From Flavobacterium sp. (GTDB lineage Bacteria; Bacteroidota; Bacteroidia; Flavobacteriales; Flavobacteriaceae): a stretch of DNA of 64,000 nt. The position numbers were made by a program, and so were the translations under genes. Location: the NCBI RefSeq assembly GCF_039595935.1, contig NZ_JBCNKR010000006.1:2018001-2082000 (forward strand), written 5' to 3'. Position 1 is the stretch's first letter, and each line of letters begins with the position of its first letter. Below, piece after piece: positions 1 to 64,000 of this stretch. The notes beneath the pieces were generated by a model, which made no database searches, was not told the origin of the DNA, and saw nothing but the letters and a program-made list of their open reading frames with translations.

Positions 1-727
1 AATTAGCATCCACTTCCATAACTCTCGGGATTTGAGTTGGCGTTAAACCTTCTTTACCTACAGCAATGTAAATTTCTGTCTGCAGATTGAAACTCTCTTT
101 AAAAATCTCAGAATCCTGATTTAAAATAGACCCATTATCCCACCATAAACTTGGGCTTACAATAACATATTTATTAAAAAGAGACGGTTTTTTGAATAAG
201 ATTTCGGTTTCTAATAATCCGCCTAAAGACTGACCAATAATGGTTTTAGAATTTGTTGTTTTGTATTTTTTATCAATAAAAGGCTGTAATTCTTTTTCGA
301 TAAAAGCGATAAATTTATCAGAATGTCCAGTGGTTGGGTATTTGGTTTTGTCATTTTCAATAGTTGTCGGAAAAGTAAAATCTCTTTTTCTGTCGACAGT
401 AGCAATACCCACAACAATCGATTTTGGAACCTGATTGATCCATTCAAAACTATTAAACTGAACTAAACCCGAAATATGAATAAAATCTTCATCAGCAGAA
501 CCATCCAATAAATAAATCACAGGATATTTTTCCTGATCTTTAGGATTATAACCTTCTGGAAGATAAATGTTTAAAATTCTGTTTTCGCCTAATTCTTTAG
601 ATTGAATTTCATCGATAACACCTAAAACAAAAGGTTTACTTGTTTCTGTAGTTTTAGATTTGCTATTTTGGCTAAAAATAATTGTAGAGGTAAAAAATAT
701 AAAAGTAAAGATGAAAAGCTTGTTCAT
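1..727 (-). CDS. Secreted alpha/beta-hydrolase esterase (esterase D/IroE-like), 3' end cut by window edge
   Basis: About 242 N-terminal residues are present and the rest runs off the left edge. The start at 727 gives a Sec signal peptide (MNKLFIFTFIFFTSTIIFSQ). It is followed by a putative-esterase (PF00756-type) fold: a YPVIYLLDG strand, then the nucleophile elbow GQSLGG near residue 175. The Asp and His of the triad would come later or lie outside the window. The family includes siderophore esterases, S-formylglutathione hydrolases and acyl-transferring antigen-85-like proteins, so the substrate is open. It is probably periplasmic. It is related in type to the complete esterase at 18244-19038. 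The family call is sure; the function is not. Confidence 0.85.
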   Translation of the reverse strand, partial: MNKLFIFTFIFFTSTIIFSQNSKSKTTETSKPFVLGVIDEIQSKELGENRILNIYLPEGYNPKDQEKYPVIYLLDGSADEDFIHISGLVQFNSFEWINQVPKSIVVGIATVDRKRDFTFPTTIENDKTKYPTTGHSDKFIAFIEKELQPFIDKKYKTTNSKTIIGQSLGGLLETEILFKKPSLFNKYVIVSPSLWWDNGSILNQDSEIFKESFNLQTEIYIAVGKEGLTPTQIPRVMEVDAN

Positions 728-751
728 TATAGAAGTAAAAATGATTTGTAG

Positions 752-794
752 AAAGACGAAAGTTACAATTTTTATTTTTTGAACTTTCGTCTTT
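752..794. terminator. 13-bp hairpin between AHSA1 operon and esterase
   Basis: AAAGACGAAAGTT at 752-764 pairs perfectly with AACTTTCGTCTTT at 782-794. It follows the AHSA1 operon stop on the minus strand. The T-tract is better on the plus side (after 791), so its efficiency for the minus operon is uncertain. Confidence 0.5.
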
Positions 795-812
795 TTTACA
801 AATTGAGGAGAT

Positions 813-1316
813 TTATTTTGCTTTCTCAGCAAAAATCTTGTCCAGACCTTCCATTGCAATAGTGAAACCTTCTTTGAAACCCATTTCGATTATTTTTTCC
901 AAATCAGATAAATTTTCATGTTTAATGGCGATATCAACAATGGTTGAATTTCCTTCTTCAGAAAAATTTACATTCCAATCTGATCTCGGAAAATCAGTGT
1001 TTAAATTTCCTTCGCTGTCGCTAAAGGCATCCAGATATTTAAAATTACTTTTCGGAGTGATTGAAGTAAAATCTGCAATTGCCCAATGTTCTTCGCCTTG
1101 CGGACCAATCATAGCATAAATTCTGCGTCCGCCTTCTTTAAAATCCATACTTTTTGTTTTGGATTTCCACGGAGCCGGCGCCCACCACTGATCTAAAATT
1201 TCAGGTTCTGTCCATGCTGACCAAACGTTTGATAATGAAGCATCAAATTCACGTTTTACATTCACGGTACTATTTTCTTTATCTACAGTAAAATTCATTA
1301 AAAGATTTGATTTCAT
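813..1316 (-). CDS. SRPBCC/AHSA1-domain protein (copy 2 of tandem pair)
   Basis: This 167-residue protein has the SRPBCC (START-like) fold of the AHSA1 / Hsp90-ATPase-activator-homologue family. Typical marks are the [18 protein letters not shown] segment followed by QWWAPAPWKS and an EGGRRIYAM strand. No catalytic residues are known for the family; members bind small hydrophobic ligands in a cavity. It lies 36 nt downstream of a close paralogue (1353-1853), and both share the start MKSNLLMNF, so a tandem duplication is clear. It is the last gene of the ArsR operon starting at 2168. ArsR-AHSA1 pairs are common in soil bacteria, and a regulated ligand-binding or stress role is usually inferred. 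The ligand is unknown. Confidence 0.9.
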   Translation of the reverse strand: MKSNLLMNFTVDKENSTVNVKREFDASLSNVWSAWTEPEILDQWWAPAPWKSKTKSMDFKEGGRRIYAMIGPQGEEHWAIADFTSITPKSNFKYLDAFSDSEGNLNTDFPRSDWNVNFSEEGNSTIVDIAIKHENLSDLEKIIEMGFKEGFTIAMEGLDKIFAEKAK

Positions 1317-1352
1317 ATTCTTTAGATTTTAAATTCATTAATAAAAACAGTT

Positions 1353-1853
1353 TTATTTTCGGTCTTCAAAGATTTTGTCCAAAATTTGCATCGTGGCAGT
1401 AATTCCTTCTTTAAAGCCCATTTCGATTATTTTTTCCAACTCTTCAAGGCTGTCGCGTTTAATTGCAATATCAACAACAGTTAAATCTCCTTTTTCAGAA
1501 AATGTCAGGTCCCAATAAGAACTCCCGAAAATTGAATTTGGATTTCCTTCGGCGTCACAAAAAGTGGCAGAATGTTTAAAATTTGTTTTTGGAGAAATCG
1601 AAGTGTATTCAAAAAAACTCCAGCGTTTATCGCCTTCCGGTGTTACCATTGCATACAATCTTTTTCCGCCTTCTTTGAACTCCATACTTGTGGTTTCAGA
1701 TTTAAACGGAGCCGGTGCCCACCATTGATCTAAAATTTCTGGTTCTGTCCAGGCTGACCAAACATCAGCAAGCGATGCGTCGAATTCACGTTTTATATGT
1801 ACAGTCTTATTTTCTTTGTCAACATCAAAATTCATTAATAAATTAGATTTCAT
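1353..1853 (-). CDS. SRPBCC/AHSA1-domain protein (copy 1 of tandem pair)
   Basis: This is the 166-residue paralogue of the next gene, with the same conserved blocks ([41 protein letters not shown]). It differs mainly in the middle region and near the C-terminus, so the two may have split ligand specificity. Its ATG at 1853 overlaps the restored end of the ArsR frame by 11 nt, which suggests translational coupling and shows that the ArsR gene originally ran to 1843. It is transcribed from the ArsR promoter at 2200-2228. Fold assignment is firm; ligand and function are not known. Confidence 0.9.
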
Positions 1854-2168
1854 TTTTTTTAGATTTAAGATTAATTAATACTTGATCTAATTGATTAAAT
1901 CGGCTTTCCCAAATCTTTTTGAATTGCTCGAGCCATTGATCAACTTCTTTCATTTTTTCAATTTTGAGCTGATAATAAATTTCTCTGCCCACTTTTTTTC
2001 GTCTAATAATTCACATTCGTTTAAAATTTTGATATGTTTAGAAACGGCTTGTCTAGTGGTATTAAACTGTTCTGCAATTGCATTTGGGGTTAATGCATTT
2101 GCTGAAATCAAAACCAATATGGCTCTTCGAGTGGGATCGGCAATGGCCTGAAAAATATCTCGTTTCAT
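1843..2168 (-). pseudogene. ArsR-family winged-helix regulator, frameshifted in an A7 run
   Basis: The N-terminal 59 residues are a normal ArsR DNA-binding domain: [18 protein letters not shown], an HTH with [20 protein letters not shown], then [10 protein letters not shown]. In the present frame the wing is replaced by [13 protein letters not shown] and a stop at 1950. Adding one A to the A7 run (1993-1999 on the plus strand as T7) restores [20 protein letters not shown], the standard wing and last helix of this family. The frame then stays open to 1843, inside the next gene. So the gene has a -1 indel, a slippery coding site, or a sequencing error. It would normally repress its own operon through the dyads at 2185-2224. 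Confidence 0.85.
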
Positions 2169-2184
2169 TTTAAATATAAATTAC

Positions 2185-2228
2185 GCAACTAATCAGTTGC
2201 AAATATAAGCAACTTTTTGGTTGCGCAA
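2185..2228 (-). promoter_or_regulatory. ArsR operon promoter with two operator dyads around the -7 box
   Basis: Two dyads of form GCAACY-N4-RGTTGC lie at 2185-2200 (gcaactaatcagttgc) and 2209-2224 (gcaactttttggttgc), 24 bp apart. The minus-strand -7 element TATATTTG occupies 2200-2207, between them. A TTG at 2226-2228 gives TTG-N18-TATATTTG, the Bacteroidota promoter form. A bound repressor would cover both the -7 and the -33/-7 spacer. The likely ligand is the ArsR protein encoded just downstream. Confidence 0.8.
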
Positions 2229-2306
2229 TTACTTTTTCAATTTTTTTTAACTGGAAAAAATAAAAAAACGTTCTGTTGTTATGAAAACGAGTGTGCGTGA
2301 GGGATA

Positions 2307-2363
2307 GAAGCGGATAGCCCACAGCCTGACGAAGGAAGTGCGAGGACTTGAAGCGGATAGCCC
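2307..2363. repeat. Direct repeat gaagcggatagccc, two copies
   Basis: The 14-mer gaagcggatagccc occurs at 2307-2320 and 2350-2363, in a GC-rich patch that contrasts with the AT-rich surroundings. It sits between the ArsR promoter and the terminator of the next gene. Similar GGGATAGAAGCGGATAGCCC patches are, from memory, dispersed in flavobacterial intergenic DNA. No open frame is credible here. Confidence 0.6.
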
Positions 2364-2382
2364 GACCCGGAGGGACACGCCC

Positions 2383-2415
2383 AAAAAAAATCCCACTTGC
2401 TTGTGACAAATGGGA
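2383..2415 (-). terminator. Rho-independent terminator of the 2429-3616 lipoprotein gene
   Basis: On the minus strand TCCCATTTG pairs with CAAGTGGGA (9 bp, one G-T) and is followed by eight T (2390-2383). It lies 14 nt after the stop codon. Confidence 0.85.
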
Positions 2416-2428
2416 ATCTTTTTAAAAA

Positions 2429-3616
2429 TTATGATCTAAATTTATTCTTGACAATAATATCTTTAAGCCTTGCTTTTAAATCTTCGCCCGTGTCAAAAAC
2501 CATTTGCTCGTTATTAGGAAACGGAACTGCGCGTTTATTAAAATAAGATATATAACTGTCATCGCAGGCATTTCTGTCGCCTTTGTAGGTTGAGTAAACG
2601 TTTTCAAAAACAAACTCACTACTTACCGGAAAAGATTGTAATAATTGATTTGTTCTAATATCGACATAATCGACAACTGCTATAACCTGACACGATTTAT
2701 ATTGTCTGAATTCGTATACATTAGCACGAAGCATTTTGTAATTGTCTACTTTAATTTCTTTTCCTAAACTATCTTTTACAGGCCTTCCTCGGCTGTCAAG
2801 AAGTGTTTTTATGCCATCTTTTACTTGTCTTTCTTTGATAAATTCTTTTTCTTTTATCTGCTCAGGCGAAATAACAATTTGTCTGAAGTTGATAATCAGG
2901 CTGTAATCGTATGTAACATTTTTTTGTCTGGCGCTGTGATAAACCGTCCATTTATCATTTAATCCGTATGTTTTAAAATCAAGTAAATCATCCTGAAGCA
3001 TTTTCGGAATTACCATATTGGTTTGATTTTTTGCATAAACGTCTACAAAATCAGTTCCTTTAAACTGAGCATCGTCCATCAGTTTTTTGGTGTTTTTGTA
3101 CCCCGGATTTATGCTTTCTAAATAAGCAAAATCATCATAAGCTTTTCTAAAATCAAGCTTGTTATTTGATTTTAAAAGTGCCGATGCATTTTCATAAAGA
3201 TATTTAGAAAGTACGTTTCTGCTGTTTACAATTTGATCTGAATAATTATCAAAAGGGAAATAAGCGTTTTTTCCCTGTTTTAATAATTTCAATGGCAACA
3301 GCGGTCTGATTTTTTCCTGACGATTATTTAACTGTAAATAAGTATTGTAGATGCGTTCTGCATTTGCCGGATTTGCGTCTTTAGACATCATTTCGAGATC
3401 ACGTAAATCTCTGTCTTTGGCTTTCGCAAACGCTTCTTCAAGCAAGTACACATAATCTTGTTTTCCTTTAGAATCTTTGTTGCTTCTTAAAGCTTCAACG
3501 GCACGGTCAATTGCTCCGTCATAATTTCCATCACTTATTAAAGCCTGAGTTGTTTTAACTCCGCATGAGGAAAGGATCAAAAAGAATATAGAAAATAATA
3601 AAGTAGTTTTTTGCAT
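2429..3616 (-). CDS. Conserved lipoprotein of unknown function, TPR-like N-terminal part
   Basis: The protein has 395 residues with a lipoprotein signal (MQKTTLLFSIFFLILSSC, lipobox LSSC). Residues 20-200 are helical and read like tetratricopeptide or solenoid segments (YDGAIDRAVEALRSNK, RIYNTYLQLNNRQEKIRPLL). The C-terminal half is more beta-like. It is likely exported and anchored in the outer membrane facing the periplasm. The gene stands alone: more than 100 nt separate it from its upstream neighbour, and it has its own strong terminator. I do not recognise a named function. Confidence 0.75.
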   Translation of the reverse strand: MQKTTLLFSIFFLILSSCGVKTTQALISDGNYDGAIDRAVEALRSNKDSKGKQDYVYLLEEAFAKAKDRDLRDLEMMSKDANPANAERIYNTYLQLNNRQEKIRPLLPLKLLKQGKNAYFPFDNYSDQIVNSRNVLSKYLYENASALLKSNNKLDFRKAYDDFAYLESINPGYKNTKKLMDDAQFKGTDFVDVYAKNQTNMVIPKMLQDDLLDFKTYGLNDKWTVYHSARQKNVTYDYSLIINFRQIVISPEQIKEKEFIKERQVKDGIKTLLDSRGRPVKDSLGKEIKVDNYKMLRANVYEFRQYKSCQVIAVVDYVDIRTNQLLQSFPVSSEFVFENVYSTYKGDRNACDDSYISYFNKRAVPFPNNEQMVFDTGEDLKARLKDIIVKNKFRS

Positions 3617-3728
3617 AGTATTTCGTTTGAAAGTGTAAATATATCTTTTTTAACTTTCAACAACTATGCCCTTTTGAAAATTTATTTTTTGAGCAGAAAA
3701 GCGCTTTTAGAATTGCTGCAGAGCAAAA

Positions 3729-4094
3729 CTAATCTGCGATTTTTTTATATTCAAAAGTACCTATTTCTTTATTGGTAATAACGCGTTTTTGGCTGTCGAA
3801 ATAATCAACACTAAATTTTATTGGAAGTATAACTGAAATAATAGTTAATTCAGAATTATCGCTGGATAATTTCCATTTTGCTTTGTGTGATTCGTCGCCA
3901 ATAAGACTGTTGAAATCTCCGTTTTCACTAAAAACCTGAAAAACCTGATCTGTTTTAAAACGATCCTGAATACTTTTTTCCTTTCCGTTTTTTGTCCATT
4001 TTACCAGCTGCCATTTTCCAATAAGTTCTTTAGAGGTTTGGGCATTCATCGCAAAACCCAATAAAAAAATAAAACCTAAAATTAAATTTCTCAT
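3729..4094 (-). CDS. Small secreted lipocalin-like protein
   Basis: It is 121 residues with a Sec signal peptide (MRNLILGFIFLLGFAMNAQ). The mature start SKELIGKWQLVKWTKNGKEK is typical of the Bacteroidota lipocalin-like domain, where a GxW near the N-terminus begins an eight-stranded barrel. The later strands FSENGDFNSL, KWKLSSDNSELTI and FEYKKI fit that pattern. Such proteins are periplasmic or cell-surface and of unknown ligand. The gene is isolated, about 80 nt after the DinB gene on the same strand. Confidence 0.65.
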   Translation of the reverse strand: MRNLILGFIFLLGFAMNAQTSKELIGKWQLVKWTKNGKEKSIQDRFKTDQVFQVFSENGDFNSLIGDESHKAKWKLSSDNSELTIISVILPIKFSVDYFDSQKRVITNKEIGTFEYKKIAD

Positions 4095-4173
4095 TTTTAA
4101 AAGATTAAAGTTGATTAATAAATTTAAGGAATTTTTATTTATAGGTGAAAGAAAAATCTTAAAAGTGTATTTT

Positions 4174-4641
4174 TTATTCTGTTAAGAGCTTTTTAATCAA
4201 TACAATTTGCCCTAAATGATAATAACTGTGCTCGATCATAGCGTCGATGTTTCTTTTATAAGTTCCGTATTTTTCGTCAACAAAAACCTCGTTTAATTTT
4301 TGTTCCGGCATTTTTTCAACGAAAGAAGCAAATTCTTCGGCAGCGTTCCAGAATTTATTTAGAAAAGAGTTCCATTCTTCTTGTGAATTGATAGGAGGAA
4401 AGTCAAAACTGAATTTGTCTTTTATATCTAAATTTCCACCTTTAAAAACAATATTTATTCCGTTGATGTAATAATGAATATGCTGCGCTAGAAGAGAAAT
4501 TGTGTTGAGGTTTTTTACCGGAGTTATCGCAATTTTCCAATCCAGATTTTCGAGCTGATGTTTGTAATTGGTATTGGCAATCCAGGTTCCGTTTAAAATA
4601 GTTTCTCTAAAACGATTGGCAATTTCTGTGGTGTTTTCCAT
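4174..4641 (-). CDS. DinB-fold protein (DUF1572-like)
   Basis: This 155-residue protein is all-helical with the three-histidine metal-site pattern of the DinB/YfiT superfamily: a His in LAQHIHYYING and two in the last helices (MIEHSYYHLGQIVLIK). The family includes thiol-dependent transferases and many proteins of unknown activity; this one has no obvious partner. A related but diverged DinB protein lies at 25767-26213. It starts 18 nt after the stop of the lipoprotein gene at 4660-5076, so the two are probably cotranscribed. Confidence 0.8.
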   Translation of the reverse strand: MENTTEIANRFRETILNGTWIANTNYKHQLENLDWKIAITPVKNLNTISLLAQHIHYYINGINIVFKGGNLDIKDKFSFDFPPINSQEEWNSFLNKFWNAAEEFASFVEKMPEQKLNEVFVDEKYGTYKRNIDAMIEHSYYHLGQIVLIKKLLTE

Positions 4642-4659
4642 AATCCGAAACTTTTTTAG

Positions 4660-5076
4660 TTATCTAATTACTATTTTATATTTCTGAGATGCACCTCTGT
4701 CGCACAAATTATCTTCATCCTCTTCATTATTAATATATCGGCGGACATATATTGTAACCGTAAATTCATAAGTTCCACTTTTGTTAGGTATTCCCTTAAA
4801 ATTTACTTTAGAATTATCGACAACACTGTAATTAATGCCAGGAGGAAGATTTCCGTCAATTGAAGCAGAAGAAATAATATACTCTTCTGTATTTCCTTTT
4901 TTTATTTCAAAAGTAATATTTTCATTATAAGCAATATAAGTTGATCCGGTGTATAATTCTTTATAAATAAGACTAGGTTTTTTATCAGTAATACAATCCA
5001 AAACCGTTTCGCAGCTTATAGACGTTAGTGCCAAAACGAATAAAAAAAGAGTTTTATAGACTGTATTTTTTTTCAT
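4660..5076 (-). CDS. Lipoprotein with Ig-like (He_PIG-type) domain
   Basis: This protein has 138 residues with a lipoprotein signal ending LTSISC. The mature part holds one Ig-like fold: the segment LPPGINYSVVDNSKVNFKGI followed by PNKSGTYEFTVTIYV is the hallmark of putative-Ig (He_PIG) domains, which bind partners on the cell surface. Two later Cys (NLCDRGAS and one near residue 28) may form a disulphide. It begins 1 nt after the stop of the upstream gene (5078-5527), so it is surely in the same transcript. Function is unknown. Confidence 0.7.
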   Translation of the reverse strand: MKKNTVYKTLFLFVLALTSISCETVLDCITDKKPSLIYKELYTGSTYIAYNENITFEIKKGNTEEYIISSASIDGNLPPGINYSVVDNSKVNFKGIPNKSGTYEFTVTIYVRRYINNEEDEDNLCDRGASQKYKIVIR

Positions 5077-5077
5077 T

Positions 5078-5527
5078 TTATGGTAAAAGAGTCTCTATTT
5101 TAGTTTCTGATTTTTCTCTAATTGGGCTGTCGGCACGAAAACTCCAAATGATTAGAAATTTTCCTTTTACAACATATTCTTCCGGGTGTTCATCAGTTGG
5201 CTGGCCGTCTTTTCCCCAAAGTAAACCTTGTAGAAAACGATCTCCTTTAAATACGTGATCAAATTCAAAATACATAATAGAACCGCGATCTGTTTTGTTT
5301 CTAAAACTTTGAATGGCTTTACTTTTTACAGTTCCCACAATATTGCTGTACGTTTCAATATCGGTATAAAAATTACAGGCCTGAGGTGTAACGCAAATAT
5401 TTCCGTCGTTAGGAATATAGCCTTTTGGAATTTCTTTTGGTTTTAGTTTTAAATCAGCAATTGTCTGGCTGAATGAATTGATAGTTAGTAATAAAAATAA
5501 CGCTGAGAGGGAAATCGTAATTTTCAT
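5078..5527 (-). CDS. Secreted protein of unknown function
   Basis: It is 149 residues with a clear Sec signal (MKITISLSALFLLLTINSFSQ). The mature protein has two closely spaced Cys (NICVTPQACNF) that may be disulphide-bonded or bind a cofactor, and beta-rich segments (SIMYFEFDHVFKGDRF, EYVVKGKFLIIWSF). I do not recognise a family. It is immediately followed (1 nt) by the Ig-like lipoprotein, so both probably work in the same compartment. Confidence 0.65.
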   Translation of the reverse strand: MKITISLSALFLLLTINSFSQTIADLKLKPKEIPKGYIPNDGNICVTPQACNFYTDIETYSNIVGTVKSKAIQSFRNKTDRGSIMYFEFDHVFKGDRFLQGLLWGKDGQPTDEHPEEYVVKGKFLIIWSFRADSPIREKSETKIETLLP

Positions 5528-5561
5528 AGGTTTTTGGTTTTATTGATTTTGGGGTAAATTT

Positions 5562-6194
5562 CTACTTAATTGTAATCCAGTCTGCTTTTATATTTGTTCT
5601 TTTGGGATTTACGGGAACTTCTAATTCTCCGTATTCTCCAATTTTGTTGTTTTCATTGGTCATAAAAATGAATTCTTGATTATTTTTTTCATCCTCCATA
5701 TATTCCCATTCCATCATTAAATTCTGAACAACTTTAATGTTTGGATATTTTGCCTGTATTTCTGCAACGGTCGATTTTGGACATAATCCATTATTTGTTT
5801 TTAGATCTTTGCTAACGGCTGCTATAGCTAGTATTTCCTCAGAACCCATTTTTGGGATTAATGCTATAACAGGCTCAGTTCCCAATGAATAAAGATAAGC
5901 TTCTCCGCCGCCGTCAAATCCAAAATCGTAGGCTTCGACTTTTGTTTTTGTTAATTGTGTGAGTAATTTTTCGGCATCTTGAATGGTCATTCCGATTTTT
6001 ATTTCACCAATTTTTCCTTTAGAAATGAGAAACTTTTCGAAACCAAATTTTACAGCTGATTTTGGTTGAATTTCAACTTTATCTGTTTTAGTTTTTTCAA
6101 CTTGATTATTTTGAGATTCAAATTGTTTTTCTGTTTTTTCTTTGCAGGAAAACTGAAGTAAAATCAAGAAAATTATTGAAAGTTTTATTCTCAT
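5562..6194 (-). CDS. Lipoprotein of unknown function
   Basis: This protein has 210 residues with a lipoprotein signal (MRIKLSIIFLILLQFSC) and a Lys/Gln/Glu-rich linker (KEKTEKQFESQNNQVEKTKT) before a folded domain. The domain begins KGKIGEIKIGMTIQDAEKLL, a segment also seen in small periplasmic proteins with a BLIP/SmpA-like beta-alpha fold. A YPNIKVVQNLM repeat-like segment follows. Its ATG shares one base with the stop of the upstream membrane-protein gene (TAATG), so the two are translationally coupled. Confidence 0.65.
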   Translation of the reverse strand: MRIKLSIIFLILLQFSCKEKTEKQFESQNNQVEKTKTDKVEIQPKSAVKFGFEKFLISKGKIGEIKIGMTIQDAEKLLTQLTKTKVEAYDFGFDGGGEAYLYSLGTEPVIALIPKMGSEEILAIAAVSKDLKTNNGLCPKSTVAEIQAKYPNIKVVQNLMMEWEYMEDEKNNQEFIFMTNENNKIGEYGELEVPVNPKRTNIKADWITIK

Positions 6195-6553
6195 TACATT
6201 CTAATCTTCACCTGATAAACAATTTCCCAAAAAATAATTGAAAAAACTGCATTGGCAAATATGGCAGTTTTAACCTGATACGGATCGTAATTTATAAGCA
6301 GGTGTAAGTTTGTAAATTTTAAAGCTAAGAAAAGTGACAAAGCTGCAATTCCAACAGCAAAAAGTATATTTAGTAAAGGTTTCCATTTTAATGCTAAAAA
6401 CGCATAAATAAGATTAAAAACAGCAAACCCACAGCCTAAGGTTATATAGGGATCTGTTTTTAATTTTTCCCCTAATGATAATATTAGCGGAGTAGAAGTT
6501 AGGTATAAAAAGAATAGAATTGAGTAAAGCAGGATTCGTATTTGTGGTTTCAT
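6194..6553 (-). CDS. Small integral membrane protein, four predicted helices
   Basis: The 119-residue protein is almost all hydrophobic helices, about residues 5-27, 37-55, 60-80 and 95-115, with a short charged C-terminus (YQVKIRM). No motif allows a family call. It is coupled to the lipoprotein at 5562-6194 by a TAATG overlap, which suggests the pair acts at the envelope together. The 242-bp gap upstream (6554-6795) holds only the lysA terminator. Confidence 0.65.
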   Translation of the reverse strand: MKPQIRILLYSILFFLYLTSTPLILSLGEKLKTDPYITLGCGFAVFNLIYAFLALKWKPLLNILFAVGIAALSLFLALKFTNLHLLINYDPYQVKTAIFANAVFSIIFWEIVYQVKIRM

Positions 6554-6735
6554 TTTGTGCTTGTTTATTATGAAGAATTTTGAATACGAAGATACTATTA
6601 AAAGATGAATACTGAATGAAGTTGGGAATACTTCAGTTTATTTGATGTTTTGAAAAGTAGATTTCTTCCGTTAGGCTAATGTTTCATTTTTATCAGAAAT
6701 TTTGTAGCTAAAATAATAAATCAAAAATTTTCAAT

Positions 6736-6766
6736 AAAAAAATCCCGCCTCAATTAAGAAACGGGA
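6736..6766 (-). terminator. Probable terminator after lysA
   Basis: A GC-rich stem (TCCCG 743-747 with CGGGA 762-766 of this stretch) is followed on the minus strand by a run of seven T (6742-6736). It sits 30 nt after the lysA stop. The stem is short, so the strength is uncertain. Confidence 0.6.
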
Positions 6767-6795
6767 CTTCGGTGATATTCCTTTTTTTTCTATTG

Positions 6796-8019
6796 TTAAA
6801 CCGTAGCTGCAATTTCTTGCGGTAACGGAATTTGATTTTTAAGTAAATCTTCAAATGTCTCAGCTTGGCGAATCAGGATTCCTTGTCCGTTCATCCAAAG
6901 AACTTCGGCTGGTTTGTATCTTGAATTGTAGTTTGAAGACATTGAGAAACAATATGCTCCTGCGTTTCTGAAAGATAAAATGTCACCTTCAGTAATTTCC
7001 TGAATTCTACGGTTGTTGGCAAAAGTATCAGTTTCGCAAATGTATCCTACAACTGAGTAAAAACGCTCTTTTCCTTTTGGGTTTGAGATGTTTTCAATGT
7101 GGTGTGAAGATCCGTACAACATTGGACGAATTAAGTGGTTGAAACCACTGTCAACTCCAGCGAAAACTGTTGATGTTGTTTGTTTTACTACGTTTACTTT
7201 TACTAAGAAATGACCTGCTTCGCTCACCAAGAATTTTCCTGGTTCGAAAATCAGCGTTAAATCTCTTCCGTATTCAGCACAGAAAGCGTTGAATCTTTTA
7301 GATAATTTTTTACCTAATTCTTCAATGTCTGTTTCGATATCGTCTTTTTTGTAAGGAACTTTGAATCCGCTTCCGAAATCTAAGAATTGTAAATCTTTGA
7401 AATGTTTAGCTGTATCGAACAAGATTTCAGCAGCATACAAGAATACTTCGATATCTAAAATATCAGATCCTGTGTGCATGTGAATTCCAACAATACTCAT
7501 TTTTGTGTTTTCAACGATACGTAAAATATGCGGAATCTGGTGAACAGAAATTCCGAATTTACTATCGATGTGTCCAACAGAAATATTAGCATTTCCACCC
7601 GCCATTACGTGTGGGTTGATACGGATACAAACTGGAATATGAGGATGTTTTGTTCCGAATTGCTCTAAAATAGATAAATTGTCGATATTGATTTGTACAC
7701 CCATTGCAGCTACTTCTTCGATTTCTTCTAAAGAAACGCCGTTTGGTGTAAAGAAAATTCTTTCGGGTTCATAGCCAGCATGAAGTCCTAACTGAACTTC
7801 CTGAATAGATACAGTGTCTAAGCCAGACCCCATGTTCTTTAATAACTGAAGAATCGCAACGTTTGACAATGCCTTCATGGCGTAATTAACTCTTAAGTTT
7901 TCTACCTTAGAGAAAGCTTTAGTTAATCGGTTGTACTGTGATTGGATTTTTTCGGCATCGTAAACATACAATGGACTTCCAAATTGGTCTGCTAACTGCA
8001 GTAAATCTTTTGCTTGCAT
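6796..8019 (-). CDS. lysA: Diaminopimelate decarboxylase
   Basis: LysA is a PLP enzyme that decarboxylates meso-diaminopimelate to L-lysine, the last step of lysine synthesis. At 407 residues it is normal for the family. The fold-type III alanine-racemase-like barrel carries the PLP lysine in NYAMKAL (K49), the HMHTGSD block and a phosphate-binding EPGKFLV region. The C-terminal domain has GYICETDTF, with the Cys that contacts substrate across the dimer. A -7 box (8037-8044) lies close before the start, so the leader is short. The gene is a single unit with its own terminator. Confidence 0.95.
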   Translation of the reverse strand: MQAKDLLQLADQFGSPLYVYDAEKIQSQYNRLTKAFSKVENLRVNYAMKALSNVAILQLLKNMGSGLDTVSIQEVQLGLHAGYEPERIFFTPNGVSLEEIEEVAAMGVQINIDNLSILEQFGTKHPHIPVCIRINPHVMAGGNANISVGHIDSKFGISVHQIPHILRIVENTKMSIVGIHMHTGSDILDIEVFLYAAEILFDTAKHFKDLQFLDFGSGFKVPYKKDDIETDIEELGKKLSKRFNAFCAEYGRDLTLIFEPGKFLVSEAGHFLVKVNVVKQTTSTVFAGVDSGFNHLIRPMLYGSSHHIENISNPKGKERFYSVVGYICETDTFANNRRIQEITEGDILSFRNAGAYCFSMSSNYNSRYKPAEVLWMNGQGILIRQAETFEDLLKNQIPLPQEIAATV

Positions 8020-8036
8020 TTTTAAATCATTTTGGG

Positions 8037-8044
8037 CAAAGTTA
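8037..8044 (-). promoter_or_regulatory. -7 promoter element of lysA
   Basis: CAAAGTTA on the plus strand reads TAACTTTG on the minus strand, matching TAnnTTTG. It starts 18 nt upstream of the lysA ATG. Confidence 0.55.
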
Positions 8045-8149
8045 TTACACTTTTATCTACTGACAAATAATTTACAAAAAAATAACAAATTATAACAAAT
8101 TGTTTAATTTTAAACAAAAAGTTGGTGTTTTTGGAATTTTGTAACCTTT

Positions 8150-8588
8150 TTCTAAGACGCTAAGGTTCTGAGATGCTAAGGTACTAAGTTTTTTCGCCAC
8201 GAATTCACGAATTAACTTATTCTTAAATGCTGTTTTTAATTGTTTTTGCCACAGATTTCACAGATTAAATGAATTTTTTCTTGGCCACGAATTGCACAAA
8301 TTTTCGCAAATTTTTAATCTGAGATTTTTCGCAAAATGCTCAAAACATAGCCCGTGGTTTCAACCACGGGAAACGTTGCGGATTGGGCTTAGTCATATTA
8401 TTGCGTCCCCGTGGTTAAAACCAAAAAAATCATTTAATCTATATAATCTGTGGCAAGTAAAAAACAAAACCCCTGAATATAAATTCAAGGGTTCGTTAGT
8501 AGTTATGTTGTTATCGGAATAAAGATTAAATAAAATGCTAAGAAAAAAACTTAGAACCTTAGCATCTCAGTATCTTAGAAGCTTAAAA
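8150..8588. repeat. Gene-free stretch of dispersed repeats, including a REP-like palindrome
   Basis: This 569-bp gap holds no credible gene. It contains CTAAGGTTCTGAGATGCTAAG-type repeats (8160-8190) that recur inverted at 8540-8580. It also holds gccacgaattcacgaatt and gccacagatttcacagatt units (8205-8290). A perfect 9-bp hairpin, cccgtggtt-tc-aaccacggg, lies at 8351-8370, with a partner half (ccccgtggtt) near 8405. The hairpin resembles REP sequences mobilised by TnpA-REP transposases. A 76-codon open frame across it is repeat-derived. Confidence 0.7.
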
Positions 8589-10043
8589 CTATAAGCTCGG
8601 TAAATCTCCTTTTCCTTTAGTAGGCAAGTTTGTAGATCCCATAAGGAATAAATCTACTTCTCTTGCAGCTTCGCGACCTTCTGAAATAGCCCACACAATT
8701 AATGATTGTCCTCTTCTCATATCACCTGCGGTGAAGATGTGAGGAACATTTGTTTGATAATTATGCGCTTTATAGTTGCTTCTTGCGTCAATTTCGATTC
8801 CTAATTGCTCGCTTAACGTTTTCTCAGGACCTGTAAATCCAAGAGCTAATAAAGCTAAGTCGCAAGGCCATATTTTCTCGGAACCTTCTTTTTCGATTAA
8901 TTCAGGACGTTGACCTGGAGTCATTTTCCATTGCACTTCAACCGTTTTCAATCCTGTTAATTCACCTTTTTCGTTAGAAATGAATTCTTTGGTATTGATT
9001 AGCCAGTTTCTGTCACAACCTTCTTCGTGAGAAGAAGATGTTTTCAACTGCAACGGCCAGAAAGGCCATGGAGTTGATTCGCTTCTTCCAACTGGAGGTT
9101 TTGGTAAAATTTCAAAGTTAGTTACCGATTTAGCTCCGTGTCTGTTAGAAGTTCCAATACAGTCAGAACCAGTATCTCCACCACCAATAACGATTACATC
9201 TTTACCAGTAGCTTTAATTTGATCAGGAATTGATTCTCCGTATAAAACTTTAGTTTGCTGTGTTAAGAAATCCATTGCTTGAACAACGCCTTTGCTTTCA
9301 ATTCCTTTAGTTGGCAAGCTTCTTCTTTCAGTTGCTCCTCCGCATAAAACGATAGAATCGAATTGGTTTAATTCTTCTACACTGAAATTAACACCAACAT
9401 TTACGTTAGTTTTGAAAGTGATTCCTTCTGCTTCAAGAATTGCAACACGACGATCGATGATTCCTTTTTCTAATTTGAAATTTGGAATTCCGTAACGTAA
9501 TAAACCTCCAATTGCATTGTCTCTTTCAAAAACAGTAACCGTGTGACCAGCTCTGTTTAATTGTTGAGCTGCAGCAAGACCAGCAGGTCCAGAACCAATA
9601 ACAGCAACTGTTTTTCCAGTTCTTGTTTTTGGTGGCTGCGGTTTGATCCATCCTTCAGAGAAACCTCTTTCTACGATGCTTTTCTCGATGTTTTCAATAG
9701 AAACTGGATCTTTGATGATTCCTAATACACATGATTTCTCACATGGAGCAGGGCATAAACGTCCTGTAAATTCAGGGAAGTTGTTAGTAGATTGTAAAAT
9801 CTCTAACGCGCTCTGCCATTCTTCCTGATGCACCATGTCGTTGAAGTCAGGAATTAAATTTCCTAACGGACAACCACTGTGGCAAAAAGGAATTCCACAG
9901 TCCATACATCTTGATCCTTGTTCTTTTAATTTATCTTTTGGTACCGGAATAGTAAATTCGTTGTAGTTCGAAACACGTTCTGCTACTGCTAAATTACTTT
10001 CATCGGCTCTGTTATATTCTTTAAATCCGCCTATTTTACCCAT
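8589..10043 (-). CDS. gltD: Glutamate synthase (NADPH) small subunit
   Basis: GltD passes electrons from NADPH through FAD and [4Fe-4S] clusters to GltB for the reductive amination of 2-oxoglutarate with glutamine. It is 484 residues, full length. The N-terminal cysteines C46, C49, C54 and C58 (SRCMDCGIPFCHSGC) and the second set CPAPCEKSC bind the clusters. The FAD site GSGPAGLAAA is near residue 150, and the NADPH site GGGDTGSDC is near residue 285. It lies 94 nt after gltB on the same strand, so one operon is likely, with a short repeat between them. Confidence 0.96.
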   Translation of the reverse strand: MGKIGGFKEYNRADESNLAVAERVSNYNEFTIPVPKDKLKEQGSRCMDCGIPFCHSGCPLGNLIPDFNDMVHQEEWQSALEILQSTNNFPEFTGRLCPAPCEKSCVLGIIKDPVSIENIEKSIVERGFSEGWIKPQPPKTRTGKTVAVIGSGPAGLAAAQQLNRAGHTVTVFERDNAIGGLLRYGIPNFKLEKGIIDRRVAILEAEGITFKTNVNVGVNFSVEELNQFDSIVLCGGATERRSLPTKGIESKGVVQAMDFLTQQTKVLYGESIPDQIKATGKDVIVIGGGDTGSDCIGTSNRHGAKSVTNFEILPKPPVGRSESTPWPFWPLQLKTSSSHEEGCDRNWLINTKEFISNEKGELTGLKTVEVQWKMTPGQRPELIEKEGSEKIWPCDLALLALGFTGPEKTLSEQLGIEIDARSNYKAHNYQTNVPHIFTAGDMRRGQSLIVWAISEGREAAREVDLFLMGSTNLPTKGKGDLPSL

Positions 10044-10137
10044 GACATTTAAATAAATTTAGTTGTGAGTTGTAAAATGTGAGAGGTGAGTTAAAAAACT
10101 TAGCACCTCTGCACCTTTGTATCTCAGAACCTTTTAA

Positions 10138-13100
10138 TTAAGCTATTAATTCTTCTATTTGTTTTTCTTCTGCAATTCGTTTTAATGCTTTTTTGTAATC
10201 AGTTGGCATTACTTTTACGAAGTGCTGTTGTTGGTTTTCCCAGTCTGCTAAAATTCTTTTTGCTAATGGACTGCTGGTGTACAACGAATGGTTTTTGATC
10301 AGTTTTCTTAGTTTCGTAAGATCTTCTTCTTCCATTGGATCGAATGCAACCATTTCCATGTTGCAAACTGTAGAGTCGAATTTCTTGTTCGGATCGTAAA
10401 CATAAGCCACACCACCGCTCATACCAGCCGCGAAGTTTCTTCCTGTTTTTCCTAAAACTACTACTGTACCACCTGTCATGTACTCGCATCCGTGATCTCC
10501 AATTCCTTCTACAACTGCTGTTGCTCCAGAGTTTCTCACACAGAAACGCTCTCCTGCGATACCATTAATATAAGCCTCTCCGGTAATAGCTCCGTAAAGG
10601 GCAACGTTTCCAATAATGATGTTGTCTTCAGGTTTGAAAGTCGCAGTTGGAGGTACTTTTACAATTAGTTTTCCTCCAGAAAGACCTTTTCCTAAATAGT
10701 CATTACAGTTTCCGTGAATTTTAAATGACAATCCGTTTGTTGCGAATGCACCAAAACTTTGTCCGGCAGAACCTTCAAAATCAACTAAAATAGTGTCATC
10801 TGGTAATCCTTGTGCGCCATAAATTTTTGAGATTTCGTTACTCAAAATCGCACCTACAGAACGGTCTGTATTTTTGATTTTGAATGTAACTCTCGTTTTC
10901 TCTTTTCTATAGATAGACGGAATAGCTTCTTTGATGATGTCGAAATCCAATACATTTTCAAGAGCGTGATCCTGAGTAGTTGTATTGTGATTTGGAACTG
11001 TTTTAGCTTTTTCCGGTTTGTATAGAATAGTCGATAAGTCTAATCCATTTGCTTTATAATGTTTGATAGCTTTGTCTACATTTAATTTTTGAGACTGGCC
11101 AACCATTTCTTTTAAAGTTCTGAAACCTAACTGTGCCATGATTTCTCTTAATTCTTCAGCAATGAAATACATGAAGTTGATTACGTGCTCTGGAGTTCCT
11201 TTGAAATTTTTTCTCAATTCAGGATCCTGAGTTGCAATACCAACCGGACAAGTATTTAAGTGACAAGCTCTCATCATGATACATCCAGAAGCTACAAGCG
11301 GAGCAGTTGCAAATCCGAATTCTTCTGCACCTAATAAAGCGGCGATAGCTACGTCACGACCAGTTTTCAACTGTCCGTCACATTCTAAAACTACACGGCT
11401 TCTTAAGTCGTTTAAGATAAGTGTTTGCTGTGCTTCTGCTAGACCAAGTTCCCACGGAATACCTGTGTGCTGTAAAGATGTTAATGGAGCAGCTCCAGTT
11501 CCTCCGTCATAACCTGAAATCAAGATAACGTCCGCTTTTGCTTTGGCAACACCGGCAGCGATGGTTCCAACTCCAACTTCAGAAACTAATTTCACGTTGA
11601 TACGAGCTTCACGGTTTGCATTTTTCAAATCGTAAATCAACTGAGATAAATCCTCAATAGAGTAGATATCGTGGTGAGGAGGAGGCGAAATCAAACCTAC
11701 ATAAGGTGTAGAGTTTCTAGTTTCAGCAATCCAAGGAACCACTTTTTCTCCAGGTAACTGACCACCTTCTCCAGGTTTTGCTCCCTGAGCCATTTTGATT
11801 TGGATTTCTCTGGCGTTTGTCAAATAATTGATTGATACTCCAAAACGTCCAGATGCTACTTGTTTAATTGCAGAGTTTCTAGAATCTCCGTTAATTTCTT
11901 TCTGGAAACGTCTCGGATCTTCTCCACCTTCTCCAGAGTTACTTTTACCACCAATTCTGTTCATTGCAATCGCTAAGTTCTCGTGCGCTCCCTGGCTGAT
12001 AGAACCATAAGACATTGCTCCGGTTTTGAATTTCTTCACAATTTCTGTCCAAGGTTCTACTTCGTCAATAGAAATTGGATCTAAATTGTTGAATTCAAAT
12101 AAACCTCTAATAGTCATTAAGTTTGAGCTTTGCTCGTTTACAGCATTAGCATATTCTTTATAGCTTTCTGGGCTGTTTAAACGAACTGCTTGTTGTAATT
12201 TAGAAATCGTAGTTGGGTTAAACATGTGTTTTTCGCCACCACGTCTCCATCTGTAAATACCTCCAATTTCAAGAGAAAGCAAGTTTGCAATTTTTGAATT
12301 TGGGAAAGCTTTTTGGAAACGTTTTTTAACCTCTTTTTCTACTTCCATTAAACCAATTCCTTCAATTCTTGAGGGCGTGTAAGGGAAGTATTTAGATGTA
12401 AATGTTTTGTTTAAACCTAAAATCTCGAAAATTTGAGCAGCTCTGTATGAATGTAATGTAGAGATACCAATTTTGTTCATGATTTTCACGATTCCTTTTG
12501 CGATTGCTTTGTTGTAATTCACAACTGCATAATCAGCTTTTACTTTTGTAATGAAGCCTTTTTCAACCTGATCGTGAATGATTTCGTTTACCATGTAAGG
12601 ATTGATTGCACTTGCACCGTAGCCGAACAATAAAGCAAAATGATGAGGTTCTCTAGGTTCAGCAGATTCAATGATGATTCCGAATTTAGAACGAACTTGT
12701 AAAATGTTTAATGAATGGTGAATATAAGAACAAGCCAATAACATTGGAATTGGAGCTAATTCTTCGCTCACACCTCTATCTGATAAGATAATGATGTTGC
12801 ATCCTTCTTCAACTGCTTTAAAAGTAGCCTGAACACATTTTTCAAGTGCACGCTCCAAGCCGTTAACTCCTTTTTCTATTTTATATAAAGTAGAAATAGT
12901 AGCCGATTTGAAATCTGCGTGATCGATATTTCTGATTTTATCCAAATCCTCGTTAGAGATCACTGGATTTTGGATTTTTAATTTTTTACATTGTTTAGAT
13001 TCGATTTCGAAAATATTGAAATCTCCTCCGATCGCTAAACTGATATCGGTAATGATTTCTTCACGAATACCATCCAACGGCGGGTTAGTAACCTGAGCAA

Positions 13101-14652
13101 ACAATTGTTTGAAGTAGTTGTATAACAATTGTGGCTGATCAGATAATACTGCCAAAGGAGTATCATTACCCATAGAACTGATTGCTTCAGCTCCGTCGCT
13201 ACCCATAGGGTTAATGATTGTTTTTAAATCTTCAATAGTATAACCAAACAAACGCTGTCTTGTCAAGAAATCTAATTTCTCAACAGGAGTAGGGTTGTTG
13301 GTGTAAGGAACGCTAGCCAATGGCAATAAGTTTTCGTCAACCCATTGTTTGTATGGACGTTTTGTAACGATTGCTTTTTTAACTTCTTCGTCTTCGATGA
13401 TACGACCTTCATTCATATCAACCAAGAACATTTTTCCTGGCTCTAAACGACCATGCTGAATTACATCTTCTGGATCGATGTCTAATACACCAATTTCAGA
13501 TGACATGATTACGAATCCACTATGTGTTAATGTATAACGAGAAGGACGTAAACCATTTCTGTCTAGTAAAGCTCCAATTACGTTACCATCTGTAAACGGA
13601 ATAGAAGCAGGACCATCCCAAGGCTCCATAATACAAGCGTTGAACTCGTAGAAAGCTCTTTTTTCTGGAGACATTGTTTGGTGTTTTTCCCAAGCTTCAG
13701 GAACTACCATCATCATTGCCTCAGGAAGAGAACGTCCAGTCATTAATAAAAGCTCAATTACCATATCCATAGAAGCAGAATCTGATTTTCCTTCTAAGAT
13801 AATTGGGAATAATTTTTTGATATCATCGCCAAAAACTTTACTTTGCATAAGCTCTTCACGAGCACGCATACGGCTTACGTTTCCACGAAGTGTATTGATC
13901 TCACCATTATGACACATGTATCTAAACGGTTGAGCTAAGTCCCAAGATGGGAATGTATTTGTAGAGAAACGCTGGTGTACAAGCGCTAAACGCGTCACCA
14001 AGTCCGGATCTTTCAAATCTATATAATAACGGCTGATGTCTTCCGGCATCAATAGACCTTTATATATTATAGTAGTTGTCGATAAACTAGTAAAATAAAA
14101 CATGTGGCTTTCTGAGGTTTTAGATCCTCTTACGGCATGTTCTGCAATTTTTCTAGCTGCAAAAAGTTTTGCATTAAATTCTTGTTCAGTTAAATCTTGT
14201 CCGTTTTTAGAAACGAAAACTTGTTTAATTGTTGGTTCTTTTTCTGCGGCGATTTCACCTAAATTTTCAACGTCAACAGGCACATCTCTCCAACCTAAGA
14301 TCTTTAAGTTTTGATCTTTAATAGTTGCTTCGAATGCATTGATACAAAAAGAAACCTGGTTTTTGCTTTTTGGTAAAAAAACCATTCCTACTGCATACTC
14401 ACGTGTTTCAGGGATTTCAAAGTCACAAACTTTCTTAAAAAAATCATGAGGGATATCGAATAAAATTCCAGCCCCGTCTCCAGTTCGTCCATCAGAACTA
14501 ACGGCACCACGATGTTCCAATTTAATTAAGATGTCTAATGCTTTATGAATAATATCATTTGATTTAATACCATTCAAATTACAAATAAATCCTGCACCAC
14601 AATTGTCGTGTTCAAATTCAGGCAGATAAAGCCCTTGTTCTTTAACTTTCAT
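10138..14652 (-). CDS. gltB: Glutamate synthase large subunit
   Basis: The 1504-residue protein is a full GOGAT alpha subunit. After a 17-residue propeptide, Cys18 (EHDNCGAGFICN) becomes the N-terminal nucleophile that hydrolyses glutamine. The central and FMN-binding synthase domains follow: residues near 870-1230 include GGKSNSGEGGEDPRR and the [3Fe-4S] motif CHLNTCPVG near residue 1130. A C-terminal beta-helix domain (GAFATNGLSFKIHGN, GDHGCEYMTGG) ends the protein. Ammonia is tunnelled to 2-oxoglutarate. Together with gltD it supplies most of the cell's glutamate when ammonium is low. Its start faces sucC across 415 bp. Confidence 0.97.
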   Translation of the reverse strand: MKVKEQGLYLPEFEHDNCGAGFICNLNGIKSNDIIHKALDILIKLEHRGAVSSDGRTGDGAGILFDIPHDFFKKVCDFEIPETREYAVGMVFLPKSKNQVSFCINAFEATIKDQNLKILGWRDVPVDVENLGEIAAEKEPTIKQVFVSKNGQDLTEQEFNAKLFAARKIAEHAVRGSKTSESHMFYFTSLSTTTIIYKGLLMPEDISRYYIDLKDPDLVTRLALVHQRFSTNTFPSWDLAQPFRYMCHNGEINTLRGNVSRMRAREELMQSKVFGDDIKKLFPIILEGKSDSASMDMVIELLLMTGRSLPEAMMMVVPEAWEKHQTMSPEKRAFYEFNACIMEPWDGPASIPFTDGNVIGALLDRNGLRPSRYTLTHSGFVIMSSEIGVLDIDPEDVIQHGRLEPGKMFLVDMNEGRIIEDEEVKKAIVTKRPYKQWVDENLLPLASVPYTNNPTPVEKLDFLTRQRLFGYTIEDLKTIINPMGSDGAEAISSMGNDTPLAVLSDQPQLLYNYFKQLFAQVTNPPLDGIREEIITDISLAIGGDFNIFEIESKQCKKLKIQNPVISNEDLDKIRNIDHADFKSATISTLYKIEKGVNGLERALEKCVQATFKAVEEGCNIIILSDRGVSEELAPIPMLLACSYIHHSLNILQVRSKFGIIIESAEPREPHHFALLFGYGASAINPYMVNEIIHDQVEKGFITKVKADYAVVNYNKAIAKGIVKIMNKIGISTLHSYRAAQIFEILGLNKTFTSKYFPYTPSRIEGIGLMEVEKEVKKRFQKAFPNSKIANLLSLEIGGIYRWRRGGEKHMFNPTTISKLQQAVRLNSPESYKEYANAVNEQSSNLMTIRGLFEFNNLDPISIDEVEPWTEIVKKFKTGAMSYGSISQGAHENLAIAMNRIGGKSNSGEGGEDPRRFQKEINGDSRNSAIKQVASGRFGVSINYLTNAREIQIKMAQGAKPGEGGQLPGEKVVPWIAETRNSTPYVGLISPPPHHDIYSIEDLSQLIYDLKNANREARINVKLVSEVGVGTIAAGVAKAKADVILISGYDGGTGAAPLTSLQHTGIPWELGLAEAQQTLILNDLRSRVVLECDGQLKTGRDVAIAALLGAEEFGFATAPLVASGCIMMRACHLNTCPVGIATQDPELRKNFKGTPEHVINFMYFIAEELREIMAQLGFRTLKEMVGQSQKLNVDKAIKHYKANGLDLSTILYKPEKAKTVPNHNTTTQDHALENVLDFDIIKEAIPSIYRKEKTRVTFKIKNTDRSVGAILSNEISKIYGAQGLPDDTILVDFEGSAGQSFGAFATNGLSFKIHGNCNDYLGKGLSGGKLIVKVPPTATFKPEDNIIIGNVALYGAITGEAYINGIAGERFCVRNSGATAVVEGIGDHGCEYMTGGTVVVLGKTGRNFAAGMSGGVAYVYDPNKKFDSTVCNMEMVAFDPMEEEDLTKLRKLIKNHSLYTSSPLAKRILADWENQQQHFVKVMPTDYKKALKRIAEEKQIEELIA

Positions 14653-14669
14653 TCTTGATATTTTTTTTA

Positions 14670-14677
14670 CAAAATTA
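14670..14677 (-). promoter_or_regulatory. -7 promoter element of gltB
   Basis: CAAAATTA reads TAATTTTG on the minus strand, a TAnnTTTG match 18 nt before the gltB ATG. No clear TTG was found at -33. The rest of the 415-bp divergent gap to sucC is AT-rich and shows no further structure that I can support. Confidence 0.5.
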
Positions 14678-15011
14678 CAGATTTCGTTAAATATAATGTA
14701 GTGAAATTATGCTTTAGCTTACATTTTTGTTGTAATATTAGAAAAAGGCTTCTTAATTGATAATAATATTATATTAAGCATTGCGAAATGATAAAATGAT
14801 AATCTGAATTAAAATATATTAAGAAAAATCGTCGCAAGGCTAATAAAACCAATGAAATTTTTGTTAAATATCAAACGTTTTAGTGGTTTTGAGTTAATAT
14901 TAACAAATCGTTTCGTTAACTATTTCTTTGCATTGAAAAAGAATAAACGTTTAATACCTATATAGGTCATTATTTAATAGAAAAAGATTTTACTATTAAG
15001 TTGTATTTTGT

Positions 15012-15019
15012 TACTTTTG
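15012..15019 (+). promoter_or_regulatory. -7 promoter element of sucC
   Basis: TACTTTTG fits TAnnTTTG exactly and would start transcription near 15026, leaving a leader of about 40 nt before the ATG at 15068. Confidence 0.6.
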
Positions 15020-15067
15020 TCGCACTTTTATTCTGAAATAAATTCAGAACCAGACAAATTCAATATT

Positions 15068-16261
15068 ATGAACATACACGAATATCAAGGAAAAGAAATT
15101 TTAGCGAGTTACGGAGTACGCGTACAACGCGGAATTGTGGCTAACAATGCGGTTGAAGCTGTAGCTGCTGCAAAACAATTAACTGCCGAAACTGGTACAG
15201 GATGGCACGTAATAAAAGCACAAATTCACGCAGGTGGTCGTGGAAAAGGTGGTGGAGTTAAGCTGGCAAAAAACTTACAGCAAGTTGAAGAGTTAGCAGA
15301 ACAAATCATCGGAATGCAGTTAATTACACCTCAGACTCCGCCAGAAGGAAAAAAGGTAAACAAAGTATTAGTTGCTGAAGATGTTTACTATCCTGGAGAA
15401 AGCGAAACTTCTGAATTTTATGTTTCTGTTTTATTGAATAGAGGTACAGGACGCAACATGATTATGTATTCTACTGAAGGTGGAATGGATATTGAAGAAG
15501 TTGCTGAGCACACTCCACACTTAATCTTTACTGAAGAAATTGATCCTTCTGTAGGATTACAAGGTTTCCAGGCTAGAAGAATTGCTTTCAATTTAGGTCT
15601 TTCTGGAAATGCTTTCAAAGAAATGGTGAAATTCATCGACGCACTTTACAATGCTTACATTGGTTCTGATGCTTCTATGTTTGAAATCAACCCAGTTCTT
15701 AAAACTTCTGATAACAAAATCTTAGCGGTTGATGCTAAAGTTAACATCGACGATAACGCTTTATACAGACAACCTAAATATGCTGAAATGAGAGATATCC
15801 GTGAGGAGAATCCAATCGAAGTTGAAGCTAAAGAAGTTGGTCTAAACTATGTTGACCTTGATGGTACTGTAGGATGTATGGTAAACGGAGCTGGTCTTGC
15901 AATGGCAACTATGGATTTGATTAAATATGCTGGTTTTGAGCCTGCTAACTTCCTTGACGTAGGAGGAACTGCTGATGCAAAACGTGTTGAAACAGCTTTC
16001 AGAATTATCCTGAAAGATCCAAACGTAAAAGCTATTTTGATTAACATCTTCGGAGGTATCGTTCGTTGTGACCGTGTTGCTCAAGGTGTAGTTGATGCTT
16101 ACAAAAACATGGGTGACGCTATTAAAGTGCCAATTATTGTTCGTTTGCAAGGAACAAATGCTGAAATTGCAAAAGAATTAATTGACAACTCTGGTATGCC
16201 AATCTTATCTGCAGTTCAATTCCAAGAAGCTGCTGACCAAGTTAAAGCTGCTCTTTCTTAA
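15068..16261 (+). CDS. sucC: Succinyl-CoA synthetase beta subunit (ADP-forming)
   Basis: SucC is the ATP-grasp beta subunit that converts succinyl-CoA, ADP and phosphate to succinate and ATP in the TCA cycle. The start [17 protein letters not shown] at 15068 was chosen because it is the invariant N-terminus of the family; an in-frame extension to 15008 overlaps the promoter. Length 397 is normal. The ATP-grasp core has [19 protein letters not shown] and the metal-binding FEINPV; the CoA-ligase domain has [10 protein letters not shown]. The partner sucD is not adjacent, and a strong terminator follows directly. Confidence 0.96.
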
Positions 16262-16288
16262 TTAAAATAAGAAATCAATTTATATAGA

Positions 16289-16317
16289 AAATCCATTCCG
16301 AAAGGGGTGGATTTTTT
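16289..16317 (+). terminator. Rho-independent terminator of sucC
   Basis: AAATCCATTCC pairs with GGGGTGGATTT around a GAAA loop (with G-T pairs), followed by six T. It begins 28 nt after the sucC stop. Confidence 0.85.
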
Positions 16318-16376
16318 GTTTGTAATTGCATCAAAAAACATTCTGATTGAGAAGATGTTTTAAGACAAAGTATATC

Positions 16377-16460
16377 GTAGAGGCGCACTGCTGTGCGTCT
16401 ACGTCTCGTGAATCCATAATGGGAAATACTTTGCGTAGACGCACAGCAGTGCGTCTCTAC
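16377..16460. repeat. Foldback repeat with GTAGAnGCGCACTGC-type arms (copy 1)
   Basis: Arms at 16377-16402 and 16435-16460 are near-perfect reverse complements of each other. Each arm is itself palindromic (gcgcactgctgtgcgtc in the left arm). A second copy of the family lies at 60796-60882. It resembles a small non-autonomous mobile element without coding capacity. Confidence 0.75.
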
Positions 16461-16583
16461 AATAAATGTGTTTAAAATTTTCTCTCGCAGATTGAGCAGA
16501 TTTTTAATGATAAAGAAAAAATAAATCTGCTTAATCTGTAAAATCTGTGGGAAACAAAAATTCAGCAACTCGTAAAAAAAATA

Positions 16584-16690
16584 TAGCCACAGATTAAAAA
16601 GATTCGAAGGATTTTTAAAAATCCCTGTTAATCTTTTAATCTGTGGCTAAAAAACTTTGCGAACTTTGCGTATCCCGATAGCTATCGGGA
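16584..16690. repeat. CACAGATT inverted repeat and TCCCGATAGCTATCGGGA palindrome
   Basis: The arms 16584-16604 and 16630-16649 (tagccacagattaaaa...) are inverted with one extra base, around a 25-nt loop. After two copies of the motif ctttgcgaa, a perfect 18-bp palindrome, tcccgatagctatcggga, lies at 16673-16690. Both units are typical of flavobacterial intergenic DNA; the CACAGATT type recurs at 8247, 40446 and 41917. Confidence 0.7.
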
Positions 16691-16710
16691 TTGCGTTCTT
16701 AGAGGTTAAA

Positions 16711-17175
16711 TTACTTCTTATTCTTTCCGTTTTTAAAAACCACTTTTTCTACAACAACTGGTTTTCCATTTCCTTTTGGGAATGATTTCTTCTTAGGTTT
16801 TCCAGCTGCTGAACCTGATTTTGATGGACTTTTATCGCCTCTGTATTTTTCAGAATCTTTTGGAGTTGCTTTAAATTCTGGTCTTTCTTTAGAAGTTTCT
16901 TTCTTCGGAATTTCTGCTTTATGTTTTGCTAAGACGTCATTTGGATTTTTAGGATTTTCTTTCGTTCCTCTTAAATGAATTACTAATCCGTTTAAGAAGT
17001 TTCTTAAAACCTGATCGCCGCATTCCATATAATTAGGATGATCTTCTGCTCTGAAAAAAGCACCCAATTCAGATTTGGAAATTCTAAAATCTACCAATTC
17101 TAAAATTTCAACTATTTGATCGTCACGGAGCATTAATGCCACGCGAAGTTTCTTTAATATATCGTTATTCGTCAT
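16711..17175 (-). CDS. DUF1456 (YehS-like) protein with basic tail
   Basis: The protein is 154 residues. Residues 1-75 match the second half of E. coli YehS (LKKLRVALMLRDDQIVEIL, then DHPNYMECGDQVLRNFLNGL). That protein has two such repeats of about 70 residues; here only one is present. The rest, from residue 80, is Lys/Pro/Ser-rich and probably disordered (PKKKSFPKGNGKPVVVEKVV), which suggests nucleic-acid contact. Function is unknown for the whole family. A -7 box lies 15 nt before the start. Confidence 0.85.
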   Translation of the reverse strand: MTNNDILKKLRVALMLRDDQIVEILELVDFRISKSELGAFFRAEDHPNYMECGDQVLRNFLNGLVIHLRGTKENPKNPNDVLAKHKAEIPKKETSKERPEFKATPKDSEKYRGDKSPSKSGSAAGKPKKKSFPKGNGKPVVVEKVVFKNGKNKK

Positions 17176-17189
17176 TTCTTTATTTTTTA

Positions 17190-17197
17190 CAAAGGTA
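17190..17197 (-). promoter_or_regulatory. -7 promoter element of the DUF1456 gene
   Basis: CAAAGGTA reads TACCTTTG on the minus strand, a TAnnTTTG match 15 nt upstream of the start at 17175. Confidence 0.5.
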
Positions 17198-17217
17198 CAT
17201 TATTTTAAAAGGAAAAT

Positions 17218-18228
17218 TTAGAATAAAATTACGCCAATTCCTGTTCTTTCAGGATAAATCGTTTCTCCATATTGAATTGTAACACCGCTTGCAATATCTT
17301 CTGCTAAAAGCAAAGCACCATCCATATCAACATAATCCAGTTCAGGTAGTAAATGTGCAATCGCAGAAATTCCAACCGATGATTCTGTCATGCAGCCCAC
17401 CATTGTTTTTAATCCCAGTTTTTTAGCTTCGGAAATCATTCTTCTTCCCGGAGTTATGCCGCCGCATTTCATCAATTTAACATTTACTCCATGAAAATGA
17501 TTATGACATTTTGCAACATCTTCTTCTTTAATGCAGCTTTCATCGGCAATTATAGGCAAAACAGAGTTTAGATAAACTTCTCGATGACCTTCCCAATTAT
17601 CTGCTTTTAAGGGTTGTTCAATAAATTCAACGTTCAAATTTTTAAACGCTTTTGCATTTTCAAGAGTTTCTTCAACCGTCCAGGCGCAATTGGCATCAAC
17701 TCTAAAAATAGCATTTGTGTGTTTTCGTAATTCAGTTACAATCGCAATATCATCACGAGTTCCGAGTTTGATTTTATAAATTGGCCACGGAAGTTCTTCC
17801 ATTTTTTTGACCATATTTTCAATCGTGTCAATTCCGATAGTGTAATTTGTCAACGGATTATGGTTAATATCGTAATTCCATAATTCATATAATTTTTTAC
17901 CTTTTTTACGAGCGTATAAGTCATTATAAGCATTGTCGAGCGCACATAAAGCAAAAGGATTATTGTTTAAAAACGGAGCAATTTTCGACCAAAATTCTTC
18001 AGGAGTTTCATTTGAAGTTCCTTCAATCAGCGTTCGGATTTGCTCAATATCATTTTGCAGAATTTCGATTGTAATATTATAATATGGATTTGAAGTTGCT
18101 TCTCCATATCCAGAAATTCCGTTTTCTTCTAATTCCACAATTAATGAAGGCTGAAAATCGATCGTTTTTCTGGAAATCCTAAAAATATGTTTGAGTTTTA
18201 AATCGTAAGCTCTTAAAGTAAGTTTCAT
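17218..18228 (-). CDS. Dipeptide epimerase (enolase superfamily)
   Basis: This 336-residue protein of the muconate-lactonizing/enolase group most resembles L-Ala-D/L-Glu and related dipeptide epimerases used in peptidoglycan peptide recycling. The capping domain is residues 1-120. The barrel carries the acid/base Lys pair (YKIKLG near 163 and VKLMKCGG near 263) and the three metal ligands in RVDANCAW, EQPLKAD and ADESC. The DMDG block near the end is the usual substrate Asp motif. The upstream gene is a secreted esterase 15 nt away on the same strand. The exact dipeptide cannot be read from sequence alone. Confidence 0.88.
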   Translation of the reverse strand: MKLTLRAYDLKLKHIFRISRKTIDFQPSLIVELEENGISGYGEATSNPYYNITIEILQNDIEQIRTLIEGTSNETPEEFWSKIAPFLNNNPFALCALDNAYNDLYARKKGKKLYELWNYDINHNPLTNYTIGIDTIENMVKKMEELPWPIYKIKLGTRDDIAIVTELRKHTNAIFRVDANCAWTVEETLENAKAFKNLNVEFIEQPLKADNWEGHREVYLNSVLPIIADESCIKEEDVAKCHNHFHGVNVKLMKCGGITPGRRMISEAKKLGLKTMVGCMTESSVGISAIAHLLPELDYVDMDGALLLAEDIASGVTIQYGETIYPERTGIGVILF

Positions 18229-18243
18229 AAGATGAGAATAAGA

Positions 18244-19038
18244 TTAATAACCCAGCCATTTTACAGCTTCAACAAAATTATCACGCCATAATTTTTCATT
18301 ATGTTCTCCGCCTTTTACAATTTTAGATTTAGTAAGATGAAGGCAATAACAGCGTTTTGTGTCTAAAAGTTTTTCCATTTTGATCATATCTTTTACCATT
18401 TCATCATCTTCTTTATCACCGCATAAAAAATAAAATTTGGTTTTAATTTTAGGCTTCTGTTCGGTAAAAGTATAAATGTCGTTTGTGTACCAAAATGAAG
18501 GCGAAAAAACTCCGGCTTTTCCAAAAACTTCAGGATATTTTACAGCGCCATAATAAGAAACTAAACCGCCCAATGAGCTTCCAAAAATAATGGTATTCTT
18601 TGCTTTTGGTTTCGTTCTGTAGTTTTTATCAATATAAGGTTTCAGTGTTTTTACGATAAATTCTAAATAATTATCGGCATTTCCACCGCCGTATTTTTCA
18701 TTTTTAAAAGGAGTTAATTCTTCAATACGTTTTTCGTTTCCGTGTTCAATTCCAACAACGATTACTTGTGCTTTCAAACTGTCTAATTTTTCGTCGACAT
18801 TCCATTCGCCAACATACGAAGTTTTAGCATCAAACAAATTCTGAGCATCATGCATGTAAATCACGCTGTATTTTTTGGCAGAAGCCGAATAATTTTCGGG
18901 AAGATAAATCCAGATTTTTTTTGAAGTTTTTAATTGAGGCGCCTCAATTGTAAATGTCGAAACGTTTTTTGAAGCCGTACTTTGGGCATTTCCAGTAATA
19001 ATCCAAAAAAGTGCAAAGATGAAAAATCCCCTAATCAT
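18244..19038 (-). CDS. Secreted putative esterase (PF00756 type)
   Basis: It has 264 residues, with a signal peptide MIRGFFIFALFWIITGNAQS. The hydrolase fold shows WIYLPENY, YMHDAQNLFD as the oxyanion region, and the nucleophile elbow GSSLGG near residue 154. The triad is probably completed by GDKEDDE and GGEHNEKLW (His near 249). It is similar in design to IroE and enterochelin esterases and to the partial gene at 1-727. It is periplasmic. It is likely cotranscribed with the dipeptide epimerase, but no shared substrate is obvious. Confidence 0.85.
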   Translation of the reverse strand: MIRGFFIFALFWIITGNAQSTASKNVSTFTIEAPQLKTSKKIWIYLPENYSASAKKYSVIYMHDAQNLFDAKTSYVGEWNVDEKLDSLKAQVIVVGIEHGNEKRIEELTPFKNEKYGGGNADNYLEFIVKTLKPYIDKNYRTKPKAKNTIIFGSSLGGLVSYYGAVKYPEVFGKAGVFSPSFWYTNDIYTFTEQKPKIKTKFYFLCGDKEDDEMVKDMIKMEKLLDTKRCYCLHLTKSKIVKGGEHNEKLWRDNFVEAVKWLGY

Positions 19039-19091
19039 TAGATTTTGTGTTTTTAATTAAAAGCAATATTTTAGCTAAAAATAACAAATTG

Positions 19092-19493
19092 ATGAATACC
19101 GAAGCACAAAAGAAAAGTTTACTTTTAGAATTGATTGCTTTTTCGACTGTCGACGGGCAATTGCATAAAAGAGAGTATCAGTTTTTGCGACATGTTGCGC
19201 AGGAATTAAATATTGATTTAGAAGTTTTTCATGATTTATTTCATCAGGAAACCAAACCCGTAGTTGTAAAATCAGAATTTCAGCGTATTCAGCAATTCTA
19301 CAGATTAGCTTTAATTATGCACTGCGACGGAATTTTACATGAAAAAGAAGCAACAGCCATTCAGCAGATTGCTATTGAAATGGGTTTAAATCCGAGTGCA
19401 GTAAAACGCATTTTGGATTTAATGAAAAAAGCACCAAATGCAATGATTGAACCTAAAGTTTTATTAAGAGTTTTTCAGGAACAACACAATTAA
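19092..19493 (+). CDS. TerB-like helical protein
   Basis: This 133-residue all-alpha protein resembles the TerB/DjlA-N fold. Two repeats each carry an acidic motif: FSTVDGQLHKREYQFL and MHCDGILHEKEATAIQ, the paired DG-x-x-x-x-x-E sites that bind metal in TerB. The start MNTEAQKK at 19092 was chosen over an upstream in-frame Met because the upstream residues lack conservation signs and hydrophobicity. Its stop overlaps the uvrB stop by 4 nt, so the two are convergent. Members near uvrB have been labelled excinuclease-associated on context only. Confidence 0.75.
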   Translation: MNTEAQKKSLLLELIAFSTVDGQLHKREYQFLRHVAQELNIDLEVFHDLFHQETKPVVVKSEFQRIQQFYRLALIMHCDGILHEKEATAIQQIAIEMGLNPSAVKRILDLMKKAPNAMIEPKVLLRVFQEQHN

Positions 19494-21481
19494 GGCAATT
19501 GTTCCTGTAGTTTTTTAATATCATCACGAAGTTTGGCAGCCTGCATAAAGTCTAATTCTTTAGCTGCTTTTTCCATTGATTTGCGTTTCTCTTTTATCAT
19601 TTTCTCCAAATCAGCTTTTGACATATAAGCCGTTTCCGGTTCGGCCGCAGCTGGTAAAGTATGACCTAATTCGTATTCTACCAACGGATTTTTAGTAAAG
19701 GCACTTTCTATTTTTTTGTTTAATGCCTGAGGTGTTATATTATTTTCAACATTAAAGTTGATCTGTTTTGTTCTTCGATAATTGGTTTCGTCAATTGTTC
19801 GCTGCATACTTGCCGTAATTTTGTCAGCATACATAATCGCTTTTCCGTTTAAATTTCTCGCGGCACGTCCGATAGTTTGCGTTAAAGAACGGTGATTTCT
19901 TAAAAAGCCTTCTTTATCTGCATCCAAAATAGCAACAAGCGAAACTTCTGGTAAATCTAAACCTTCACGAAGTAAGTTTACACCAATTAAAACATCAAAA
20001 AGACCTTTTCGTAAATCCTGCATAATTTCAATACGTTCCAGAGTATCTACTTCAGAATGTATATAACGGCATCGAATACTTACTTTGGTTAAATATTTAG
20101 CCAATTCTTCGGCCATTCTTTTAGTTAAAGTTGTTACTAAAACTCTTTCGTCTAATTCGCATCGAACCTGAATTTCTTCAATTAAATCATCAATCTGATT
20201 TAAACTTGGACGCACTTCAATAACCGGATCTAATAATCCCGTTGGACGAATAATCTGCTCGACATAAATTCCATCCGATTTTTGTAATTCATAATCAGCC
20301 GGAGTTGCCGAAACGTAAATAACCTGATTTTGCAATGCTTCAAATTCTTCAAATTTTAAAGGGCGGTTATCCATTGCAGCTGGTAATCTGAAACCGTACT
20401 CAACCAGATTTTCTTTACGGCTGCGATCGCCTCCGTACATAGCATGAACCTGAGAAACCGTTACGTGACTTTCATCGACAACCATTAAATAATCGCTTGG
20501 GAAATAATCTAACAAACAGAAAGGTCTTGTTCCGGCCTGTCTTCCGTCAAGATAACGGGAATAATTTTCAATTCCGGAGCAGTAACCCAATTCGCGAATC
20601 ATTTCTAAATCGAAATTGGTTCTTTCTTCCAAACGTTTGGCTTCTAGATGTTTGCCTATTTCTTTAAAATAATCAACTTGTTTTACCAAATCCTGCTGAA
20701 TTTCCCAAATTGCACCTTGTAAAACTTCCGGAGAAGTCACAAACATATTGGCCGGGTAGATCGTGAGTCTTTTGAATTTTTCAATGACCTGAGAGGTCTT
20801 GGCATCAAAAGATTCTATTTCTTCGATTTCATCTCCAAAAAAATGTATTCTGTACGCATCGTCAGCATAACTTGGGTATACTTCAACCGTATCGCCTTTG
20901 ATCCTGAAAGTTCCCGGATTAAAATCGGCTTCGGTTCTGGCATATAAACTTTGCACCAGACTATGAAGCAGTTTTGTTCTCGAAATGACCTGATCCCGGG
21001 TTACTTCAATTACGTTCTTTTTAAATTCAACAGGATTTCCAATACCATATAAACAGGAAACTGATGCTACAACCAAAACATCTCGACGCCCGGAAAGCAG
21101 GGAAGAAGTGGTGCTTAAACGCATCTTTTCGAGCTCTTCATTGATAGATAAATCTTTCTCAATAAAAACTCCTGTAACAGGCATAAAAGCTTCTGGCTGA
21201 TAATAGTCGTAGTAAGAGACGAAGTATTCAACGGCATTATTTGGGAAAAATTGTTTAAACTCTGAATACAACTGTGCAGCTAAAGTTTTATTATGGGCTA
21301 AAACTAATGTCGGACGTTGTACTTCCTGAATAACATTGGCGACAGTAAATGTTTTTCCAGATCCTGTAACTCCTAATAATGTTTGATATTTTTCTCCGTC
21401 GACTACACCTTGTGCGAGTTTTTGTATGGCTTGCGGCTGGTCTCCTTTTGGACTATATTCTGAGGCTACTTGGAAATTCAT
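19490..21481 (-). CDS. uvrB: Excinuclease ABC subunit B
   Basis: UvrB is the damage-verifying helicase of nucleotide excision repair, loaded by UvrA and joined by UvrC. It is 663 residues, full length. Walker A is GVTGSGKT (near 39-46) and the beta-hairpin region is YYDYYQPEAFMPV. Helicase motifs DESHV, ATPADYEL and QTIGRAARN are present. The C-terminal UVR domain is DLEKMIKEKRKSMEKAAKEL, followed by LDFMQAAKLRDDIKKLQ, which binds UvrC. The gene is single, and its 3' end overlaps the convergent TerB-like gene. Confidence 0.97.
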   Translation of the reverse strand: MNFQVASEYSPKGDQPQAIQKLAQGVVDGEKYQTLLGVTGSGKTFTVANVIQEVQRPTLVLAHNKTLAAQLYSEFKQFFPNNAVEYFVSYYDYYQPEAFMPVTGVFIEKDLSINEELEKMRLSTTSSLLSGRRDVLVVASVSCLYGIGNPVEFKKNVIEVTRDQVISRTKLLHSLVQSLYARTEADFNPGTFRIKGDTVEVYPSYADDAYRIHFFGDEIEEIESFDAKTSQVIEKFKRLTIYPANMFVTSPEVLQGAIWEIQQDLVKQVDYFKEIGKHLEAKRLEERTNFDLEMIRELGYCSGIENYSRYLDGRQAGTRPFCLLDYFPSDYLMVVDESHVTVSQVHAMYGGDRSRKENLVEYGFRLPAAMDNRPLKFEEFEALQNQVIYVSATPADYELQKSDGIYVEQIIRPTGLLDPVIEVRPSLNQIDDLIEEIQVRCELDERVLVTTLTKRMAEELAKYLTKVSIRCRYIHSEVDTLERIEIMQDLRKGLFDVLIGVNLLREGLDLPEVSLVAILDADKEGFLRNHRSLTQTIGRAARNLNGKAIMYADKITASMQRTIDETNYRRTKQINFNVENNITPQALNKKIESAFTKNPLVEYELGHTLPAAAEPETAYMSKADLEKMIKEKRKSMEKAAKELDFMQAAKLRDDIKKLQEQLP

Positions 21482-21558
21482 TTTTTACTGATGAAATGTT
21501 GGTTTTGTAAAGATACAAAGTTTGAGTGCTATAAAAAAGATAAAATAGACGTTGATTT

Positions 21559-21735
21559 GTATAGTCCCTACGGGACAATTTGTAGGCGACGATATTTTAT
21601 TTTCTACCGATATTTAATCTCTACGAGATATTTCTAATCATTGGCAATTCCTTAAAGAAAGTTATCTCGTAGAGATTAAATATCGGTAGAAAACAATTGT
21701 TGTTATATTTTAAAATTGTCCCGTAGGGACTATAC
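21559..21735. repeat. 177-bp foldback palindrome between uvrB and a hydrolase gene
   Basis: Outer arms of 22 nt (21559-21580 with 21714-21735, gtatagtccctacgggacaa...) are perfectly inverted. Inner arms of 31 nt (21600-21630 with 21663-21693, ...accgatatttaatctctac...) are also perfect. Both pairs share one centre near 21647, so it is a single large hairpin with two weakly matching bulges. There is no coding frame. It looks like a MITE or a foldback element. Confidence 0.85.
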
Positions 21736-21742
21736 ATTGCTG

Positions 21743-22684
21743 TTATTCTAAAAAATCAATAACGGCGTCATTCGTGATTTTTGGCTGATCGATGGTCAAA
21801 AAATGCCCTGCATCTTTTACGATTTGGGTTTTGCTGTTTGCTAAATATTTTTTTGCCCGCTCTAAACTTTCTTCTGAATTAATAACATCTTTATCTCCAA
21901 TTAAAACCAAAACGGGATTTTTTATAGATTCTAATTCTTTATCTGAAAAAGGCGTCATTTTTAGCATACTCGAATTTGATTTAGCATATTTATTAGCCAA
22001 ATAAAATTGTCTGTTATAGACAGGACTTATTTTTTCCGGATGCGTAGAAAATGCTTTTAATGTTTTGCTGAATTTCTTTTCGCTAGGAAAAAGTTTTAAC
22101 ATTAAAGCAGCTGATGTTTTTCTGGGTTTATCAATAAATTTAAATGTTTGAGCCGGACTTAATAAAACCATTTTGTCAATAGCATTTGATTTTTGCGTTG
22201 CCAATAATGTTGCAATCCAGCCGCCGCGGGAAGCGCCAATTATATCGAATTTCTTTAATTTATAATGATCGAAAATTTCGTTGTACCAAACCACAATTTC
22301 CTCAGACGAAAGTGGTTTTGCTGTTAAGTTAGATTTGTTGGGTTCCATTATAAAATCAATGGCATAAATACGATGATTTTTTGCTAAGGTTTTTATATTA
22401 GGATACCACATGGTTGAACTGGCGTCCATTCCGTGCAGTAAAACCAAATCTTTTCCGTTTTTTGGCCCGGCAATAATAACATGCGCAGTTCCAAAACTTG
22501 TTTTTACATTTTCTTCGGTATAAGGAATATCCCAAAGCTTTAAAGCCTTGTTGTAAGCGGCTTGATATTTTTGTTCTTCGGTTTTGGTTTTAAAAACATA
22601 ATCTTCAAATTTTGCTTTTTTGGTTGAAGAGCAGCTTACAGCTAAGAATAAAATAATAACTAATCTGGAGTATAATTTTAACAT
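21743..22684 (-). CDS. Alpha/beta-hydrolase lipoprotein
   Basis: The protein is 313 residues with a lipoprotein signal (MLKLYSRLVIILFLAVSC). The hydrolase core shows LVLLHGMDASSTMWYP, the nucleophile elbow GASRGG near 160, the acid in LIGDKDVINSEESL, and the catalytic His in DAGHFLTIDQP. The region between is a helical lid. Lipid anchoring puts it at the inner face of the outer membrane or in the periplasm. The substrate is unknown. The 177-bp palindrome directly follows the stop and may terminate its transcript. Confidence 0.85.
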   Translation of the reverse strand: MLKLYSRLVIILFLAVSCSSTKKAKFEDYVFKTKTEEQKYQAAYNKALKLWDIPYTEENVKTSFGTAHVIIAGPKNGKDLVLLHGMDASSTMWYPNIKTLAKNHRIYAIDFIMEPNKSNLTAKPLSSEEIVVWYNEIFDHYKLKKFDIIGASRGGWIATLLATQKSNAIDKMVLLSPAQTFKFIDKPRKTSAALMLKLFPSEKKFSKTLKAFSTHPEKISPVYNRQFYLANKYAKSNSSMLKMTPFSDKELESIKNPVLVLIGDKDVINSEESLERAKKYLANSKTQIVKDAGHFLTIDQPKITNDAVIDFLE

Positions 22685-22771
22685 CGTAATCTAATTTTGA
22701 AGCTTAAAGTTACGATTATAGTAAATCAAGTAATTATCAAAATTTTGGTTTAAAATATCATAATTATAATA

Positions 22772-23002
22772 TTATGGTTTTTTTGAAGTCAAATGATAGA
22801 TCTGAACAAAAGACAAAATTGCATTTGGAATTATAATCGGTAAAAGCCATTGATTGAAATCTCTGTAATCTTTTAAAAAGATGCCGTAAACTACAAAACA
22901 AATGCAGCCGAATAAGTTTATTAGTCGTATTGTTTTAAGGTCTTTCAACAAAAAACCTCCAACAATAAAAATAGATGCGAGATAACCAATATATTCTGCC
23001 AT
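22772..23002 (-). CDS. Small membrane protein, YgjV-like
   Basis: It has 76 residues, with three hydrophobic segments (about 4-20, 28-45, 52-68) and short polar loops (KDLKTIR, KDYRDFNQW). The pattern and the motif LINLFGCICFVVYGI resemble half of the YgjV inner-membrane family and SWEET-like three-helix units. The transported substrate, if any, is unknown. It is monocistronic, with about 90 nt to the next gene. Confidence 0.6.
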   Translation of the reverse strand: MAEYIGYLASIFIVGGFLLKDLKTIRLINLFGCICFVVYGIFLKDYRDFNQWLLPIIIPNAILSFVQIYHLTSKKP

Positions 23003-23131
23003 GATATTGATATTTAATAGTTTATATTAAATGTACCAAAACCAGATTATAAAATCAAAGGTTTGTGTTGAAAATCAATAATATGTATTGTTTAATTTCG
23101 TTTTTTTATTAAAAATCATGAAAGTTCTTTT

Positions 23132-23791
23132 TTAGAAATATAATTTCTTCTCTAAAAATCTCTCTTTAGCAAAACTTGCCAGAATATCATAAGCACTGGA
23201 TTCACTATCTTCATGATGTCTCCATATAAAATTAGCGTACCAATCAGCAAACCAGATCATTTTATTATTGGTACTTTCTACAAATTCACACGAAATATCA
23301 ATATTAATTCCATTTCCCCAGATTTCTGTTTTTATATAATCTGGAAAGCTCTGGCCATGGCTAACCTTTATAGTTCTTTTATCTAAAACAATTTCTACAT
23401 TATCATATTGAATGACTTCAGGCTTAAGTAATAATCCAAGTACATAATTGTAAAAAATTTTTTTATCTTTTCGTAATGAATCAAAAACTTTTAATTTATT
23501 TACCGTAATTGAAATTATTTTAAAGGAACTACTCTTTGCAATTATCTTATTCGTTATTTGCGAAGTAATAAAGGCACAATGTTCAGGAATAAAGTTTACT
23601 CCTTTTTTTTCAATATTAGGAGTCAGATTATATTTTTTGTAAATATCAGAGAGAAAGCGAGAAATATATTTTTCATCTTCATTAGAGATAATGAGAGCTG
23701 TAATGGTGATAAATTTACTTGAGCCGCCATGTCTGTTTGGTTTATCAAGCTTCCAGCCTAAATCACCACTTTCATCAATATATATTTTCAT
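23132..23791 (-). CDS. DUF3800-domain protein
   Basis: DUF3800 proteins carry an RNase H-like core with an N-terminal DESGD motif; here it is residues 6-10 (MKIYIDESGDLGW). Strand-like FITITALIIS follows, then an interior VEIVLDKRTIKVSHG with a second conserved Asp and ADWYANFIWRHHE, where a third acidic site would sit. At 219 residues it is a typical size. The activity is not established; a nuclease role is inferred from the fold. It is AT-rich and lies in an accessory pocket. Its ATG is 5 nt beyond the T-tract of a perfect terminator that ends a small RNA, so expression needs read-through or a second promoter. Confidence 0.85.
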   Translation of the reverse strand: MKIYIDESGDLGWKLDKPNRHGGSSKFITITALIISNEDEKYISRFLSDIYKKYNLTPNIEKKGVNFIPEHCAFITSQITNKIIAKSSSFKIISITVNKLKVFDSLRKDKKIFYNYVLGLLLKPEVIQYDNVEIVLDKRTIKVSHGQSFPDYIKTEIWGNGINIDISCEFVESTNNKMIWFADWYANFIWRHHEDSESSAYDILASFAKERFLEKKLYF

Positions 23792-23796
23792 GCCAT

Positions 23797-23821
23797 AAAA
23801 AAAAGGGCTAAGAAGCCCTTT
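23797..23821 (-). terminator. Perfect rho-independent terminator between the small RNA and the DUF3800 gene
   Basis: On the minus strand AAAGGGCT pairs with AGCCCTTT around a TCTT loop, then eight T. It ends the RNA at 23797, five bases before the DUF3800 start codon. Confidence 0.92.
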
Positions 23822-23914
23822 GGTATTTTAAAAATAGACCCTAAAAACGATGTATTCAAAATACATTTATGGTAGATGTTTCACCGCCACGTTGACTCAG
23901 GAATTACCTATCTA
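23802..23914 (-). ncRNA. Small structured RNA upstream of DUF3800
   Basis: A promoter (TATATTTG, 23921-23928) would start an RNA near 23914 that ends at the perfect terminator, giving a transcript of about 110-120 nt. Visible helices are ATGTATT/AATACAT (23850-23866), a GGTA/TACC pairing around 23872-23907, and the terminator. It contains no open frame. DUF3800-associated structured RNA motifs have been predicted computationally in other bacteria (established knowledge, recalled); I cannot assign this one to a named motif. The layout RNA-terminator-protein resembles type III toxin-antitoxin loci. Confidence 0.65.
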
Positions 23915-23920
23915 ATGGTG

Positions 23921-23928
23921 CAAATATA
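23921..23928 (-). promoter_or_regulatory. -7 promoter element of the DUF3800-linked RNA
   Basis: CAAATATA reads TATATTTG on the minus strand, an exact TAnnTTTG match. No TTG lies at the usual -33 distance, so the promoter may need help or be weak. Confidence 0.6.
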
Positions 23929-23968
23929 AGAATAAAAAATTAATAAATTTTATTTTGTAAGATTATTA

Positions 23969-24920
23969 TTAAATTTTAAAAGAATTTTGTTGAACTTCAT
24001 CTAAAAAACTCCATGCCACAATACGGCTATTTTTCTGTCCTTGAGACATTTCAATAGTTTTTACCGAAACAGCATTTACTTTTTTCAAAGTTTTGTAAAT
24101 CGAAGAAAGATTTTCTTTTTTAGAAACCAAAGTAGTGAACCACAAAACCTGCGAAGCATATTTTACGCTTTCGTAAATCATTTGCGTAATGAAGCCAATT
24201 TCACCGCCATTGCACCACAATTCAGCATTTTGTCCTCCAAAGTTTAAAACAGGATTTGAAGTTTTCTTTTCTTTTGGATTTAAATTCGAAACTTTTCTGG
24301 AAGTGCTTTTATTGGCTTCTTCTGCCGATGAATGAAAAGGCGGATTACACATTGTAAATGTAAATCGATCTTCGGGAATTATAATGTTTTTAAAAATAAA
24401 TCGGGATTCTGTCTGCTGTTGTAAACTGATTGCATCGATTAATTTCGGATTGGCTTCAATAATTTTGGCTGCAGTTTTCAATTGCTTTTTTGTCAATATC
24501 TGTACCTACAAAAGTCCATTTATAAATTGAATTTGCTAATATCGGATAGATCAAATTTGAACCTGTTCCGATGTCAAGTCCCATAACAGAATTTCCTTCC
24601 GGAATTTGATTGTTATTTGTTTCGGCTAATAAATCGGCTATATAATGAATATAATCGGTACGTCCTGGAATTGGCGGACAAAGATAATTTTTGGGAATAT
24701 CCCAGTTTTGAATGTCGTAATAAGTCTGCAATAAAGCTTTGTTTAAAGTTTTTACTGCAAGCGGATTACTGAAATCAATGGTTTCGATTCCGAATTTATT
24801 GATGGAAATAAAAGCTTTTAAATCTGGACAATTTGATATAAGAAGTTCAAAATCATATCGGTTACGATGAAGATTTCTTGGATGTAAATTTTCTTTTTGG
24901 GAATTGTTTTCTGCTTTCAT
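23969..24920 (-). pseudogene. rlmF: 23S rRNA m6A1618 methyltransferase, frameshifted
   Basis: RlmF methylates A1618 of 23S rRNA. The N-terminal half, start MKAENNSQKENLHPRNLHRN at 24920, carries YDFELLI and the SAM loop GLDIGTGSNLIYPIL. Its frame ends as FVGTDIDKKAIENCSQNY. The C-terminal half, in another frame, continues TAAKIIEANPKLIDAI, the catalytic CNPPFH, then LNFGGQNAELWCNGGE and SQGQKNSRIVAWSFL. The two frames overlap at 24456-24496, and removing or adding one base near 24470-24491 rejoins them (A6 run at 24486-24491). So it is a recent frameshift or a sequence error; all motifs are intact. Confidence 0.88.
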
Positions 24921-24937
24921 TTTTATTGATTTCTGTG

Positions 24938-24945
24938 CAAAGATA
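24938..24945 (-). promoter_or_regulatory. -7 promoter element of rlmF
   Basis: CAAAGATA reads TATCTTTG on the minus strand, 18 nt before the chosen start at 24920. It supports that start over an upstream Met at 24986, which would lie beyond the promoter. Confidence 0.55.
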
Positions 24946-25026
24946 GTTATTCCATTTTTGGAAATAAATCTTTGCGTAAACCGCATTGAAATCCGGCTCT
25001 ACAATATAAACCAAGCTTATAGCTCT

Positions 25027-25689
25027 TTAATCAAAACATTCCATTAATAACAAATCACCGTTTCTATGGTTAATGGTTACCAAACCATCATTTTCTACAG
25101 AATTACTGCTTCCGGTTCTGTAGCCCATTGTTAAGGTATCATTTTGCAAAGGATATTTTAAATTGGTAGAATAAATTCCGTTGACAACACCAATTGGAAT
25201 TAAAGAAATTGGTGTTTTTGCCGTATACCATTTTTCGAATTTCGTTGGCAGTAAAAATATTTTTGAATGATCGTCGAGAATTACAATTTTTAATAAATCG
25301 CGGTAACGAACAATATTGGTGAGATTGGTAATCGTATGATCGGCACGTTTTCCGGTTGCCCAAACTACGTTTACGGCAGGAATTTTTCTCTCTACTAAAT
25401 AATCAAAAGCTTTTTCTAAATCGGTTTTATCCTGATCTGGTGTGTGAACAATTTCTAGCGGATATTGTGATGTTTTATAAATCTCAGGATCAAAACCTCT
25501 GTCAAAATCTCCTAATAAAACATCGACTTTAATACCCAGTTCAATAACTCTTTCTATAGCCGAATCTAATACAATTACAAGTGGCGACCATTCTAATAAC
25601 TGTCCTAATAATTCAGGATCACAAGCTGCTCCGTTTGCAATTATTAAAGCGGGTTCCTGATCGTCGCGGACTATGTGATGTGATGACAT
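25027..25689 (-). CDS. Thiamine pyrophosphokinase
   Basis: TPK transfers pyrophosphate from ATP to thiamine to make thiamine diphosphate. It is 220 residues. The Rossmann-like N-terminal domain has ANGAACDPELL, the Mg/ATP motif LLGDFDRG (near 58), DQDKTDLEKAF (near 84) and GKRADHTITNL (near 112). The C-terminal beta domain has SLIPIG and TGSSNSV, which closes over thiamine. A -7 box lies 23 nt before the start. It is monocistronic, near the DinB/TonB gene run. The family call is secure. Confidence 0.94.
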   Translation of the reverse strand: MSSHHIVRDDQEPALIIANGAACDPELLGQLLEWSPLVIVLDSAIERVIELGIKVDVLLGDFDRGFDPEIYKTSQYPLEIVHTPDQDKTDLEKAFDYLVERKIPAVNVVWATGKRADHTITNLTNIVRYRDLLKIVILDDHSKIFLLPTKFEKWYTAKTPISLIPIGVVNGIYSTNLKYPLQNDTLTMGYRTGSSNSVENDGLVTINHRNGDLLLMECFD

Positions 25690-25711
25690 GTGTGTTTTTT
25701 TGAATGTTGTA

Positions 25712-25719
25712 CAAAGGTA
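25712..25719 (-). promoter_or_regulatory. -7 promoter element of the TPK gene
   Basis: CAAAGGTA reads TACCTTTG on the minus strand, an exact TAnnTTTG match 23 nt upstream of the start at 25689. Confidence 0.55.
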
Positions 25720-25766
25720 CGGTTTACCATTGTAGATTTTAGATTTTAGATTTCTGAATCTTTAAA

Positions 25767-26213
25767 CTAAAAATCTAATAGCCTTCTATGATAGTTGATT
25801 TGTCCTAGATGATAAGCTAAATGTGTAGAAAGATGAATTAAGAAAAATCCGGTTGTCATTTCTTTTTCAAATACAATTTGCGGGTAAATGGCATTCAAAT
25901 CTTCTTCTTTTAATGAATCAAGTGCATTGTTTACAACAGAAATAGTATCTTCAATTTTTTCAATTAATTCTGATCTCGGAATATCTTTTAGAGAAAATTC
26001 AAGAGGTCGATTTCGGATATATCCTGTTTTACCAATTTCGGCTCCGATATAGGTATTTAGATTTCCAATTAGATGCAGACAAAGATTTCCGGCAGAATTG
26101 GAAATGTTTTTATCAATTGCCCAAATTTGTTTTTCAAATTCATACGATTCAATTTCGAATATAAGTTTATTCAAATCTCTGTTAAAAAGTACTTTAAGTG
26201 TTTCGACTAACAT
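25767..26213 (-). CDS. DinB-fold protein (DUF1572)
   Basis: This 148-residue helical protein of the DinB superfamily has the first metal His in LCLHLIGNLN and the pair in LSTHLAYHLGQINYH. Conserved features LIFEIESYEFEKQIW and LIHLSTHLAYHLG match DUF1572. It is 30 nt after the GyrI-like gene on the same strand. It is only distantly related to the DinB protein at 4174-4641. A transferase or small-thiol role is possible, but the activity is unknown. Confidence 0.8.
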   Translation of the reverse strand: MLVETLKVLFNRDLNKLIFEIESYEFEKQIWAIDKNISNSAGNLCLHLIGNLNTYIGAEIGKTGYIRNRPLEFSLKDIPRSELIEKIEDTISVVNNALDSLKEEDLNAIYPQIVFEKEMTTGFFLIHLSTHLAYHLGQINYHRRLLDF

Positions 26214-26243
26214 AGTTTTAAGATGTAAATTTGAGGGAATAAT

Positions 26244-26726
26244 TTAATTTCTGTTTTTAATCGGAATCCAGATTTCTTCTTCAGAATCCGGATCGTCTTT
26301 TTTGTATTTGTGATCCATTACAGCAAAATGCGGTCTGTCATCAACTGTATATTTGGAATTTGGAAGCCATTCTGCAAAGATAGTATGATAGGTTTTATGT
26401 CCTTCTGAAGCTGGGCCATAATGAACAAACACCGCATATAAACCATCAGGGATAATTAAAGTTTCCATTTCAGCCGGAATATTATCAAAAGTATTAACTT
26501 CTACAGCTGCCCATTTCTCGAAAGTTTTAGAAGGATCAAAGTCGTCAAAATGTCCGTCAGTAAAAACTTCAAGCGAATACAAATTTTCATCAATTGTATT
26601 TTGAATTTCTTTTCGTTTTGGCATAAAACCACTCCACAACTGAAATGTTTTGTTTTCTGTAAACGACATTTCAATGTGTTTTCCAACAAGTTTTTTCTCG
26701 GTTAAAGTTTCAATTCTGGCTTCCAT
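26244..26726 (-). CDS. GyrI-like effector-binding domain protein
   Basis: The protein is 160 residues with the two-repeat fold seen in GyrI, SbmC and the C-terminal domain of AraC/Rob regulators. Marks are TLTEKKLVGKHIEMSF, GFMPKRKEIQNTI, then PDGLYAVFVHYGPASEGH and the last segment PHFAVMDHKY. It has no DNA-binding domain. Free-standing members bind small molecules or hydrolyse cyclopropanoid toxins; the ligand here is unknown. Its start is 6 nt after the DUF4249 stop, so they share a transcript. Confidence 0.8.
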   Translation of the reverse strand: MEARIETLTEKKLVGKHIEMSFTENKTFQLWSGFMPKRKEIQNTIDENLYSLEVFTDGHFDDFDPSKTFEKWAAVEVNTFDNIPAEMETLIIPDGLYAVFVHYGPASEGHKTYHTIFAEWLPNSKYTVDDRPHFAVMDHKYKKDDPDSEEEIWIPIKNRN

Positions 26727-26732
26727 TTTTAT

Positions 26733-27554
26733 TTATTGAATTTTAAATTTTTTAGTTTCACTTTCGCTTAAAGAAAAATACCCTAACGGATAATTTGCTT
26801 TGTCAGTTGTGTTAATGATGTTTCCTTTTACAGTTGCAGGCGGTGATTGAAAAGGTCCGCCAACGTTGCTTCCGGCAATGCTTACCAAAATATTCATATA
26901 ATTATAGTATTGTTTTGAAATACCATAATGTGTTATTTCTATTTGATCTCCAGCTTTAAGTTCATCGTCATCTGAAACGCTGAAAAATTCATTTCCCTGA
27001 AAAAACTTATCTTCATCAGCATAGTAATTTGACGTTACTTTATTAGAATAGACATATTTATACAAATAGAAATTATCTGCATCAGCCGGGTCATTATAAT
27101 AAGCTCTTACTTCGATGTCTTTTCCTGTAAATCCACCTTCGTTATTTTGTTCAATATGTGTAATGGACGCAACTGATTTTAAAGTTTCGGAAGCCGTATA
27201 TGTATTGCCGCCGCTGATAACCGTCAACGTATAAGTTTCGTCAATTTTTGGTGTAAAATTGGTACAAACATAACGCCCGGTTTTTTGAACTTCTGTAAAA
27301 TTAAATTGTTCGTTCTGGCTGTTTTTAATAAAAATAACAGCTCCGGAAACCGTTGGAATTACTTCCTGAAAATAACCCGTAGTTGTGGTTAATTTTATGG
27401 TTTGCTGCTTTCCTGTTGTGCCTTTTTGCCAGTTTATAGCGGCTTCAATAACCAGTTTTGGAGGGGCTGTATCGAGATTAACATCTACAACATCTTCACA
27501 GCTTGTGAAGAAAACCGATATAAATAAAACGATTAATGCAATTGCTTTTTTCAT
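26733..27554 (-). CDS. DUF4249 lipoprotein, TonB-receptor partner
   Basis: It is 273 residues with a lipoprotein signal (MKKAIALIVLFISVFFTSC). The DUF4249 family shows DVVDVNLDTAPPKLVIEAAI followed by beta-rich segments (GRYVCTNFTPKIDETYTLTV, VASITHIEQN). It probably sits on the outer membrane with the receptor encoded 35 nt upstream. Such pairs are Bacteroidota-specific. The job is unproven, but an accessory surface protein in nutrient uptake is the usual inference. The Tyr/Phe-rich C-terminus ends FKIQ. Confidence 0.85.
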   Translation of the reverse strand: MKKAIALIVLFISVFFTSCEDVVDVNLDTAPPKLVIEAAINWQKGTTGKQQTIKLTTTTGYFQEVIPTVSGAVIFIKNSQNEQFNFTEVQKTGRYVCTNFTPKIDETYTLTVISGGNTYTASETLKSVASITHIEQNNEGGFTGKDIEVRAYYNDPADADNFYLYKYVYSNKVTSNYYADEDKFFQGNEFFSVSDDDELKAGDQIEITHYGISKQYYNYMNILVSIAGSNVGGPFQSPPATVKGNIINTTDKANYPLGYFSLSESETKKFKIQ

Positions 27555-27589
27555 GATATATCTTTTTTATTTTTTTGCAGAAATGAATT

Positions 27590-29992
27590 CTAAAATTTGA
27601 AATTATAACTAACTGCCGGAACAATTCCGAAGATTGATAATCGAACAGCTTCATTCAAACCCGTATCAGAATTCTGCCTAAAGTTTATAGACGCTGCATT
27701 GCTTCGGTTATATAAATTATAAATACTGAAAACCCATTCTGCTTTCCAGTTTCTATCTTTATTTTTTCGAGGCGTTAAAGTGGCCGATACATCTAAATGA
27801 TGATAAGCCGGAAGACGGTTTTCATTTCGCAGACCATAACTCGGAACCGTGATTCCTAAATATTCATACTGTCCGTTTGGATACGTAACCGGCTGCCCTG
27901 ACTGTAAAACAAAGTTAGCGCCAAAAGACCATTTTTCGTTTAAATTATAAGCTGATGTTATAGCTAAATTATGCGTTTTATCATAGGCAGAACTGTACCA
28001 TTCACCATTATTAATCCCGGTTTCTTCGGGAGTTCTTCCTGGGGTCTGCTGTTGAGATTTTGATAAAGTATAGGAAACCCAGCCGTTAAATTTACCTTCA
28101 TTTTTTTTTACCATAACTTCTAAACCATACGCACGCATTCTTCCGTTTAAGATAACTTGTTCGATGGCATTATTGGCAATTAAATCGGCCCCGTCAATAT
28201 AATCGAGTCTGTTTTGAATTTTTTTGTAAAAACTTTCAACTTCAAGAGAATAGGCGCCATCTTTAATATTTCTGAAATATCCCAGCGCCACCTGATCTGC
28301 AATTTGTGGTTTAATGTAATTATCACTCGGCATCCAGACATCAAGCGGAGTAGGAGACGAGGTATTTGAAATTAATTGCAGATACTGCGCCATACGATTG
28401 TAACTCGCTTTAATAGACTGATCATCATTTAATTGATAAGAAACAGAAAGCCTTGGTTCCAGATTATTGTAATCCTGAATTACTTTGTTTTTGCCAAAAT
28501 ATTTAGTTGAGGTTGGAGTTCCTTTTTCATAAATCTGCATATCAGGATCAAAAACAACCGGACTATTATTATCGTAATAATTTATGGTTGAAGAACCTAA
28601 ACGGTAAAATAAACTGTAACGTAATCCGTAGGCTACGGTGATTTTTTTCGAAAGCTGATTTTCGGCGTCCAGATAAATTGAGGGTTCAAAAGCATATTTT
28701 TTGTCTAATTGATCCGGATTAATTCCAGATTCACTAGTACTTGGTATAATAGTTCCGGGATTGAATTCATAATAAATTCCGCTCACGCCATAATTCAGTT
28801 TGAATTTATCCGAAATATAATGTTTGAAATCGTATTTGATATTGTAATTTTTAATTCCCGAATCCCATTTAAAACCTACATAATCTAAATCGAGGCCGTA
28901 ATAATAATCGCTGTAAATTAAAGACAGGTTAGAAAACAATTTATCTGAGTATAAATGATTCCAGCGAAGGTTTAAGGTTGAATTTCCGTAAATATTGGTA
29001 AAACTTTTATTTAAACTGAAAACGTCACGTCCGAAATATCCCGACAAATACAAACTATTATTATCATTCAATTTATAACTGAACTTGGCATTTAAGTCAT
29101 AGAAGTAAGCCGAATTATCTTTGTTGTCTTCGGATAATTTTAAGAACAGATGAACGTAAGAACCTCTTCCTCCAATTAAAAAAGAACCTTTATCTTTTAC
29201 AATCGGGCCTTCAACAAGAAGCCGGCTGGAGACAATGCCAATTCCTCCATTTACATGGAAATCTTTACTGCTTCCGTCTTTTTGGTAAATGTCTAAAACT
29301 GAAGAAGCGCGCCCGCCAAATCTGGCCGGAATTCCTCCTTTATATAATTTTAAATCTTTAATGGCATCCGGATTAAAAACCGAGAAAAAACCAAAAACGT
29401 GAGATGAATTAAAAATTGTCGCTTCGTCTAATAAAATTAAATTTTGGTCTGCGCCGCCGCCGCGAACATTAAATCCCGATGCGCCTTCGCCAGCATTCGT
29501 AACTCCCGGAAGTAATAAAATCGATTTTAAAACGTCGACTTCACCTAAAACTACCGGCATTTTTTTAATGGTTGAAATAGAGAGTTTGTTCACGCTCATT
29601 TCGGGCGATTTGATATTTATTTTGCCTTTATTATCTGTAATAACAACTTCCCGAAGTTCTTCGCCGCTTTCGCTAATAGAAAAATTATTCTTGGTATTTT
29701 GGTTTAAAATAATAGTATACTGAATAGTTTGATAACCAACATAACTGATTTCAATTTGATGTTCGCCTTTTGGAAGCGTAATAGAATAAAAACCGTATTC
29801 GTTTGTTGTAGTTCCGATTTTTAATGTCGGAATATAAATGTTGACACCAATTAAGGTTTCATTATTTTTAGAATCTTTTATAGTACCGCTTAGCGTAAAT
29901 TTTTCCTGAGAAAAAGAATTGAAAGTCGTAAAGATAATAATTAGAAAAAAACTGATTTTTTTTAGAATCATCGTGCTGGTTTTGATATACAT
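27590..29992 (-). CDS. TonB-dependent receptor with carboxypeptidase-regulatory-like N-domain
   Basis: This 800-residue outer-membrane receptor has a signal peptide near residues 8-28; a second Met at 29971 (MILKKISFFLIIIF) is the likelier start because it begins the hydrophobic core. Residues 30-110 form the carboxypeptidase-D-regulatory-like domain (TLSGTIKDSKNNETLIGVNI). The plug carries MPVVLGEVDVLKSILLLPGV and GFNVRGGGADQNLILLDE. The rest is a 22-strand-type barrel ending in aromatic VSYNFKF, the usual insertion signal. It pairs with DUF4249, not SusD, so the substrate is probably a small molecule or peptide rather than a glycan. Confidence 0.92.
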   Translation of the reverse strand: MYIKTSTMILKKISFFLIIIFTTFNSFSQEKFTLSGTIKDSKNNETLIGVNIYIPTLKIGTTTNEYGFYSITLPKGEHQIEISYVGYQTIQYTIILNQNTKNNFSISESGEELREVVITDNKGKINIKSPEMSVNKLSISTIKKMPVVLGEVDVLKSILLLPGVTNAGEGASGFNVRGGGADQNLILLDEATIFNSSHVFGFFSVFNPDAIKDLKLYKGGIPARFGGRASSVLDIYQKDGSSKDFHVNGGIGIVSSRLLVEGPIVKDKGSFLIGGRGSYVHLFLKLSEDNKDNSAYFYDLNAKFSYKLNDNNSLYLSGYFGRDVFSLNKSFTNIYGNSTLNLRWNHLYSDKLFSNLSLIYSDYYYGLDLDYVGFKWDSGIKNYNIKYDFKHYISDKFKLNYGVSGIYYEFNPGTIIPSTSESGINPDQLDKKYAFEPSIYLDAENQLSKKITVAYGLRYSLFYRLGSSTINYYDNNSPVVFDPDMQIYEKGTPTSTKYFGKNKVIQDYNNLEPRLSVSYQLNDDQSIKASYNRMAQYLQLISNTSSPTPLDVWMPSDNYIKPQIADQVALGYFRNIKDGAYSLEVESFYKKIQNRLDYIDGADLIANNAIEQVILNGRMRAYGLEVMVKKNEGKFNGWVSYTLSKSQQQTPGRTPEETGINNGEWYSSAYDKTHNLAITSAYNLNEKWSFGANFVLQSGQPVTYPNGQYEYLGITVPSYGLRNENRLPAYHHLDVSATLTPRKNKDRNWKAEWVFSIYNLYNRSNAASINFRQNSDTGLNEAVRLSIFGIVPAVSYNFKF

Positions 29993-30053
29993 AGATAGTA
30001 ATTCTTACTAAATATTACGGACGAACTTTTGTTAAACATAAGTTAAGAATAAA

Positions 30054-30082
30054 AAAAGGACAACCTTGTGAGTTGTCCTTTT
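30054..30082 (-). terminator. Terminator of the isocitrate dehydrogenase gene
   Basis: AAAAGGACAAC (30054-30064) pairs with GTTGTCCTTTT (30072-30082), with a run of T on the minus side after the stem. It lies 24 nt after the icd stop; the hairpin is symmetric enough to work both ways. Confidence 0.85.
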
Positions 30083-30105
30083 CATTATTTATAAATTGCT
30101 ATAGG

Positions 30106-32355
<2,250 letters not shown>

Positions 32356-32407
32356 TCACAAGAATGGCGATGTAAAAGGTATTTGTGAGCTCAAAAAAAG
32401 AGCGGAG

Positions 32408-32415
32408 CAAATATA
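32408..32415 (-). promoter_or_regulatory. -7 promoter element of icd
   Basis: CAAATATA reads TATATTTG on the minus strand, an exact TAnnTTTG match that gives a leader of about 70 nt to icd. Confidence 0.55.
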
Positions 32416-32556
32416 ATAAAAACAGTCCGAAAACGGTGTAGTTTTACTTTTAAATGAATGATTTATCAGATTGTTATTTCGTGCTCATTAAATTGTCAAA
32501 TCGATGATTTTGCTATTAAAAAATTACAGTTTTAATACCGAGAACAAAAAAGGCAT

Positions 32557-32597
32557 AAAAAAAACTCGTTTCAAATGATATGAAACGAGTTTTTTAT
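32557..32597 (-). terminator. Terminator of rplS
   Basis: AAAACTCGTTTCA pairs with TGAAACGAGTTTT around AATGATA, with an eight-T run on the minus strand. It starts 18 nt after the rplS stop. Confidence 0.9.
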
Positions 32598-32614
32598 AAC
32601 AATTAGATAAATGA

Positions 32615-32965
32615 TTATCTTCTTTTATCTTTAATCTTAGCTTTTTTACCAGTAAGTTCTCTGAAGTAGAAAATTCTAGCTCTACGAACAGCACCTTTCT
32701 TGTTGATTTCAATTTTTTGTAAAGCTGGTAAGTTAACTGGGAAGATACGCTCAACTCCAATAGCTCCAGACATTTTACGAATTGTAAAAGTTTCTGTTGT
32801 TCCAGAACCTCTTCTTTGGATTACAACTCCTTTAAAGAACTGAGTTCTAGTTTTTTCACCCTCTTTAATTTCGTAGAAAACAGTAATTGTGTCTCCAGCT
32901 CCGAAATCTGGGAAATCTTTTTTAGCAACGAATTCGTTTTGAACGAATTTTAATAAATCTGCCAT
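32615..32965 (-). CDS. rplS: 50S ribosomal protein L19
   Basis: L19 sits at the 30S-50S interface of the ribosome. The 116-residue protein is normal in length, with FPDFGAGDTITVFYEIKEGE, RTQFFKGVVIQRRGSGTTET, FTIRKMSGAIGVERIFPVN and RRARIFYFRELTGKKAKIKD, all conserved. In many bacteria it follows rpsP-rimM-trmD; here trmD is 215 bp upstream but separated by its own spacer, a promoter and a leader with a conserved-looking helix. Confidence 0.97.
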   Translation of the reverse strand: MADLLKFVQNEFVAKKDFPDFGAGDTITVFYEIKEGEKTRTQFFKGVVIQRRGSGTTETFTIRKMSGAIGVERIFPVNLPALQKIEINKKGAVRRARIFYFRELTGKKAKIKDKRR

Positions 32966-32990
32966 GATAATTTTATGATTATAGTTTATT

Positions 32991-33028
32991 TAGAGCAACA
33001 TTCACGTATTTCGCCAGAGGTTGGTCTA
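32991..33028 (-). promoter_or_regulatory. Candidate ribosomal-protein leader structure of rplS
   Basis: In the RNA between the promoter (33038-33045) and the rplS start, UAGACCAAC pairs with GUUGCUCUA: eight pairs and one C-C mismatch (33028-33020 with 32999-32991). It encloses CCA...UGG and CG...CG mini-helices. L19 leaders are known in several phyla, with a flavobacterial class recalled from the literature. L19 autoregulation is inferred. Confidence 0.5.
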
Positions 33029-33037
33029 ATTCGGGTG

Positions 33038-33045
33038 CAAATGTA
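33038..33045 (-). promoter_or_regulatory. -7 promoter element of rplS
   Basis: CAAATGTA reads TACATTTG on the minus strand, an exact TAnnTTTG match giving a leader of about 65 nt. Confidence 0.55.
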
Positions 33046-33095
33046 AAAAATAATTATAAATTATGAATTATAAATTGAAAATTATTTTTGGTTTA

Positions 33096-33178
33096 TTTTG
33101 TTTCAAGTTTCAGGTTTCAAGTTGTTGCTATCTAGAGTTTTAACTTGAAACAAAAATAACCTTAAACTTGAAACAAAA
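33096..33178. repeat. Inverted TTTCAAGTT repeats after trmD
   Basis: TTTTGTTTCAAGTTT (33096-33110) is inverted perfectly at 33164-33178, with inner shorter copies (tttcaagtt at 33115 and aacttgaaacaaaa at 33142). It sits 3 nt after the trmD stop and may form a long hairpin. No T-tract makes it a good terminator. Confidence 0.6.
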
Positions 33179-33180
33179 TT

Positions 33181-33861
33181 TTATTGTCCTTCCAGTAAAT
33201 CCGGACGTCTGTTTTTTGTGTGCTCGTATGCCGCATCTTCACGCCATTTATCAATTTTGGCAGCATGGCCGCTTGTTAAAACTTCGGGAACTTTCCAGCC
33301 TTTATAATCAGCGGGTCTTGTATATATAGGTCCTGAAAGTAGATTATCCTGAAAACTGTCTGTTAATGCTGAGGTTTCGTCACTTAAAACGCCAGGAATT
33401 AAACGAATTAAAGCATCAGATAAAACCAAAGCGCCTAATTCTCCACCTGATAAAACATAATCGCCAATCGAAATTTCTTTAGTAATAAAATGATCTCTCA
33501 CACGCTGGTCAACACCTTTATAATGTCCGCATAGAATGATAATGTTTTCATACATCGACATTTTATTGGCCATTTTTTGGTTTAAAGTTTCACCGTCAGG
33601 AGACATGTAAATGATTTCATTGTATTCACGCTGACTTTTTAAATGTGTAATACAATCATCAATTGGCTGAATTGTCATTACCATTCCGGCGCCGCCGCCA
33701 AACGGATAATCATCAACACTTTTTTGTCTGTTTGTGCTGTAATCACGAAGGTTATGAAAATGTACTTCGACTAATCCTTTGTCAATGGCACGTTTCATAA
33801 TTGATGCTTCAAAAGGGCTTCTTAGTAATTCAGGTAAAAGTGTAATAATGTCAATTCGCAT
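33181..33861 (-). CDS. trmD: tRNA (guanine-37-N1)-methyltransferase
   Basis: TrmD methylates G37 in tRNAs that read CNN and prevents +1 frameshifting. It is a 226-residue SPOUT-fold enzyme. The N-terminal part [20 protein letters not shown] and the trefoil-knot SAM region [11 protein letters not shown], then [20 protein letters not shown], are intact. The C-terminal domain ends [21 protein letters not shown], which holds the base. A -7 box 20 nt upstream gives a very short leader. Confidence 0.97.
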
Positions 33862-33881
33862 TTTTCTTCAATAATTTGGTG

Positions 33882-33889
33882 CAAAGATA
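33882..33889 (-). promoter_or_regulatory. -7 promoter element of trmD
   Basis: CAAAGATA reads TATCTTTG on the minus strand, an exact match; the leader would be about 14 nt. Confidence 0.5.
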
Positions 33890-34018
33890 CGAAGTTAAAA
33901 ATGAAGATGTAATAGGTGTGTTTTTACGTTCATCAACTTTCTCGAAAAATTTGAAGTTGATTATGATGAAAAGTTTATTTTTAAGGAATTAATTTAACTA
34001 TTGTACTTCCAAAAATAA

Positions 34019-34918
34019 ATGAAAAAAATAACCACGATTCTAATCCTTATATTATTCTGTTCCTGTAACAAAGAAAAAACGAAAGAACCACCAAAAACAA
34101 TCCCGGAAGAAGCATCCTATTTTAAGCAAATTAAAATTAATGATGTAAAATTAGGAGAACCGACTTACGGAGACTGGCTGTTTTCGCATAAAGAAAATGG
34201 GCAGACTTTTGAACAATATTATAGATCTAAACACATTGTTCCGACTAAAGAGGAGAATATTATTTACATAAAACCAATTGGAAATTTTAATGCTCTTCAA
34301 AAGAAACAAATTCAGCTTGTGAATGAATATTTAGAAATCTTTTTCCAATTAAAAACAAAAACATTGGAACCTATTTCTAATGATGTAGTTCCGAATTCAG
34401 CAAGAAGAATGTCTACCGAAGGTCACGAGCAATTATTGGCCGGATATCTTTTAAATGATGTTTTGAAAGAAGAAAATCCTGAAAACAGAATTGCTTTAAT
34501 GGGACTCTCAGAATTGGATTTATATCCTAAACCAGAATGGAATTATGTTTTTGGTTTAGCATCTTATAGAGATAAAGTTGGAGTAAGTTCAATTTACAGA
34601 TTTCAGGATGGTGAACTAACTGCCGAAAATTTCAATTTATGTTTATCCAGATTGCTTAAAACGAGTTCGCATGAAATTGGGCATATGTTTGGTCTGCATC
34701 ATTGTATTAACGCTGATTGTGTAATGAACGGAACCAACAGTTTATCTGAAACAGACAGAAGTACAATAAGATTATGTTCTGTATGTCAAAGAAAATTGAA
34801 TTCCTGCATACAATATGATAATAAAAAGAGATTGACAGATTTAGAGAATTTTTTTAAAAGAAATAACCTAATCGAAGAATTTGATTCAATGAAAAAAGAT
34901 ATTTCAGTTATTCACTAA
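34019..34918 (+). CDS. Archaemetzincin-like zinc metalloprotease, lipoprotein
   Basis: The protein is 299 residues. A lipoprotein signal (MKKITTILILILFCSC) gives a Cys anchor at residue 16. The catalytic motif is H218EIGHMFGLHHC, followed by C-x4-C (CINADC), CVM with the Met turn, and after about 16 residues CSVC. This is the HExxHxxGxxxC...CxM...CxxC signature of archaemetzincins (family M54), where the four Cys hold a second zinc. An exported member in a bacterium is unusual. Substrate and role are not known. The next gene starts 3 nt later. Confidence 0.9.
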   Translation: MKKITTILILILFCSCNKEKTKEPPKTIPEEASYFKQIKINDVKLGEPTYGDWLFSHKENGQTFEQYYRSKHIVPTKEENIIYIKPIGNFNALQKKQIQLVNEYLEIFFQLKTKTLEPISNDVVPNSARRMSTEGHEQLLAGYLLNDVLKEENPENRIALMGLSELDLYPKPEWNYVFGLASYRDKVGVSSIYRFQDGELTAENFNLCLSRLLKTSSHEIGHMFGLHHCINADCVMNGTNSLSETDRSTIRLCSVCQRKLNSCIQYDNKKRLTDLENFFKRNNLIEEFDSMKKDISVIH

Positions 34919-34921
34919 AAA

Positions 34922-35452
34922 ATGAAAACGATAAAAATATTTGCCATAACGGGAAGTACAAGAAAAAATTCGAGTAATTTTAAGATTCTGAAACATATTT
35001 CACAATATATAAAATCGGATTTTGAAGTTGAAATTTTTGAAGATTTAGATAAAATTCCACATTTTAATCCAGATTTAGACACAGAAAATCCTCCGAAAGA
35101 AATAACTTTATTCAGAAATAAAATAATAGAAGCCGACGGAATTATAATCTGTACGCCGGAATATGTTTTCAGCCTGCCGGGAAGTTTGAAAAATGCTTTA
35201 GAATGGTGCGTTTCAACAACAATATTTTCGAATAAAAAAACCGGATTGATAACTGCTTCGGCTTCGGGAGAAATGGGGCATGAACAGCTTTTATTAATTA
35301 TGAAAACCCTTGAAGCAAAGTTTGACGATAATACACAGCTTTTAATTCAGGGTATTCGCGGAAAAATTGATGCAGAAGGAAAAATTATAAACGAGGAAAC
35401 AGAAATTGCGCTTCAAAATTTCATTAATAATTTTAAGGATCAATTTTTATAG
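34922..35452 (+). CDS. NAD(P)H-dependent FMN reductase (flavodoxin fold)
   Basis: It is 176 residues. The FMN phosphate loop is ITGSTRKNSSN near residue 10. The family motif TPEYVFSLPGSLKNALEW near residue 78 contacts the flavin ring, and SASGEMGHEQ lies further on. Members reduce FMN, quinones, azo dyes or chromate, so the natural substrate is open. It follows the archaemetzincin gene by 3 nt and comes 28 nt before the sugar-isomerase-like gene. It is cytosolic. Confidence 0.88.
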   Translation: MKTIKIFAITGSTRKNSSNFKILKHISQYIKSDFEVEIFEDLDKIPHFNPDLDTENPPKEITLFRNKIIEADGIIICTPEYVFSLPGSLKNALEWCVSTTIFSNKKTGLITASASGEMGHEQLLLIMKTLEAKFDDNTQLLIQGIRGKIDAEGKIINEETEIALQNFINNFKDQFL

Positions 35453-35480
35453 TAGATTTACTTTTCTAAATTCAGATCAA

Positions 35481-36350
35481 ATGGTTACAAGAAGAAACTT
35501 TATTATAAACACAAGTCTGGCGGCGACGGCTGTTTTGGCTTTACCATCATTAGCATTTTCTATGAATAAAAAAGAAATAGGTTTGCAGTTGTATACATTA
35601 CGCGAAGAACTTCCGAAAAATGTAAAACAGACTTTAGAAAAAGTTGCTGCATCAGGATATACAAATGTAGAGACGTATGGTTTTTCTATAAAAGATCAGT
35701 TTTGGGGATTGTCTCCGGTTGAATTGAAAAAGATTTTAGACGAAAACAATTTAAAAGCGGTAAGCGGACATTATAATTTAGGTAGCTTTTTATATGACGG
35801 AAACACTGTCGAACTTATTGCGGCAATTGAAGCAGCAAAGATTCTAAAACATGAATTTTTAACTGTTCCGTGGGTCGATGAACCTTTTAGAAGTATCGAA
35901 AATTTTAAAGTAATTGCTTCTCGATTAAATCAGGCAGCAAAAATGTGCAAAGAAGCGGGATTAAAACTGGCTTATCACAATCACGATTTCGAATTTAAAA
36001 AACAGGACGGAATTACCGGTTATGAAATTCTATTAAATGAAACCGATAAAAAACTCGTTTATTTTGAATTAGATTTATACTGGGTTGTCCGTTCAGGAAA
36101 TGATCCGCTAAAATTATTCAAAGAAAATCCGGGGCGTTTTAAAATGTGGCATGTTAAAGATATGGATAAATCAAATCAGGCTTTAAATACAGAAATAGGT
36201 GCAGGATTAATTGATTTTAAGCCTTTTTTTAAAGAAATTAAGCAATCGGGAATGGTTCACTTTTTTGTAGAACAGGAAAATAATTATGCTGGAAATTCTT
36301 TTGAATCCATAAAAACAAGTGCTGATTTTATTTCAAAAAATCTGATCTAA
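35481..36350 (+). CDS. Sugar phosphate isomerase/epimerase-like TIM-barrel protein, Tat-type signal
   Basis: It has 289 residues. The start MVTRRNFIINTSLAATAVLA at 35481 gives a Tat-type signal (RRNF), and the upstream in-frame Met lies inside the preceding gene. The xylose-isomerase-like/AP-endonuclease-2 fold follows: LQLYTLREELPKN, AYHNHDFEFK (metal His/Glu), ELDLYWVVRSGNDP and FKMWHVKDMD, ending with FFVEQEN. These give the usual metal-ligand pattern. Being exported through Tat means it folds with metal in the cytoplasm. The sugar substrate is unknown. The next gene is a cupin, so the pair may act together. Confidence 0.85.
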   Translation: MVTRRNFIINTSLAATAVLALPSLAFSMNKKEIGLQLYTLREELPKNVKQTLEKVAASGYTNVETYGFSIKDQFWGLSPVELKKILDENNLKAVSGHYNLGSFLYDGNTVELIAAIEAAKILKHEFLTVPWVDEPFRSIENFKVIASRLNQAAKMCKEAGLKLAYHNHDFEFKKQDGITGYEILLNETDKKLVYFELDLYWVVRSGNDPLKLFKENPGRFKMWHVKDMDKSNQALNTEIGAGLIDFKPFFKEIKQSGMVHFFVEQENNYAGNSFESIKTSADFISKNLI

Positions 36351-36371
36351 AACAGAATCATCATAATATCT

Positions 36372-36379
36372 TATTTTTG
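36372..36379 (+). promoter_or_regulatory. -7 promoter element of the cupin gene
   Basis: TATTTTTG fits TAnnTTTG and starts 29 nt before the cupin ATG at 36401. Confidence 0.45.
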
Positions 36380-36400
36380 TAAAAATCAATTTTAAAAGTC

Positions 36401-36751
36401 ATGCAGAATATCAAAACAAGTAAAGAGTTTATAAAAGGAGACGAAATAGAATGGGAAGTTGTTGGAGAAGGAATTAAACGAAAAATTCTTGCCTTTGATG
36501 ATAAAATCATGCTTGTAAATGTTTATTTTGAAAAAGGGGGAATCGGCGTTTTACACGAACATTATCATTCTCAGGTAACGTATATAGCAAGCGGAAAATT
36601 TGATGTAACGATAAGCGGCGTTACACAAACTTTAAAAGAAGGCGATAGTTTTTACATTCCGCCTCACGCCATTCATGGTGTTGTCTGCTTAGAAGAGGGT
36701 ATGCTGACAGATGTTTTTAGTCCGGCGAGAGAAGATTTCTTAAAAGCATAA
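36401..36751 (+). CDS. Single-domain cupin
   Basis: It has 116 residues. One cupin barrel has the two conserved blocks: motif 1 is VLHEHYHSQVTYIASGKFDVT (near 45-65, with three metal His and a Glu-like ligand), and motif 2 is FYIPPHAIHGVVCLEEG (near 86-102, the fourth His). Metal-dependent enzyme or sensor roles both occur in the family. It follows the sugar-isomerase gene by 50 nt but has its own promoter-like box. No further specificity can be read. Confidence 0.88.
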   Translation: MQNIKTSKEFIKGDEIEWEVVGEGIKRKILAFDDKIMLVNVYFEKGGIGVLHEHYHSQVTYIASGKFDVTISGVTQTLKEGDSFYIPPHAIHGVVCLEEGMLTDVFSPAREDFLKA

Positions 36752-36851
36752 CAATTTTAAAATCAATAGAATTATCATTTAAGAACCTTGATCTGATCTT
36801 AAATTTAAAAATTTTATAACTTTTTTAAAGTTTTGATTGAGATTAGATCGG

Positions 36852-36859
36852 TATTTTTG
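36852..36859 (+). promoter_or_regulatory. -7 promoter element of the MFS gene
   Basis: TATTTTTG fits TAnnTTTG, with a TTG at 36833-36835 (16-nt spacing). Transcription would start near 36865, at or beside the start codon at 36864, suggesting a leaderless or near-leaderless mRNA. Confidence 0.5.
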
Positions 36860-36863
36860 CAAA

Positions 36864-38048
36864 ATGAATTTATCTAAAACCAACGTCCTGTTTATGGCAG
36901 TTTGCACTGGTCTTATAGTTGCAAATCTTTATTACTGCCAGCCTTTGATTGTTTTAATTGCCAACGAATTTAAAATTCCCGAAGCCAGCGCCGGAACCAT
37001 AACATACTTAACTCAGGCCGGTTATGCAATCGGATTGTTTTTTATGGTGCCTCTTGGCGATAAAATAGAGCGAAAAAAACAAATTTTAATGACGACTTTT
37101 GCTACAGTAATTGCATTGTTAATTGCGGCTACAGCAAAAAGTTTTCTTGTTTTACAAATTGCCTCCTTACTTATTGGAGTAACTTCGATTGTACCGCAGC
37201 TTATTCTGCCTTTAGCTGCTTCTTTAAGCGCGCCTGAACAACGCGGAAAAGTCGTAGGAACTATTATGAGCGGTCTCTTAGTTGGAATTTTGCTTTCGCG
37301 AACATTAAGCGGATTTATTGGAGAAGTTCTAGGCTGGAGATCGATGTTTTATATCGCTGCCGGGATTTGTCTTTTAATCTTTTTTGTAATTCAAAGTAAA
37401 TTCCCCGTAAATAAACCTCAATTTCTGGGAACTTACGGACAGTTAATTCAATCTCTTTTTACTCTTATAAAAACACAGCCTGTTTTGCGCGAAGCAACGG
37501 CAATCAACGTTTTCAGCTTTGCTCAGTTTGGAGCTTTCTGGACCACAATGGTTTTATTACTTTCCGGTGAACCATTTCATTTTAATAGTGCTACAATTGG
37601 TTTATTCGGAATTGTAGGTGCTTCCGGAGCTTTGGCAGCGCCATTGGTTGGAAAAATTGGAGACAAAGGAAATTCAAGAATTGCAGTTGGTTATGGCTGT
37701 TTATTGATTCTGATTAGCTTCCTGATTTTTTATTTTTCTATTGAAAGTGTAATCGGAATTGCGATTGGAATTGTATTTATTGATATTGGAATTCAGGGAG
37801 TTCATATTTCAAACCAAACCAGAGTTTATTCACTTTTGCCAGAAGCCAGAAACAGATTAAATACTGTATTTATGTCGTTTAGCTTTTTAGGAACTGCCGC
37901 AGGATCTGCTTACGGATTATTGTTGTGGAAACTGGGCGGATGGCACGCTGTAACTATCGGCTGTATGGTTTTATCGGCATTATCATTAACCGTTTACGGA
38001 CTTACTTATAAATCAAAATCTAAAAAACAGAAAGCACAAATTGATTAA
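36864..38048 (+). CDS. MFS transporter
   Basis: This 394-residue protein has twelve hydrophobic helices in two halves. The start MNLSKTNVLFMAVCTGLIVA at 36864 lies just after the promoter; the in-frame Met at 36837 would lie inside the promoter. The loop after helix 2 is FFMVPLGDKIERKKQI, the MFS motif A (G-x-x-x-D-(R/K)-x-x-R/K) in slightly relaxed form. A second-half copy is LVGKIGDKGNSR. It resembles the drug/sugar-efflux branch of the MFS, but the substrate is not given by sequence. It is monocistronic. Confidence 0.9.
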   Translation: MNLSKTNVLFMAVCTGLIVANLYYCQPLIVLIANEFKIPEASAGTITYLTQAGYAIGLFFMVPLGDKIERKKQILMTTFATVIALLIAATAKSFLVLQIASLLIGVTSIVPQLILPLAASLSAPEQRGKVVGTIMSGLLVGILLSRTLSGFIGEVLGWRSMFYIAAGICLLIFFVIQSKFPVNKPQFLGTYGQLIQSLFTLIKTQPVLREATAINVFSFAQFGAFWTTMVLLLSGEPFHFNSATIGLFGIVGASGALAAPLVGKIGDKGNSRIAVGYGCLLILISFLIFYFSIESVIGIAIGIVFIDIGIQGVHISNQTRVYSLLPEARNRLNTVFMSFSFLGTAAGSAYGLLLWKLGGWHAVTIGCMVLSALSLTVYGLTYKSKSKKQKAQID

Positions 38049-38068
38049 GAAATTAATTTGTAAATTTG
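38041..38068 (+). promoter_or_regulatory. Complete promoter of the cyclophilin-FKBP gene
   Basis: TTG (38041-38043), 17 nt, then TAAATTTG (38061-38068) fits the Bacteroidota consensus fully. It overlaps the end of the MFS gene, and the leader is about 16 nt. Confidence 0.7.
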
Positions 38069-38090
38069 CGTTCAATTAAAAAATAACAAC

Positions 38091-39023
38091 ATGGAAAACG
38101 GAATATACGCTAAATTCAACACTAGCAAAGGTTCGATTTTAGTAAAACTTACACACGATTTAACGCCTGGAACTGTAGGGAACTTTGTTGCTCTTGCAGA
38201 AGGGAATATGGAAAATAAAGTGAAACCTCAAGGACAAAAATTTTATGATGGATTAAACTTTCATAGAGTAATTGCAGATTTCATGATTCAGGGTGGATGT
38301 CCTAAAGGAACTGGAACTGGAGATCCTGGATATAAATTTGATGACGAATTTGTACCAAGTTTAAAACACGATCGTCCGGGAGTCTTATCTATGGCAAATT
38401 CTGGACCTGGAACAAATGGTTCTCAATTTTTTATTACTCACGTTCCAACTCCTTGGTTAGACGGAAAACATACTGTTTTTGGTCACGTCGTTGAAGGGCA
38501 AGATATTGTTGATGCTGTTGCTCAGGGAGATGCATTAGAATCTGTAGAAATTTTAAGAGTTGGAGAAGAAGCTCAAAAATGGAATGCTATTGAAGCTTTC
38601 ATTGGTTTAAAAGGTGCCAGAATGAAAAGAGAAGCAGCTTTAAAAGCAGAATCTGAAGCAAAAATGGAACAATTAGCGGCTGGTTTCGATAAAACTGAAA
38701 GCGGTTTACGTTATAAAATGATTCAAAAAGGAGAAGGAAAAAGAGCGGAAGCAGGAAAAACAGTTTCTGTTCACTACGAAGGTTCTTTAGAAAACGGAAA
38801 AGTTTTTGATTCATCTTACCCAAGAAAAAAACCAATCGAATTTAAATTAGGAATTGGACAAGTTATCGAAGGATGGGACGAAGGTATTGCTTTATTGCAA
38901 GTTGGAGACAAAGCTCGTTTTGTAATTCCATCTGATTTGGCTTACGGACCATCTGGAGCTGGAGGAGTTATCCCGCCACATGCTACTTTAATTTTTGATG
39001 TTGAATTAATGGATGTAAAATAA
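38091..39023 (+). CDS. Dual-family peptidylprolyl isomerase (cyclophilin-FKBP fusion)
   Basis: This 310-residue protein carries two unrelated prolyl isomerases. Residues 1-155 are a cyclophilin ([51 protein letters not shown]). A charged helix ([20 protein letters not shown]) links to an FKBP domain from about 198 ([59 protein letters not shown]). There is no signal peptide, so it is cytosolic. Such fused immunophilins are rare and have been reported from a few microbes, flavobacteria included. Both active sites look intact. It has its own promoter and terminator. Confidence 0.94.
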
Positions 39024-39056
39024 GAAATAAACAAAGTTTAAATTTGTTTTAAATAG

Positions 39057-39090
39057 AATCCCGTTCGGTAAGCCGAATGGGATTTTTTTT
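39057..39090 (+). terminator. Terminator of the PPIase gene
   Basis: AATCCCGTTCGG pairs with CCGAATGGGATT (one G-T), loop TAAG, then eight T. It starts 34 nt after the stop. Confidence 0.9.
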
Positions 39091-39121
39091 ATATTTACTT
39101 TAAAAATAAAAACAGAGCAAA

Positions 39122-39439
39122 ATGAAATCTAAAATCTTAACCCTGGCAGCTGTAGCGCTGCTTATTGCTTCTTGCGGTACAAAACAATCTGCAGTTGCTG
39201 CAGCTCCTGAAAATGTCGATCCGTCTAAAGACACTATGCCGCCCCGAGTATTGTCTTTAGAGCAGGCAGAAGGTAAAAAGCTGTATGAAAATAATTGTGT
39301 AAAATGCCACAAATTATATGATCCGGTTAAATTTAGTAAAGAAGAATGGCAGCCTATTTTGGTTCGTATGCAAAAGAAAGCCAAACTAGATGATGCTAAT
39401 ATGGCTTTGATAACAAGTTATATTCACTCACAGTTATAA
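39122..39439 (+). CDS. Small cytochrome c lipoprotein
   Basis: It has 105 residues, with a lipoprotein signal (MKSKILTLAAVALLIASC). One haem-c site, CVKCH, is near residue 60 (YENNCVKCHKLYD), and the sixth-ligand Met is probably in VRMQKKAKL or DANMALITSYI. It is a single-haem class I type cytochrome at the periplasmic face of a membrane, probably an electron carrier for an oxidase or reductase not encoded here. It is flanked by strong terminators on both sides. Confidence 0.88.
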   Translation: MKSKILTLAAVALLIASCGTKQSAVAAAPENVDPSKDTMPPRVLSLEQAEGKKLYENNCVKCHKLYDPVKFSKEEWQPILVRMQKKAKLDDANMALITSYIHSQL

Positions 39440-39461
39440 TTTGAGTTAAAATATAGACATT

Positions 39462-39494
39462 AAAAAACCGATTCAATTTTTGAATCGGTTTTTT
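39462..39494 (+). terminator. Terminator of the cytochrome c gene
   Basis: AACCGATTCAA pairs with TTGAATCGGTT around a short T loop, then a T-tract. It starts 23 nt after the stop. Confidence 0.9.
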
Positions 39495-39512
39495 AGTTTT
39501 CAAATAGATATA

Positions 39513-39544
39513 AAAAAACACCTTCACAAAATGAGGTGTTTAAA
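39513..39544 (-). terminator. Terminator of the GreA-like gene
   Basis: On the minus strand AAACACCT pairs with AGGTGTTT and a run of seven T follows. It lies immediately after the stop of the GreA-like gene and ends the convergent transcript of the cytochrome side. Confidence 0.85.
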
Positions 39545-39547
39545 AAG

Positions 39548-39943
39548 TTATGAATGATGTACAGCCGAATTGTCTACTGCGATAATTTTTAAAGTTTTAA
39601 TTCCAGCTGGAAGTTCCCAGTCGACTTCATCATTTTCTTTAAAACCAATAATAGCAACACTTAAAGGTGCCAAAATTGAAATCTTAGATTGTTTTACGTC
39701 GGCAGATGAAGGTAAAACAATTTGAATTTTCATTTGTTTATTAGCTTTTACATCTTCTATCGTTACCAAAGAATTGATTCTGATTATCGAGCCGTCAAGT
39801 TCATTTTCCTTGCTTATTACGGCACGGTCTAATTCCTGTGAAAGCTGATTAGCTTCTTTGGTATTCGTTGAATTTTTACTTTTTAAAATCAATTCTCTTA
39901 AAAATTGATAATCAGATTTACTGAAAGTGGGTGTTGGTTTCAT
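39548..39943 (-). CDS. GreA/GreB-family (Rnk-like) factor
   Basis: The protein is 131 residues. The C-terminal half is a GreA/GreB C-domain (SLVTIEDVKANKQMKIQIVL, ISILAPLSVAIIGFKENDEV). The N-terminal part (FSKSDYQFLRELILKSKN) is short and helical, not the long coiled coil of GreA with its acidic tip. This is the layout of Rnk, which binds RNA polymerase's secondary channel but does not stimulate RNA cleavage. It may set transcription elongation or initiation behaviour. The 579-bp gap upstream holds a candidate ncRNA. Confidence 0.85.
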   Translation of the reverse strand: MKPTPTFSKSDYQFLRELILKSKNSTNTKEANQLSQELDRAVISKENELDGSIIRINSLVTIEDVKANKQMKIQIVLPSSADVKQSKISILAPLSVAIIGFKENDEVDWELPAGIKTLKIIAVDNSAVHHS

Positions 39944-40119
39944 ATCTATATTGAATTTAGTATTGTAATTTTTGAATGATTTTTCTTCTTTTTTATTGTT
40001 TGGAGCGAGTTGTTGAGATATCCGTTTAAAAACAGGTTATCGTAATAAAATGTTACAAATGGAAAACAAAACATATTTGAACAAATAACTTGTTTGTCAA
40101 ATAAATAAATGTCTTAAAA

Positions 40120-40288
40120 AATGTAAATCCTCCGCCTGAAAGAAGAAAATGAAATAGACGGAGGCCTAATTAATAAAGGCCTTACTATGTGAAATAAATA
40201 CAGAACAAAGCGGCCTTCTTCTTAAAGAAAGCTCTGGTAGAGAAACTGTAAATATTGTTATAATGCTCACAATGAGTAATTTTAGTTT
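40120..40288 (-). ncRNA. Candidate structured small RNA upstream of the GreA-like gene
   Basis: The transcript would start near 40288 and end near 40120. Several helices are visible on the minus strand: CTCA-TTG-TGAG, a CTTTCTT/AAGAAGAAG pairing, AGGCC/GGCCT (near 40163-40183), and the strong last hairpin CCTCCGTC/GGCGGAGG (40129-40164), which a T-rich stretch follows. Two open frames cross it but have no ATG, so coding is unlikely. It may be an sRNA or the leader of the GreA-like gene. No family is assigned. Confidence 0.5.
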
Positions 40289-40294
40289 GATTGG

Positions 40295-40325
40295 CAAAGA
40301 TAAGTAAAGTTTTACAAATGGTCAA
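40295..40325 (-). promoter_or_regulatory. Promoter of the candidate small RNA
   Basis: On the minus strand TTGAC (TTG at 40323-40325), 20 nt, then TATCTTTG (40295-40302). It matches the Bacteroidota form and is one of the best promoters in the window. Confidence 0.65.
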
Positions 40326-40445
40326 AATCTTTATTTCCATTTGATTTACAGTCAATTCGTGGTTTTTGAACTTCGTTTAATCTTCAAAAGAATGTGTATT
40401 ATTCAAATTCGTAACTTTTAAATAAAATTTGGAGTTTTTTTTATA

Positions 40446-40513
40446 GCCACAGATTCTCACAGATTAAAAGGATTTTTCAAGTTTAATCTGTGAGAATCTG
40501 CATAATCTGTGGC
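40446..40513. repeat. CACAGATT inverted repeat before a hydrolase gene
   Basis: A perfect 19-nt inversion (40450-40468 with 40482-40500, cagattctcacagattaaa) lies inside outer gccacagatt arms (40446 and 40504-40513). It belongs to the same dispersed family as 16584-16649. Confidence 0.65.
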
Positions 40514-40522
40514 AATAAATGT

Positions 40523-41416
40523 TTATGAATTTAAAAAATCCAGTAAATCATCATTTAATTTATCTCTTTCGGTATAAAATAAACCGTGCGGAGCGCCTTC
40601 ATAAACGATATAAGTATTATTGGCAATAGCTTCTGAAGCTTTTTTTGATGTTAAATCAATAGGAACAATTTTATCATCATTTCCGTGAATAATTAGGGTG
40701 GGAACATTTACAGAACTCAATTCATCTCTAAAATCAGTATATGAGAATGATTCGGCACATTTTAAAGTTGCATGAGGTGAAGCAAAAGAACAAAGCGTTC
40801 TGTAATACTCCAGTAAAGCCGTACTTAAAGGTTTATTGATGATGTTTACACCAAAAAACGTTTTTCCAAAATTATCTATAAAACCAATTCGGTCTTCTTT
40901 TATTGCTTCGGCAGTCGATTCGCTTTTTTCTCTCGGATGCCCATCAGGGTTATCATCAGTTTTTAATAAAAACGGAATTATAGATGAAATTAAAGCTGCT
41001 TTTGAAACTCCTTTTCCATTATGACGACTAAAATAACGAACTACTTCGCCGCCGCCCATAGAAAATCCTACCAAAGTAACATCTTCTAATTCTAATTGTT
41101 GAATAATTTCGCTAAGGTCATCAGTAAGTGTATCATAATCATAACCTTCCCAAGGCTGCGAAGATTTGCCAAAACCACGTCGGTCGTAAGCAATTACACG
41201 ATAATTATTTTTAACCAAAAATTCAACCTGATATTCCCACATTTCATTAGAAAGCGGCCACCCATGAATTAAAATTACAGGTTTTCCTTTTCCGTAATCT
41301 TTTACATAAAGCTTTACGTTTTTGGCTGTTTCGATATATTTGTCGGTATTTAATTGATGAATATCAAAATCTAAATCCTTCAGTGACAGACTGGCATTTA
41401 CTACACTATTTTCCAT
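40523..41416 (-). CDS. Alpha/beta hydrolase, chloroperoxidase-like (non-haem)
   Basis: It is a 297-residue cytosolic protein. Family blocks are VILIHGWPLSNEMWEYQ, the nucleophile elbow GFSMGGGEVVRY (near 117), IIHGNDDKIVP (acid near 253) and GAPHGLFYTERD (His near 282). These match the non-haem haloperoxidase/esterase group. Cofactor-free perhydrolase or esterase activity is the natural inference; no halogenation is implied. The 579-bp gap on its 3' side holds the ncRNA described above. The substrate is unknown. Confidence 0.88.
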   Translation of the reverse strand: MENSVVNASLSLKDLDFDIHQLNTDKYIETAKNVKLYVKDYGKGKPVILIHGWPLSNEMWEYQVEFLVKNNYRVIAYDRRGFGKSSQPWEGYDYDTLTDDLSEIIQQLELEDVTLVGFSMGGGEVVRYFSRHNGKGVSKAALISSIIPFLLKTDDNPDGHPREKSESTAEAIKEDRIGFIDNFGKTFFGVNIINKPLSTALLEYYRTLCSFASPHATLKCAESFSYTDFRDELSSVNVPTLIIHGNDDKIVPIDLTSKKASEAIANNTYIVYEGAPHGLFYTERDKLNDDLLDFLNS

Positions 41417-41519
41417 TTTTATATTTTTTTACTAATTAGTTACTAAAACATGTGTAGTAAAATTAAATGTAGTCTAAAAAATAAGGTTATAGAATTAGTA
41501 GTATTAATTACAAAATTTA

Positions 41520-41527
41520 TAGGTTTG
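41520..41527 (+). promoter_or_regulatory. -7 promoter element of the CsaA-like gene
   Basis: TAGGTTTG fits TAnnTTTG and starts 27 nt before the ATG at 41547. Confidence 0.45.
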
Positions 41528-41546
41528 TAAATAAACAAATTTTAAA

Positions 41547-41882
41547 ATGGATTTAACCTGGAACGAATTTGAAAGAACAGATATGCGTATCGGAACTATC
41601 ATTGAAGTAAATGATTTTCCCGAAGCAAGAAAGCCTGCTTTTCAACTCACAATAGATTTTGGTGCCGAAATTGGAATCAGAAAATCATCGGCACAAATTA
41701 CTAAACGCTATAAAAAAGAAGATTTGATAAACCGACAAATTGTTGCCGTTGTAAATTTTCCCAAAAAACAAATCGGAAAATTTATGAGCGAATGTCTGGT
41801 GCTTGGTGCTGTAGGCGAGGAGGGAGATGTGATTTTATTAGCGCCTGATTTTAAAATACCGAATGGGCTTCGTATAGGATAA
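41547..41882 (+). CDS. csaA: tRNA-binding domain protein (CsaA-like)
   Basis: It has 111 residues: one EMAP-II/tRNA-binding OB-fold. Conserved blocks are ERTDMRIGTIIEVNDFPEA, KPAFQLTIDFG, GIRKSSAQIT, VVNFPKKQIGKFMSECLVLGA and LLAPDFKIPNGLRIG. CsaA has been described as an export-related chaperone in Bacillus, but the fold binds tRNA or RNA. It is monocistronic, followed by 288 bp of dispersed repeats (cacagatt, cagttttcagt and cttagcgaa types). Confidence 0.9.
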   Translation: MDLTWNEFERTDMRIGTIIEVNDFPEARKPAFQLTIDFGAEIGIRKSSAQITKRYKKEDLINRQIVAVVNFPKKQIGKFMSECLVLGAVGEEGDVILLAPDFKIPNGLRIG

Positions 41883-41883
41883 G

Positions 41884-42165
41884 TTTTCAGTCGCAGTCTC
41901 AGTTTTCAGTTTGCCACAGATTTGCTTCGCCCGTTCGCTATCGCTCGGGTCACAGATTAAAATGATTTTTAATTTTTGCCGCGAATTACACAAATTACAC
42001 TAATTATTTTTTAGGCTCCAGCTTTGTGCTCTTTAATAAATCAAAGATTTCGCAAACTTTTAATAAAAAACTTAGCGAACTTAGCGTAATATCTTAGCGC
42101 CTTTTGCGGTTAATTTTCAGTTTTATAAATACTGATCACTGCGACTGAAAACTGAAACTGATACT
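41884..42165. repeat. Repeat-filled intergenic region
   Basis: It contains cagtcgcagtctcag and, inverted near 42140, actgcgactgaaaactg. Between lie gccacagatt and its partner, a GCCCGTTCGCTATCGCTCGGG semi-palindrome near 41930, and cttagcgaa units. It is a mosaic of the dispersed repeat classes seen elsewhere in the window, with no open frame. Confidence 0.65.
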
Positions 42166-42170
42166 AAAAA

Positions 42171-42716
42171 TTAAGAAATTTTCTCAATCAGCTTCTGCAA
42201 GATCAACTGTCCTTCTTCCCAATATTTTAAATCAGAATCAGAATTGATATGACCTTGTTTTCCAACATTTACAAAATCACTTCCCCATTTTTCAGCAAAA
42301 TATTGTTTTCTTTCGAATAAAGCATAAGGATCATTTTCGCTTGCCACAACAATTGACGGAAAAGGCAATTTGTAAAGCGGCATTGGCGAAAAATTTCTGA
42401 TAATGTTCGGTGTATGTTCCGGCGAATCAACATCAGCAGGAGCTACTAATAAGGCTCCAATAATATTTTTATTTGAATGGGTTTCTGCCCAGTGTAAAAC
42501 TAAAGAAACCGCCAGGCTATGCGCAACAAGAATTGTTGGACTTTCAAGTTTAGAAACCGCTTCGTTTAATCGTGTAATCCAGTCTTCGCGAACAGGTTCA
42601 TCCCAATTGTCCTGAACTAAACGAATTGAATTTTTGAATTTTTCATGCCAAAAGGTCTGCCAGTGTTTTTCACCAGAATTTCCCAATCCCGGTAAAATTA
42701 AAAGTTGTGTTTCCAT
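42171..42716 (-). CDS. RBBP9/YdeN-family serine hydrolase
   Basis: It has 181 residues and the compact hydrolase fold of RBBP9/YdeN. Blocks are LLILPGLGNSGEKHWQTFW, the nucleophile elbow VAHSLAVSL (near 66), SENDPYALF (acid) and GKQGHINSDSD (His near 157). The physiological substrate is unknown in this family. It is 18 nt after the secreted esterase at 42735-43565 on the same strand, so the two hydrolases are probably cotranscribed, one inside and one outside the cytoplasm. Confidence 0.88.
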   Translation of the reverse strand: METQLLILPGLGNSGEKHWQTFWHEKFKNSIRLVQDNWDEPVREDWITRLNEAVSKLESPTILVAHSLAVSLVLHWAETHSNKNIIGALLVAPADVDSPEHTPNIIRNFSPMPLYKLPFPSIVVASENDPYALFERKQYFAEKWGSDFVNVGKQGHINSDSDLKYWEEGQLILQKLIEKIS

Positions 42717-42734
42717 TGCCGTGGAATTATATAT

Positions 42735-43565
42735 TTATTTTTTAGTTTGTTTCTCTTTTAAAATTCTATTGATTTCATTAACCAATAACGGAAAGCCAGG
42801 TTCTGTCATTCCATGTCCGTAACCGTCTAATTCGTAAAGTTTGGTTTGTGTATGACCTACTAATTTCATCATTCTTGCCATATATGCATTTTCTTCATAA
42901 CGGCCTAACATTTCCAATTCTCTATCTCCGGTAATCAATAATAAAGGCGGAGCATCAGCGCGAACATGATATAGAGGCGCAAGAGAATCAATTGTAGGCT
43001 GTTTTTCAGGAATTTCGTTTTCTCTTCTTATTTCAAAATGCGTAATACATTGGCCGCTAAACGGAATTAACCCTGCAATTTTGTTAGCGTCAATTCCTTC
43101 CTTTTGAAGGTATTTTTTATCTAACCCAATCATCATTCCTAAATATCCTCCGGCAGAATGTCCGGAAACGAATATTAAAGAAGAATCTCCTCCGTAATTA
43201 GTAATATTATTAAAAGCCCACGCAACAGCCGCTGCAGCATCATCAATTGCTTTTTCTGCTTTTGCTTTTGGAGATAATCGGTAGTTTACGCCAATAATAG
43301 CATAGCCTTTATTTTTTAAAGCTTCAGGAATTTCTTTGTTTCCGCCAGTTAATCCGCCGCCATGAAACCATACAATAGTCGCAAAGCCTTTTGTGTTTTT
43401 TGGATAATAAATATCCAGAACGCATCTTTCGTTAATGTAACTGTCAGACTTGTTTACTGTTGAAGAATAATATTGAATATTTGATTTTGTTTCATATTCT
43501 GTTTTTTGGGCAAATGAATAAATTCCCAAAAATAAAAAGCTAAGTAAAAAAAGTAATTTTTTCAT
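42735..43565 (-). CDS. Secreted alpha/beta hydrolase (BD-FAE/lipase-like)
   Basis: The protein is 276 residues with a signal peptide MKKLLFLLSFLFLGIYSFAQ. The hydrolase core shows VWFHGGGLTGGNKEIP (oxyanion HGGG), the nucleophile elbow GHSAGGYLGMM (near 148), LITGDRELEML (acid) and LDGYGHGMTEPG (His near 252). The HGGG motif places it near the BD-FAE/HSL-like esterases. It is probably periplasmic. The 14-bp tandem repeat 43577-43614 sits just upstream. Confidence 0.85.
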   Translation of the reverse strand: MKKLLFLLSFLFLGIYSFAQKTEYETKSNIQYYSSTVNKSDSYINERCVLDIYYPKNTKGFATIVWFHGGGLTGGNKEIPEALKNKGYAIIGVNYRLSPKAKAEKAIDDAAAAVAWAFNNITNYGGDSSLIFVSGHSAGGYLGMMIGLDKKYLQKEGIDANKIAGLIPFSGQCITHFEIRRENEIPEKQPTIDSLAPLYHVRADAPPLLLITGDRELEMLGRYEENAYMARMMKLVGHTQTKLYELDGYGHGMTEPGFPLLVNEINRILKEKQTKK

Positions 43566-43576
43566 TTTTTGGTTAA

Positions 43577-43614
43577 AAGTAAAATGTTAGAAGTGAAATG
43601 TTAGAAGTAAAATG
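43577..43614. repeat. 14-bp tandem repeat, 2.7 copies
   Basis: aagtaaaatgttag (43577-43590), aagtgaaatgttag (43591-43604) and aagtaaaatg (43605-43614) follow each other without gaps. Related inverted catttcacattt units lie at 43660-43690. It is in the leader of the secreted hydrolase gene. Confidence 0.7.
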
Positions 43615-43768
43615 TTTTTTTATGAAAGGTGGTTTGTTAATTATGTATTTCAATTTTGCATTTCACATTTCACATTTTTACATTTTCACATCTCACAAAT
43701 AAATATATAAAAAAAGCCCAAAAATGTTATACATATTGGACTTGAACTTTATTGTAAAGTTATATAGA

Positions 43769-44152
43769 TTAAATATCGTCGAAATCAATATCAGTAAAGC
43801 TAGATCTTTGAGTTTCTGCTTTATCAGAGCTATATTCTTTTTTAAAATCTTTTTGGTGTCTTTCAGAAATTACTTCTTCGCCTTTATGGTTCAAAACATA
43901 TGAAGTCATTTCTTCCAGTATTTCTGCGAAAGCGTTAAAATCCTCTTTATATAGATAAATTTTGTGTTTTTTGAAGTGAAAAGAACCATCTTCTTCAGTA
44001 AACTTTTTGCTTTCGGTAATCGTAATGTAATAATCGTCAGCTTTAGTAGCTCTCACATCAAAGAAATAAGTCCTTCTTCCTGCTCGTAATACTTTAGAAA
44101 AAATCTCTTCTTTTTCTAACATGTCATTTTCTCTCATAATACGTTCTATCAT
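43769..44152 (-). CDS. PUR-family nucleic-acid-binding protein (DUF3276)
   Basis: The protein has 127 residues with a PUR-alpha repeat-like fold. Marks are EEIFSKVLRAGRRTYFFDVR followed by YYITITESKK, then HFKKHKIYLYKEDFNAFAEI. The homologue in Borrelia (BpuR) binds DNA and RNA and regulates translation. The C-terminal tail (SSFTDIDFDDI) is acidic and probably disordered. A start at MIERIMRENDML or the later MLEKEEIF is possible. It is monocistronic, just 54 nt from the ABC exporter gene. Confidence 0.88.
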   Translation of the reverse strand: MIERIMRENDMLEKEEIFSKVLRAGRRTYFFDVRATKADDYYITITESKKFTEEDGSFHFKKHKIYLYKEDFNAFAEILEEMTSYVLNHKGEEVISERHQKDFKKEYSSDKAETQRSSFTDIDFDDI

Positions 44153-44206
44153 TTTTGGTAATTAATAGTAATCAAAAATCATAAAAAATTATCTATTACG
44201 CAACAT

Positions 44207-45985
44207 TTAAAGTAATTCTTTTTCCGAAAGTTGTTTTAAATATAACGATGCATAATAGCCTTCCTGATTTATTAATTGATTATGAGAGCCTTGTTGAATA
44301 ATTTTACCGTCTTCGAGAATGATGATTTTGTCGGCATTTTTAGCCGAAGATACTCGATGACTGACAATGATTGTAGTTTTATTTTTACAAAAATCAAATA
44401 AATTATGTAAGATAGTTTCCTCAGTTTCAGTATCAACAGCAGACAAACAATCATCAAAAAGTAAAATTTCAGGATTTTTAATTAATGCCCTTGCAATCGA
44501 CACACGCTGTTTTTGACCGCCTGAAAGCGTGATTCCTCTTTCTCCTAAAATGGTGTCGTATTGTTTGTTGAAAGCAATGATATTATCATGAACCACAGCG
44601 TTTTTGGCAGCTTGGATCACTTCTTCGTCGGTTGCATTTTCATTTCCGAATTTGATATTGTTTTTGATGGTATCCGAAAATAAGAAAGCATCCTGAGGTA
44701 CAATTCCGATGCTGTTTCGAAGATCATTTAAATTTAAAGAGCTGATTTCGTTTCCATCAATCGTAATTCTTCCTTCGGTTGTATCATATAAACGGGAAAT
44801 CAAAGATAAAATTGTTGATTTTCCGGAACCTGTTTTTCCTAAAATAGCCAGTGTTTCGCCATTTTTTACTGTAAACGATATGTTTTTTAGAGCTTCAATA
44901 TTAGTATCTTCATACGTATAACTTACATTTTCAAATGCAATTGAACCGTGAATTTCAGATGAGTTTTCGTTTTTGTTTTTAATTTCAGGTTCTAATTTTA
45001 AGAATTCATTTAAACGTTTTTGCGATGCTTCGGCTTCCTGAACCATAGATGAAACCCATCCGAGTGAAGCAACCGGCCAGGTTAGCATGTTTACGTAAAG
45101 AATAAATTCGGCAATGGTTCCAATATTCGGAATTGTGCCATTAATGTACATAACGCCTCCGAAATAAATAACCACCAAATTACTGATTCCGATAAGAGCA
45201 ATCATTAAAGGCCCAAATAATGATTGAACTTTTGCGAGTTCTAAGCTTTTACGTTTGCTTTCTTCTGAAAGATCGACCATATTATTTTGGTGTTGATTTT
45301 CTAAAGAATACGCTTTTATAACGCGGATTCCTGAGAAAATTTCCTGTGTAAAACTAGAAACTTTTGATAAATATTGCTGAAATGTCGTGCTTCGTTTATT
45401 GATTTCTGAACTTAATTTGAAAATACAATATGATAAAATTGGCAATGGCAGAATTGTATATAAGGTAAGCAAAGGCGAAACATTATACATATATATAAGT
45501 ACAATCGCAAAACGTATAAAGGTATTGATAGTGTACATTACGGCCGGACCAACATACATGCGGACTTTTGAAACGTCTTCGCTGATTCGGTTCATTAAAT
45601 CTCCTGTACGATTTTGTTTGTAGAAATTCTGCGAAAGCCTTTCGTATTGTTTAAATACTTCATTTTTTAAGTCAAATTCAATGTGGCGAGACATTACGAT
45701 TAAAGTTTGACGCATTAAAAAAGTTAGAAATCCTCCAACAATGGCACTTCCTGTAATTAAAAGTACGTTATGAATTAAATCTCTTTGATATAAATCGATT
45801 ATTGCTGCTGATTTTTGTTGAGTATCAGATAGTTTTAAGAATTTTTCGATTATATCAAATGAGTGACTTACAAACTTGGGAGTGAATAAGAAAAAAATTT
45901 GTGCGATAATGGTGATTAAAATTCCTAGTGAAAAACTGAATTTATATTTAATGAAATATTTGTTTAAATAGCTTAATTCTTTCAT
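44207..45985 (-). CDS. ABC exporter, fused membrane and ATPase domains
   Basis: The 592-residue protein is a half-transporter. Residues 1-330 form six helices, and the ATPase follows: Walker A GKTGSGKST (383-391), Q-loop GIVPQDAFLFS, signature LSGGQKQR, Walker B EILLFDDCLS and the switch His in IIVSHRVSS. It matches the multidrug/lipid-type (MsbA/LmrA-like) branch. It would work as a homodimer, or with a partner not encoded nearby. The substrate is not predictable. Confidence 0.92.
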   Translation of the reverse strand: MKELSYLNKYFIKYKFSFSLGILITIIAQIFFLFTPKFVSHSFDIIEKFLKLSDTQQKSAAIIDLYQRDLIHNVLLITGSAIVGGFLTFLMRQTLIVMSRHIEFDLKNEVFKQYERLSQNFYKQNRTGDLMNRISEDVSKVRMYVGPAVMYTINTFIRFAIVLIYMYNVSPLLTLYTILPLPILSYCIFKLSSEINKRSTTFQQYLSKVSSFTQEIFSGIRVIKAYSLENQHQNNMVDLSEESKRKSLELAKVQSLFGPLMIALIGISNLVVIYFGGVMYINGTIPNIGTIAEFILYVNMLTWPVASLGWVSSMVQEAEASQKRLNEFLKLEPEIKNKNENSSEIHGSIAFENVSYTYEDTNIEALKNISFTVKNGETLAILGKTGSGKSTILSLISRLYDTTEGRITIDGNEISSLNLNDLRNSIGIVPQDAFLFSDTIKNNIKFGNENATDEEVIQAAKNAVVHDNIIAFNKQYDTILGERGITLSGGQKQRVSIARALIKNPEILLFDDCLSAVDTETEETILHNLFDFCKNKTTIIVSHRVSSAKNADKIIILEDGKIIQQGSHNQLINQEGYYASLYLKQLSEKELL

Positions 45986-46131
45986 TTTTTTAAGAGATTC
46001 AATATTAACTTGATTTAATTTTATGAATTATTCTTAATTAAAAGTATAATAAAATGCAATCTAATCAAAATAAGTATATTGTAAAATTGTTATTTTAAAG
46101 GTAAAAAATTAGCACATGTATATTTTTTGTT

Positions 46132-46139
46132 TATGTTTG
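46132..46139 (+). promoter_or_regulatory. -7 promoter element of the leucine dehydrogenase gene
   Basis: TATGTTTG fits TAnnTTTG and starts 58 nt before the start codon at 46190. No matching -33 TTG was found. Confidence 0.4.
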
Positions 46140-46189
46140 AGTTGTCTTTTTGACGAATTCGTAATTTTAAACTAAATACTACTAGCGCT

Positions 46190-47299
46190 ATGGATGCAAC
46201 TTTCACAACTGGAAAGGAACTTCAAAAAATGGATCCTGTTTTTGGTCAATTATCTTTTGACGATCACGAACAAATTGTATTTTGCAATGACAAAGATACA
46301 GGTTTAAAAGCAATTATTGGTATTCATAATTCGGTTATGGGGCCAGCTTTGGGAGGAACCAGAATGTGGAATTATAACACAGAATGGGAAGCTTTAAACG
46401 ATGTTTTACGCCTTTCAAGAGGTATGACGTTTAAATCTGCCATTACTGGACTTAATATTGGTGGAGGTAAAGCTGTAATTATTGGCGATGCTAAAACACA
46501 AAAAACACCTGAATTAATGCGTAAGTTTGGTGAATTTGTTCATTCACTAAGCGGAAGATATATTACAGCTGAAGATGTTGGTATGGAAACTAAAGACATG
46601 GACACTGTAAGAGATGTAACGCCTTATGTTACCGGAATCTCTGAAGAAAGAGGCGGATCTGGAAATCCATCTCCTGTAACAGCTTACGGAGTTTATTTAG
46701 GAATGAAAGCAGCTGCTAAAAGTCAGTTTGGATCTGATGTTTTAGATGGCAAAAAAGTTTTGGTTCAGGGAATTGGTCACGTAGGTGAAACTTTAGTTGA
46801 ATATTTAACTAAAGAAGGAGCGCAGGTTACAATTACTGATATCAACGAAGAAAAATTATATCAGGTTGCTTCAAAATACAATGCGACAATTTATACTGGC
46901 GAAGATTTATATACTGCTGATGTTGATATCTATGCGCCTTGTGCAATGGGAGCAACAATCAATACTAATACAGTTGACAAAATTAAAGCGAAAGTTATTG
47001 CCGGAGCAGCAAACAACCAATTAGCTGATGAAAATGTTCACGGTGCAAGATTACAGGAAAGAGGAATTTTATACGCTCCTGATTTCTTAATCAACGCTGG
47101 TGGAATTATCAATGTTTATGCTGAATTGGCAAACTACGGTAAAGCCGAAATCATTAGTAAAACTGAAAATATCTATAACACTACTTTAGAAATTATAGAT
47201 TTTGCTGCCAAAAATAATATTACAACTCATAAAGCGGCTCTTACAATTGCTCAAAATCGTATCGATGCGAGAAAATTAGAAAACGCTGCTAAGAAGTAA
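46190..47299 (+). CDS. Leucine dehydrogenase-like amino-acid dehydrogenase
   Basis: It has 369 residues, the size of leucine dehydrogenase rather than the 450-residue glutamate enzyme. The catalytic part includes PALGGTRMWNY, the active-site Lys in GLNIGGGKAVIIGD (near 100) and the base in ITAEDVGMETKDM. The Rossmann domain is VQGIGHVGETLVEYL with ITDINEE. It oxidatively deaminates branched-chain amino acids with NAD, which feeds their catabolism and anteiso fatty-acid precursors. It is terminated by a hairpin built from a dispersed repeat. Confidence 0.92.
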   Translation: MDATFTTGKELQKMDPVFGQLSFDDHEQIVFCNDKDTGLKAIIGIHNSVMGPALGGTRMWNYNTEWEALNDVLRLSRGMTFKSAITGLNIGGGKAVIIGDAKTQKTPELMRKFGEFVHSLSGRYITAEDVGMETKDMDTVRDVTPYVTGISEERGGSGNPSPVTAYGVYLGMKAAAKSQFGSDVLDGKKVLVQGIGHVGETLVEYLTKEGAQVTITDINEEKLYQVASKYNATIYTGEDLYTADVDIYAPCAMGATINTNTVDKIKAKVIAGAANNQLADENVHGARLQERGILYAPDFLINAGGIINVYAELANYGKAEIISKTENIYNTTLEIIDFAAKNNITTHKAALTIAQNRIDARKLENAAKK

Positions 47300-47320
47300 T
47301 TTTTTAGTTTACAGTATTCG

Positions 47321-47382
47321 GTCTCAGTTTACAGTCTCAGTTTTCAATATCGAAAACTGAAATTGTAAACTGAGACTTTTTT
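47321..47382 (+). terminator. Terminator of leucine dehydrogenase made of a dispersed repeat
   Basis: GTCTCAGTTTACA (47321-47333) pairs perfectly with TGTAAACTGAGAC (47363-47375), and inner AGTTTTC pairs with GAAAACT. A T-tract follows at 47376-47382. The same actg/cagt repeat unit recurs at 41884 and in the following 90 nt. Confidence 0.75.
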
Positions 47383-47507
47383 ATGTAGTTTCTAAATTAC
47401 TGAAAACCGTGACTGAAAACTGAGACTATTTTTGAATAATACTGAATACTGTGACTGAATACTGCGACTTTTTTGCGAATTAATTTTAAAATACGCATCA
47501 AAAGTTA

Positions 47508-47515
47508 TACTTTTG
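47508..47515 (+). promoter_or_regulatory. -7 promoter element of nusB
   Basis: TACTTTTG fits TAnnTTTG and starts 36 nt before the GTG at 47544. Confidence 0.5.
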
Positions 47516-47543
47516 CAGACTAATTTTAAAATGTTCTTACAAG

Positions 47544-48488
47544 GTGGTAAATAGAAGACACATACGCGTTAAAGTAATGCAATCCATTTATGCAATGCAC
47601 CAAAGCGGTTCTGATAATATGGAAAAAGAAGAAAAATTCCTTTTCTATAGTATTGATAATATTCAGGACTTATATCTTATAATGCTTTCTTCATTGATTG
47701 AAATTTGCAAAAAAGAATCAGTATTCTTGCATTTGTCAAGTAAAAAACACCTTGCTACTGCAGCAGAACGTAACCCGAACGAAAAGTTCATCAAAAACAA
47801 AATCTTTCAGCTTCTTGCTGAAAGTAATTCCCTTAGCATTGCTTTAGAAAACCGTAAAATCAACAACTGGTCATTAAACGACGATTATATTATTTTACTT
47901 TTAAATGACATTAAAGCAAGCGATATTTACAAAAAATACATGTCGAATAATGTAAATACATTTGAAGAAGACAAACAATTTATCGTTGATTTGTTTGAAA
48001 ATGTTATTGTTCCGAATGAAAAATTATACGAGTATTTAGAGGATGATAAATTGACATGGGTTGATGATATTCCGGTTGTAAATACCCATATTGTTAAACA
48101 ATTAAAAGCAATCAAAACTGAAGATTCAGACGAGTTCAGAGTTCCGAAATTGTATAAAGATATTGAAGATAAGGATTTTGCTAAAGATTTATTCAGAAGA
48201 ACAGTTTTAAATGAATCAGTTTTAGCAAAAGAATACGACGATAAAACACCAAATTGGGACAGCGAAAGGATTGCCGAAATTGATACAATCATTTTGAAAA
48301 TGGCAATTTGCGAATTTTTAAAATTCCCTTCGATTCCGGTAAAAGTAACTCTTAACGAATATTTAGAAATTGCTAAAGAGTATTCTACACCAAAAAGTAG
48401 TATTTTTATCAACGGAATTTTAGATAATCTTGTTAAAGAACTTGAAGCCAATAAAAAGATGGTGAAAGTAGGAAGAGGTTTGATGTAA
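47544..48488 (+). CDS. nusB: Transcription antitermination factor NusB, Bacteroidota long form
   Basis: NusB binds boxA RNA with S10 and joins the NusA-NusG antitermination complex on rRNA operons. Here it has 314 residues, about twice the length of E. coli NusB, as in other Bacteroidota. The N-terminal MVNRRHIRVKVMQSIYAMHQ and the C-terminal LNEYLEIAKEYSTPKSSIFI, then NGILDNLV, are the conserved ends, with a long helical insert between. It starts with GTG, since no in-frame ATG precedes it. A short ATG frame (MFLQGGK) overlaps the start in another frame. Confidence 0.93.
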   Translation: MVNRRHIRVKVMQSIYAMHQSGSDNMEKEEKFLFYSIDNIQDLYLIMLSSLIEICKKESVFLHLSSKKHLATAAERNPNEKFIKNKIFQLLAESNSLSIALENRKINNWSLNDDYIILLLNDIKASDIYKKYMSNNVNTFEEDKQFIVDLFENVIVPNEKLYEYLEDDKLTWVDDIPVVNTHIVKQLKAIKTEDSDEFRVPKLYKDIEDKDFAKDLFRRTVLNESVLAKEYDDKTPNWDSERIAEIDTIILKMAICEFLKFPSIPVKVTLNEYLEIAKEYSTPKSSIFINGILDNLVKELEANKKMVKVGRGLM

Positions 48489-48607
48489 AATCTTGAAATT
48501 CCAATTTAAAATAAAATAAATTCCAAATCAGGATGTCACTCTGAGCGAAGTCGAAGAGCAGATTCTAAAAGAAAATATTAATAATAAATCAAAAACAGAA
48601 TTTAATT

Positions 48608-48886
48608 ATGGGACAATTAGGTCAATTTGCGCCATTCCTTTTAATGTTTGTAGTAATCTATTTCTTTATGATTAGACCACAACAAAAAAGAGCAAAAAAC
48701 GAAAAAGAATTTGAAAGCAACCTAAAAGTAGGTGATAAAATAGTTACAAAAAGTGGTTTTCACGGTAAAATTGCTGAATTAGCAGAAACTACTGTTGTAA
48801 TCGAAACAATGTCAGGAAAATTAAAATTAGAGCGTACTGCGATTTCTTTAGAATTGAGTGCTGCTTTAAATGCTAAAAAAGCTTAA
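48608..48886 (+). CDS. yajC: Preprotein translocase subunit YajC
   Basis: YajC is part of the SecDF-YajC complex that helps protein export. This protein has 92 residues: a short N-terminus, one membrane helix (APFLLMFVVIYFFMIRPQQK, residues 9-28) and a soluble tail (VGDKIVTKSGFHGKIAELAE). It follows nusB by about 120 nt, an arrangement common in Bacteroidota, and a terminator at 48919-48956 ends the transcript. A repeat with gtcactctgagcgaagtcga precedes the gene. Confidence 0.94.
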   Translation: MGQLGQFAPFLLMFVVIYFFMIRPQQKRAKNEKEFESNLKVGDKIVTKSGFHGKIAELAETTVVIETMSGKLKLERTAISLELSAALNAKKA

Positions 48887-48918
48887 TTTTTATTTAAAAA
48901 AATAAATTTCAAAATATA

Positions 48919-48956
48919 AAATCCCAAATTCCAAAAGGAGTTTGGGATTTTTTATT
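48919..48956 (+). terminator. Terminator of yajC
   Basis: AAATCCCAAA pairs with TTTGGGATTT around a 12-nt loop, with a following T-tract. It starts 33 nt after the yajC stop. Confidence 0.85.
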
Positions 48957-48971
48957 TTTAAAAGAATTCAG

Positions 48972-49140
48972 CACAATCTTGTCATCCCGAGGAACGAGGA
49001 ATCTTCGCAAGAAACTCTATACAGTAACTCTTCAATCTTTGTCGAGCTACTGGAGATCCCTCGTTCCTCGGAATGACAAGATTGTGGGATACTTTGATGA
49101 AATGCTTCGTGAGATTGCTTCGTTCCTCGCAATGACAATA
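48972..49140. repeat. Inverted-repeat element with CCGAGGAACGAGG arms
   Basis: 33-nt arms at 48972-49004 and 49054-49086 are inverted with two mismatches. A shorter related unit (gattgcttcgttcctcgc) lies near 49112-49130. The arms match the dispersed TGTCATTCCGAGGAACGAGG repeat common in Bacteroidota genomes. Frames crossing it are not genes. Confidence 0.75.
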
Positions 49141-49150
49141 CTTTGCGTAA

Positions 49151-49192
49151 AGAAAAAACCTTTGTCAAAGTTTTAAGCTTTGACAAAGGTTT
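49151..49192 (-). terminator. Terminator of the YdeI-like gene
   Basis: A perfect 15-bp stem (AAACCTTTGTCAAAG with CTTTGACAAAGGTTT) around TTTTAAG is followed on the minus strand by six T. Confidence 0.85.
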
Positions 49193-49236
49193 AGTATAGC
49201 TTGGAATTTGGAATTTAAATATTGAAAATTTTAATC

Positions 49237-49857
49237 TTACCTGTATTTATCATTTAATCCAACATTTGCTAAAATCATCGGAACGACTTTTTCAATTCTC
49301 GAAAGTTTTGTTTTTTCTTGTTTGGCAGTTTCGATATATTCTAAAAACTCATATTGCTTATAAGGAGAAAATTTTTCAAAAGCCAATTTCAGATCTGGGT
49401 TTTTAGTCATTTCGGCATTAAGAAGTTCCGAAACTATGGCTTCTTTTTTTGCAGGTTTGATAACTTTTCCCTGCTTTTCATTTTCAATTGCTTCTAAGAT
49501 ATATTCTAAGATTTCTTTCTCATTTATTTCATCTTTTGAAGTAAAACGCCACTGACGAAGGGATTTTGTCACTTCTTCCTGTGCATTAATAAGTTTCTTT
49601 TTGTTGTCTTTTAAAAATACACCGTTAAAAAACCAAATCGCAAAATAATCTTTAAAACCTCCAAGGCCAATTACATTTTTCTTTTCGTAAACATAAACTG
49701 GACCGCCCCATTTTATGGTTTCGGTCAGTTCAGTTTTATCAATGATGGTTTTAAGAAGCAGTAATTCTTCTTCCCATTGACCACCATATTTCCAAATGCC
49801 TTTATTTTCAGAGGTTGTTTCCAATTTATTTTCTTTTAGGTTTTTCTTTTGCATCAA
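49237..49857 (-). CDS. YdeI/OmpD-associated family protein (DUF1801-like)
   Basis: The protein has 206 residues. Residues 30-130 look like DUF1801 ([20 protein letters not shown], then [16 protein letters not shown]). The C-terminal part ([20 protein letters not shown] followed by [11 protein letters not shown]) is the bacteriocin-protection YdeI/OmpD-associated domain. Its start overlaps the pepT stop by about 30 nt, so coupling with pepT is likely. The upstream pepT is metabolic, and no shared pathway is obvious. Function is not established. Confidence 0.8.
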
Positions 49858-51100
49858 AAATTCCCGGAGATGCTGTTAATTCTGCAATTTTTACAATTAC
49901 TTCAGTTGCTTTTTGAATACTTTCTGCCGGAACATATTCGTATTTTCCGTGGAAATTGTGTCCGCCCGCAAAAATGTTCGGACAAGGTAATCCCATATAT
50001 GACAATTGCGATCCGTCAGTTCCGCCTCGAATAGGTTTTATGATTGGTTTGATGTTTAATTCACGCATTGCTTTTTCAGCAATATCAACAATATGTTTTA
50101 CAGGAAGCACTTTTTCTTTCATATTGTAATACTGATCTTTTATTTCAGCGATTACAATATCTTCACCAAATTTCTTTGCAAATTTTTTATTGAAACTTTT
50201 AGCAATTTTGAAAATAAGTTCTTTACGTTTTTCGAATTTTTTCTTGTTATGATCGCGAATAATCAGTTCTAAAACTGTTTCTTCGATATTTCCTTTTATG
50301 TGGTGTACGTGAAAAAATCCTTCATAACCTTTAGTTTCCTGAGGAGTTTCTCCTTTTGGAAGTTCATTAATAAACTCGTTTGCCAAAAGCATTGAGTTGA
50401 TCATTTTTCCTTTTGCATAACCCGGGTGAACACTTTTTCCTTTGAAAGTAATTTTGGCTCCTGCGGCATTAAAATTTTCATATTCTAATTCACCAATCTG
50501 GCTTCCATCCATAGTGTAAGCCCATTGAGCGCCGAATTTTTCAACATCAAAATGATGTGCGCCGCGTCCGATTTCTTCATCAGGAGTAAAACCAATTCTG
50601 ATTTTGCCATGTTTAATTTCCGGATGCTGAATTAAATATTCCATTGCCGAAACAATTTCGGTAATTCCGGCTTTATCATCGGCACCAAGCAAAGTTGTTC
50701 CGTCGGTTGTAATGATAGTCTGGCCTTTATATAGAAGTAAATCTTTAAAATAATTTGGAGAAAGAATGATGTTTTTTTCAGCATTTAAAACAATGTCTTT
50801 TCCGTCATAATTTTCTACAATCTGCGGTTTTACATTTGCTCCGCTAAAATCTGGTGAAGTATCAAAGTGTGAAATAAAACCAATTGTAGGAACTTCGTGA
50901 TCGACATTACTTGGCAGGGTTGCCATAATATAAGCTTTGTCGTCTATAGTAACATCCTGCAGTCCAATTTGTTTTAGTTCTTCAACTAATTTATTGGCAA
51001 GATTCCATTGTTTTTCTGTGCTTGGAGTTGTTTTCGAATTCGGATCTGATTCAGTATCAATTGTTACATAACTGATAAAACGATCTATGATATGTTGCAT
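49826..51100 (-). CDS. pepT: Peptidase T (tripeptide aminopeptidase)
   Basis: PepT is a dizinc M20 aminopeptidase that removes the N-terminal residue of tripeptides. It is 424 residues, full length. Metal ligands sit in [10 protein letters not shown] (His and Asp near 80), [10 protein letters not shown] (near 140), TPDEEIGRG (catalytic Glu and ligand near 175) and the late [12 protein letters not shown]. The second lobe carries [11 protein letters not shown]. It is cytosolic. A TATATTTG box lies 17 nt before the start, and the YdeI-like gene overlaps its end. Confidence 0.94.
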
Positions 51101-51116
51101 TTCTTTTTATTTTTAG

Positions 51117-51124
51117 CAAATATA
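51117..51124 (-). promoter_or_regulatory. -7 promoter element of pepT
   Basis: CAAATATA reads TATATTTG on the minus strand, an exact TAnnTTTG match. Confidence 0.55.
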
Positions 51125-51170
51125 GGCAATTTTTTTAGCAGGCATATTTTGTGATTTATCTTCAAAAAAT

Positions 51171-51204
51171 AAAAAAAGGATTCTGTTTCTAGAATCCTTT
51201 TTTG
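51171..51204 (-). terminator. Terminator of the formylglycine-generating enzyme gene
   Basis: AAAAAGGATTCT pairs with AGAATCCTTTTT around GTTTCT, with T-rich flanks on the minus strand. It starts 17 nt after the stop and closes the sulfatase cluster. Confidence 0.85.
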
Positions 51205-51220
51205 AGTATTATTTTTATCG

Positions 51221-52363
51221 TTAAATACTTTTTACACATCTAAAACCAACATGGTTTGCAGCAGATCTGATTTCGCCTTTTCCTCTTGTTCCAACCATAT
51301 ATCTTGTACAATATTGATCTGTACATAAAAATGAGCCGCCTCGATGTACACGTTTTATTTCTGTTGGGTCGTTAGGATCGTAATAAGCATCCGGCCCTTG
51401 TGGATTTCGAACTGTTTTCCCACTTTCTGCCAGTGATTTGTAATAATCTACGCTGTACCAATCGTTTACCCATTCCCATACATTTCCTGCCATGTCATAT
51501 AAGCCATAAGCATTTGGAGCAAATTGTGCCGTTGGAGCAATTCCTTTAAAACCATCTTCTCCGGTATCTCCATCTTTTATTGGGAAATGTCCCTGATAAA
51601 TATTAGCCTGAAATTTTCCTTTAGGTTTTAAGTCATTTCCCCAGGCATATAAATTTCCTGTTTTTCCGCCACGAGCAGCAAATTCCCATTCAGCTTCAGT
51701 GGGAAGTCTTTTTCCTGCCCATTTCGCGTACGCAGCAGCATCTTCATAAACAACATGTACAACCGGATATTTTTCTTTTCCTTTAATACTGCTCTGAGGC
51801 CCTTCCGGATGCCTCCAGTCGGCGCCTGGTTCATAACGCCACCATTGCAGAAAATTATTCAAATTAACAGCAGAAGGAGTAGGAGTGAAAACCACAGAAC
51901 CCGTAACTAAGTCTTCTTCACTAGCAGTAGGAAATTCTTCTTTAGTTGGTTTTTGTTCTGCAACAGTTACATAGCCAGTTGCTTTTACAAATTTTTCAAA
52001 TTCTTCGTTGGTAACTTCAGTTTTATCCATATAGTAACCGTCAACATAAACACGATGAATAGGGGCAGCGTCTTTGGTTACGCCTTTTATACTGCATAAA
52101 CTTTCATCTTCAACATTACTTCCCATAGAAAATTCTCCTCCGGGAATCCAAACCATGCCTTCAGGAGCTTTTCCCGTTGGTTTATTTTTGTTTTCTATGG
52201 TTGGTTTAAATGCTGATTCGTTTGATGTATTTGGAGTTTCATGACATTCCAAAGCTGTTTCCGTTACTTTATCTTTAGGAGAAATTAGTTTTGTGACACC
52301 GTAAGTAATTGAAATAATGGAAATTGTCAGTATTGCAAAAATCCAAAAGGTTTTATTTTTCAT
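51221..52363 (-). CDS. Formylglycine-generating enzyme (FGE/SUMF1 family), exported
   Basis: FGE oxidises the Cys of a C-x-P-x-R sulfatase motif to formylglycine, which is the sulfatase's catalytic residue. The protein is 380 residues. An N-terminal hydrophobic segment (about 6-25) suggests export or anchoring. The core begins GMVWIPGGEFSMGSN and includes AGNVWEWVNDWYS. Both catalytic cysteines are present: C347 and C352 in RGGSFLCTDQYCTRY, the C-x4-C that separates true FGE from its look-alikes. Its substrate is probably the arylsulfatase in the same cluster (Cys116), 3 kb away. Confidence 0.92.
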   Translation of the reverse strand: MKNKTFWIFAILTISIISITYGVTKLISPKDKVTETALECHETPNTSNESAFKPTIENKNKPTGKAPEGMVWIPGGEFSMGSNVEDESLCSIKGVTKDAAPIHRVYVDGYYMDKTEVTNEEFEKFVKATGYVTVAEQKPTKEEFPTASEEDLVTGSVVFTPTPSAVNLNNFLQWWRYEPGADWRHPEGPQSSIKGKEKYPVVHVVYEDAAAYAKWAGKRLPTEAEWEFAARGGKTGNLYAWGNDLKPKGKFQANIYQGHFPIKDGDTGEDGFKGIAPTAQFAPNAYGLYDMAGNVWEWVNDWYSVDYYKSLAESGKTVRNPQGPDAYYDPNDPTEIKRVHRGGSFLCTDQYCTRYMVGTRGKGEIRSAANHVGFRCVKSI

Positions 52364-52466
52364 TGTAATGGTTTTTAGCTTGGTAATGGGTTGTCAATAG
52401 CTCGGTAAAAATATAAAAAATAACTTTTAATAGTATAGTAATTTTATAGAATTAATAAAATTAAAA

Positions 52467-53426
52467 TTATTCTTTTTCAACCTGAACTACTTCGTATTTA
52501 TCTTTTCCGTCAACCTGTACGGGTTGATAATAAGTTTCTCCAAATTTGATGTATTTTACATCACCAATTGTGACTTCTTCACCGCCTTCCGGTAGACTTT
52601 CTACAATTGTTCCGGCTGTTGGAGCTACTACTTTGTATGTGTTTCCATCTTTTTCGTAATACGTTCCGCCGTAATAATAGTTATTGACAGTTCCTGTATT
52701 AACCGTCTGTGCACCGCTCGGAATGTTGTTTACCGTTCCGCCAACTGGAGCGGGTACTGCAGTATAACCGCCGTTTGTAGAGGTATACCATACGCCTTGA
52801 TCATAATGATATTGCGTACTTTCTACACTGACTACAATGGCTGTGACTGCTAAAGTTGCTACGAAAAATCCCCAGGGATGCCAAACCGGACCCCAATAAA
52901 AAGGTCTGTAAGGGTGATAATAATAAGGATGAAAAGTGTTGTATCTATAGCCTCCGTATACATAAGGCGGGCGTACGTAAGGTCTAACAGGCGGTCTTAC
53001 ATAAGTGTTTCGATTGTTTCTTACATGAACACTATTGTTAACATTAATATTTACATTGTTTCGGTTTCTGTTGACAGTATTGCCGCTAATGTTTGTATTT
53101 CTGTTACCTGAATTGTTTCTGTTTATCGTATTTGAATTTCGGTTATTGACAGTATTTCTATTGCTGTTATTACCAGGTCTGGTAACTTTTGTTCCCGAGC
53201 CGTTTGATCCGGGTCTTGTTACTGCTGGTTTGTTTGCAGAAGGTCTTGTTACAGCAGGTCGGGATTGATGAGCAGGTCTTGCCTGTCCGCCTCCTGAAGG
53301 CCTGTGTATACCTCCGCCACCGCCACCTCCACGACGCTGTGCTATACTGTCAATGGAAATCAAAAAAAATGAACCGGCTAAGCATGTTACTGCCGCTTTT
53401 CGTATTGTTTTGCTTATATTTTTCAT
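52467..53426 (-). CDS. Gly/Asn/Arg-rich secreted protein (DUF6515-like)
   Basis: The protein has 319 residues with a signal peptide (about 1-29, ending SIAQ). After a glycine and proline-rich stretch (RRGGGGGGGIHRPSG...) comes an Asn/Arg repeat region (NRNTVNNRNSNTINRN) and a Tyr/Pro-rich block (PYVRPPYVYGGYRYNTFHPY). A hydrophobic helix (ATLAVTAIVVSVE) and a beta-rich tail (PVGGTVNNIPSGAQ, YYQPVQVDGKDKYEVVQ) close it. The tail resembles DUF6515, seen in envelope-associated Bacteroidota proteins. It lies between the porin and FGE on the same strand. Its role is not known. Confidence 0.65.
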   Translation of the reverse strand: MKNISKTIRKAAVTCLAGSFFLISIDSIAQRRGGGGGGGIHRPSGGGQARPAHQSRPAVTRPSANKPAVTRPGSNGSGTKVTRPGNNSNRNTVNNRNSNTINRNNSGNRNTNISGNTVNRNRNNVNINVNNSVHVRNNRNTYVRPPVRPYVRPPYVYGGYRYNTFHPYYYHPYRPFYWGPVWHPWGFFVATLAVTAIVVSVESTQYHYDQGVWYTSTNGGYTAVPAPVGGTVNNIPSGAQTVNTGTVNNYYYGGTYYEKDGNTYKVVAPTAGTIVESLPEGGEEVTIGDVKYIKFGETYYQPVQVDGKDKYEVVQVEKE

Positions 53427-53502
53427 TTTCAGAGTTTTATGTTGGTTAAAGTTATTAAAAAAATAAAACTTTATTTGAAATTTTAATACATATTTTACTA
53501 AG

Positions 53503-54723
53503 TTACAGCGAAATATCCCATTGTATTCTAAAACGCCAGCCCTGTTCTAATGGAAGCGATTTATCCTGAAAACTGAAATAACTAACTTCAGATGTCAGTT
53601 TGTTTTTATGACCCTTAAAGAACCAGTTAAAAGCAATTGTGGTTTCGTTTTGCAAATTTTGTCGTAAGCTGTTATCGGGTCTGTAAGCGGCATGTCTTGA
53701 AGCCATTTCTAAGTGTTGCGGCCACCAATTGAATATATTATGGAAAAAATATCCAGCCTGAACATAGTAGCCTTTCATAACAGTCATATCATTGTTGCTG
53801 TATTTGTCGATAATTTCTTTAGTATGCCATTCGCTCTGCCATGAAAAACCACGGTACATAAAAGCAGTTTCCAAATTCCATTGATTTACCCTGTATTGTC
53901 CTGGTAAACCATCTTCAAAGCCGTCTAAAGAACCTCCACCTGCTTGCGAAAAGCGTGTATAAGGGCTGCGGTTCGTTATGGCAGAAAAAGCAATAATAGG
54001 CGTTGGTTTTTCATGAAATTCAAGATCACAGCCTTCAAAATCAAGAAATCTTCCAAGGAAATTCCATTGCAGTCTTCCAAAATACATAAGATGATTATCA
54101 TCATTAGAAGTACTTCCGCGTCCGGTTCCGGTTAAAGCTGCAAACCAATAATTAAAATCGGCAATACCGTTTCCTTTTAAATGACCGTAAACTTCTGCTC
54201 CTAATTGTCTGTCAACTGTAAAAGGTCTGTTGATAAGAGATCGTTCCACCATTTGCTGTTCTCCGCTGCTAATAAAACGTTCCCGTGTGAATTCTGTTTT
54301 CCATTGCCCAACTTTAAACCTTAGATATTCCCATTTTTCAATCATTAATCTAAAATCAAGTAAGTTAGACTGGCTCAATTCATATTCCCAATAATATTTA
54401 AGCCAGGGTTCAAAAGCATGGCCGCCAATTTTTAGTCTGGCACGGTTTATTTTAAAAGTAGTTTTGGCATCCTGACTGTAATCGTCGTATGTAAGAGGAT
54501 CAGTATCGTAAGGAGTTGAAAAACGAAATTGTAATCTGCTATGCAGTTGAAATAGAAATTTATTGTCTTTCGTTCTAAGTTCAAACCCTTTATCTCCATA
54601 TCGAACACTCATTATTTTTGAAGTGTCTTTTTCCTGTTGTGCCTTTGATTTTAATGCCAATAACAAGAGTAACAGTAAAAGGTAAATTCTTAAAATACGA
54701 ATCGTTTTATTTGAATGGTACAT
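53503..54723 (-). CDS. Phosphate-selective-porin-like outer-membrane protein (OprO/P type)
   Basis: It has 406 residues from the start MYHSNKTIRILRIYLLLLLL at 54723, which gives a hydrophobic signal; an in-frame Met at 54828 would add a non-signal stretch and overlap the upstream gene. The barrel pattern (SRLQFRFSTPYD, RARLKIGGHAFEPWLKYYWE, LRFKVGQWKTEFTRERF) matches the OprP/OprO group, whose members take up anions. In a sulfatase cluster a sulfated-substrate or phosphate pore is plausible. It ends in an aromatic strand (GWRFRIQWDISL). Confidence 0.8.
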   Translation of the reverse strand: MYHSNKTIRILRIYLLLLLLLLALKSKAQQEKDTSKIMSVRYGDKGFELRTKDNKFLFQLHSRLQFRFSTPYDTDPLTYDDYSQDAKTTFKINRARLKIGGHAFEPWLKYYWEYELSQSNLLDFRLMIEKWEYLRFKVGQWKTEFTRERFISSGEQQMVERSLINRPFTVDRQLGAEVYGHLKGNGIADFNYWFAALTGTGRGSTSNDDNHLMYFGRLQWNFLGRFLDFEGCDLEFHEKPTPIIAFSAITNRSPYTRFSQAGGGSLDGFEDGLPGQYRVNQWNLETAFMYRGFSWQSEWHTKEIIDKYSNNDMTVMKGYYVQAGYFFHNIFNWWPQHLEMASRHAAYRPDNSLRQNLQNETTIAFNWFFKGHKNKLTSEVSYFSFQDKSLPLEQGWRFRIQWDISL

Positions 54724-54764
54724 AGGCGTAGATAATTTGTGTGATTTGTAATTGCTTTGGAAGT

Positions 54765-55352
54765 TTATTTTTTTCCAAAGTTTTTTGCAATTCCTAACCC
54801 AATTCCCCAGCTGTCGTAAGCATTCCATTTGAGGTCATAACTAAATGTTCCAAATATTTCCCAATTTTTAGGAAGATCATAACCATATTCTATACCTGCT
54901 CGTGTCAGGAAAAAATCTTCTTCTTTGGCAAATTCTCCTCCAAATCCTAAAAGAAAACTCCAGTGTTCATTTGGTTTATAAATTCCCATTAAAGCAGGAG
55001 CAATAGGATAGCTTCTTTCTACGGTTTCTTTATCATCATCGTTTGCATATACTTTTTCGACTTTAAATTTTTCAATTATAAAATCGGTATGAAGACCAAT
55101 TGCCCATTTTTCGTGAAACTGAAAAGTATAATCGATTCCCCATGCCGGAAGACTCAAAACTTCACGATTTCCTTCCTCGTCTCTTCCTTCAAAAACGTGC
55201 ACGTGATTTATTGAAATTCCTATTTGATGATGTGGACTAAATGCTTTTTCTTCACTTTCCTGAGCTATTGTTTTATTAGAAAAACAGCAGCTTAAATAAG
55301 AAAAAAAAATAGATAGGAAAGCTGTTTTTTGAAAATTATAATTGATAGTCAT
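54765..55352 (-). CDS. Small outer-membrane beta-barrel protein
   Basis: The protein has 195 residues with a signal region near 1-30 (MTINYNFQKTAFLSIFFSYL). The mature part alternates aromatic and polar residues in eight or so strands (HHQIGISINHVHVF, WGIDYTFQFHEKWAIGLHTD, WSFLLGFGGEF, WGIGLGIAKNFGKK). This is the pattern of a small OmpA/OmpW-like barrel. It lies directly upstream of the porin gene, 41 nt before its start, and downstream of the arylsulfatase. The specific role is unknown. Confidence 0.65.
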   Translation of the reverse strand: MTINYNFQKTAFLSIFFSYLSCCFSNKTIAQESEEKAFSPHHQIGISINHVHVFEGRDEEGNREVLSLPAWGIDYTFQFHEKWAIGLHTDFIIEKFKVEKVYANDDDKETVERSYPIAPALMGIYKPNEHWSFLLGFGGEFAKEEDFFLTRAGIEYGYDLPKNWEIFGTFSYDLKWNAYDSWGIGLGIAKNFGKK

Positions 55353-55479
55353 TTTGACGCCTGATTAATGAAACATTTGTTTTAGACTAAAATAGGATGC
55401 TTTTTAGAAGAAAAAGAGGTATTATTTTTCGTTATATATAAGGAGCAATGAATACCTCTTTGACTTTGATTGCTACAGA

Positions 55480-57918
55480 CTACTCGCTTTTCATAATTCT
55501 TAAAGCTTCTTTGTTAAGGTCTTCATAGCTTTGTTCGCTAATATCAACACCAACCCCTAAGATTTCTCCACCTTTAAAAGTACCTGGTGATTTATATTGA
55601 TGACTTACGGCGTCGCCGCTATCAAAACCTACGCAAAGACCATCACCAGAAAGTGTGAATTTACCAGGCTGTGTTTTCATAGGACCTTTTGCCACTTCTT
55701 TTCCATCAATATATAAATGGCCAGTTCCTATTTGTTCTCCATTTTTACCAGTACTTTCTCTAACGAATTCAAATCCTAAGGCATGTTTACCAGGAGTTAA
55801 GGTAGTCGATGAAACAAAAGTTTGTTCTGGCTGAATTCCTAAGAAATTATAAACATAGTGTAATTTATTGTCTTTGATGAATAAAGTGTGTCCTCCAAAG
55901 CGAGATCCATGAGCAAAAACTACTCCTGAAGCTCCCGATTTAATATCTACATCACCTACAATTTTGTATGAACGACCACGTACGTTTACTGCGACACCTT
56001 CTGGTACGGCAGCAGTTCCAGGATAGTAAATGTAACGAGTTTTTGGTTTTTCTTGAGAAGGACGTTCCGTGCTTAATAATTCCATAGGAGAACGGTCGTC
56101 TAGAGGTAAAACTAAATTTTTAGCCGCTTCATCAAACCAAGCATCTTTAAGCTCTTTTAATTTTTCAGGGTTCTTTTTAGCCAAATTGTTTGACTCAGCT
56201 CTGTCCACATCTACATTGTATAATTCCCATTCGTCTTTGTCAAAGTTGCTTTTACCCGTAAGAGGTACGTGTACAGCAACTGCTTTCCAACCGTCTTTCC
56301 AAATGGCACGAGTCCCCAACATTGTATAATACTGTATGTGCTTTTGAGTAGGAGCATCTGGTTTAGCATCAAACGAGTATTTCATTGAAACTCCAGATAA
56401 TGGATATTGATCTACGCCATTATATTTAGTAGGCATTTCTAAACCACAGATGTCTAAAATTGTAGGTACAATGTCAGTAGAATGGTGGTATTGATTACGG
56501 ATTTCACCTCTGGCTTTAATTCCTTTTGGCCATGAAATTACTAATGCATCACATGTTCCTCCTGCATAATTACTGTAACGTTTAAACATTTTGTAAGGAG
56601 CAGAGAAAGCTGCAGCCCAACCAGTAGGATAATGCTCGTAAGTATCTGGGCCTCCTAGTTTATCCAAATATTTTAAATTTTCAGATAATTCATCAGGATA
56701 ACCGTTAAAGAATTTGTTTTCGTTTACAGATCCAGAAGGAGAACCTTCGCCAGAAGCACCATTATCGGCTGCGTAAAGAACTACAGTGTTTTCTAACTGA
56801 CCTGTTTTTTCTAAATACTCAATAACACGTCCTACTTGAGCATCAGTGTATTCGGAGAAACCAGCATACACTTCGGCTAGTTTTGAGAATAATTTTTTCT
56901 CATCAGCACTTAGTTTGTTCCAAGGTTTTACATAATCGCCAGGATTAGCAATATTAGGAGGTAAGAAATTGAAATCGGTGTTTTTAGTTCCTTTAGGCAC
57001 AATTCCTTTAGCAATCATGCGAGGTAATACCCATTCGCGATAGGCATCGTAACCAGCATCAAATTTTCCTTTGTATTTAGCAATGTACTCTTCGGGTGCA
57101 TGGTGTGGTGCATGATTCGCTCCAGGGCAATACCACATATACCATGGTTTAGAAGGGTTGGTGGCTTTTTGGTCTTTGATATATTCAATGGCTTTATCGG
57201 CTAAATCTTTAGATAAGTGGTACCCCTCTTCAGGAGTGTAAGGTGCCTCAATAAAGTGGTTGTCTTCTATTAAATCAGGATACCATTGGTTGGTTTCGCC
57301 TCCTATGAATCCGTAATAGCGGTCAAAGCCCATTTGGGTTGGCCATTGTACTTTGGAGCCTCCAGAAGAAACGTCTTGTTCCGGTACGTTGTGGTTTTTT
57401 CCAATCCAGAAAGTACTCCATCCTGCTTGTTGTAATACTTGACCAATAGTAGCACACTGAGCTGGAATTTGCCCATTTGCTCCAGGATAACCATCTGTAG
57501 TTTCGGTGATGGATGCCATACCGTTTAAGTGGTGGTTACGACCGGTTAATAAAGTAGAACGAGTTGGCGAACATAATGCTGTAGTGTGCCATTGGGTGTA
57601 GGTAATACCATTGTCCGCTAATTTTTGTAGTGTTGGCATGTTTATGGCTCCTCCATAAGGTGACCAGGCAGCCTGCCCTGTGTCATCGTATAAGATAAAC
57701 AATACGTTTGGCGCACCTTCTGGTGCTGCTTTTTTGGTGTAGGGTTTCCAGTCTGGTTTTGAATTTCTAATGTCAAGTTCGATGACACCATGGAAATTTT
57801 CCTTAGTAACTTTTTGGGGATCTGCTTGTGCAGATGCTTTTTGATTTATGCCCAGAAAAAGACATAAAAGGAATAACGTTACAATTGTCTTAAATGTCTT
57901 GAGATTGTCGATTTTCAT
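55480..57918 (-). CDS. Secreted arylsulfatase (S1 family), Cys-type
   Basis: The protein is 812 residues with a signal peptide (1-31, ending SAQ). The sulfatase core starts NVLFILYDDTG with the metal Asp pair, and the formylglycine site is C116SPTRSTLLTG. The C-x-P-x-R form means it needs the FGE in this cluster. Later blocks include WIGKNHNVPE, WYCPGANHAPHHAP and YAADNGASGEGSP (metal ligands). A C-terminal beta-sandwich domain lies near 650-800 (HGSRFGGHTLFI, LYIDGKEVAKGP). It is long for the family and resembles large aryl or alkyl sulfatases rather than polysaccharide sulfatases. It is periplasmic; the sulfate ester is unknown. Confidence 0.93.
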   Translation of the reverse strand: MKIDNLKTFKTIVTLFLLCLFLGINQKASAQADPQKVTKENFHGVIELDIRNSKPDWKPYTKKAAPEGAPNVLFILYDDTGQAAWSPYGGAINMPTLQKLADNGITYTQWHTTALCSPTRSTLLTGRNHHLNGMASITETTDGYPGANGQIPAQCATIGQVLQQAGWSTFWIGKNHNVPEQDVSSGGSKVQWPTQMGFDRYYGFIGGETNQWYPDLIEDNHFIEAPYTPEEGYHLSKDLADKAIEYIKDQKATNPSKPWYMWYCPGANHAPHHAPEEYIAKYKGKFDAGYDAYREWVLPRMIAKGIVPKGTKNTDFNFLPPNIANPGDYVKPWNKLSADEKKLFSKLAEVYAGFSEYTDAQVGRVIEYLEKTGQLENTVVLYAADNGASGEGSPSGSVNENKFFNGYPDELSENLKYLDKLGGPDTYEHYPTGWAAAFSAPYKMFKRYSNYAGGTCDALVISWPKGIKARGEIRNQYHHSTDIVPTILDICGLEMPTKYNGVDQYPLSGVSMKYSFDAKPDAPTQKHIQYYTMLGTRAIWKDGWKAVAVHVPLTGKSNFDKDEWELYNVDVDRAESNNLAKKNPEKLKELKDAWFDEAAKNLVLPLDDRSPMELLSTERPSQEKPKTRYIYYPGTAAVPEGVAVNVRGRSYKIVGDVDIKSGASGVVFAHGSRFGGHTLFIKDNKLHYVYNFLGIQPEQTFVSSTTLTPGKHALGFEFVRESTGKNGEQIGTGHLYIDGKEVAKGPMKTQPGKFTLSGDGLCVGFDSGDAVSHQYKSPGTFKGGEILGVGVDISEQSYEDLNKEALRIMKSE

Positions 57919-58257
57919 GATTTCATTTTTTAATTGTTCAGTAATTAATTAGCGGAAAACAACTTTAAATTTTGAATAAAAATTAATATGTAACTAATAC
58001 GACTTGAATGAAATAAAGGGTGTGAATTTTCTTAAAGAGCTCAAAATTAAATAATATAAAGGCCGAAGGTGAGAGATTAAATGCTCTAATTGGTTTCATT
58101 TTATAATTTGCAACATCAAAAATGCTGTTTTTAGACCTATTTAAGTCTTAAATTGAGAGATTTTGCTTTTAGAAGCTTTTAGCTGGCTTTTGAAGAATCG
58201 AACAAAATTGAAATTATTTGTTTTTTGGAAAAAAGCACCTTTTTAAACTATAATATT
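57919..58257. other. AT-rich gap between arylsulfatase and pyrD starts
   Basis: This 339-bp part of the divergent gap shows no open frame, no strong hairpin and no clear operator. Only the pyrD -7 box at 58258 was supported. Sulfatase regulation sites, if any, are not visible here. Confidence 0.4.
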
Positions 58258-58265
58258 TAAATTTG
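58258..58265 (+). promoter_or_regulatory. -7 promoter element of pyrD
   Basis: TAAATTTG fits TAnnTTTG and starts 36 nt before the pyrD ATG at 58294. Confidence 0.5.
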
Positions 58266-58293
58266 CAGCCAAAATAACAACAACACAATTCTT

Positions 58294-59328
58294 ATGTATA
58301 AATTGATAATTCGTCCGATACTTTTTTGGTTTGATCCAGAAGAAGTGCATTACTTTACTTTTTCATTCATTAAATTCATTTCAAAAATCCCCGGAGTTTC
58401 ATCAATTATAAGATCGATTTATGAAGTAAAAGACACTCGATTAGAAAGAGAAGTCTTCGGAATTAAATTTAAAAATCCAGTTGGGCTTGCGGCTGGTTTT
58501 GATAAAGATGCAAAGCTGTATAAGGAACTAGGCGATTTTGGTTTTGGTTTTATCGAAATCGGAACTGTAACTCCGGTTGGTCAGGAAGGAAATCCTAAAA
58601 AACGTTTATTCCGTTTAAAAGAAGATCAGGCAATTATTAACCGAATGGGATTTAATAATGGCGGTGTTCTGGAAGCTGTTGAACGTTTAAAGAAAAATTC
58701 AGGAGTTTTAATTGGCGGAAACATCGGTAAAAATAAAGTGACCGACAACGAAGATGCGGTTAAAGATTATATCATTTGTTTTGACGCGCTTTATGATCAT
58801 GTAGATTATTTTGTGGTAAACGTAAGTTCGCCAAATACGCCAAATTTAAGAGCGTTGCAGGATAAAGAACCTTTAACAGCTTTATTGCAGACTTTGCAAG
58901 ACAGAAATATCGAAAAACAAAAAACAAGTACGCAAAAAGCAAAACCAATTCTGTTAAAAATTGCTCCGGATCTTACAGATGAGCAGTTATTAGATATTAT
59001 TGATATTGTAAAAACTACCCAAATTGCAGGAGTAATTGCAACCAATACAACTATTTCAAGAGAAGGTTTACAATCTGAAAATCAATCTGAAACAGGAGGA
59101 TTATCTGGAAAACCACTAACAAAACGATCTACAGAAGTTATTCGTTTTCTTTCTGAAAAAAGCAATAGAGCTTTCCCAATTATTGGAGTTGGAGGAATTC
59201 ATTCTGCAGATGATGCTATCGAAAAATTAAATGCAGGCGCAAGTTTAGTACAGCTTTACACAGGTTTTATTTACGAAGGTCCGGCATTGATAAAAGCAAT
59301 TAACAAAAAGGTCTTAAAGCAGTTGTAA
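58294..59328 (+). CDS. pyrD: Dihydroorotate dehydrogenase (quinone), class 2
   Basis: PyrD oxidises dihydroorotate to orotate in pyrimidine synthesis and passes electrons to quinone. It is 344 residues. The N-terminal extension ([20 protein letters not shown]) is the membrane and quinone-binding helix pair of class 2 enzymes. FMN and active-site blocks are [40 protein letters not shown] (catalytic Ser near 180), IATNTT and [11 protein letters not shown]. It has its own promoter. The convergent DUF3307 gene overlaps its 3' end by 15 nt, so the two stops interleave. Confidence 0.97.
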
Positions 59329-60030
59329 AAAAAGGTACTGAACAAGTATGCCGGCCAGAATTGCGATTCCAAAACTGATTAAAGTTCCAATTAAAACATA
59401 TTCAGTAAGTTTTCTGTCTTTGGCTTCTTTTAAATCCCCAAATCTGAAAATAGATTTGGCGGCCAGTAAAAAACCAATCGCTTCAAAATGCCCGGTTAAA
59501 ATAAACCCGAAAACAAACAAGCGTTCTAAAATACCAATATAATTTCCGGCAGCTATCAGAGAATTATCCTGATAGCTGTTTTCATTTTCCGGCGCCCAGA
59601 TTGAAATTATTGTTTTAATGAAAATAGAAGCAGGTTTTGTCAACAATAAAATACCGGTTAGTAAAATCCAGAACTGATTATCGAGCCAGAAATAAGGAAT
59701 ACGGGTATTTTCATATAAAAGCACAACACCAATTAAAATTAAAATATGTGCAATTTGGTCTGCAACAAACCAAGTGCGTTTGTTTTTATCTTTTTGAAAA
59801 TTAAGTTTGATGAGATCAATAATACCGTGCGTAACGGCAATTAAAACTGCATAAGGAATAAAACTGATTTCTCCTGCCAAAATTTCTGCTAAAACTCCGT
59901 GAAGCAGAATGTGAATATATAAATATTTGCTTTTATGTTTTTTCAGTTCTTTGTCGGCCACCCAGGAGTTGGGCTGCCAGATAAAATCACCTAATAAATG
60001 GGCTAGAAACAGTTTTATAAATAAAATCAT
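59314..60030 (-). CDS. DUF3307 multi-helix membrane protein
   Basis: It is 238 residues with six to seven hydrophobic helices. The DUF3307 signature is at the N-terminus ([20 protein letters not shown]), followed by [20 protein letters not shown] and [12 protein letters not shown]. Spaced His residues may bind metal. Function is unknown. It follows SatD in an ATGA overlap (60027-60030), so the two are translated together; this pair recurs in Bacteroidota as far as I recall. SatD with an HTH and this membrane protein may be sensor and effector. Confidence 0.85.
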
Positions 60031-60641
60031 GAGGCGGTAATTTGTTTTATATGTGTTCTAAAATATCGATCTAAATTCATAACCAAATCAAACTGAGCTC
60101 GTTTTTGTCTTCGGCTTACAGCAGCTTGGTTAATGCCTAATTTTTGCCCTAATTCTTCCTGAGAGAGCGTTGGGTTTTCTATGGCTTTTGCAACAAATTC
60201 AGCAGATTGTACAAGCCACGTGTCCATAAAAGTCAAAGCCAGCTGAAGCATTAAATTCAGTTTTTCATCAAAATCAGAATCTCCCGTTCGCATAGCTAAA
60301 GTTACTTTTTGCTTTTTTAAAGTATCAAAAAGCTCTCCCGAATTAATAAAAGCAGTTCCGTTACTTTCTGAAATTTTATTGGCATTGTGCGTTTTATTGC
60401 CAAAACCGATACTCATTCTCGCATCAGATTTTATAGTTCTTAATTGTGCTTTTATTAAAATAGCAATCAATAAAGTATCTTCAGGATTTTTAATCTCAAT
60501 TTGAAATTCATCTCCACGGTAAACTTCCCACTCGGATGGTGTTTTGCCCAGCGGAGCTAAGATTTTTTTTAAATCTTCGACCCAATGCTGTGATTCATGC
60601 TGTCTTGAACCAATTATGTCTCCTGTAATTACACTAGTCAT
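60027..60641 (-). CDS. SatD-family protein with GGDEF-like core and C-terminal HTH
   Basis: It has 204 residues from the start MTSVITGDIIGSRQHESQHW at 60641; the in-frame Met at 60671 would place ten unusual residues before the family start. Near the N-terminus TGDIIGS (6-12) and YRGDEFQIEI (41-50) with ARMSIGFG (74-81) resemble the palm of diguanylate or adenylate cyclases. Whether it is active is open. The C-terminus (158-185) is an HTH (LSQEELGQKLGINQAAVSRR). A -7 box at 60681-60688 lies in a four-copy operator array, so it probably regulates itself. SatD was named in Streptococcus acid tolerance; its role is not established. Confidence 0.8.
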   Translation of the reverse strand: MTSVITGDIIGSRQHESQHWVEDLKKILAPLGKTPSEWEVYRGDEFQIEIKNPEDTLLIAILIKAQLRTIKSDARMSIGFGNKTHNANKISESNGTAFINSGELFDTLKKQKVTLAMRTGDSDFDEKLNLMLQLALTFMDTWLVQSAEFVAKAIENPTLSQEELGQKLGINQAAVSRRQKRAQFDLVMNLDRYFRTHIKQITAS

Positions 60642-60676
60642 AACATCAAATATAATTAAAAAATAATACAAATTGT

Positions 60677-60778
60677 ATTACAAATATACGTAATTTTATT
60701 TATTATTACTTTTTTTGGTAATATTTAATAGTATTACGTTTTTAGGTAATAATATTTGTAATTACAATTTTTCGTAAT
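60677..60778 (-). promoter_or_regulatory. Four operator dyads ATTAC-N8-GTAAT, exactly 28 bp apart, at the satD promoter
   Basis: Dyads begin at 60677, 60705, 60733 and 60761; each is an 18-bp inverted repeat with an 8-bp spacer, and the period is 28 bp without deviation. The only exact TAnnTTTG on the minus strand here, TATATTTG (60681-60688), lies inside the first dyad. A bound protein would therefore cover the promoter. Ten-base spacers between dyads are AT-rich and not alike. The likely binder is the SatD HTH; this is inferred. Confidence 0.85.
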
Positions 60779-60795
60779 AATTATAGCGGAGTATT

Positions 60796-60882
60796 GTAGA
60801 GACGCATTGCAGTGCGTCTACACAAGGAGAATTCACACTATTGGAAACACAATGTGTTAGATGCAATGCAGTGTATATCTAC
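60796..60882. repeat. Foldback repeat with GTAGAGACGCATTGC-type arms (copy 2)
   Basis: A palindromic left arm gtagagacgcattgcagtgc... (60796-60821) is partly inverted at 60856-60882 (gttagatgcaatgcagtgta...). The second arm is more decayed than in copy 1 at 16377-16460. No open frame is present. Confidence 0.7.
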
Positions 60883-60971
60883 AAATTAAACATATTTAAA
60901 AAACAGAAAGGCGACTTAATTTTTATTTCTTTAAAAAAGAAACTAACTTAGCTATTACTAAAGAATAAGCT

Positions 60972-61838
60972 TTGAATAAAGAGATCAAAATTATCGAATG
61001 TCCAAGAGATGCCATGCAGGGTATCAAAACTTTTATTCCAACCAAAAATAAGGTTACCTATATACAGGCTTTGCTTCGCGTAGGATTTGATACAATCGAT
61101 TTTGGAAGTTTTGTATCGCCAAAAGCAATTCCGCAGATGCAGGACACAGCTGAGGTTTTGGCACAATTAGATTTGTCGCAGACAACGAGTAAATTACTTT
61201 CGATAATTGCCAATACACAAGGTGCAGCTTTGGCCTCAGAACATGAGGCAATTCAATATTTAGGATTTCCTTTTTCGATATCTGAAAATTTTCAGATGCG
61301 TAATACACATAAAACTATTGCCGAATCGTTAATTACCCTTGAAGAAATTCTTGAAATTGCTGATAAAAAAAATAAAGAAGTTGTAACGTATCTTTCTATG
61401 GGATTTGGAAATCCTTACGGTGACCCGTGGAATGTTGAAATCGTAGCAGAATGGACAGAAAAACTGGCAGCAATGGGCGTAAAAATTTTGTCACTTTCTG
61501 ATACCGTTGGAAGTTCAACGCCAGAAGTTATTACTTATTTGTTTTCGAATTTGATTCCGAAATATCCGGAAATTGAATTTGGAGCGCATTTGCATACAAC
61601 ACCTGATACCTGGTTTGAAAAAATTGATGCAGCGGCAAAATCAGGCTGTATCCGTTTTGACGGAGCAATTCAGGGCTTTGGAGGATGCCCAATGGCTACC
61701 GATAAACTAACAGGAAATATGCCGACAGAAAAACTGATTTCTTATTTTACTGCCAATAAAAAAATAACAGGACTTAATTCTTTAAGTTTTGAAAGTGCTT
61801 ATAATGAAGCTTCTAAGTTGTTTGGCAAGTTTCATTAA
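60972..61838 (+). CDS. Hydroxymethylglutaryl-CoA lyase
   Basis: HMG-CoA lyase splits HMG-CoA to acetyl-CoA and acetoacetate, the last step of leucine breakdown, which agrees with the leucine dehydrogenase at 46190. The protein has 288 residues and a TIM-barrel fold. Motifs: IIECPRDAMQGIKTFIPT at the N-terminus, GFGNPYGDPW, LSDTVGSSTPEVI, the metal-binding HLHTTPDTW and FDGAIQGFGGCPMA. The Cys in GGCPMA is the catalytic one. It starts at TTG: an in-frame stop lies at 60966-60968 and there is no ATG before the family start. Confidence 0.93.
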   Translation: MNKEIKIIECPRDAMQGIKTFIPTKNKVTYIQALLRVGFDTIDFGSFVSPKAIPQMQDTAEVLAQLDLSQTTSKLLSIIANTQGAALASEHEAIQYLGFPFSISENFQMRNTHKTIAESLITLEEILEIADKKNKEVVTYLSMGFGNPYGDPWNVEIVAEWTEKLAAMGVKILSLSDTVGSSTPEVITYLFSNLIPKYPEIEFGAHLHTTPDTWFEKIDAAAKSGCIRFDGAIQGFGGCPMATDKLTGNMPTEKLISYFTANKKITGLNSLSFESAYNEASKLFGKFH

Positions 61839-61910
61839 AATATTTTTTAAAAATAAGTAATATCTGACAGAATAAAACGTTTTTATTTACCTCTATAATA
61901 AGAATAAAAA

Positions 61911-62462
61911 ATGAAACGAAATCTCCTATATAGAATCTCTATACTATTGTTTTCAGCGGTTTTATTTCTGTCTTGTGCAAGTGATTTAGACTTTGATCAA
62001 ATAGATGATTTAAAGTTAAAGCCCGTTTTTGTGGCAAACCTTGCTTATTTTGATATTAATGCAGATCAGATAGAAGATAACGGACAAGGGCAGGAAATTC
62101 CGCCGGATGTTGAAGAATTTGATGTTTTTAAAAATAAGTTTTTTACAGATAATCTGGTAAAAGCCGAGCTTAATTTTGAAACCAACAACACCGTAAACAG
62201 AGCCTTTGAAATCGAACTGATACTTATAGATGCAAACAATCAGCCATTAGATACCATTAAATTAGAGGTTTCAAAATACGCTGGCGGATCAAACATTATA
62301 CAATACACCACTGAAGTTTTTGAAGGCGAACGCTTGAATTTACTGAAAAGAACCATGAAAATAGGTTTTGTTATTAAAACCGTTACAGGTTCCGGAACAG
62401 AAGCCATTTCAGGAAACTTAAAATTAAAATCGGGAGCAACCGTTTATATGGAAATAGAATGA
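61911..62462 (+). CDS. Lipoprotein of unknown function
   Basis: The protein is 183 residues with a lipoprotein signal (MKRNLLYRISILLFSAVLFLSC). The mature part is acidic (DLDFDQIDDLK...), with beta segments (LVKAELNFETNNTVNRAFEIE, IQYTTEVFEGERLNL, AISGNLKLKSGATVYMEIE). No family is recognised. Its stop overlaps the next gene's start (ATGA, 62459-62462), so it is coupled to the DUF5723 barrel. The pair is likely a complex on the outer membrane. Confidence 0.7.
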   Translation: MKRNLLYRISILLFSAVLFLSCASDLDFDQIDDLKLKPVFVANLAYFDINADQIEDNGQGQEIPPDVEEFDVFKNKFFTDNLVKAELNFETNNTVNRAFEIELILIDANNQPLDTIKLEVSKYAGGSNIIQYTTEVFEGERLNLLKRTMKIGFVIKTVTGSGTEAISGNLKLKSGATVYMEIE

Positions 62463-63856
62463 AAAAAGCGCTTCTAATTTTAATTCTGATTTTGCAGTTT
62501 TCGTCTTTTGCACAAAACAAACAACTGTTGTATAACTTTACATCAATTCCGCAATCTTCACTAGTAAATCCGGGAGCTGATGTGTCATATAAATATTATT
62601 TTGGAGTTCCGCTTTTATCCGGAGTTTCTGCAAACATAGGCTCAAACAGTTTTTCAGCTTATGATTTATTTGCTGATAACGGTGTTGATTTTAACGATAA
62701 AGTGCGAAATATTATAAATAAATCTTCTGCCAATGATAAAACGCAGGTAAACCAGCAGCTTGAAATCTTTTCGGGCGGGTTTAGAGTAGGAGGCGTTGAC
62801 AGTCAGTCTTATATTTCATTTGGAGCTTATCAGGAATTTGATTTTTTAATGTATTTCCCAAAAGATATGGCCATTTTAGCTTTAGACGGAAACCAGAATT
62901 ATATTGGAAAATCATTTAATCTGGCAGATGTAAATGTTCGTGCCGAAGTACTTTCTGTATTTCATGTTGGATTTCATAAAAAAGTCAGTAAAAAACTCGT
63001 TTTAGGCGGACGTGCAAAAATTTATTCGAGCGGTGCCAATGCTACTTCAACCAAAAATTCGGGATATATTTATACAGGTCAGGGAACAGGAACGAATATG
63101 TACACCCAAATCATTGAATCTAATTTGGAGCTTAAAACTTCTGGAATCAGCAAATTTACTAAAGACGAGTACGAAGGAAGTATTCCAAAAGATATTGCTC
63201 ACAATACTTTTCTTAACGGAAGTTTAGGTTTAGGATTTGATGCCGGACTTACGTATTATATACAAGATAATCTGCAGTTTACGGCAAGTATACTTGATGT
63301 TGGTTTTATAAGACAGTCTAAAGATATAGAAACGCTAACTTATAAAGGAACTTACAGATACGATGGAGTAAACCCTAATTTTGATGCAGTAAACGAACCA
63401 AAGAATATTTTTGATGAGTTTGATGCGGCAATTCCGCGAGACACATTATATAATAAGTATACAACCTGGCGCCCGATAAAATTTAATTCATCGATACAAT
63501 ATTCATTTGGAGAATCAAGATACGATGGCGAATGCAATTGTAAAGGTTCATCAGAAAGAAGATATTTAAACGCAGTAGGAGCGCAGGTATTTGCCAGAAC
63601 AATGCCAAAAGAACCTTATGTAGCTTTAACGGCTTTTTACAAAAGAAGTATTTTTGAGAAACTAGATTTTAAAGCAACTTATACAGTAGATACGTATTCG
63701 TTTACGAACTTAGGTCTAGGGCTTTCGGGAACTCTAGGAAAGTTTAATATTTACGGCCTTGTCGATAATGTTTTTCAATATAGAGATATTACAAAAGCAA
63801 AAAGTCTCGCCTTTCAGTTTGGTTTGAATTTTATTTTTCAGGATCCAAAATATTAA
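62459..63856 (+). CDS. DUF5723-family outer-membrane protein
   Basis: It has 465 residues with a Sec signal (MKKALLILILILQFSSFAQ). The N-terminal part (NPGADVSYKYYFGVPLLSGV) and the repeated glycine-rich strands (FSGGFRVGGVDSQSYISFGAY, KLVLGGRAKIY, LNGSLGLGFDAGLTYYI) match DUF5723, a family of outer-membrane barrels in Bacteroidota. It ends with a barrel strand (LAFQFGLNFIF). It is coupled with the lipoprotein by the ATGA overlap. Function is unknown. Confidence 0.85.
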   Translation: MKKALLILILILQFSSFAQNKQLLYNFTSIPQSSLVNPGADVSYKYYFGVPLLSGVSANIGSNSFSAYDLFADNGVDFNDKVRNIINKSSANDKTQVNQQLEIFSGGFRVGGVDSQSYISFGAYQEFDFLMYFPKDMAILALDGNQNYIGKSFNLADVNVRAEVLSVFHVGFHKKVSKKLVLGGRAKIYSSGANATSTKNSGYIYTGQGTGTNMYTQIIESNLELKTSGISKFTKDEYEGSIPKDIAHNTFLNGSLGLGFDAGLTYYIQDNLQFTASILDVGFIRQSKDIETLTYKGTYRYDGVNPNFDAVNEPKNIFDEFDAAIPRDTLYNKYTTWRPIKFNSSIQYSFGESRYDGECNCKGSSERRYLNAVGAQVFARTMPKEPYVALTAFYKRSIFEKLDFKATYTVDTYSFTNLGLGLSGTLGKFNIYGLVDNVFQYRDITKAKSLAFQFGLNFIFQDPKY

Positions 63857-64000
63857 TTTTTTTAAGCTCAAATTCTAAATTCCAAATTGAAAAAAGATAA
63901 GATTTATATCGTTTTCGATTGGAATTTGGAGTTTCAAATTTCGAATTTAAATTCGTCAGAAGTTTCCTGTAAAGTTAAATTTATGAATAGCTAAGTATTC
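63857..64000. repeat. Inverted tail with caaattctaaattccaaatt and ttggaatttggagttt
   Basis: The two stretches (near 63871-63891 and 63921-63955) are roughly inverted, with aaat-rich units repeated. No gene is open to the window end. It may be the start of a repeat-rich gap that goes on beyond the window. Confidence 0.5.

Follow-up and report, generated by a model that had tools for sequence, protein, structure and literature searches.

We have analysed a 64,000-nucleotide stretch of Flavobacterium DNA (the window) in which a short structured RNA lies directly ahead of a DUF3800 gene. Our comparisons show that the RNA accompanies one DUF3800 subfamily and its distant relatives in three phyla, Bacillota being represented by one plasmid, that the RNA structure is under selection and that the RNA can sit on either side of the gene. 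On the basis of this analysis, we consider that the pair probably forms a type III-like toxin-antitoxin module, in which the RNA is a single unit and whose nearest parallel is AbiF/RCd22. If this is true, an RNase HII-type enzyme joins the RNA-controlled toxins. The DUF3800 RNAs have so far been catalogued predictions, and the literature passages available to us give no function for them. With this study, one DUF3800 subfamily gains a supported RNA structure, a predicted fold of the partner protein and a genetic prediction, namely that the gene is lost before the RNA.

RNA, terminator and protein at the window locus

The first-pass annotation had described a promoter element, a structured RNA, a terminator and the DUF3800 start codon 5 nt further on, and the sequence and a terminator scan bore out this order (Table 1). 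The promoter element, TATATTTG, is of the TAnnTTTG type, which is the consensus of the Bacteroidota -7 element; elements of this type occur 105 times per 128,000 strand positions in the window. In 14 of 15 Flavobacterium loci the -7 element lies 7-11 nt ahead of the RNA's TAGGTAAT, and the single locus without an exact element (L009) has one T fewer. The terminator hairpin AAAGGGCTTCTTAGCCCTTT (23821-23802) has 8 pairs and a 4-nt loop, its T run reaches 23797, and 5 nt separate its end from the ATG at 23791. A T7-T8 terminator is present in all 15 Flavobacterium loci; two of these, L281 and L004, probably come from one strain, and G685 is without the gene. A two-codon ORF (ATG GCA TGA; window 23796-23788, minus strand) follows the terminator and overlaps the DUF3800 start codon; it is not retained in every relative. 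In its own genome, the RNA and the DUF3800 gene each occur once, and the covariance model R2, built from 14 RNAs, places the RNA core at 23828-23915 (C6:2041828-2041915, 88.3 bits).

Table 1. Features of the locus, with positions counted from the first letter of the window
Feature	Position	Strand	Basis
-7 promoter element (TAnnTTTG type)	23921..23928	-	sequence; recurs in Flavobacterium loci
Non-coding RNA gene, ~120 nt	23797..23915	-	start inferred from promoter element, end from terminator
P1, 5' strand	23908..23913	-	helix 1 of alignment A6, double changes at 6/6 pairs
P1, 3' strand	23832..23837	-	helix 1 of alignment A6, double changes at 6/6 pairs
P2a, 5' strand (CCTGA)	23897..23901	-	double changes at 2/5 pairs
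P2a, 3' strand	23840..23844	-	double changes at 2/5 pairs
P2b, 5' strand (AACG)	23890..23893	-	double changes at 4/4 pairs
P2b, 3' strand	23846..23849	-	double changes at 4/4 pairs
P3 arm; closing pairs 23889-23887 with 23872-23870	23870..23889	-	double changes at 2/3 pairs
P4 hairpin; 23866-23860 with 23856-23850	23850..23866	-	double changes at 4/7 pairs
Intrinsic terminator between RNA and DUF3800 gene	23797..23821	-	terminator scan; Flavobacterium loci 15/15
DUF3800 gene, 219 aa, predicted RNase HII-like nuclease	23132..23791	-	intact ORF, Pfam

The proof of the RNA comes from conservation and covariation, not from fold energy. Single-sequence folding is only mildly unusual (z -1.85, with 11 of 200 shuffles equally good), and a terminator scan of 7 kb around the locus is not above shuffles (5 found against 4.0 expected). 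In alignment A6 (14 RNAs), on which the structure itself was drawn, 93.9% of the cells of the five helices are paired and double changes occur at 18 of 25 pairs, compared with 29-43% paired when the partners are slid by 1-3 columns; RNAalifold, run unguided on A6, returned identical helices and one further pair. Covariation in P2a is also seen inside Flavobacterium (CCTGA/TCAGG versus CCTGT/ACAGG). When 49 RNAs (48 distinct cores and the window) were aligned by fitting to the structure, so that the alignment leans to the model, 93.5% of the cells were paired, with compensatory double changes at 20 of 25 pairs, a covariation score of 0.626 against 0.267 for shuffled alignments and 32-41.5% paired cells in the slid versions. 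Covariation was measured by pair counts, RNAalifold and our own mutual-information scan. In the last of these no pseudoknot was seen: the seven top covarying column pairs are helix pairs and the eighth is a P3b pair (36-53); signals outside the helices, for example 36-94 and 54-94, are weaker.

Across the family the terminator is either a hairpin of its own, whose sequence varies, or consists of a T-run behind P1 itself. Some form of terminator was found for 35 of the 48 distinct RNAs (32 script matches, minus 4 reaching into coding sequence, plus 7 T-runs right after P1 recognised by eye). None is evident before the gene in the other 13, and the terminator as a universal feature was rejected.

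The window RNA has no match to a DUF3800 family in Rfam even at E 10, and a relaxed Rfam scan of the RNA region gave weak matches to unrelated families only, e.g., STnc50. At gathering threshold, no DUF3800 family was found in 38 loci scanned (9 + 20 + 9). Below it, the RNA of an Acinetobacter pittii plasmid (L017) matches DUF3800-III (22.7 bits, E 0.0034, gathering 43.8) and DUF3800-I (18.3 bits), and that of a Thiothrix plasmid (L016) matches DUF3800-I (25.5 bits, E 0.027, gathering 44.2) and DUF3800-III (16.1 bits). In the cmscan alignments, L016 has in common with DUF3800-I (RF02969) the P2b-P4 heart (UAAGCGU..U.UAA..ACG.CGG), its P4 hairpin being the part that aligns, and with DUF3800-III (RF02962) the P1-GUAA-CCU start. 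Both Rfam families are linked to DUF3800 by name, and the scores of the relatives are far under gathering. The DUF3800 RNAs were reportedly named in a 2017 paper. The link to these earlier predicted RNAs, which had been drawn at first reading, is thus seen as sub-threshold matches in relatives, and we read the window RNA and its relatives, from their sequences, as a branch, not registered in Rfam, of a single DUF3800 RNA superfamily. The only match at gathering in the window is an L19-Flavobacteria ribosomal leader (RF03130; 32996-33023, minus strand, 44.2 bits).

Pfam DUF3800 (PF12686; E 2.9e-12, 47.9 bits against a cut-off of 21) is the sole Pfam match of the protein, whose closest named relative is from F. 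defluvii (95% identity); a PDB sequence search with it gave nothing useful. The AlphaFold2 model on 33 sequences (pLDDT 91.2, pTM 0.88) matches RNase HII/HIII folds best, with 1eke_B found by Foldseek at E 2.3e-6 (TM 0.53) and superposed at Z 11.9 (rmsd 2.9, 161 aligned). Argonaute and RNase HI rows are lower (Z about 7), as are PIWI and IsrB chains (Z about 6-7.5). The RNase H-like fold assigned in the first-pass annotation therefore agrees with the predicted model, which matches RNase HII best. The RNase HII-like fold has four catalytic acids, DEDD; D6, E7, D137 and D183 are invariant in the 33 sequences (alignment A8), as sequence positions rather than as a superposed geometry. From the model, the DUF3800 protein is predicted to be an RNase HII-fold nuclease. 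PADLOC did not recognise the window protein, and PDC-M04A, which we take to be a "phage defence candidate", did not match it at E 1; the same PDC-M04A model matches the DUF3800 proteins of L016 (E 7.7e-10) and L059 (E 2.7e-7). In the passages available from PMC10910872, DUF3800 is predicted to have an RNase H fold with catalytic rearrangement.

Distribution of the RNA and fate of the gene

Conservation of the RNA upstream of other DUF3800 genes, which the first-pass annotation had proposed to look for, is present in this subfamily: in 10 of 10 named relatives, found by protein, the RNA lies directly upstream of the gene. The 77-nt RNA core is 86-99% identical in 12 pairwise comparisons, and in the same comparisons the stretch preceding it is 54-94% identical; by contrast, within the first 100 codons between 4 of 29 and 18 of 23 four-fold degenerate positions are different, a divergence of up to 78%. 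Of 398 Flavobacterium genomes, 10 carry the RNA; 9 of these 10, and no others, carry the protein. The other DUF3800 subfamilies of the genus gave no RNA at the 29 loci examined, out of 49 other Pfam DUF3800 matches in 249 Flavobacterium genomes, and in those 249 genomes model R1, built from Flavobacterium RNAs alone, found six RNAs only, all gene-linked. From these sequence searches, the RNA seems to be known for one DUF3800 subfamily only. With R2 and stricter filters, the RNA was found in one of 395 Bacteroidota genomes.

Beyond Flavobacterium, a tblastn search turned up DUF3800 relatives with ~25-39% identity in 16 records of plasmids and 3 of phages. The analysis covered two of the three phage records, and a homologous RNA was recognisable by eye in the upstream DNA of the first nine records examined. 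R1 locates the RNA of the Thiothrix plasmid at the correct place (E 0.012 in 167 kb). Of 76 DUF3800 loci in viral contigs, R2 detected the RNA ahead of the gene in 75, and the remaining one (L064) starts 16 nt from the end of the available DNA; the 75 loci represent 33 distinct cores, and 35 loci share one core. It also lies beside the gene in all 12 plasmid records examined of the 16, with a low score in a Rhizobium record (22.7 bits). Throughout the genome, viral and plasmid loci, no intact subfamily gene without the RNA was found (9/9 with it among the 398 Flavobacterium genomes). A scan of the viral contigs for the Flavobacterium RNA heart found none. One viral contig (L068, 2392-2472) has a Bacteroidota-type promoter, TTATCTTTG; in appearance its RNA stands between the Flavobacterium form and the proteobacterial one, making the contig a candidate vehicle between phyla. 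On the A. pittii plasmid, a reverse transcriptase family gene (4425-5321) lies 0.3 kb from DUF3800, and another plasmid has a protein kinase gene at this position.

In two distant relatives, whose proteins fall outside the DESG[DC]LGW motif, the RNA is downstream of the gene. On a Paenibacillus plasmid (L298), the RNA (42.1 bits, E 1.9e-11) occupies 1947-2032, behind the gene at 1228-1887; a TTTACA-18-TAATAT site ends 4 nt ahead of the RNA, and a terminator follows the RNA. On viral contig L013, the RNA at 2463-2547 (19.2 bits, E 7.5e-4) lies behind the gene and begins 3 nt past a TTGACA-18-TAAGAT site; a terminator-like hairpin is visible by eye and was missed by the scan. R2 found no upstream copy of the RNA in either, and promoter-like sites overall in the two regions were not above shuffles.

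The RNA also occurs at loci whose gene is disrupted or absent. In the tenth RNA-bearing Flavobacterium genome (G685, locus L288), the RNA and its terminator are intact, DUF3800 is absent and an antitoxin-like ORF comes next. Intact RNAs stand before broken genes in L007, L010, L020/L124 (one plasmid), L125 and L133, the gene of L296 is in two pieces behind an intact RNA, and that of G121 (seemingly L009) is frameshifted. The frameshift cases and L007, which is a MAG and has an intact close relative in G156, could be sequencing errors. Pattern scans of viral contigs, four in all, yielded 106 contigs. Among the 104 that were examined, the gene lies within 400 nt in 70 and is missing from 33, and one contig ends too soon. 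R2 matches 22 of these 33; the 11 without a match (L198-L201, L207, L209, L211, L213-L216) were dropped, L177 and L180 were dropped as well, and R2 was run on 19 of the 54 contigs of one scan. A fifth scan, with R2 matches in 2 of 9 contigs, added L277. This makes 23 viral contigs with an orphan RNA in eight groups: L169, L178, L181 with L191, L192, L206, L250, L277 and the L226 type (n = 15).

All 15 L226-type contigs carry one identical RNA, truncated at the 3' end, without the P1 3' strand and without a terminator, and the RNA is fuller in L250. The same gene (82-100% identity; cut by the DNA end in L257) stands behind the RNA in these 15 and in L250, and Pfam, run on L226, identifies it as a Panacea-domain antitoxin. 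This SocA/Panacea-domain gene lies right after the RNA in L226 (1159-2192) and 15 similar Acinetobacter-type viral contigs; a putative partner ORF follows it in L226, possibly forming a new Panacea toxin pair. In L181/L191 the RNA is identical to that of L078 and is followed by a KilA-N gene (Pfam on L191). The RNA and terminator are retained in L206, where the gene is broken after a few codons and an Abi_2/AbiD gene lies further along. The L226-type and L181/L191 orphans may be recent remnants because their RNAs are truncated or identical to others. The RNAs of L169 and L192 have just 78-79% identity to any of the 48 gene-side cores. Seven distinct orphan RNAs (L277 and G685 left out) have 88.9% of the helix cells paired.

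The module of the window and of ten named loci lies between rlmF and either an abhydrolase gene or uvrB. At this site, sister genomes L137 and L138 have neither the module nor another gene, L135 has a ParE-type toxin-antitoxin pair (2019-2700, between rlmF and uvrB), and L136 (2022-2449) and L288 (1168-1419, minus strand) have an antitoxin-like ORF alone; the ORFs of these three are antitoxin-like by position only, the Pfam match of L135 to APC_15aa being uninformative. Remnants of a ParE-type pair are visible by eye right ahead of the RNA promoter in L009. The rlmF-like gene beside the window module (23969-24986, minus strand) is in two overlapping frames of 176 and 175 aa and is a single open frame of roughly 310-365 aa in most relatives, so the split would be a frameshift or a sequencing error.

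Proposed mechanism and competing readings

In the module that we favour, a separately promoted and terminated RNA of ~120 nt would be paired with an RNase HII-fold protein, which would be produced by occasional read-through. The RNA, which we infer to be transcribed separately and to be in excess, would fold into a P1-P2-P3/P4 three-way junction and bind the protein in trans, holding the nuclease inactive. If the RNA supply stopped, as in phage take-over or plasmid loss, the protein would be freed and could act on cellular or phage RNA as a toxin. Carriage on small plasmids and in viral contigs and the predicted RNase HII fold with its invariant acids speak for this module; the absence of tandem repeats in the RNA, the 13 RNAs with no evident terminator and the non-recognition of the window protein by PADLOC speak against it.

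A trans-acting partner is favoured over a 5' leader because two distant relatives have the RNA behind their gene, because the RNA outlives the gene in Flavobacterium, plasmids and phages and the reverse was not found for an intact subfamily gene, and because a ParE-type pair or a Panacea-antitoxin gene occupies the position of the gene in sister genomes and phages. Losses that strike the gene and not the RNA are what one would expect of an RNA with a protective role against the protein, and from this pattern we suggest that the RNA restrains the enzyme much as an antidote would. The first-pass annotation had proposed that the RNA either inhibits the protein or sets its read-through expression. 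The inhibitory part stands as our preferred reading, and the purely cis-acting read-through part is unlikely, considering the downstream and gene-less RNAs and the distinct RNAs before which no terminator is evident. That the RNA acts as an attenuator or riboswitch, a 5' leader controlling DUF3800 transcription or translation in cis, is very improbable. Such a leader would fit the upstream position and the terminator of the window and most relatives, but not the RNAs of L298 and L013, those without a gene, or terminators that differ from one another, take the form of a T-run after P1 or are not evident; pairing between RNA and terminator, as in an antiterminator, lies outside the reach of our alignments, which end before the terminator.

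The RNA might instead activate the enzyme as the scaffold or cofactor of a DUF3800-RNA ribonucleoprotein effector in defence or RNA processing, in the manner of omega RNA or crRNA with other nucleases of RNase H fold. The strict linkage of gene to RNA and their free order fit a ribonucleoprotein, PIWI and IsrB chains rank further down among the fold matches, and a Cas12a2 branch is linked to TPR-DUF3800 in the passages available from PMC10910872. However, the RNA has no guide-like variable segment, the Flavobacterium RNA being nearly invariant, which led us to reject a guide-RNA reading, and RNA without the gene in several lineages would be unexpected, although gene loss may be recent. We consider an activating role unlikely. 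It is very improbable that a housekeeping RNA-processing enzyme, outside any toxin system, uses the RNA as its physiological substrate or as a guide. The RNase HII fold would suit such an enzyme, and the literature passages available to us that name DUF3800 do not call it a toxin, or more specifically an RNA-controlled toxin. On the other hand, the patchy presence in Flavobacterium and Bacteroidota genomes, on which this reading was rejected, the carriage by plasmids and viral contigs and the repeated gene breakage speak against it.

The toxin-antitoxin reading has its closest counterpart in AbiF/RCd22 of a Clostridioides difficile prophage, where, in the passages available from PMC12373285, the RNA neutralises the toxin by RNA-protein contact. 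As described there, an RNA of ~100-130 nt with its own promoter and terminator lies upstream of the protein gene, is co-transcribed with it by read-through and is prophage-borne. The two systems differ in that the protein there is of the Abi_2/AbiD-F type and here has DUF3800 as its only Pfam match, that the RNA there has two short motifs, and that the function is shown there and inferred here. Type III toxin-antitoxin systems (ToxIN, CptIN, TenpIN, AbiQ) have the same order of promoter, RNA, terminator and nuclease gene, which is seen with RNA and terminator in the window and 14 other Flavobacterium loci. In contrast to them, the DUF3800 RNA may sit downstream of its gene, and the protein has a predicted RNase HII-like fold, unlike ToxN/AbiQ-type proteins. 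Tandem Repeats Finder reported nothing in the RNA region (window 23780-23990), confirming the absence of tandem repeats noted at first reading; a single-unit RNA and another protein fold uphold the earlier view that the locus is not a direct ToxIN homologue. TPR-DUF3800 beside Cas12a2 shares the predicted RNase H fold but has a CRISPR context and TPR domains, and its authors mention an earlier link of DUF3800 to ncRNAs (PMC10910872, in the passages available). With PADLOC's PDC-M04A the likeness is seen in relatives L016 and L059 and not in the window protein.

We further propose, more tentatively and as a possibility that we hold somewhat short of probable, a separate RNA-antitoxin class: an RNase HII-fold toxin with a three-way-junction, single-unit RNA on either side of its gene, which phages and plasmids would have distributed among Pseudomonadota, Bacteroidota and Bacillota and whose solitary RNAs would be kept by phages and chromosomes as decoys or as anti-addiction protection. 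An antitoxin RNA borne by a phage is known for ToxIN, the pseudo-ToxI of PhiTE (PMC3475682), and the solitary phage RNAs may therefore be decoys. Together with the small, clonable locus, these solitary RNAs make the antidote model readily testable.
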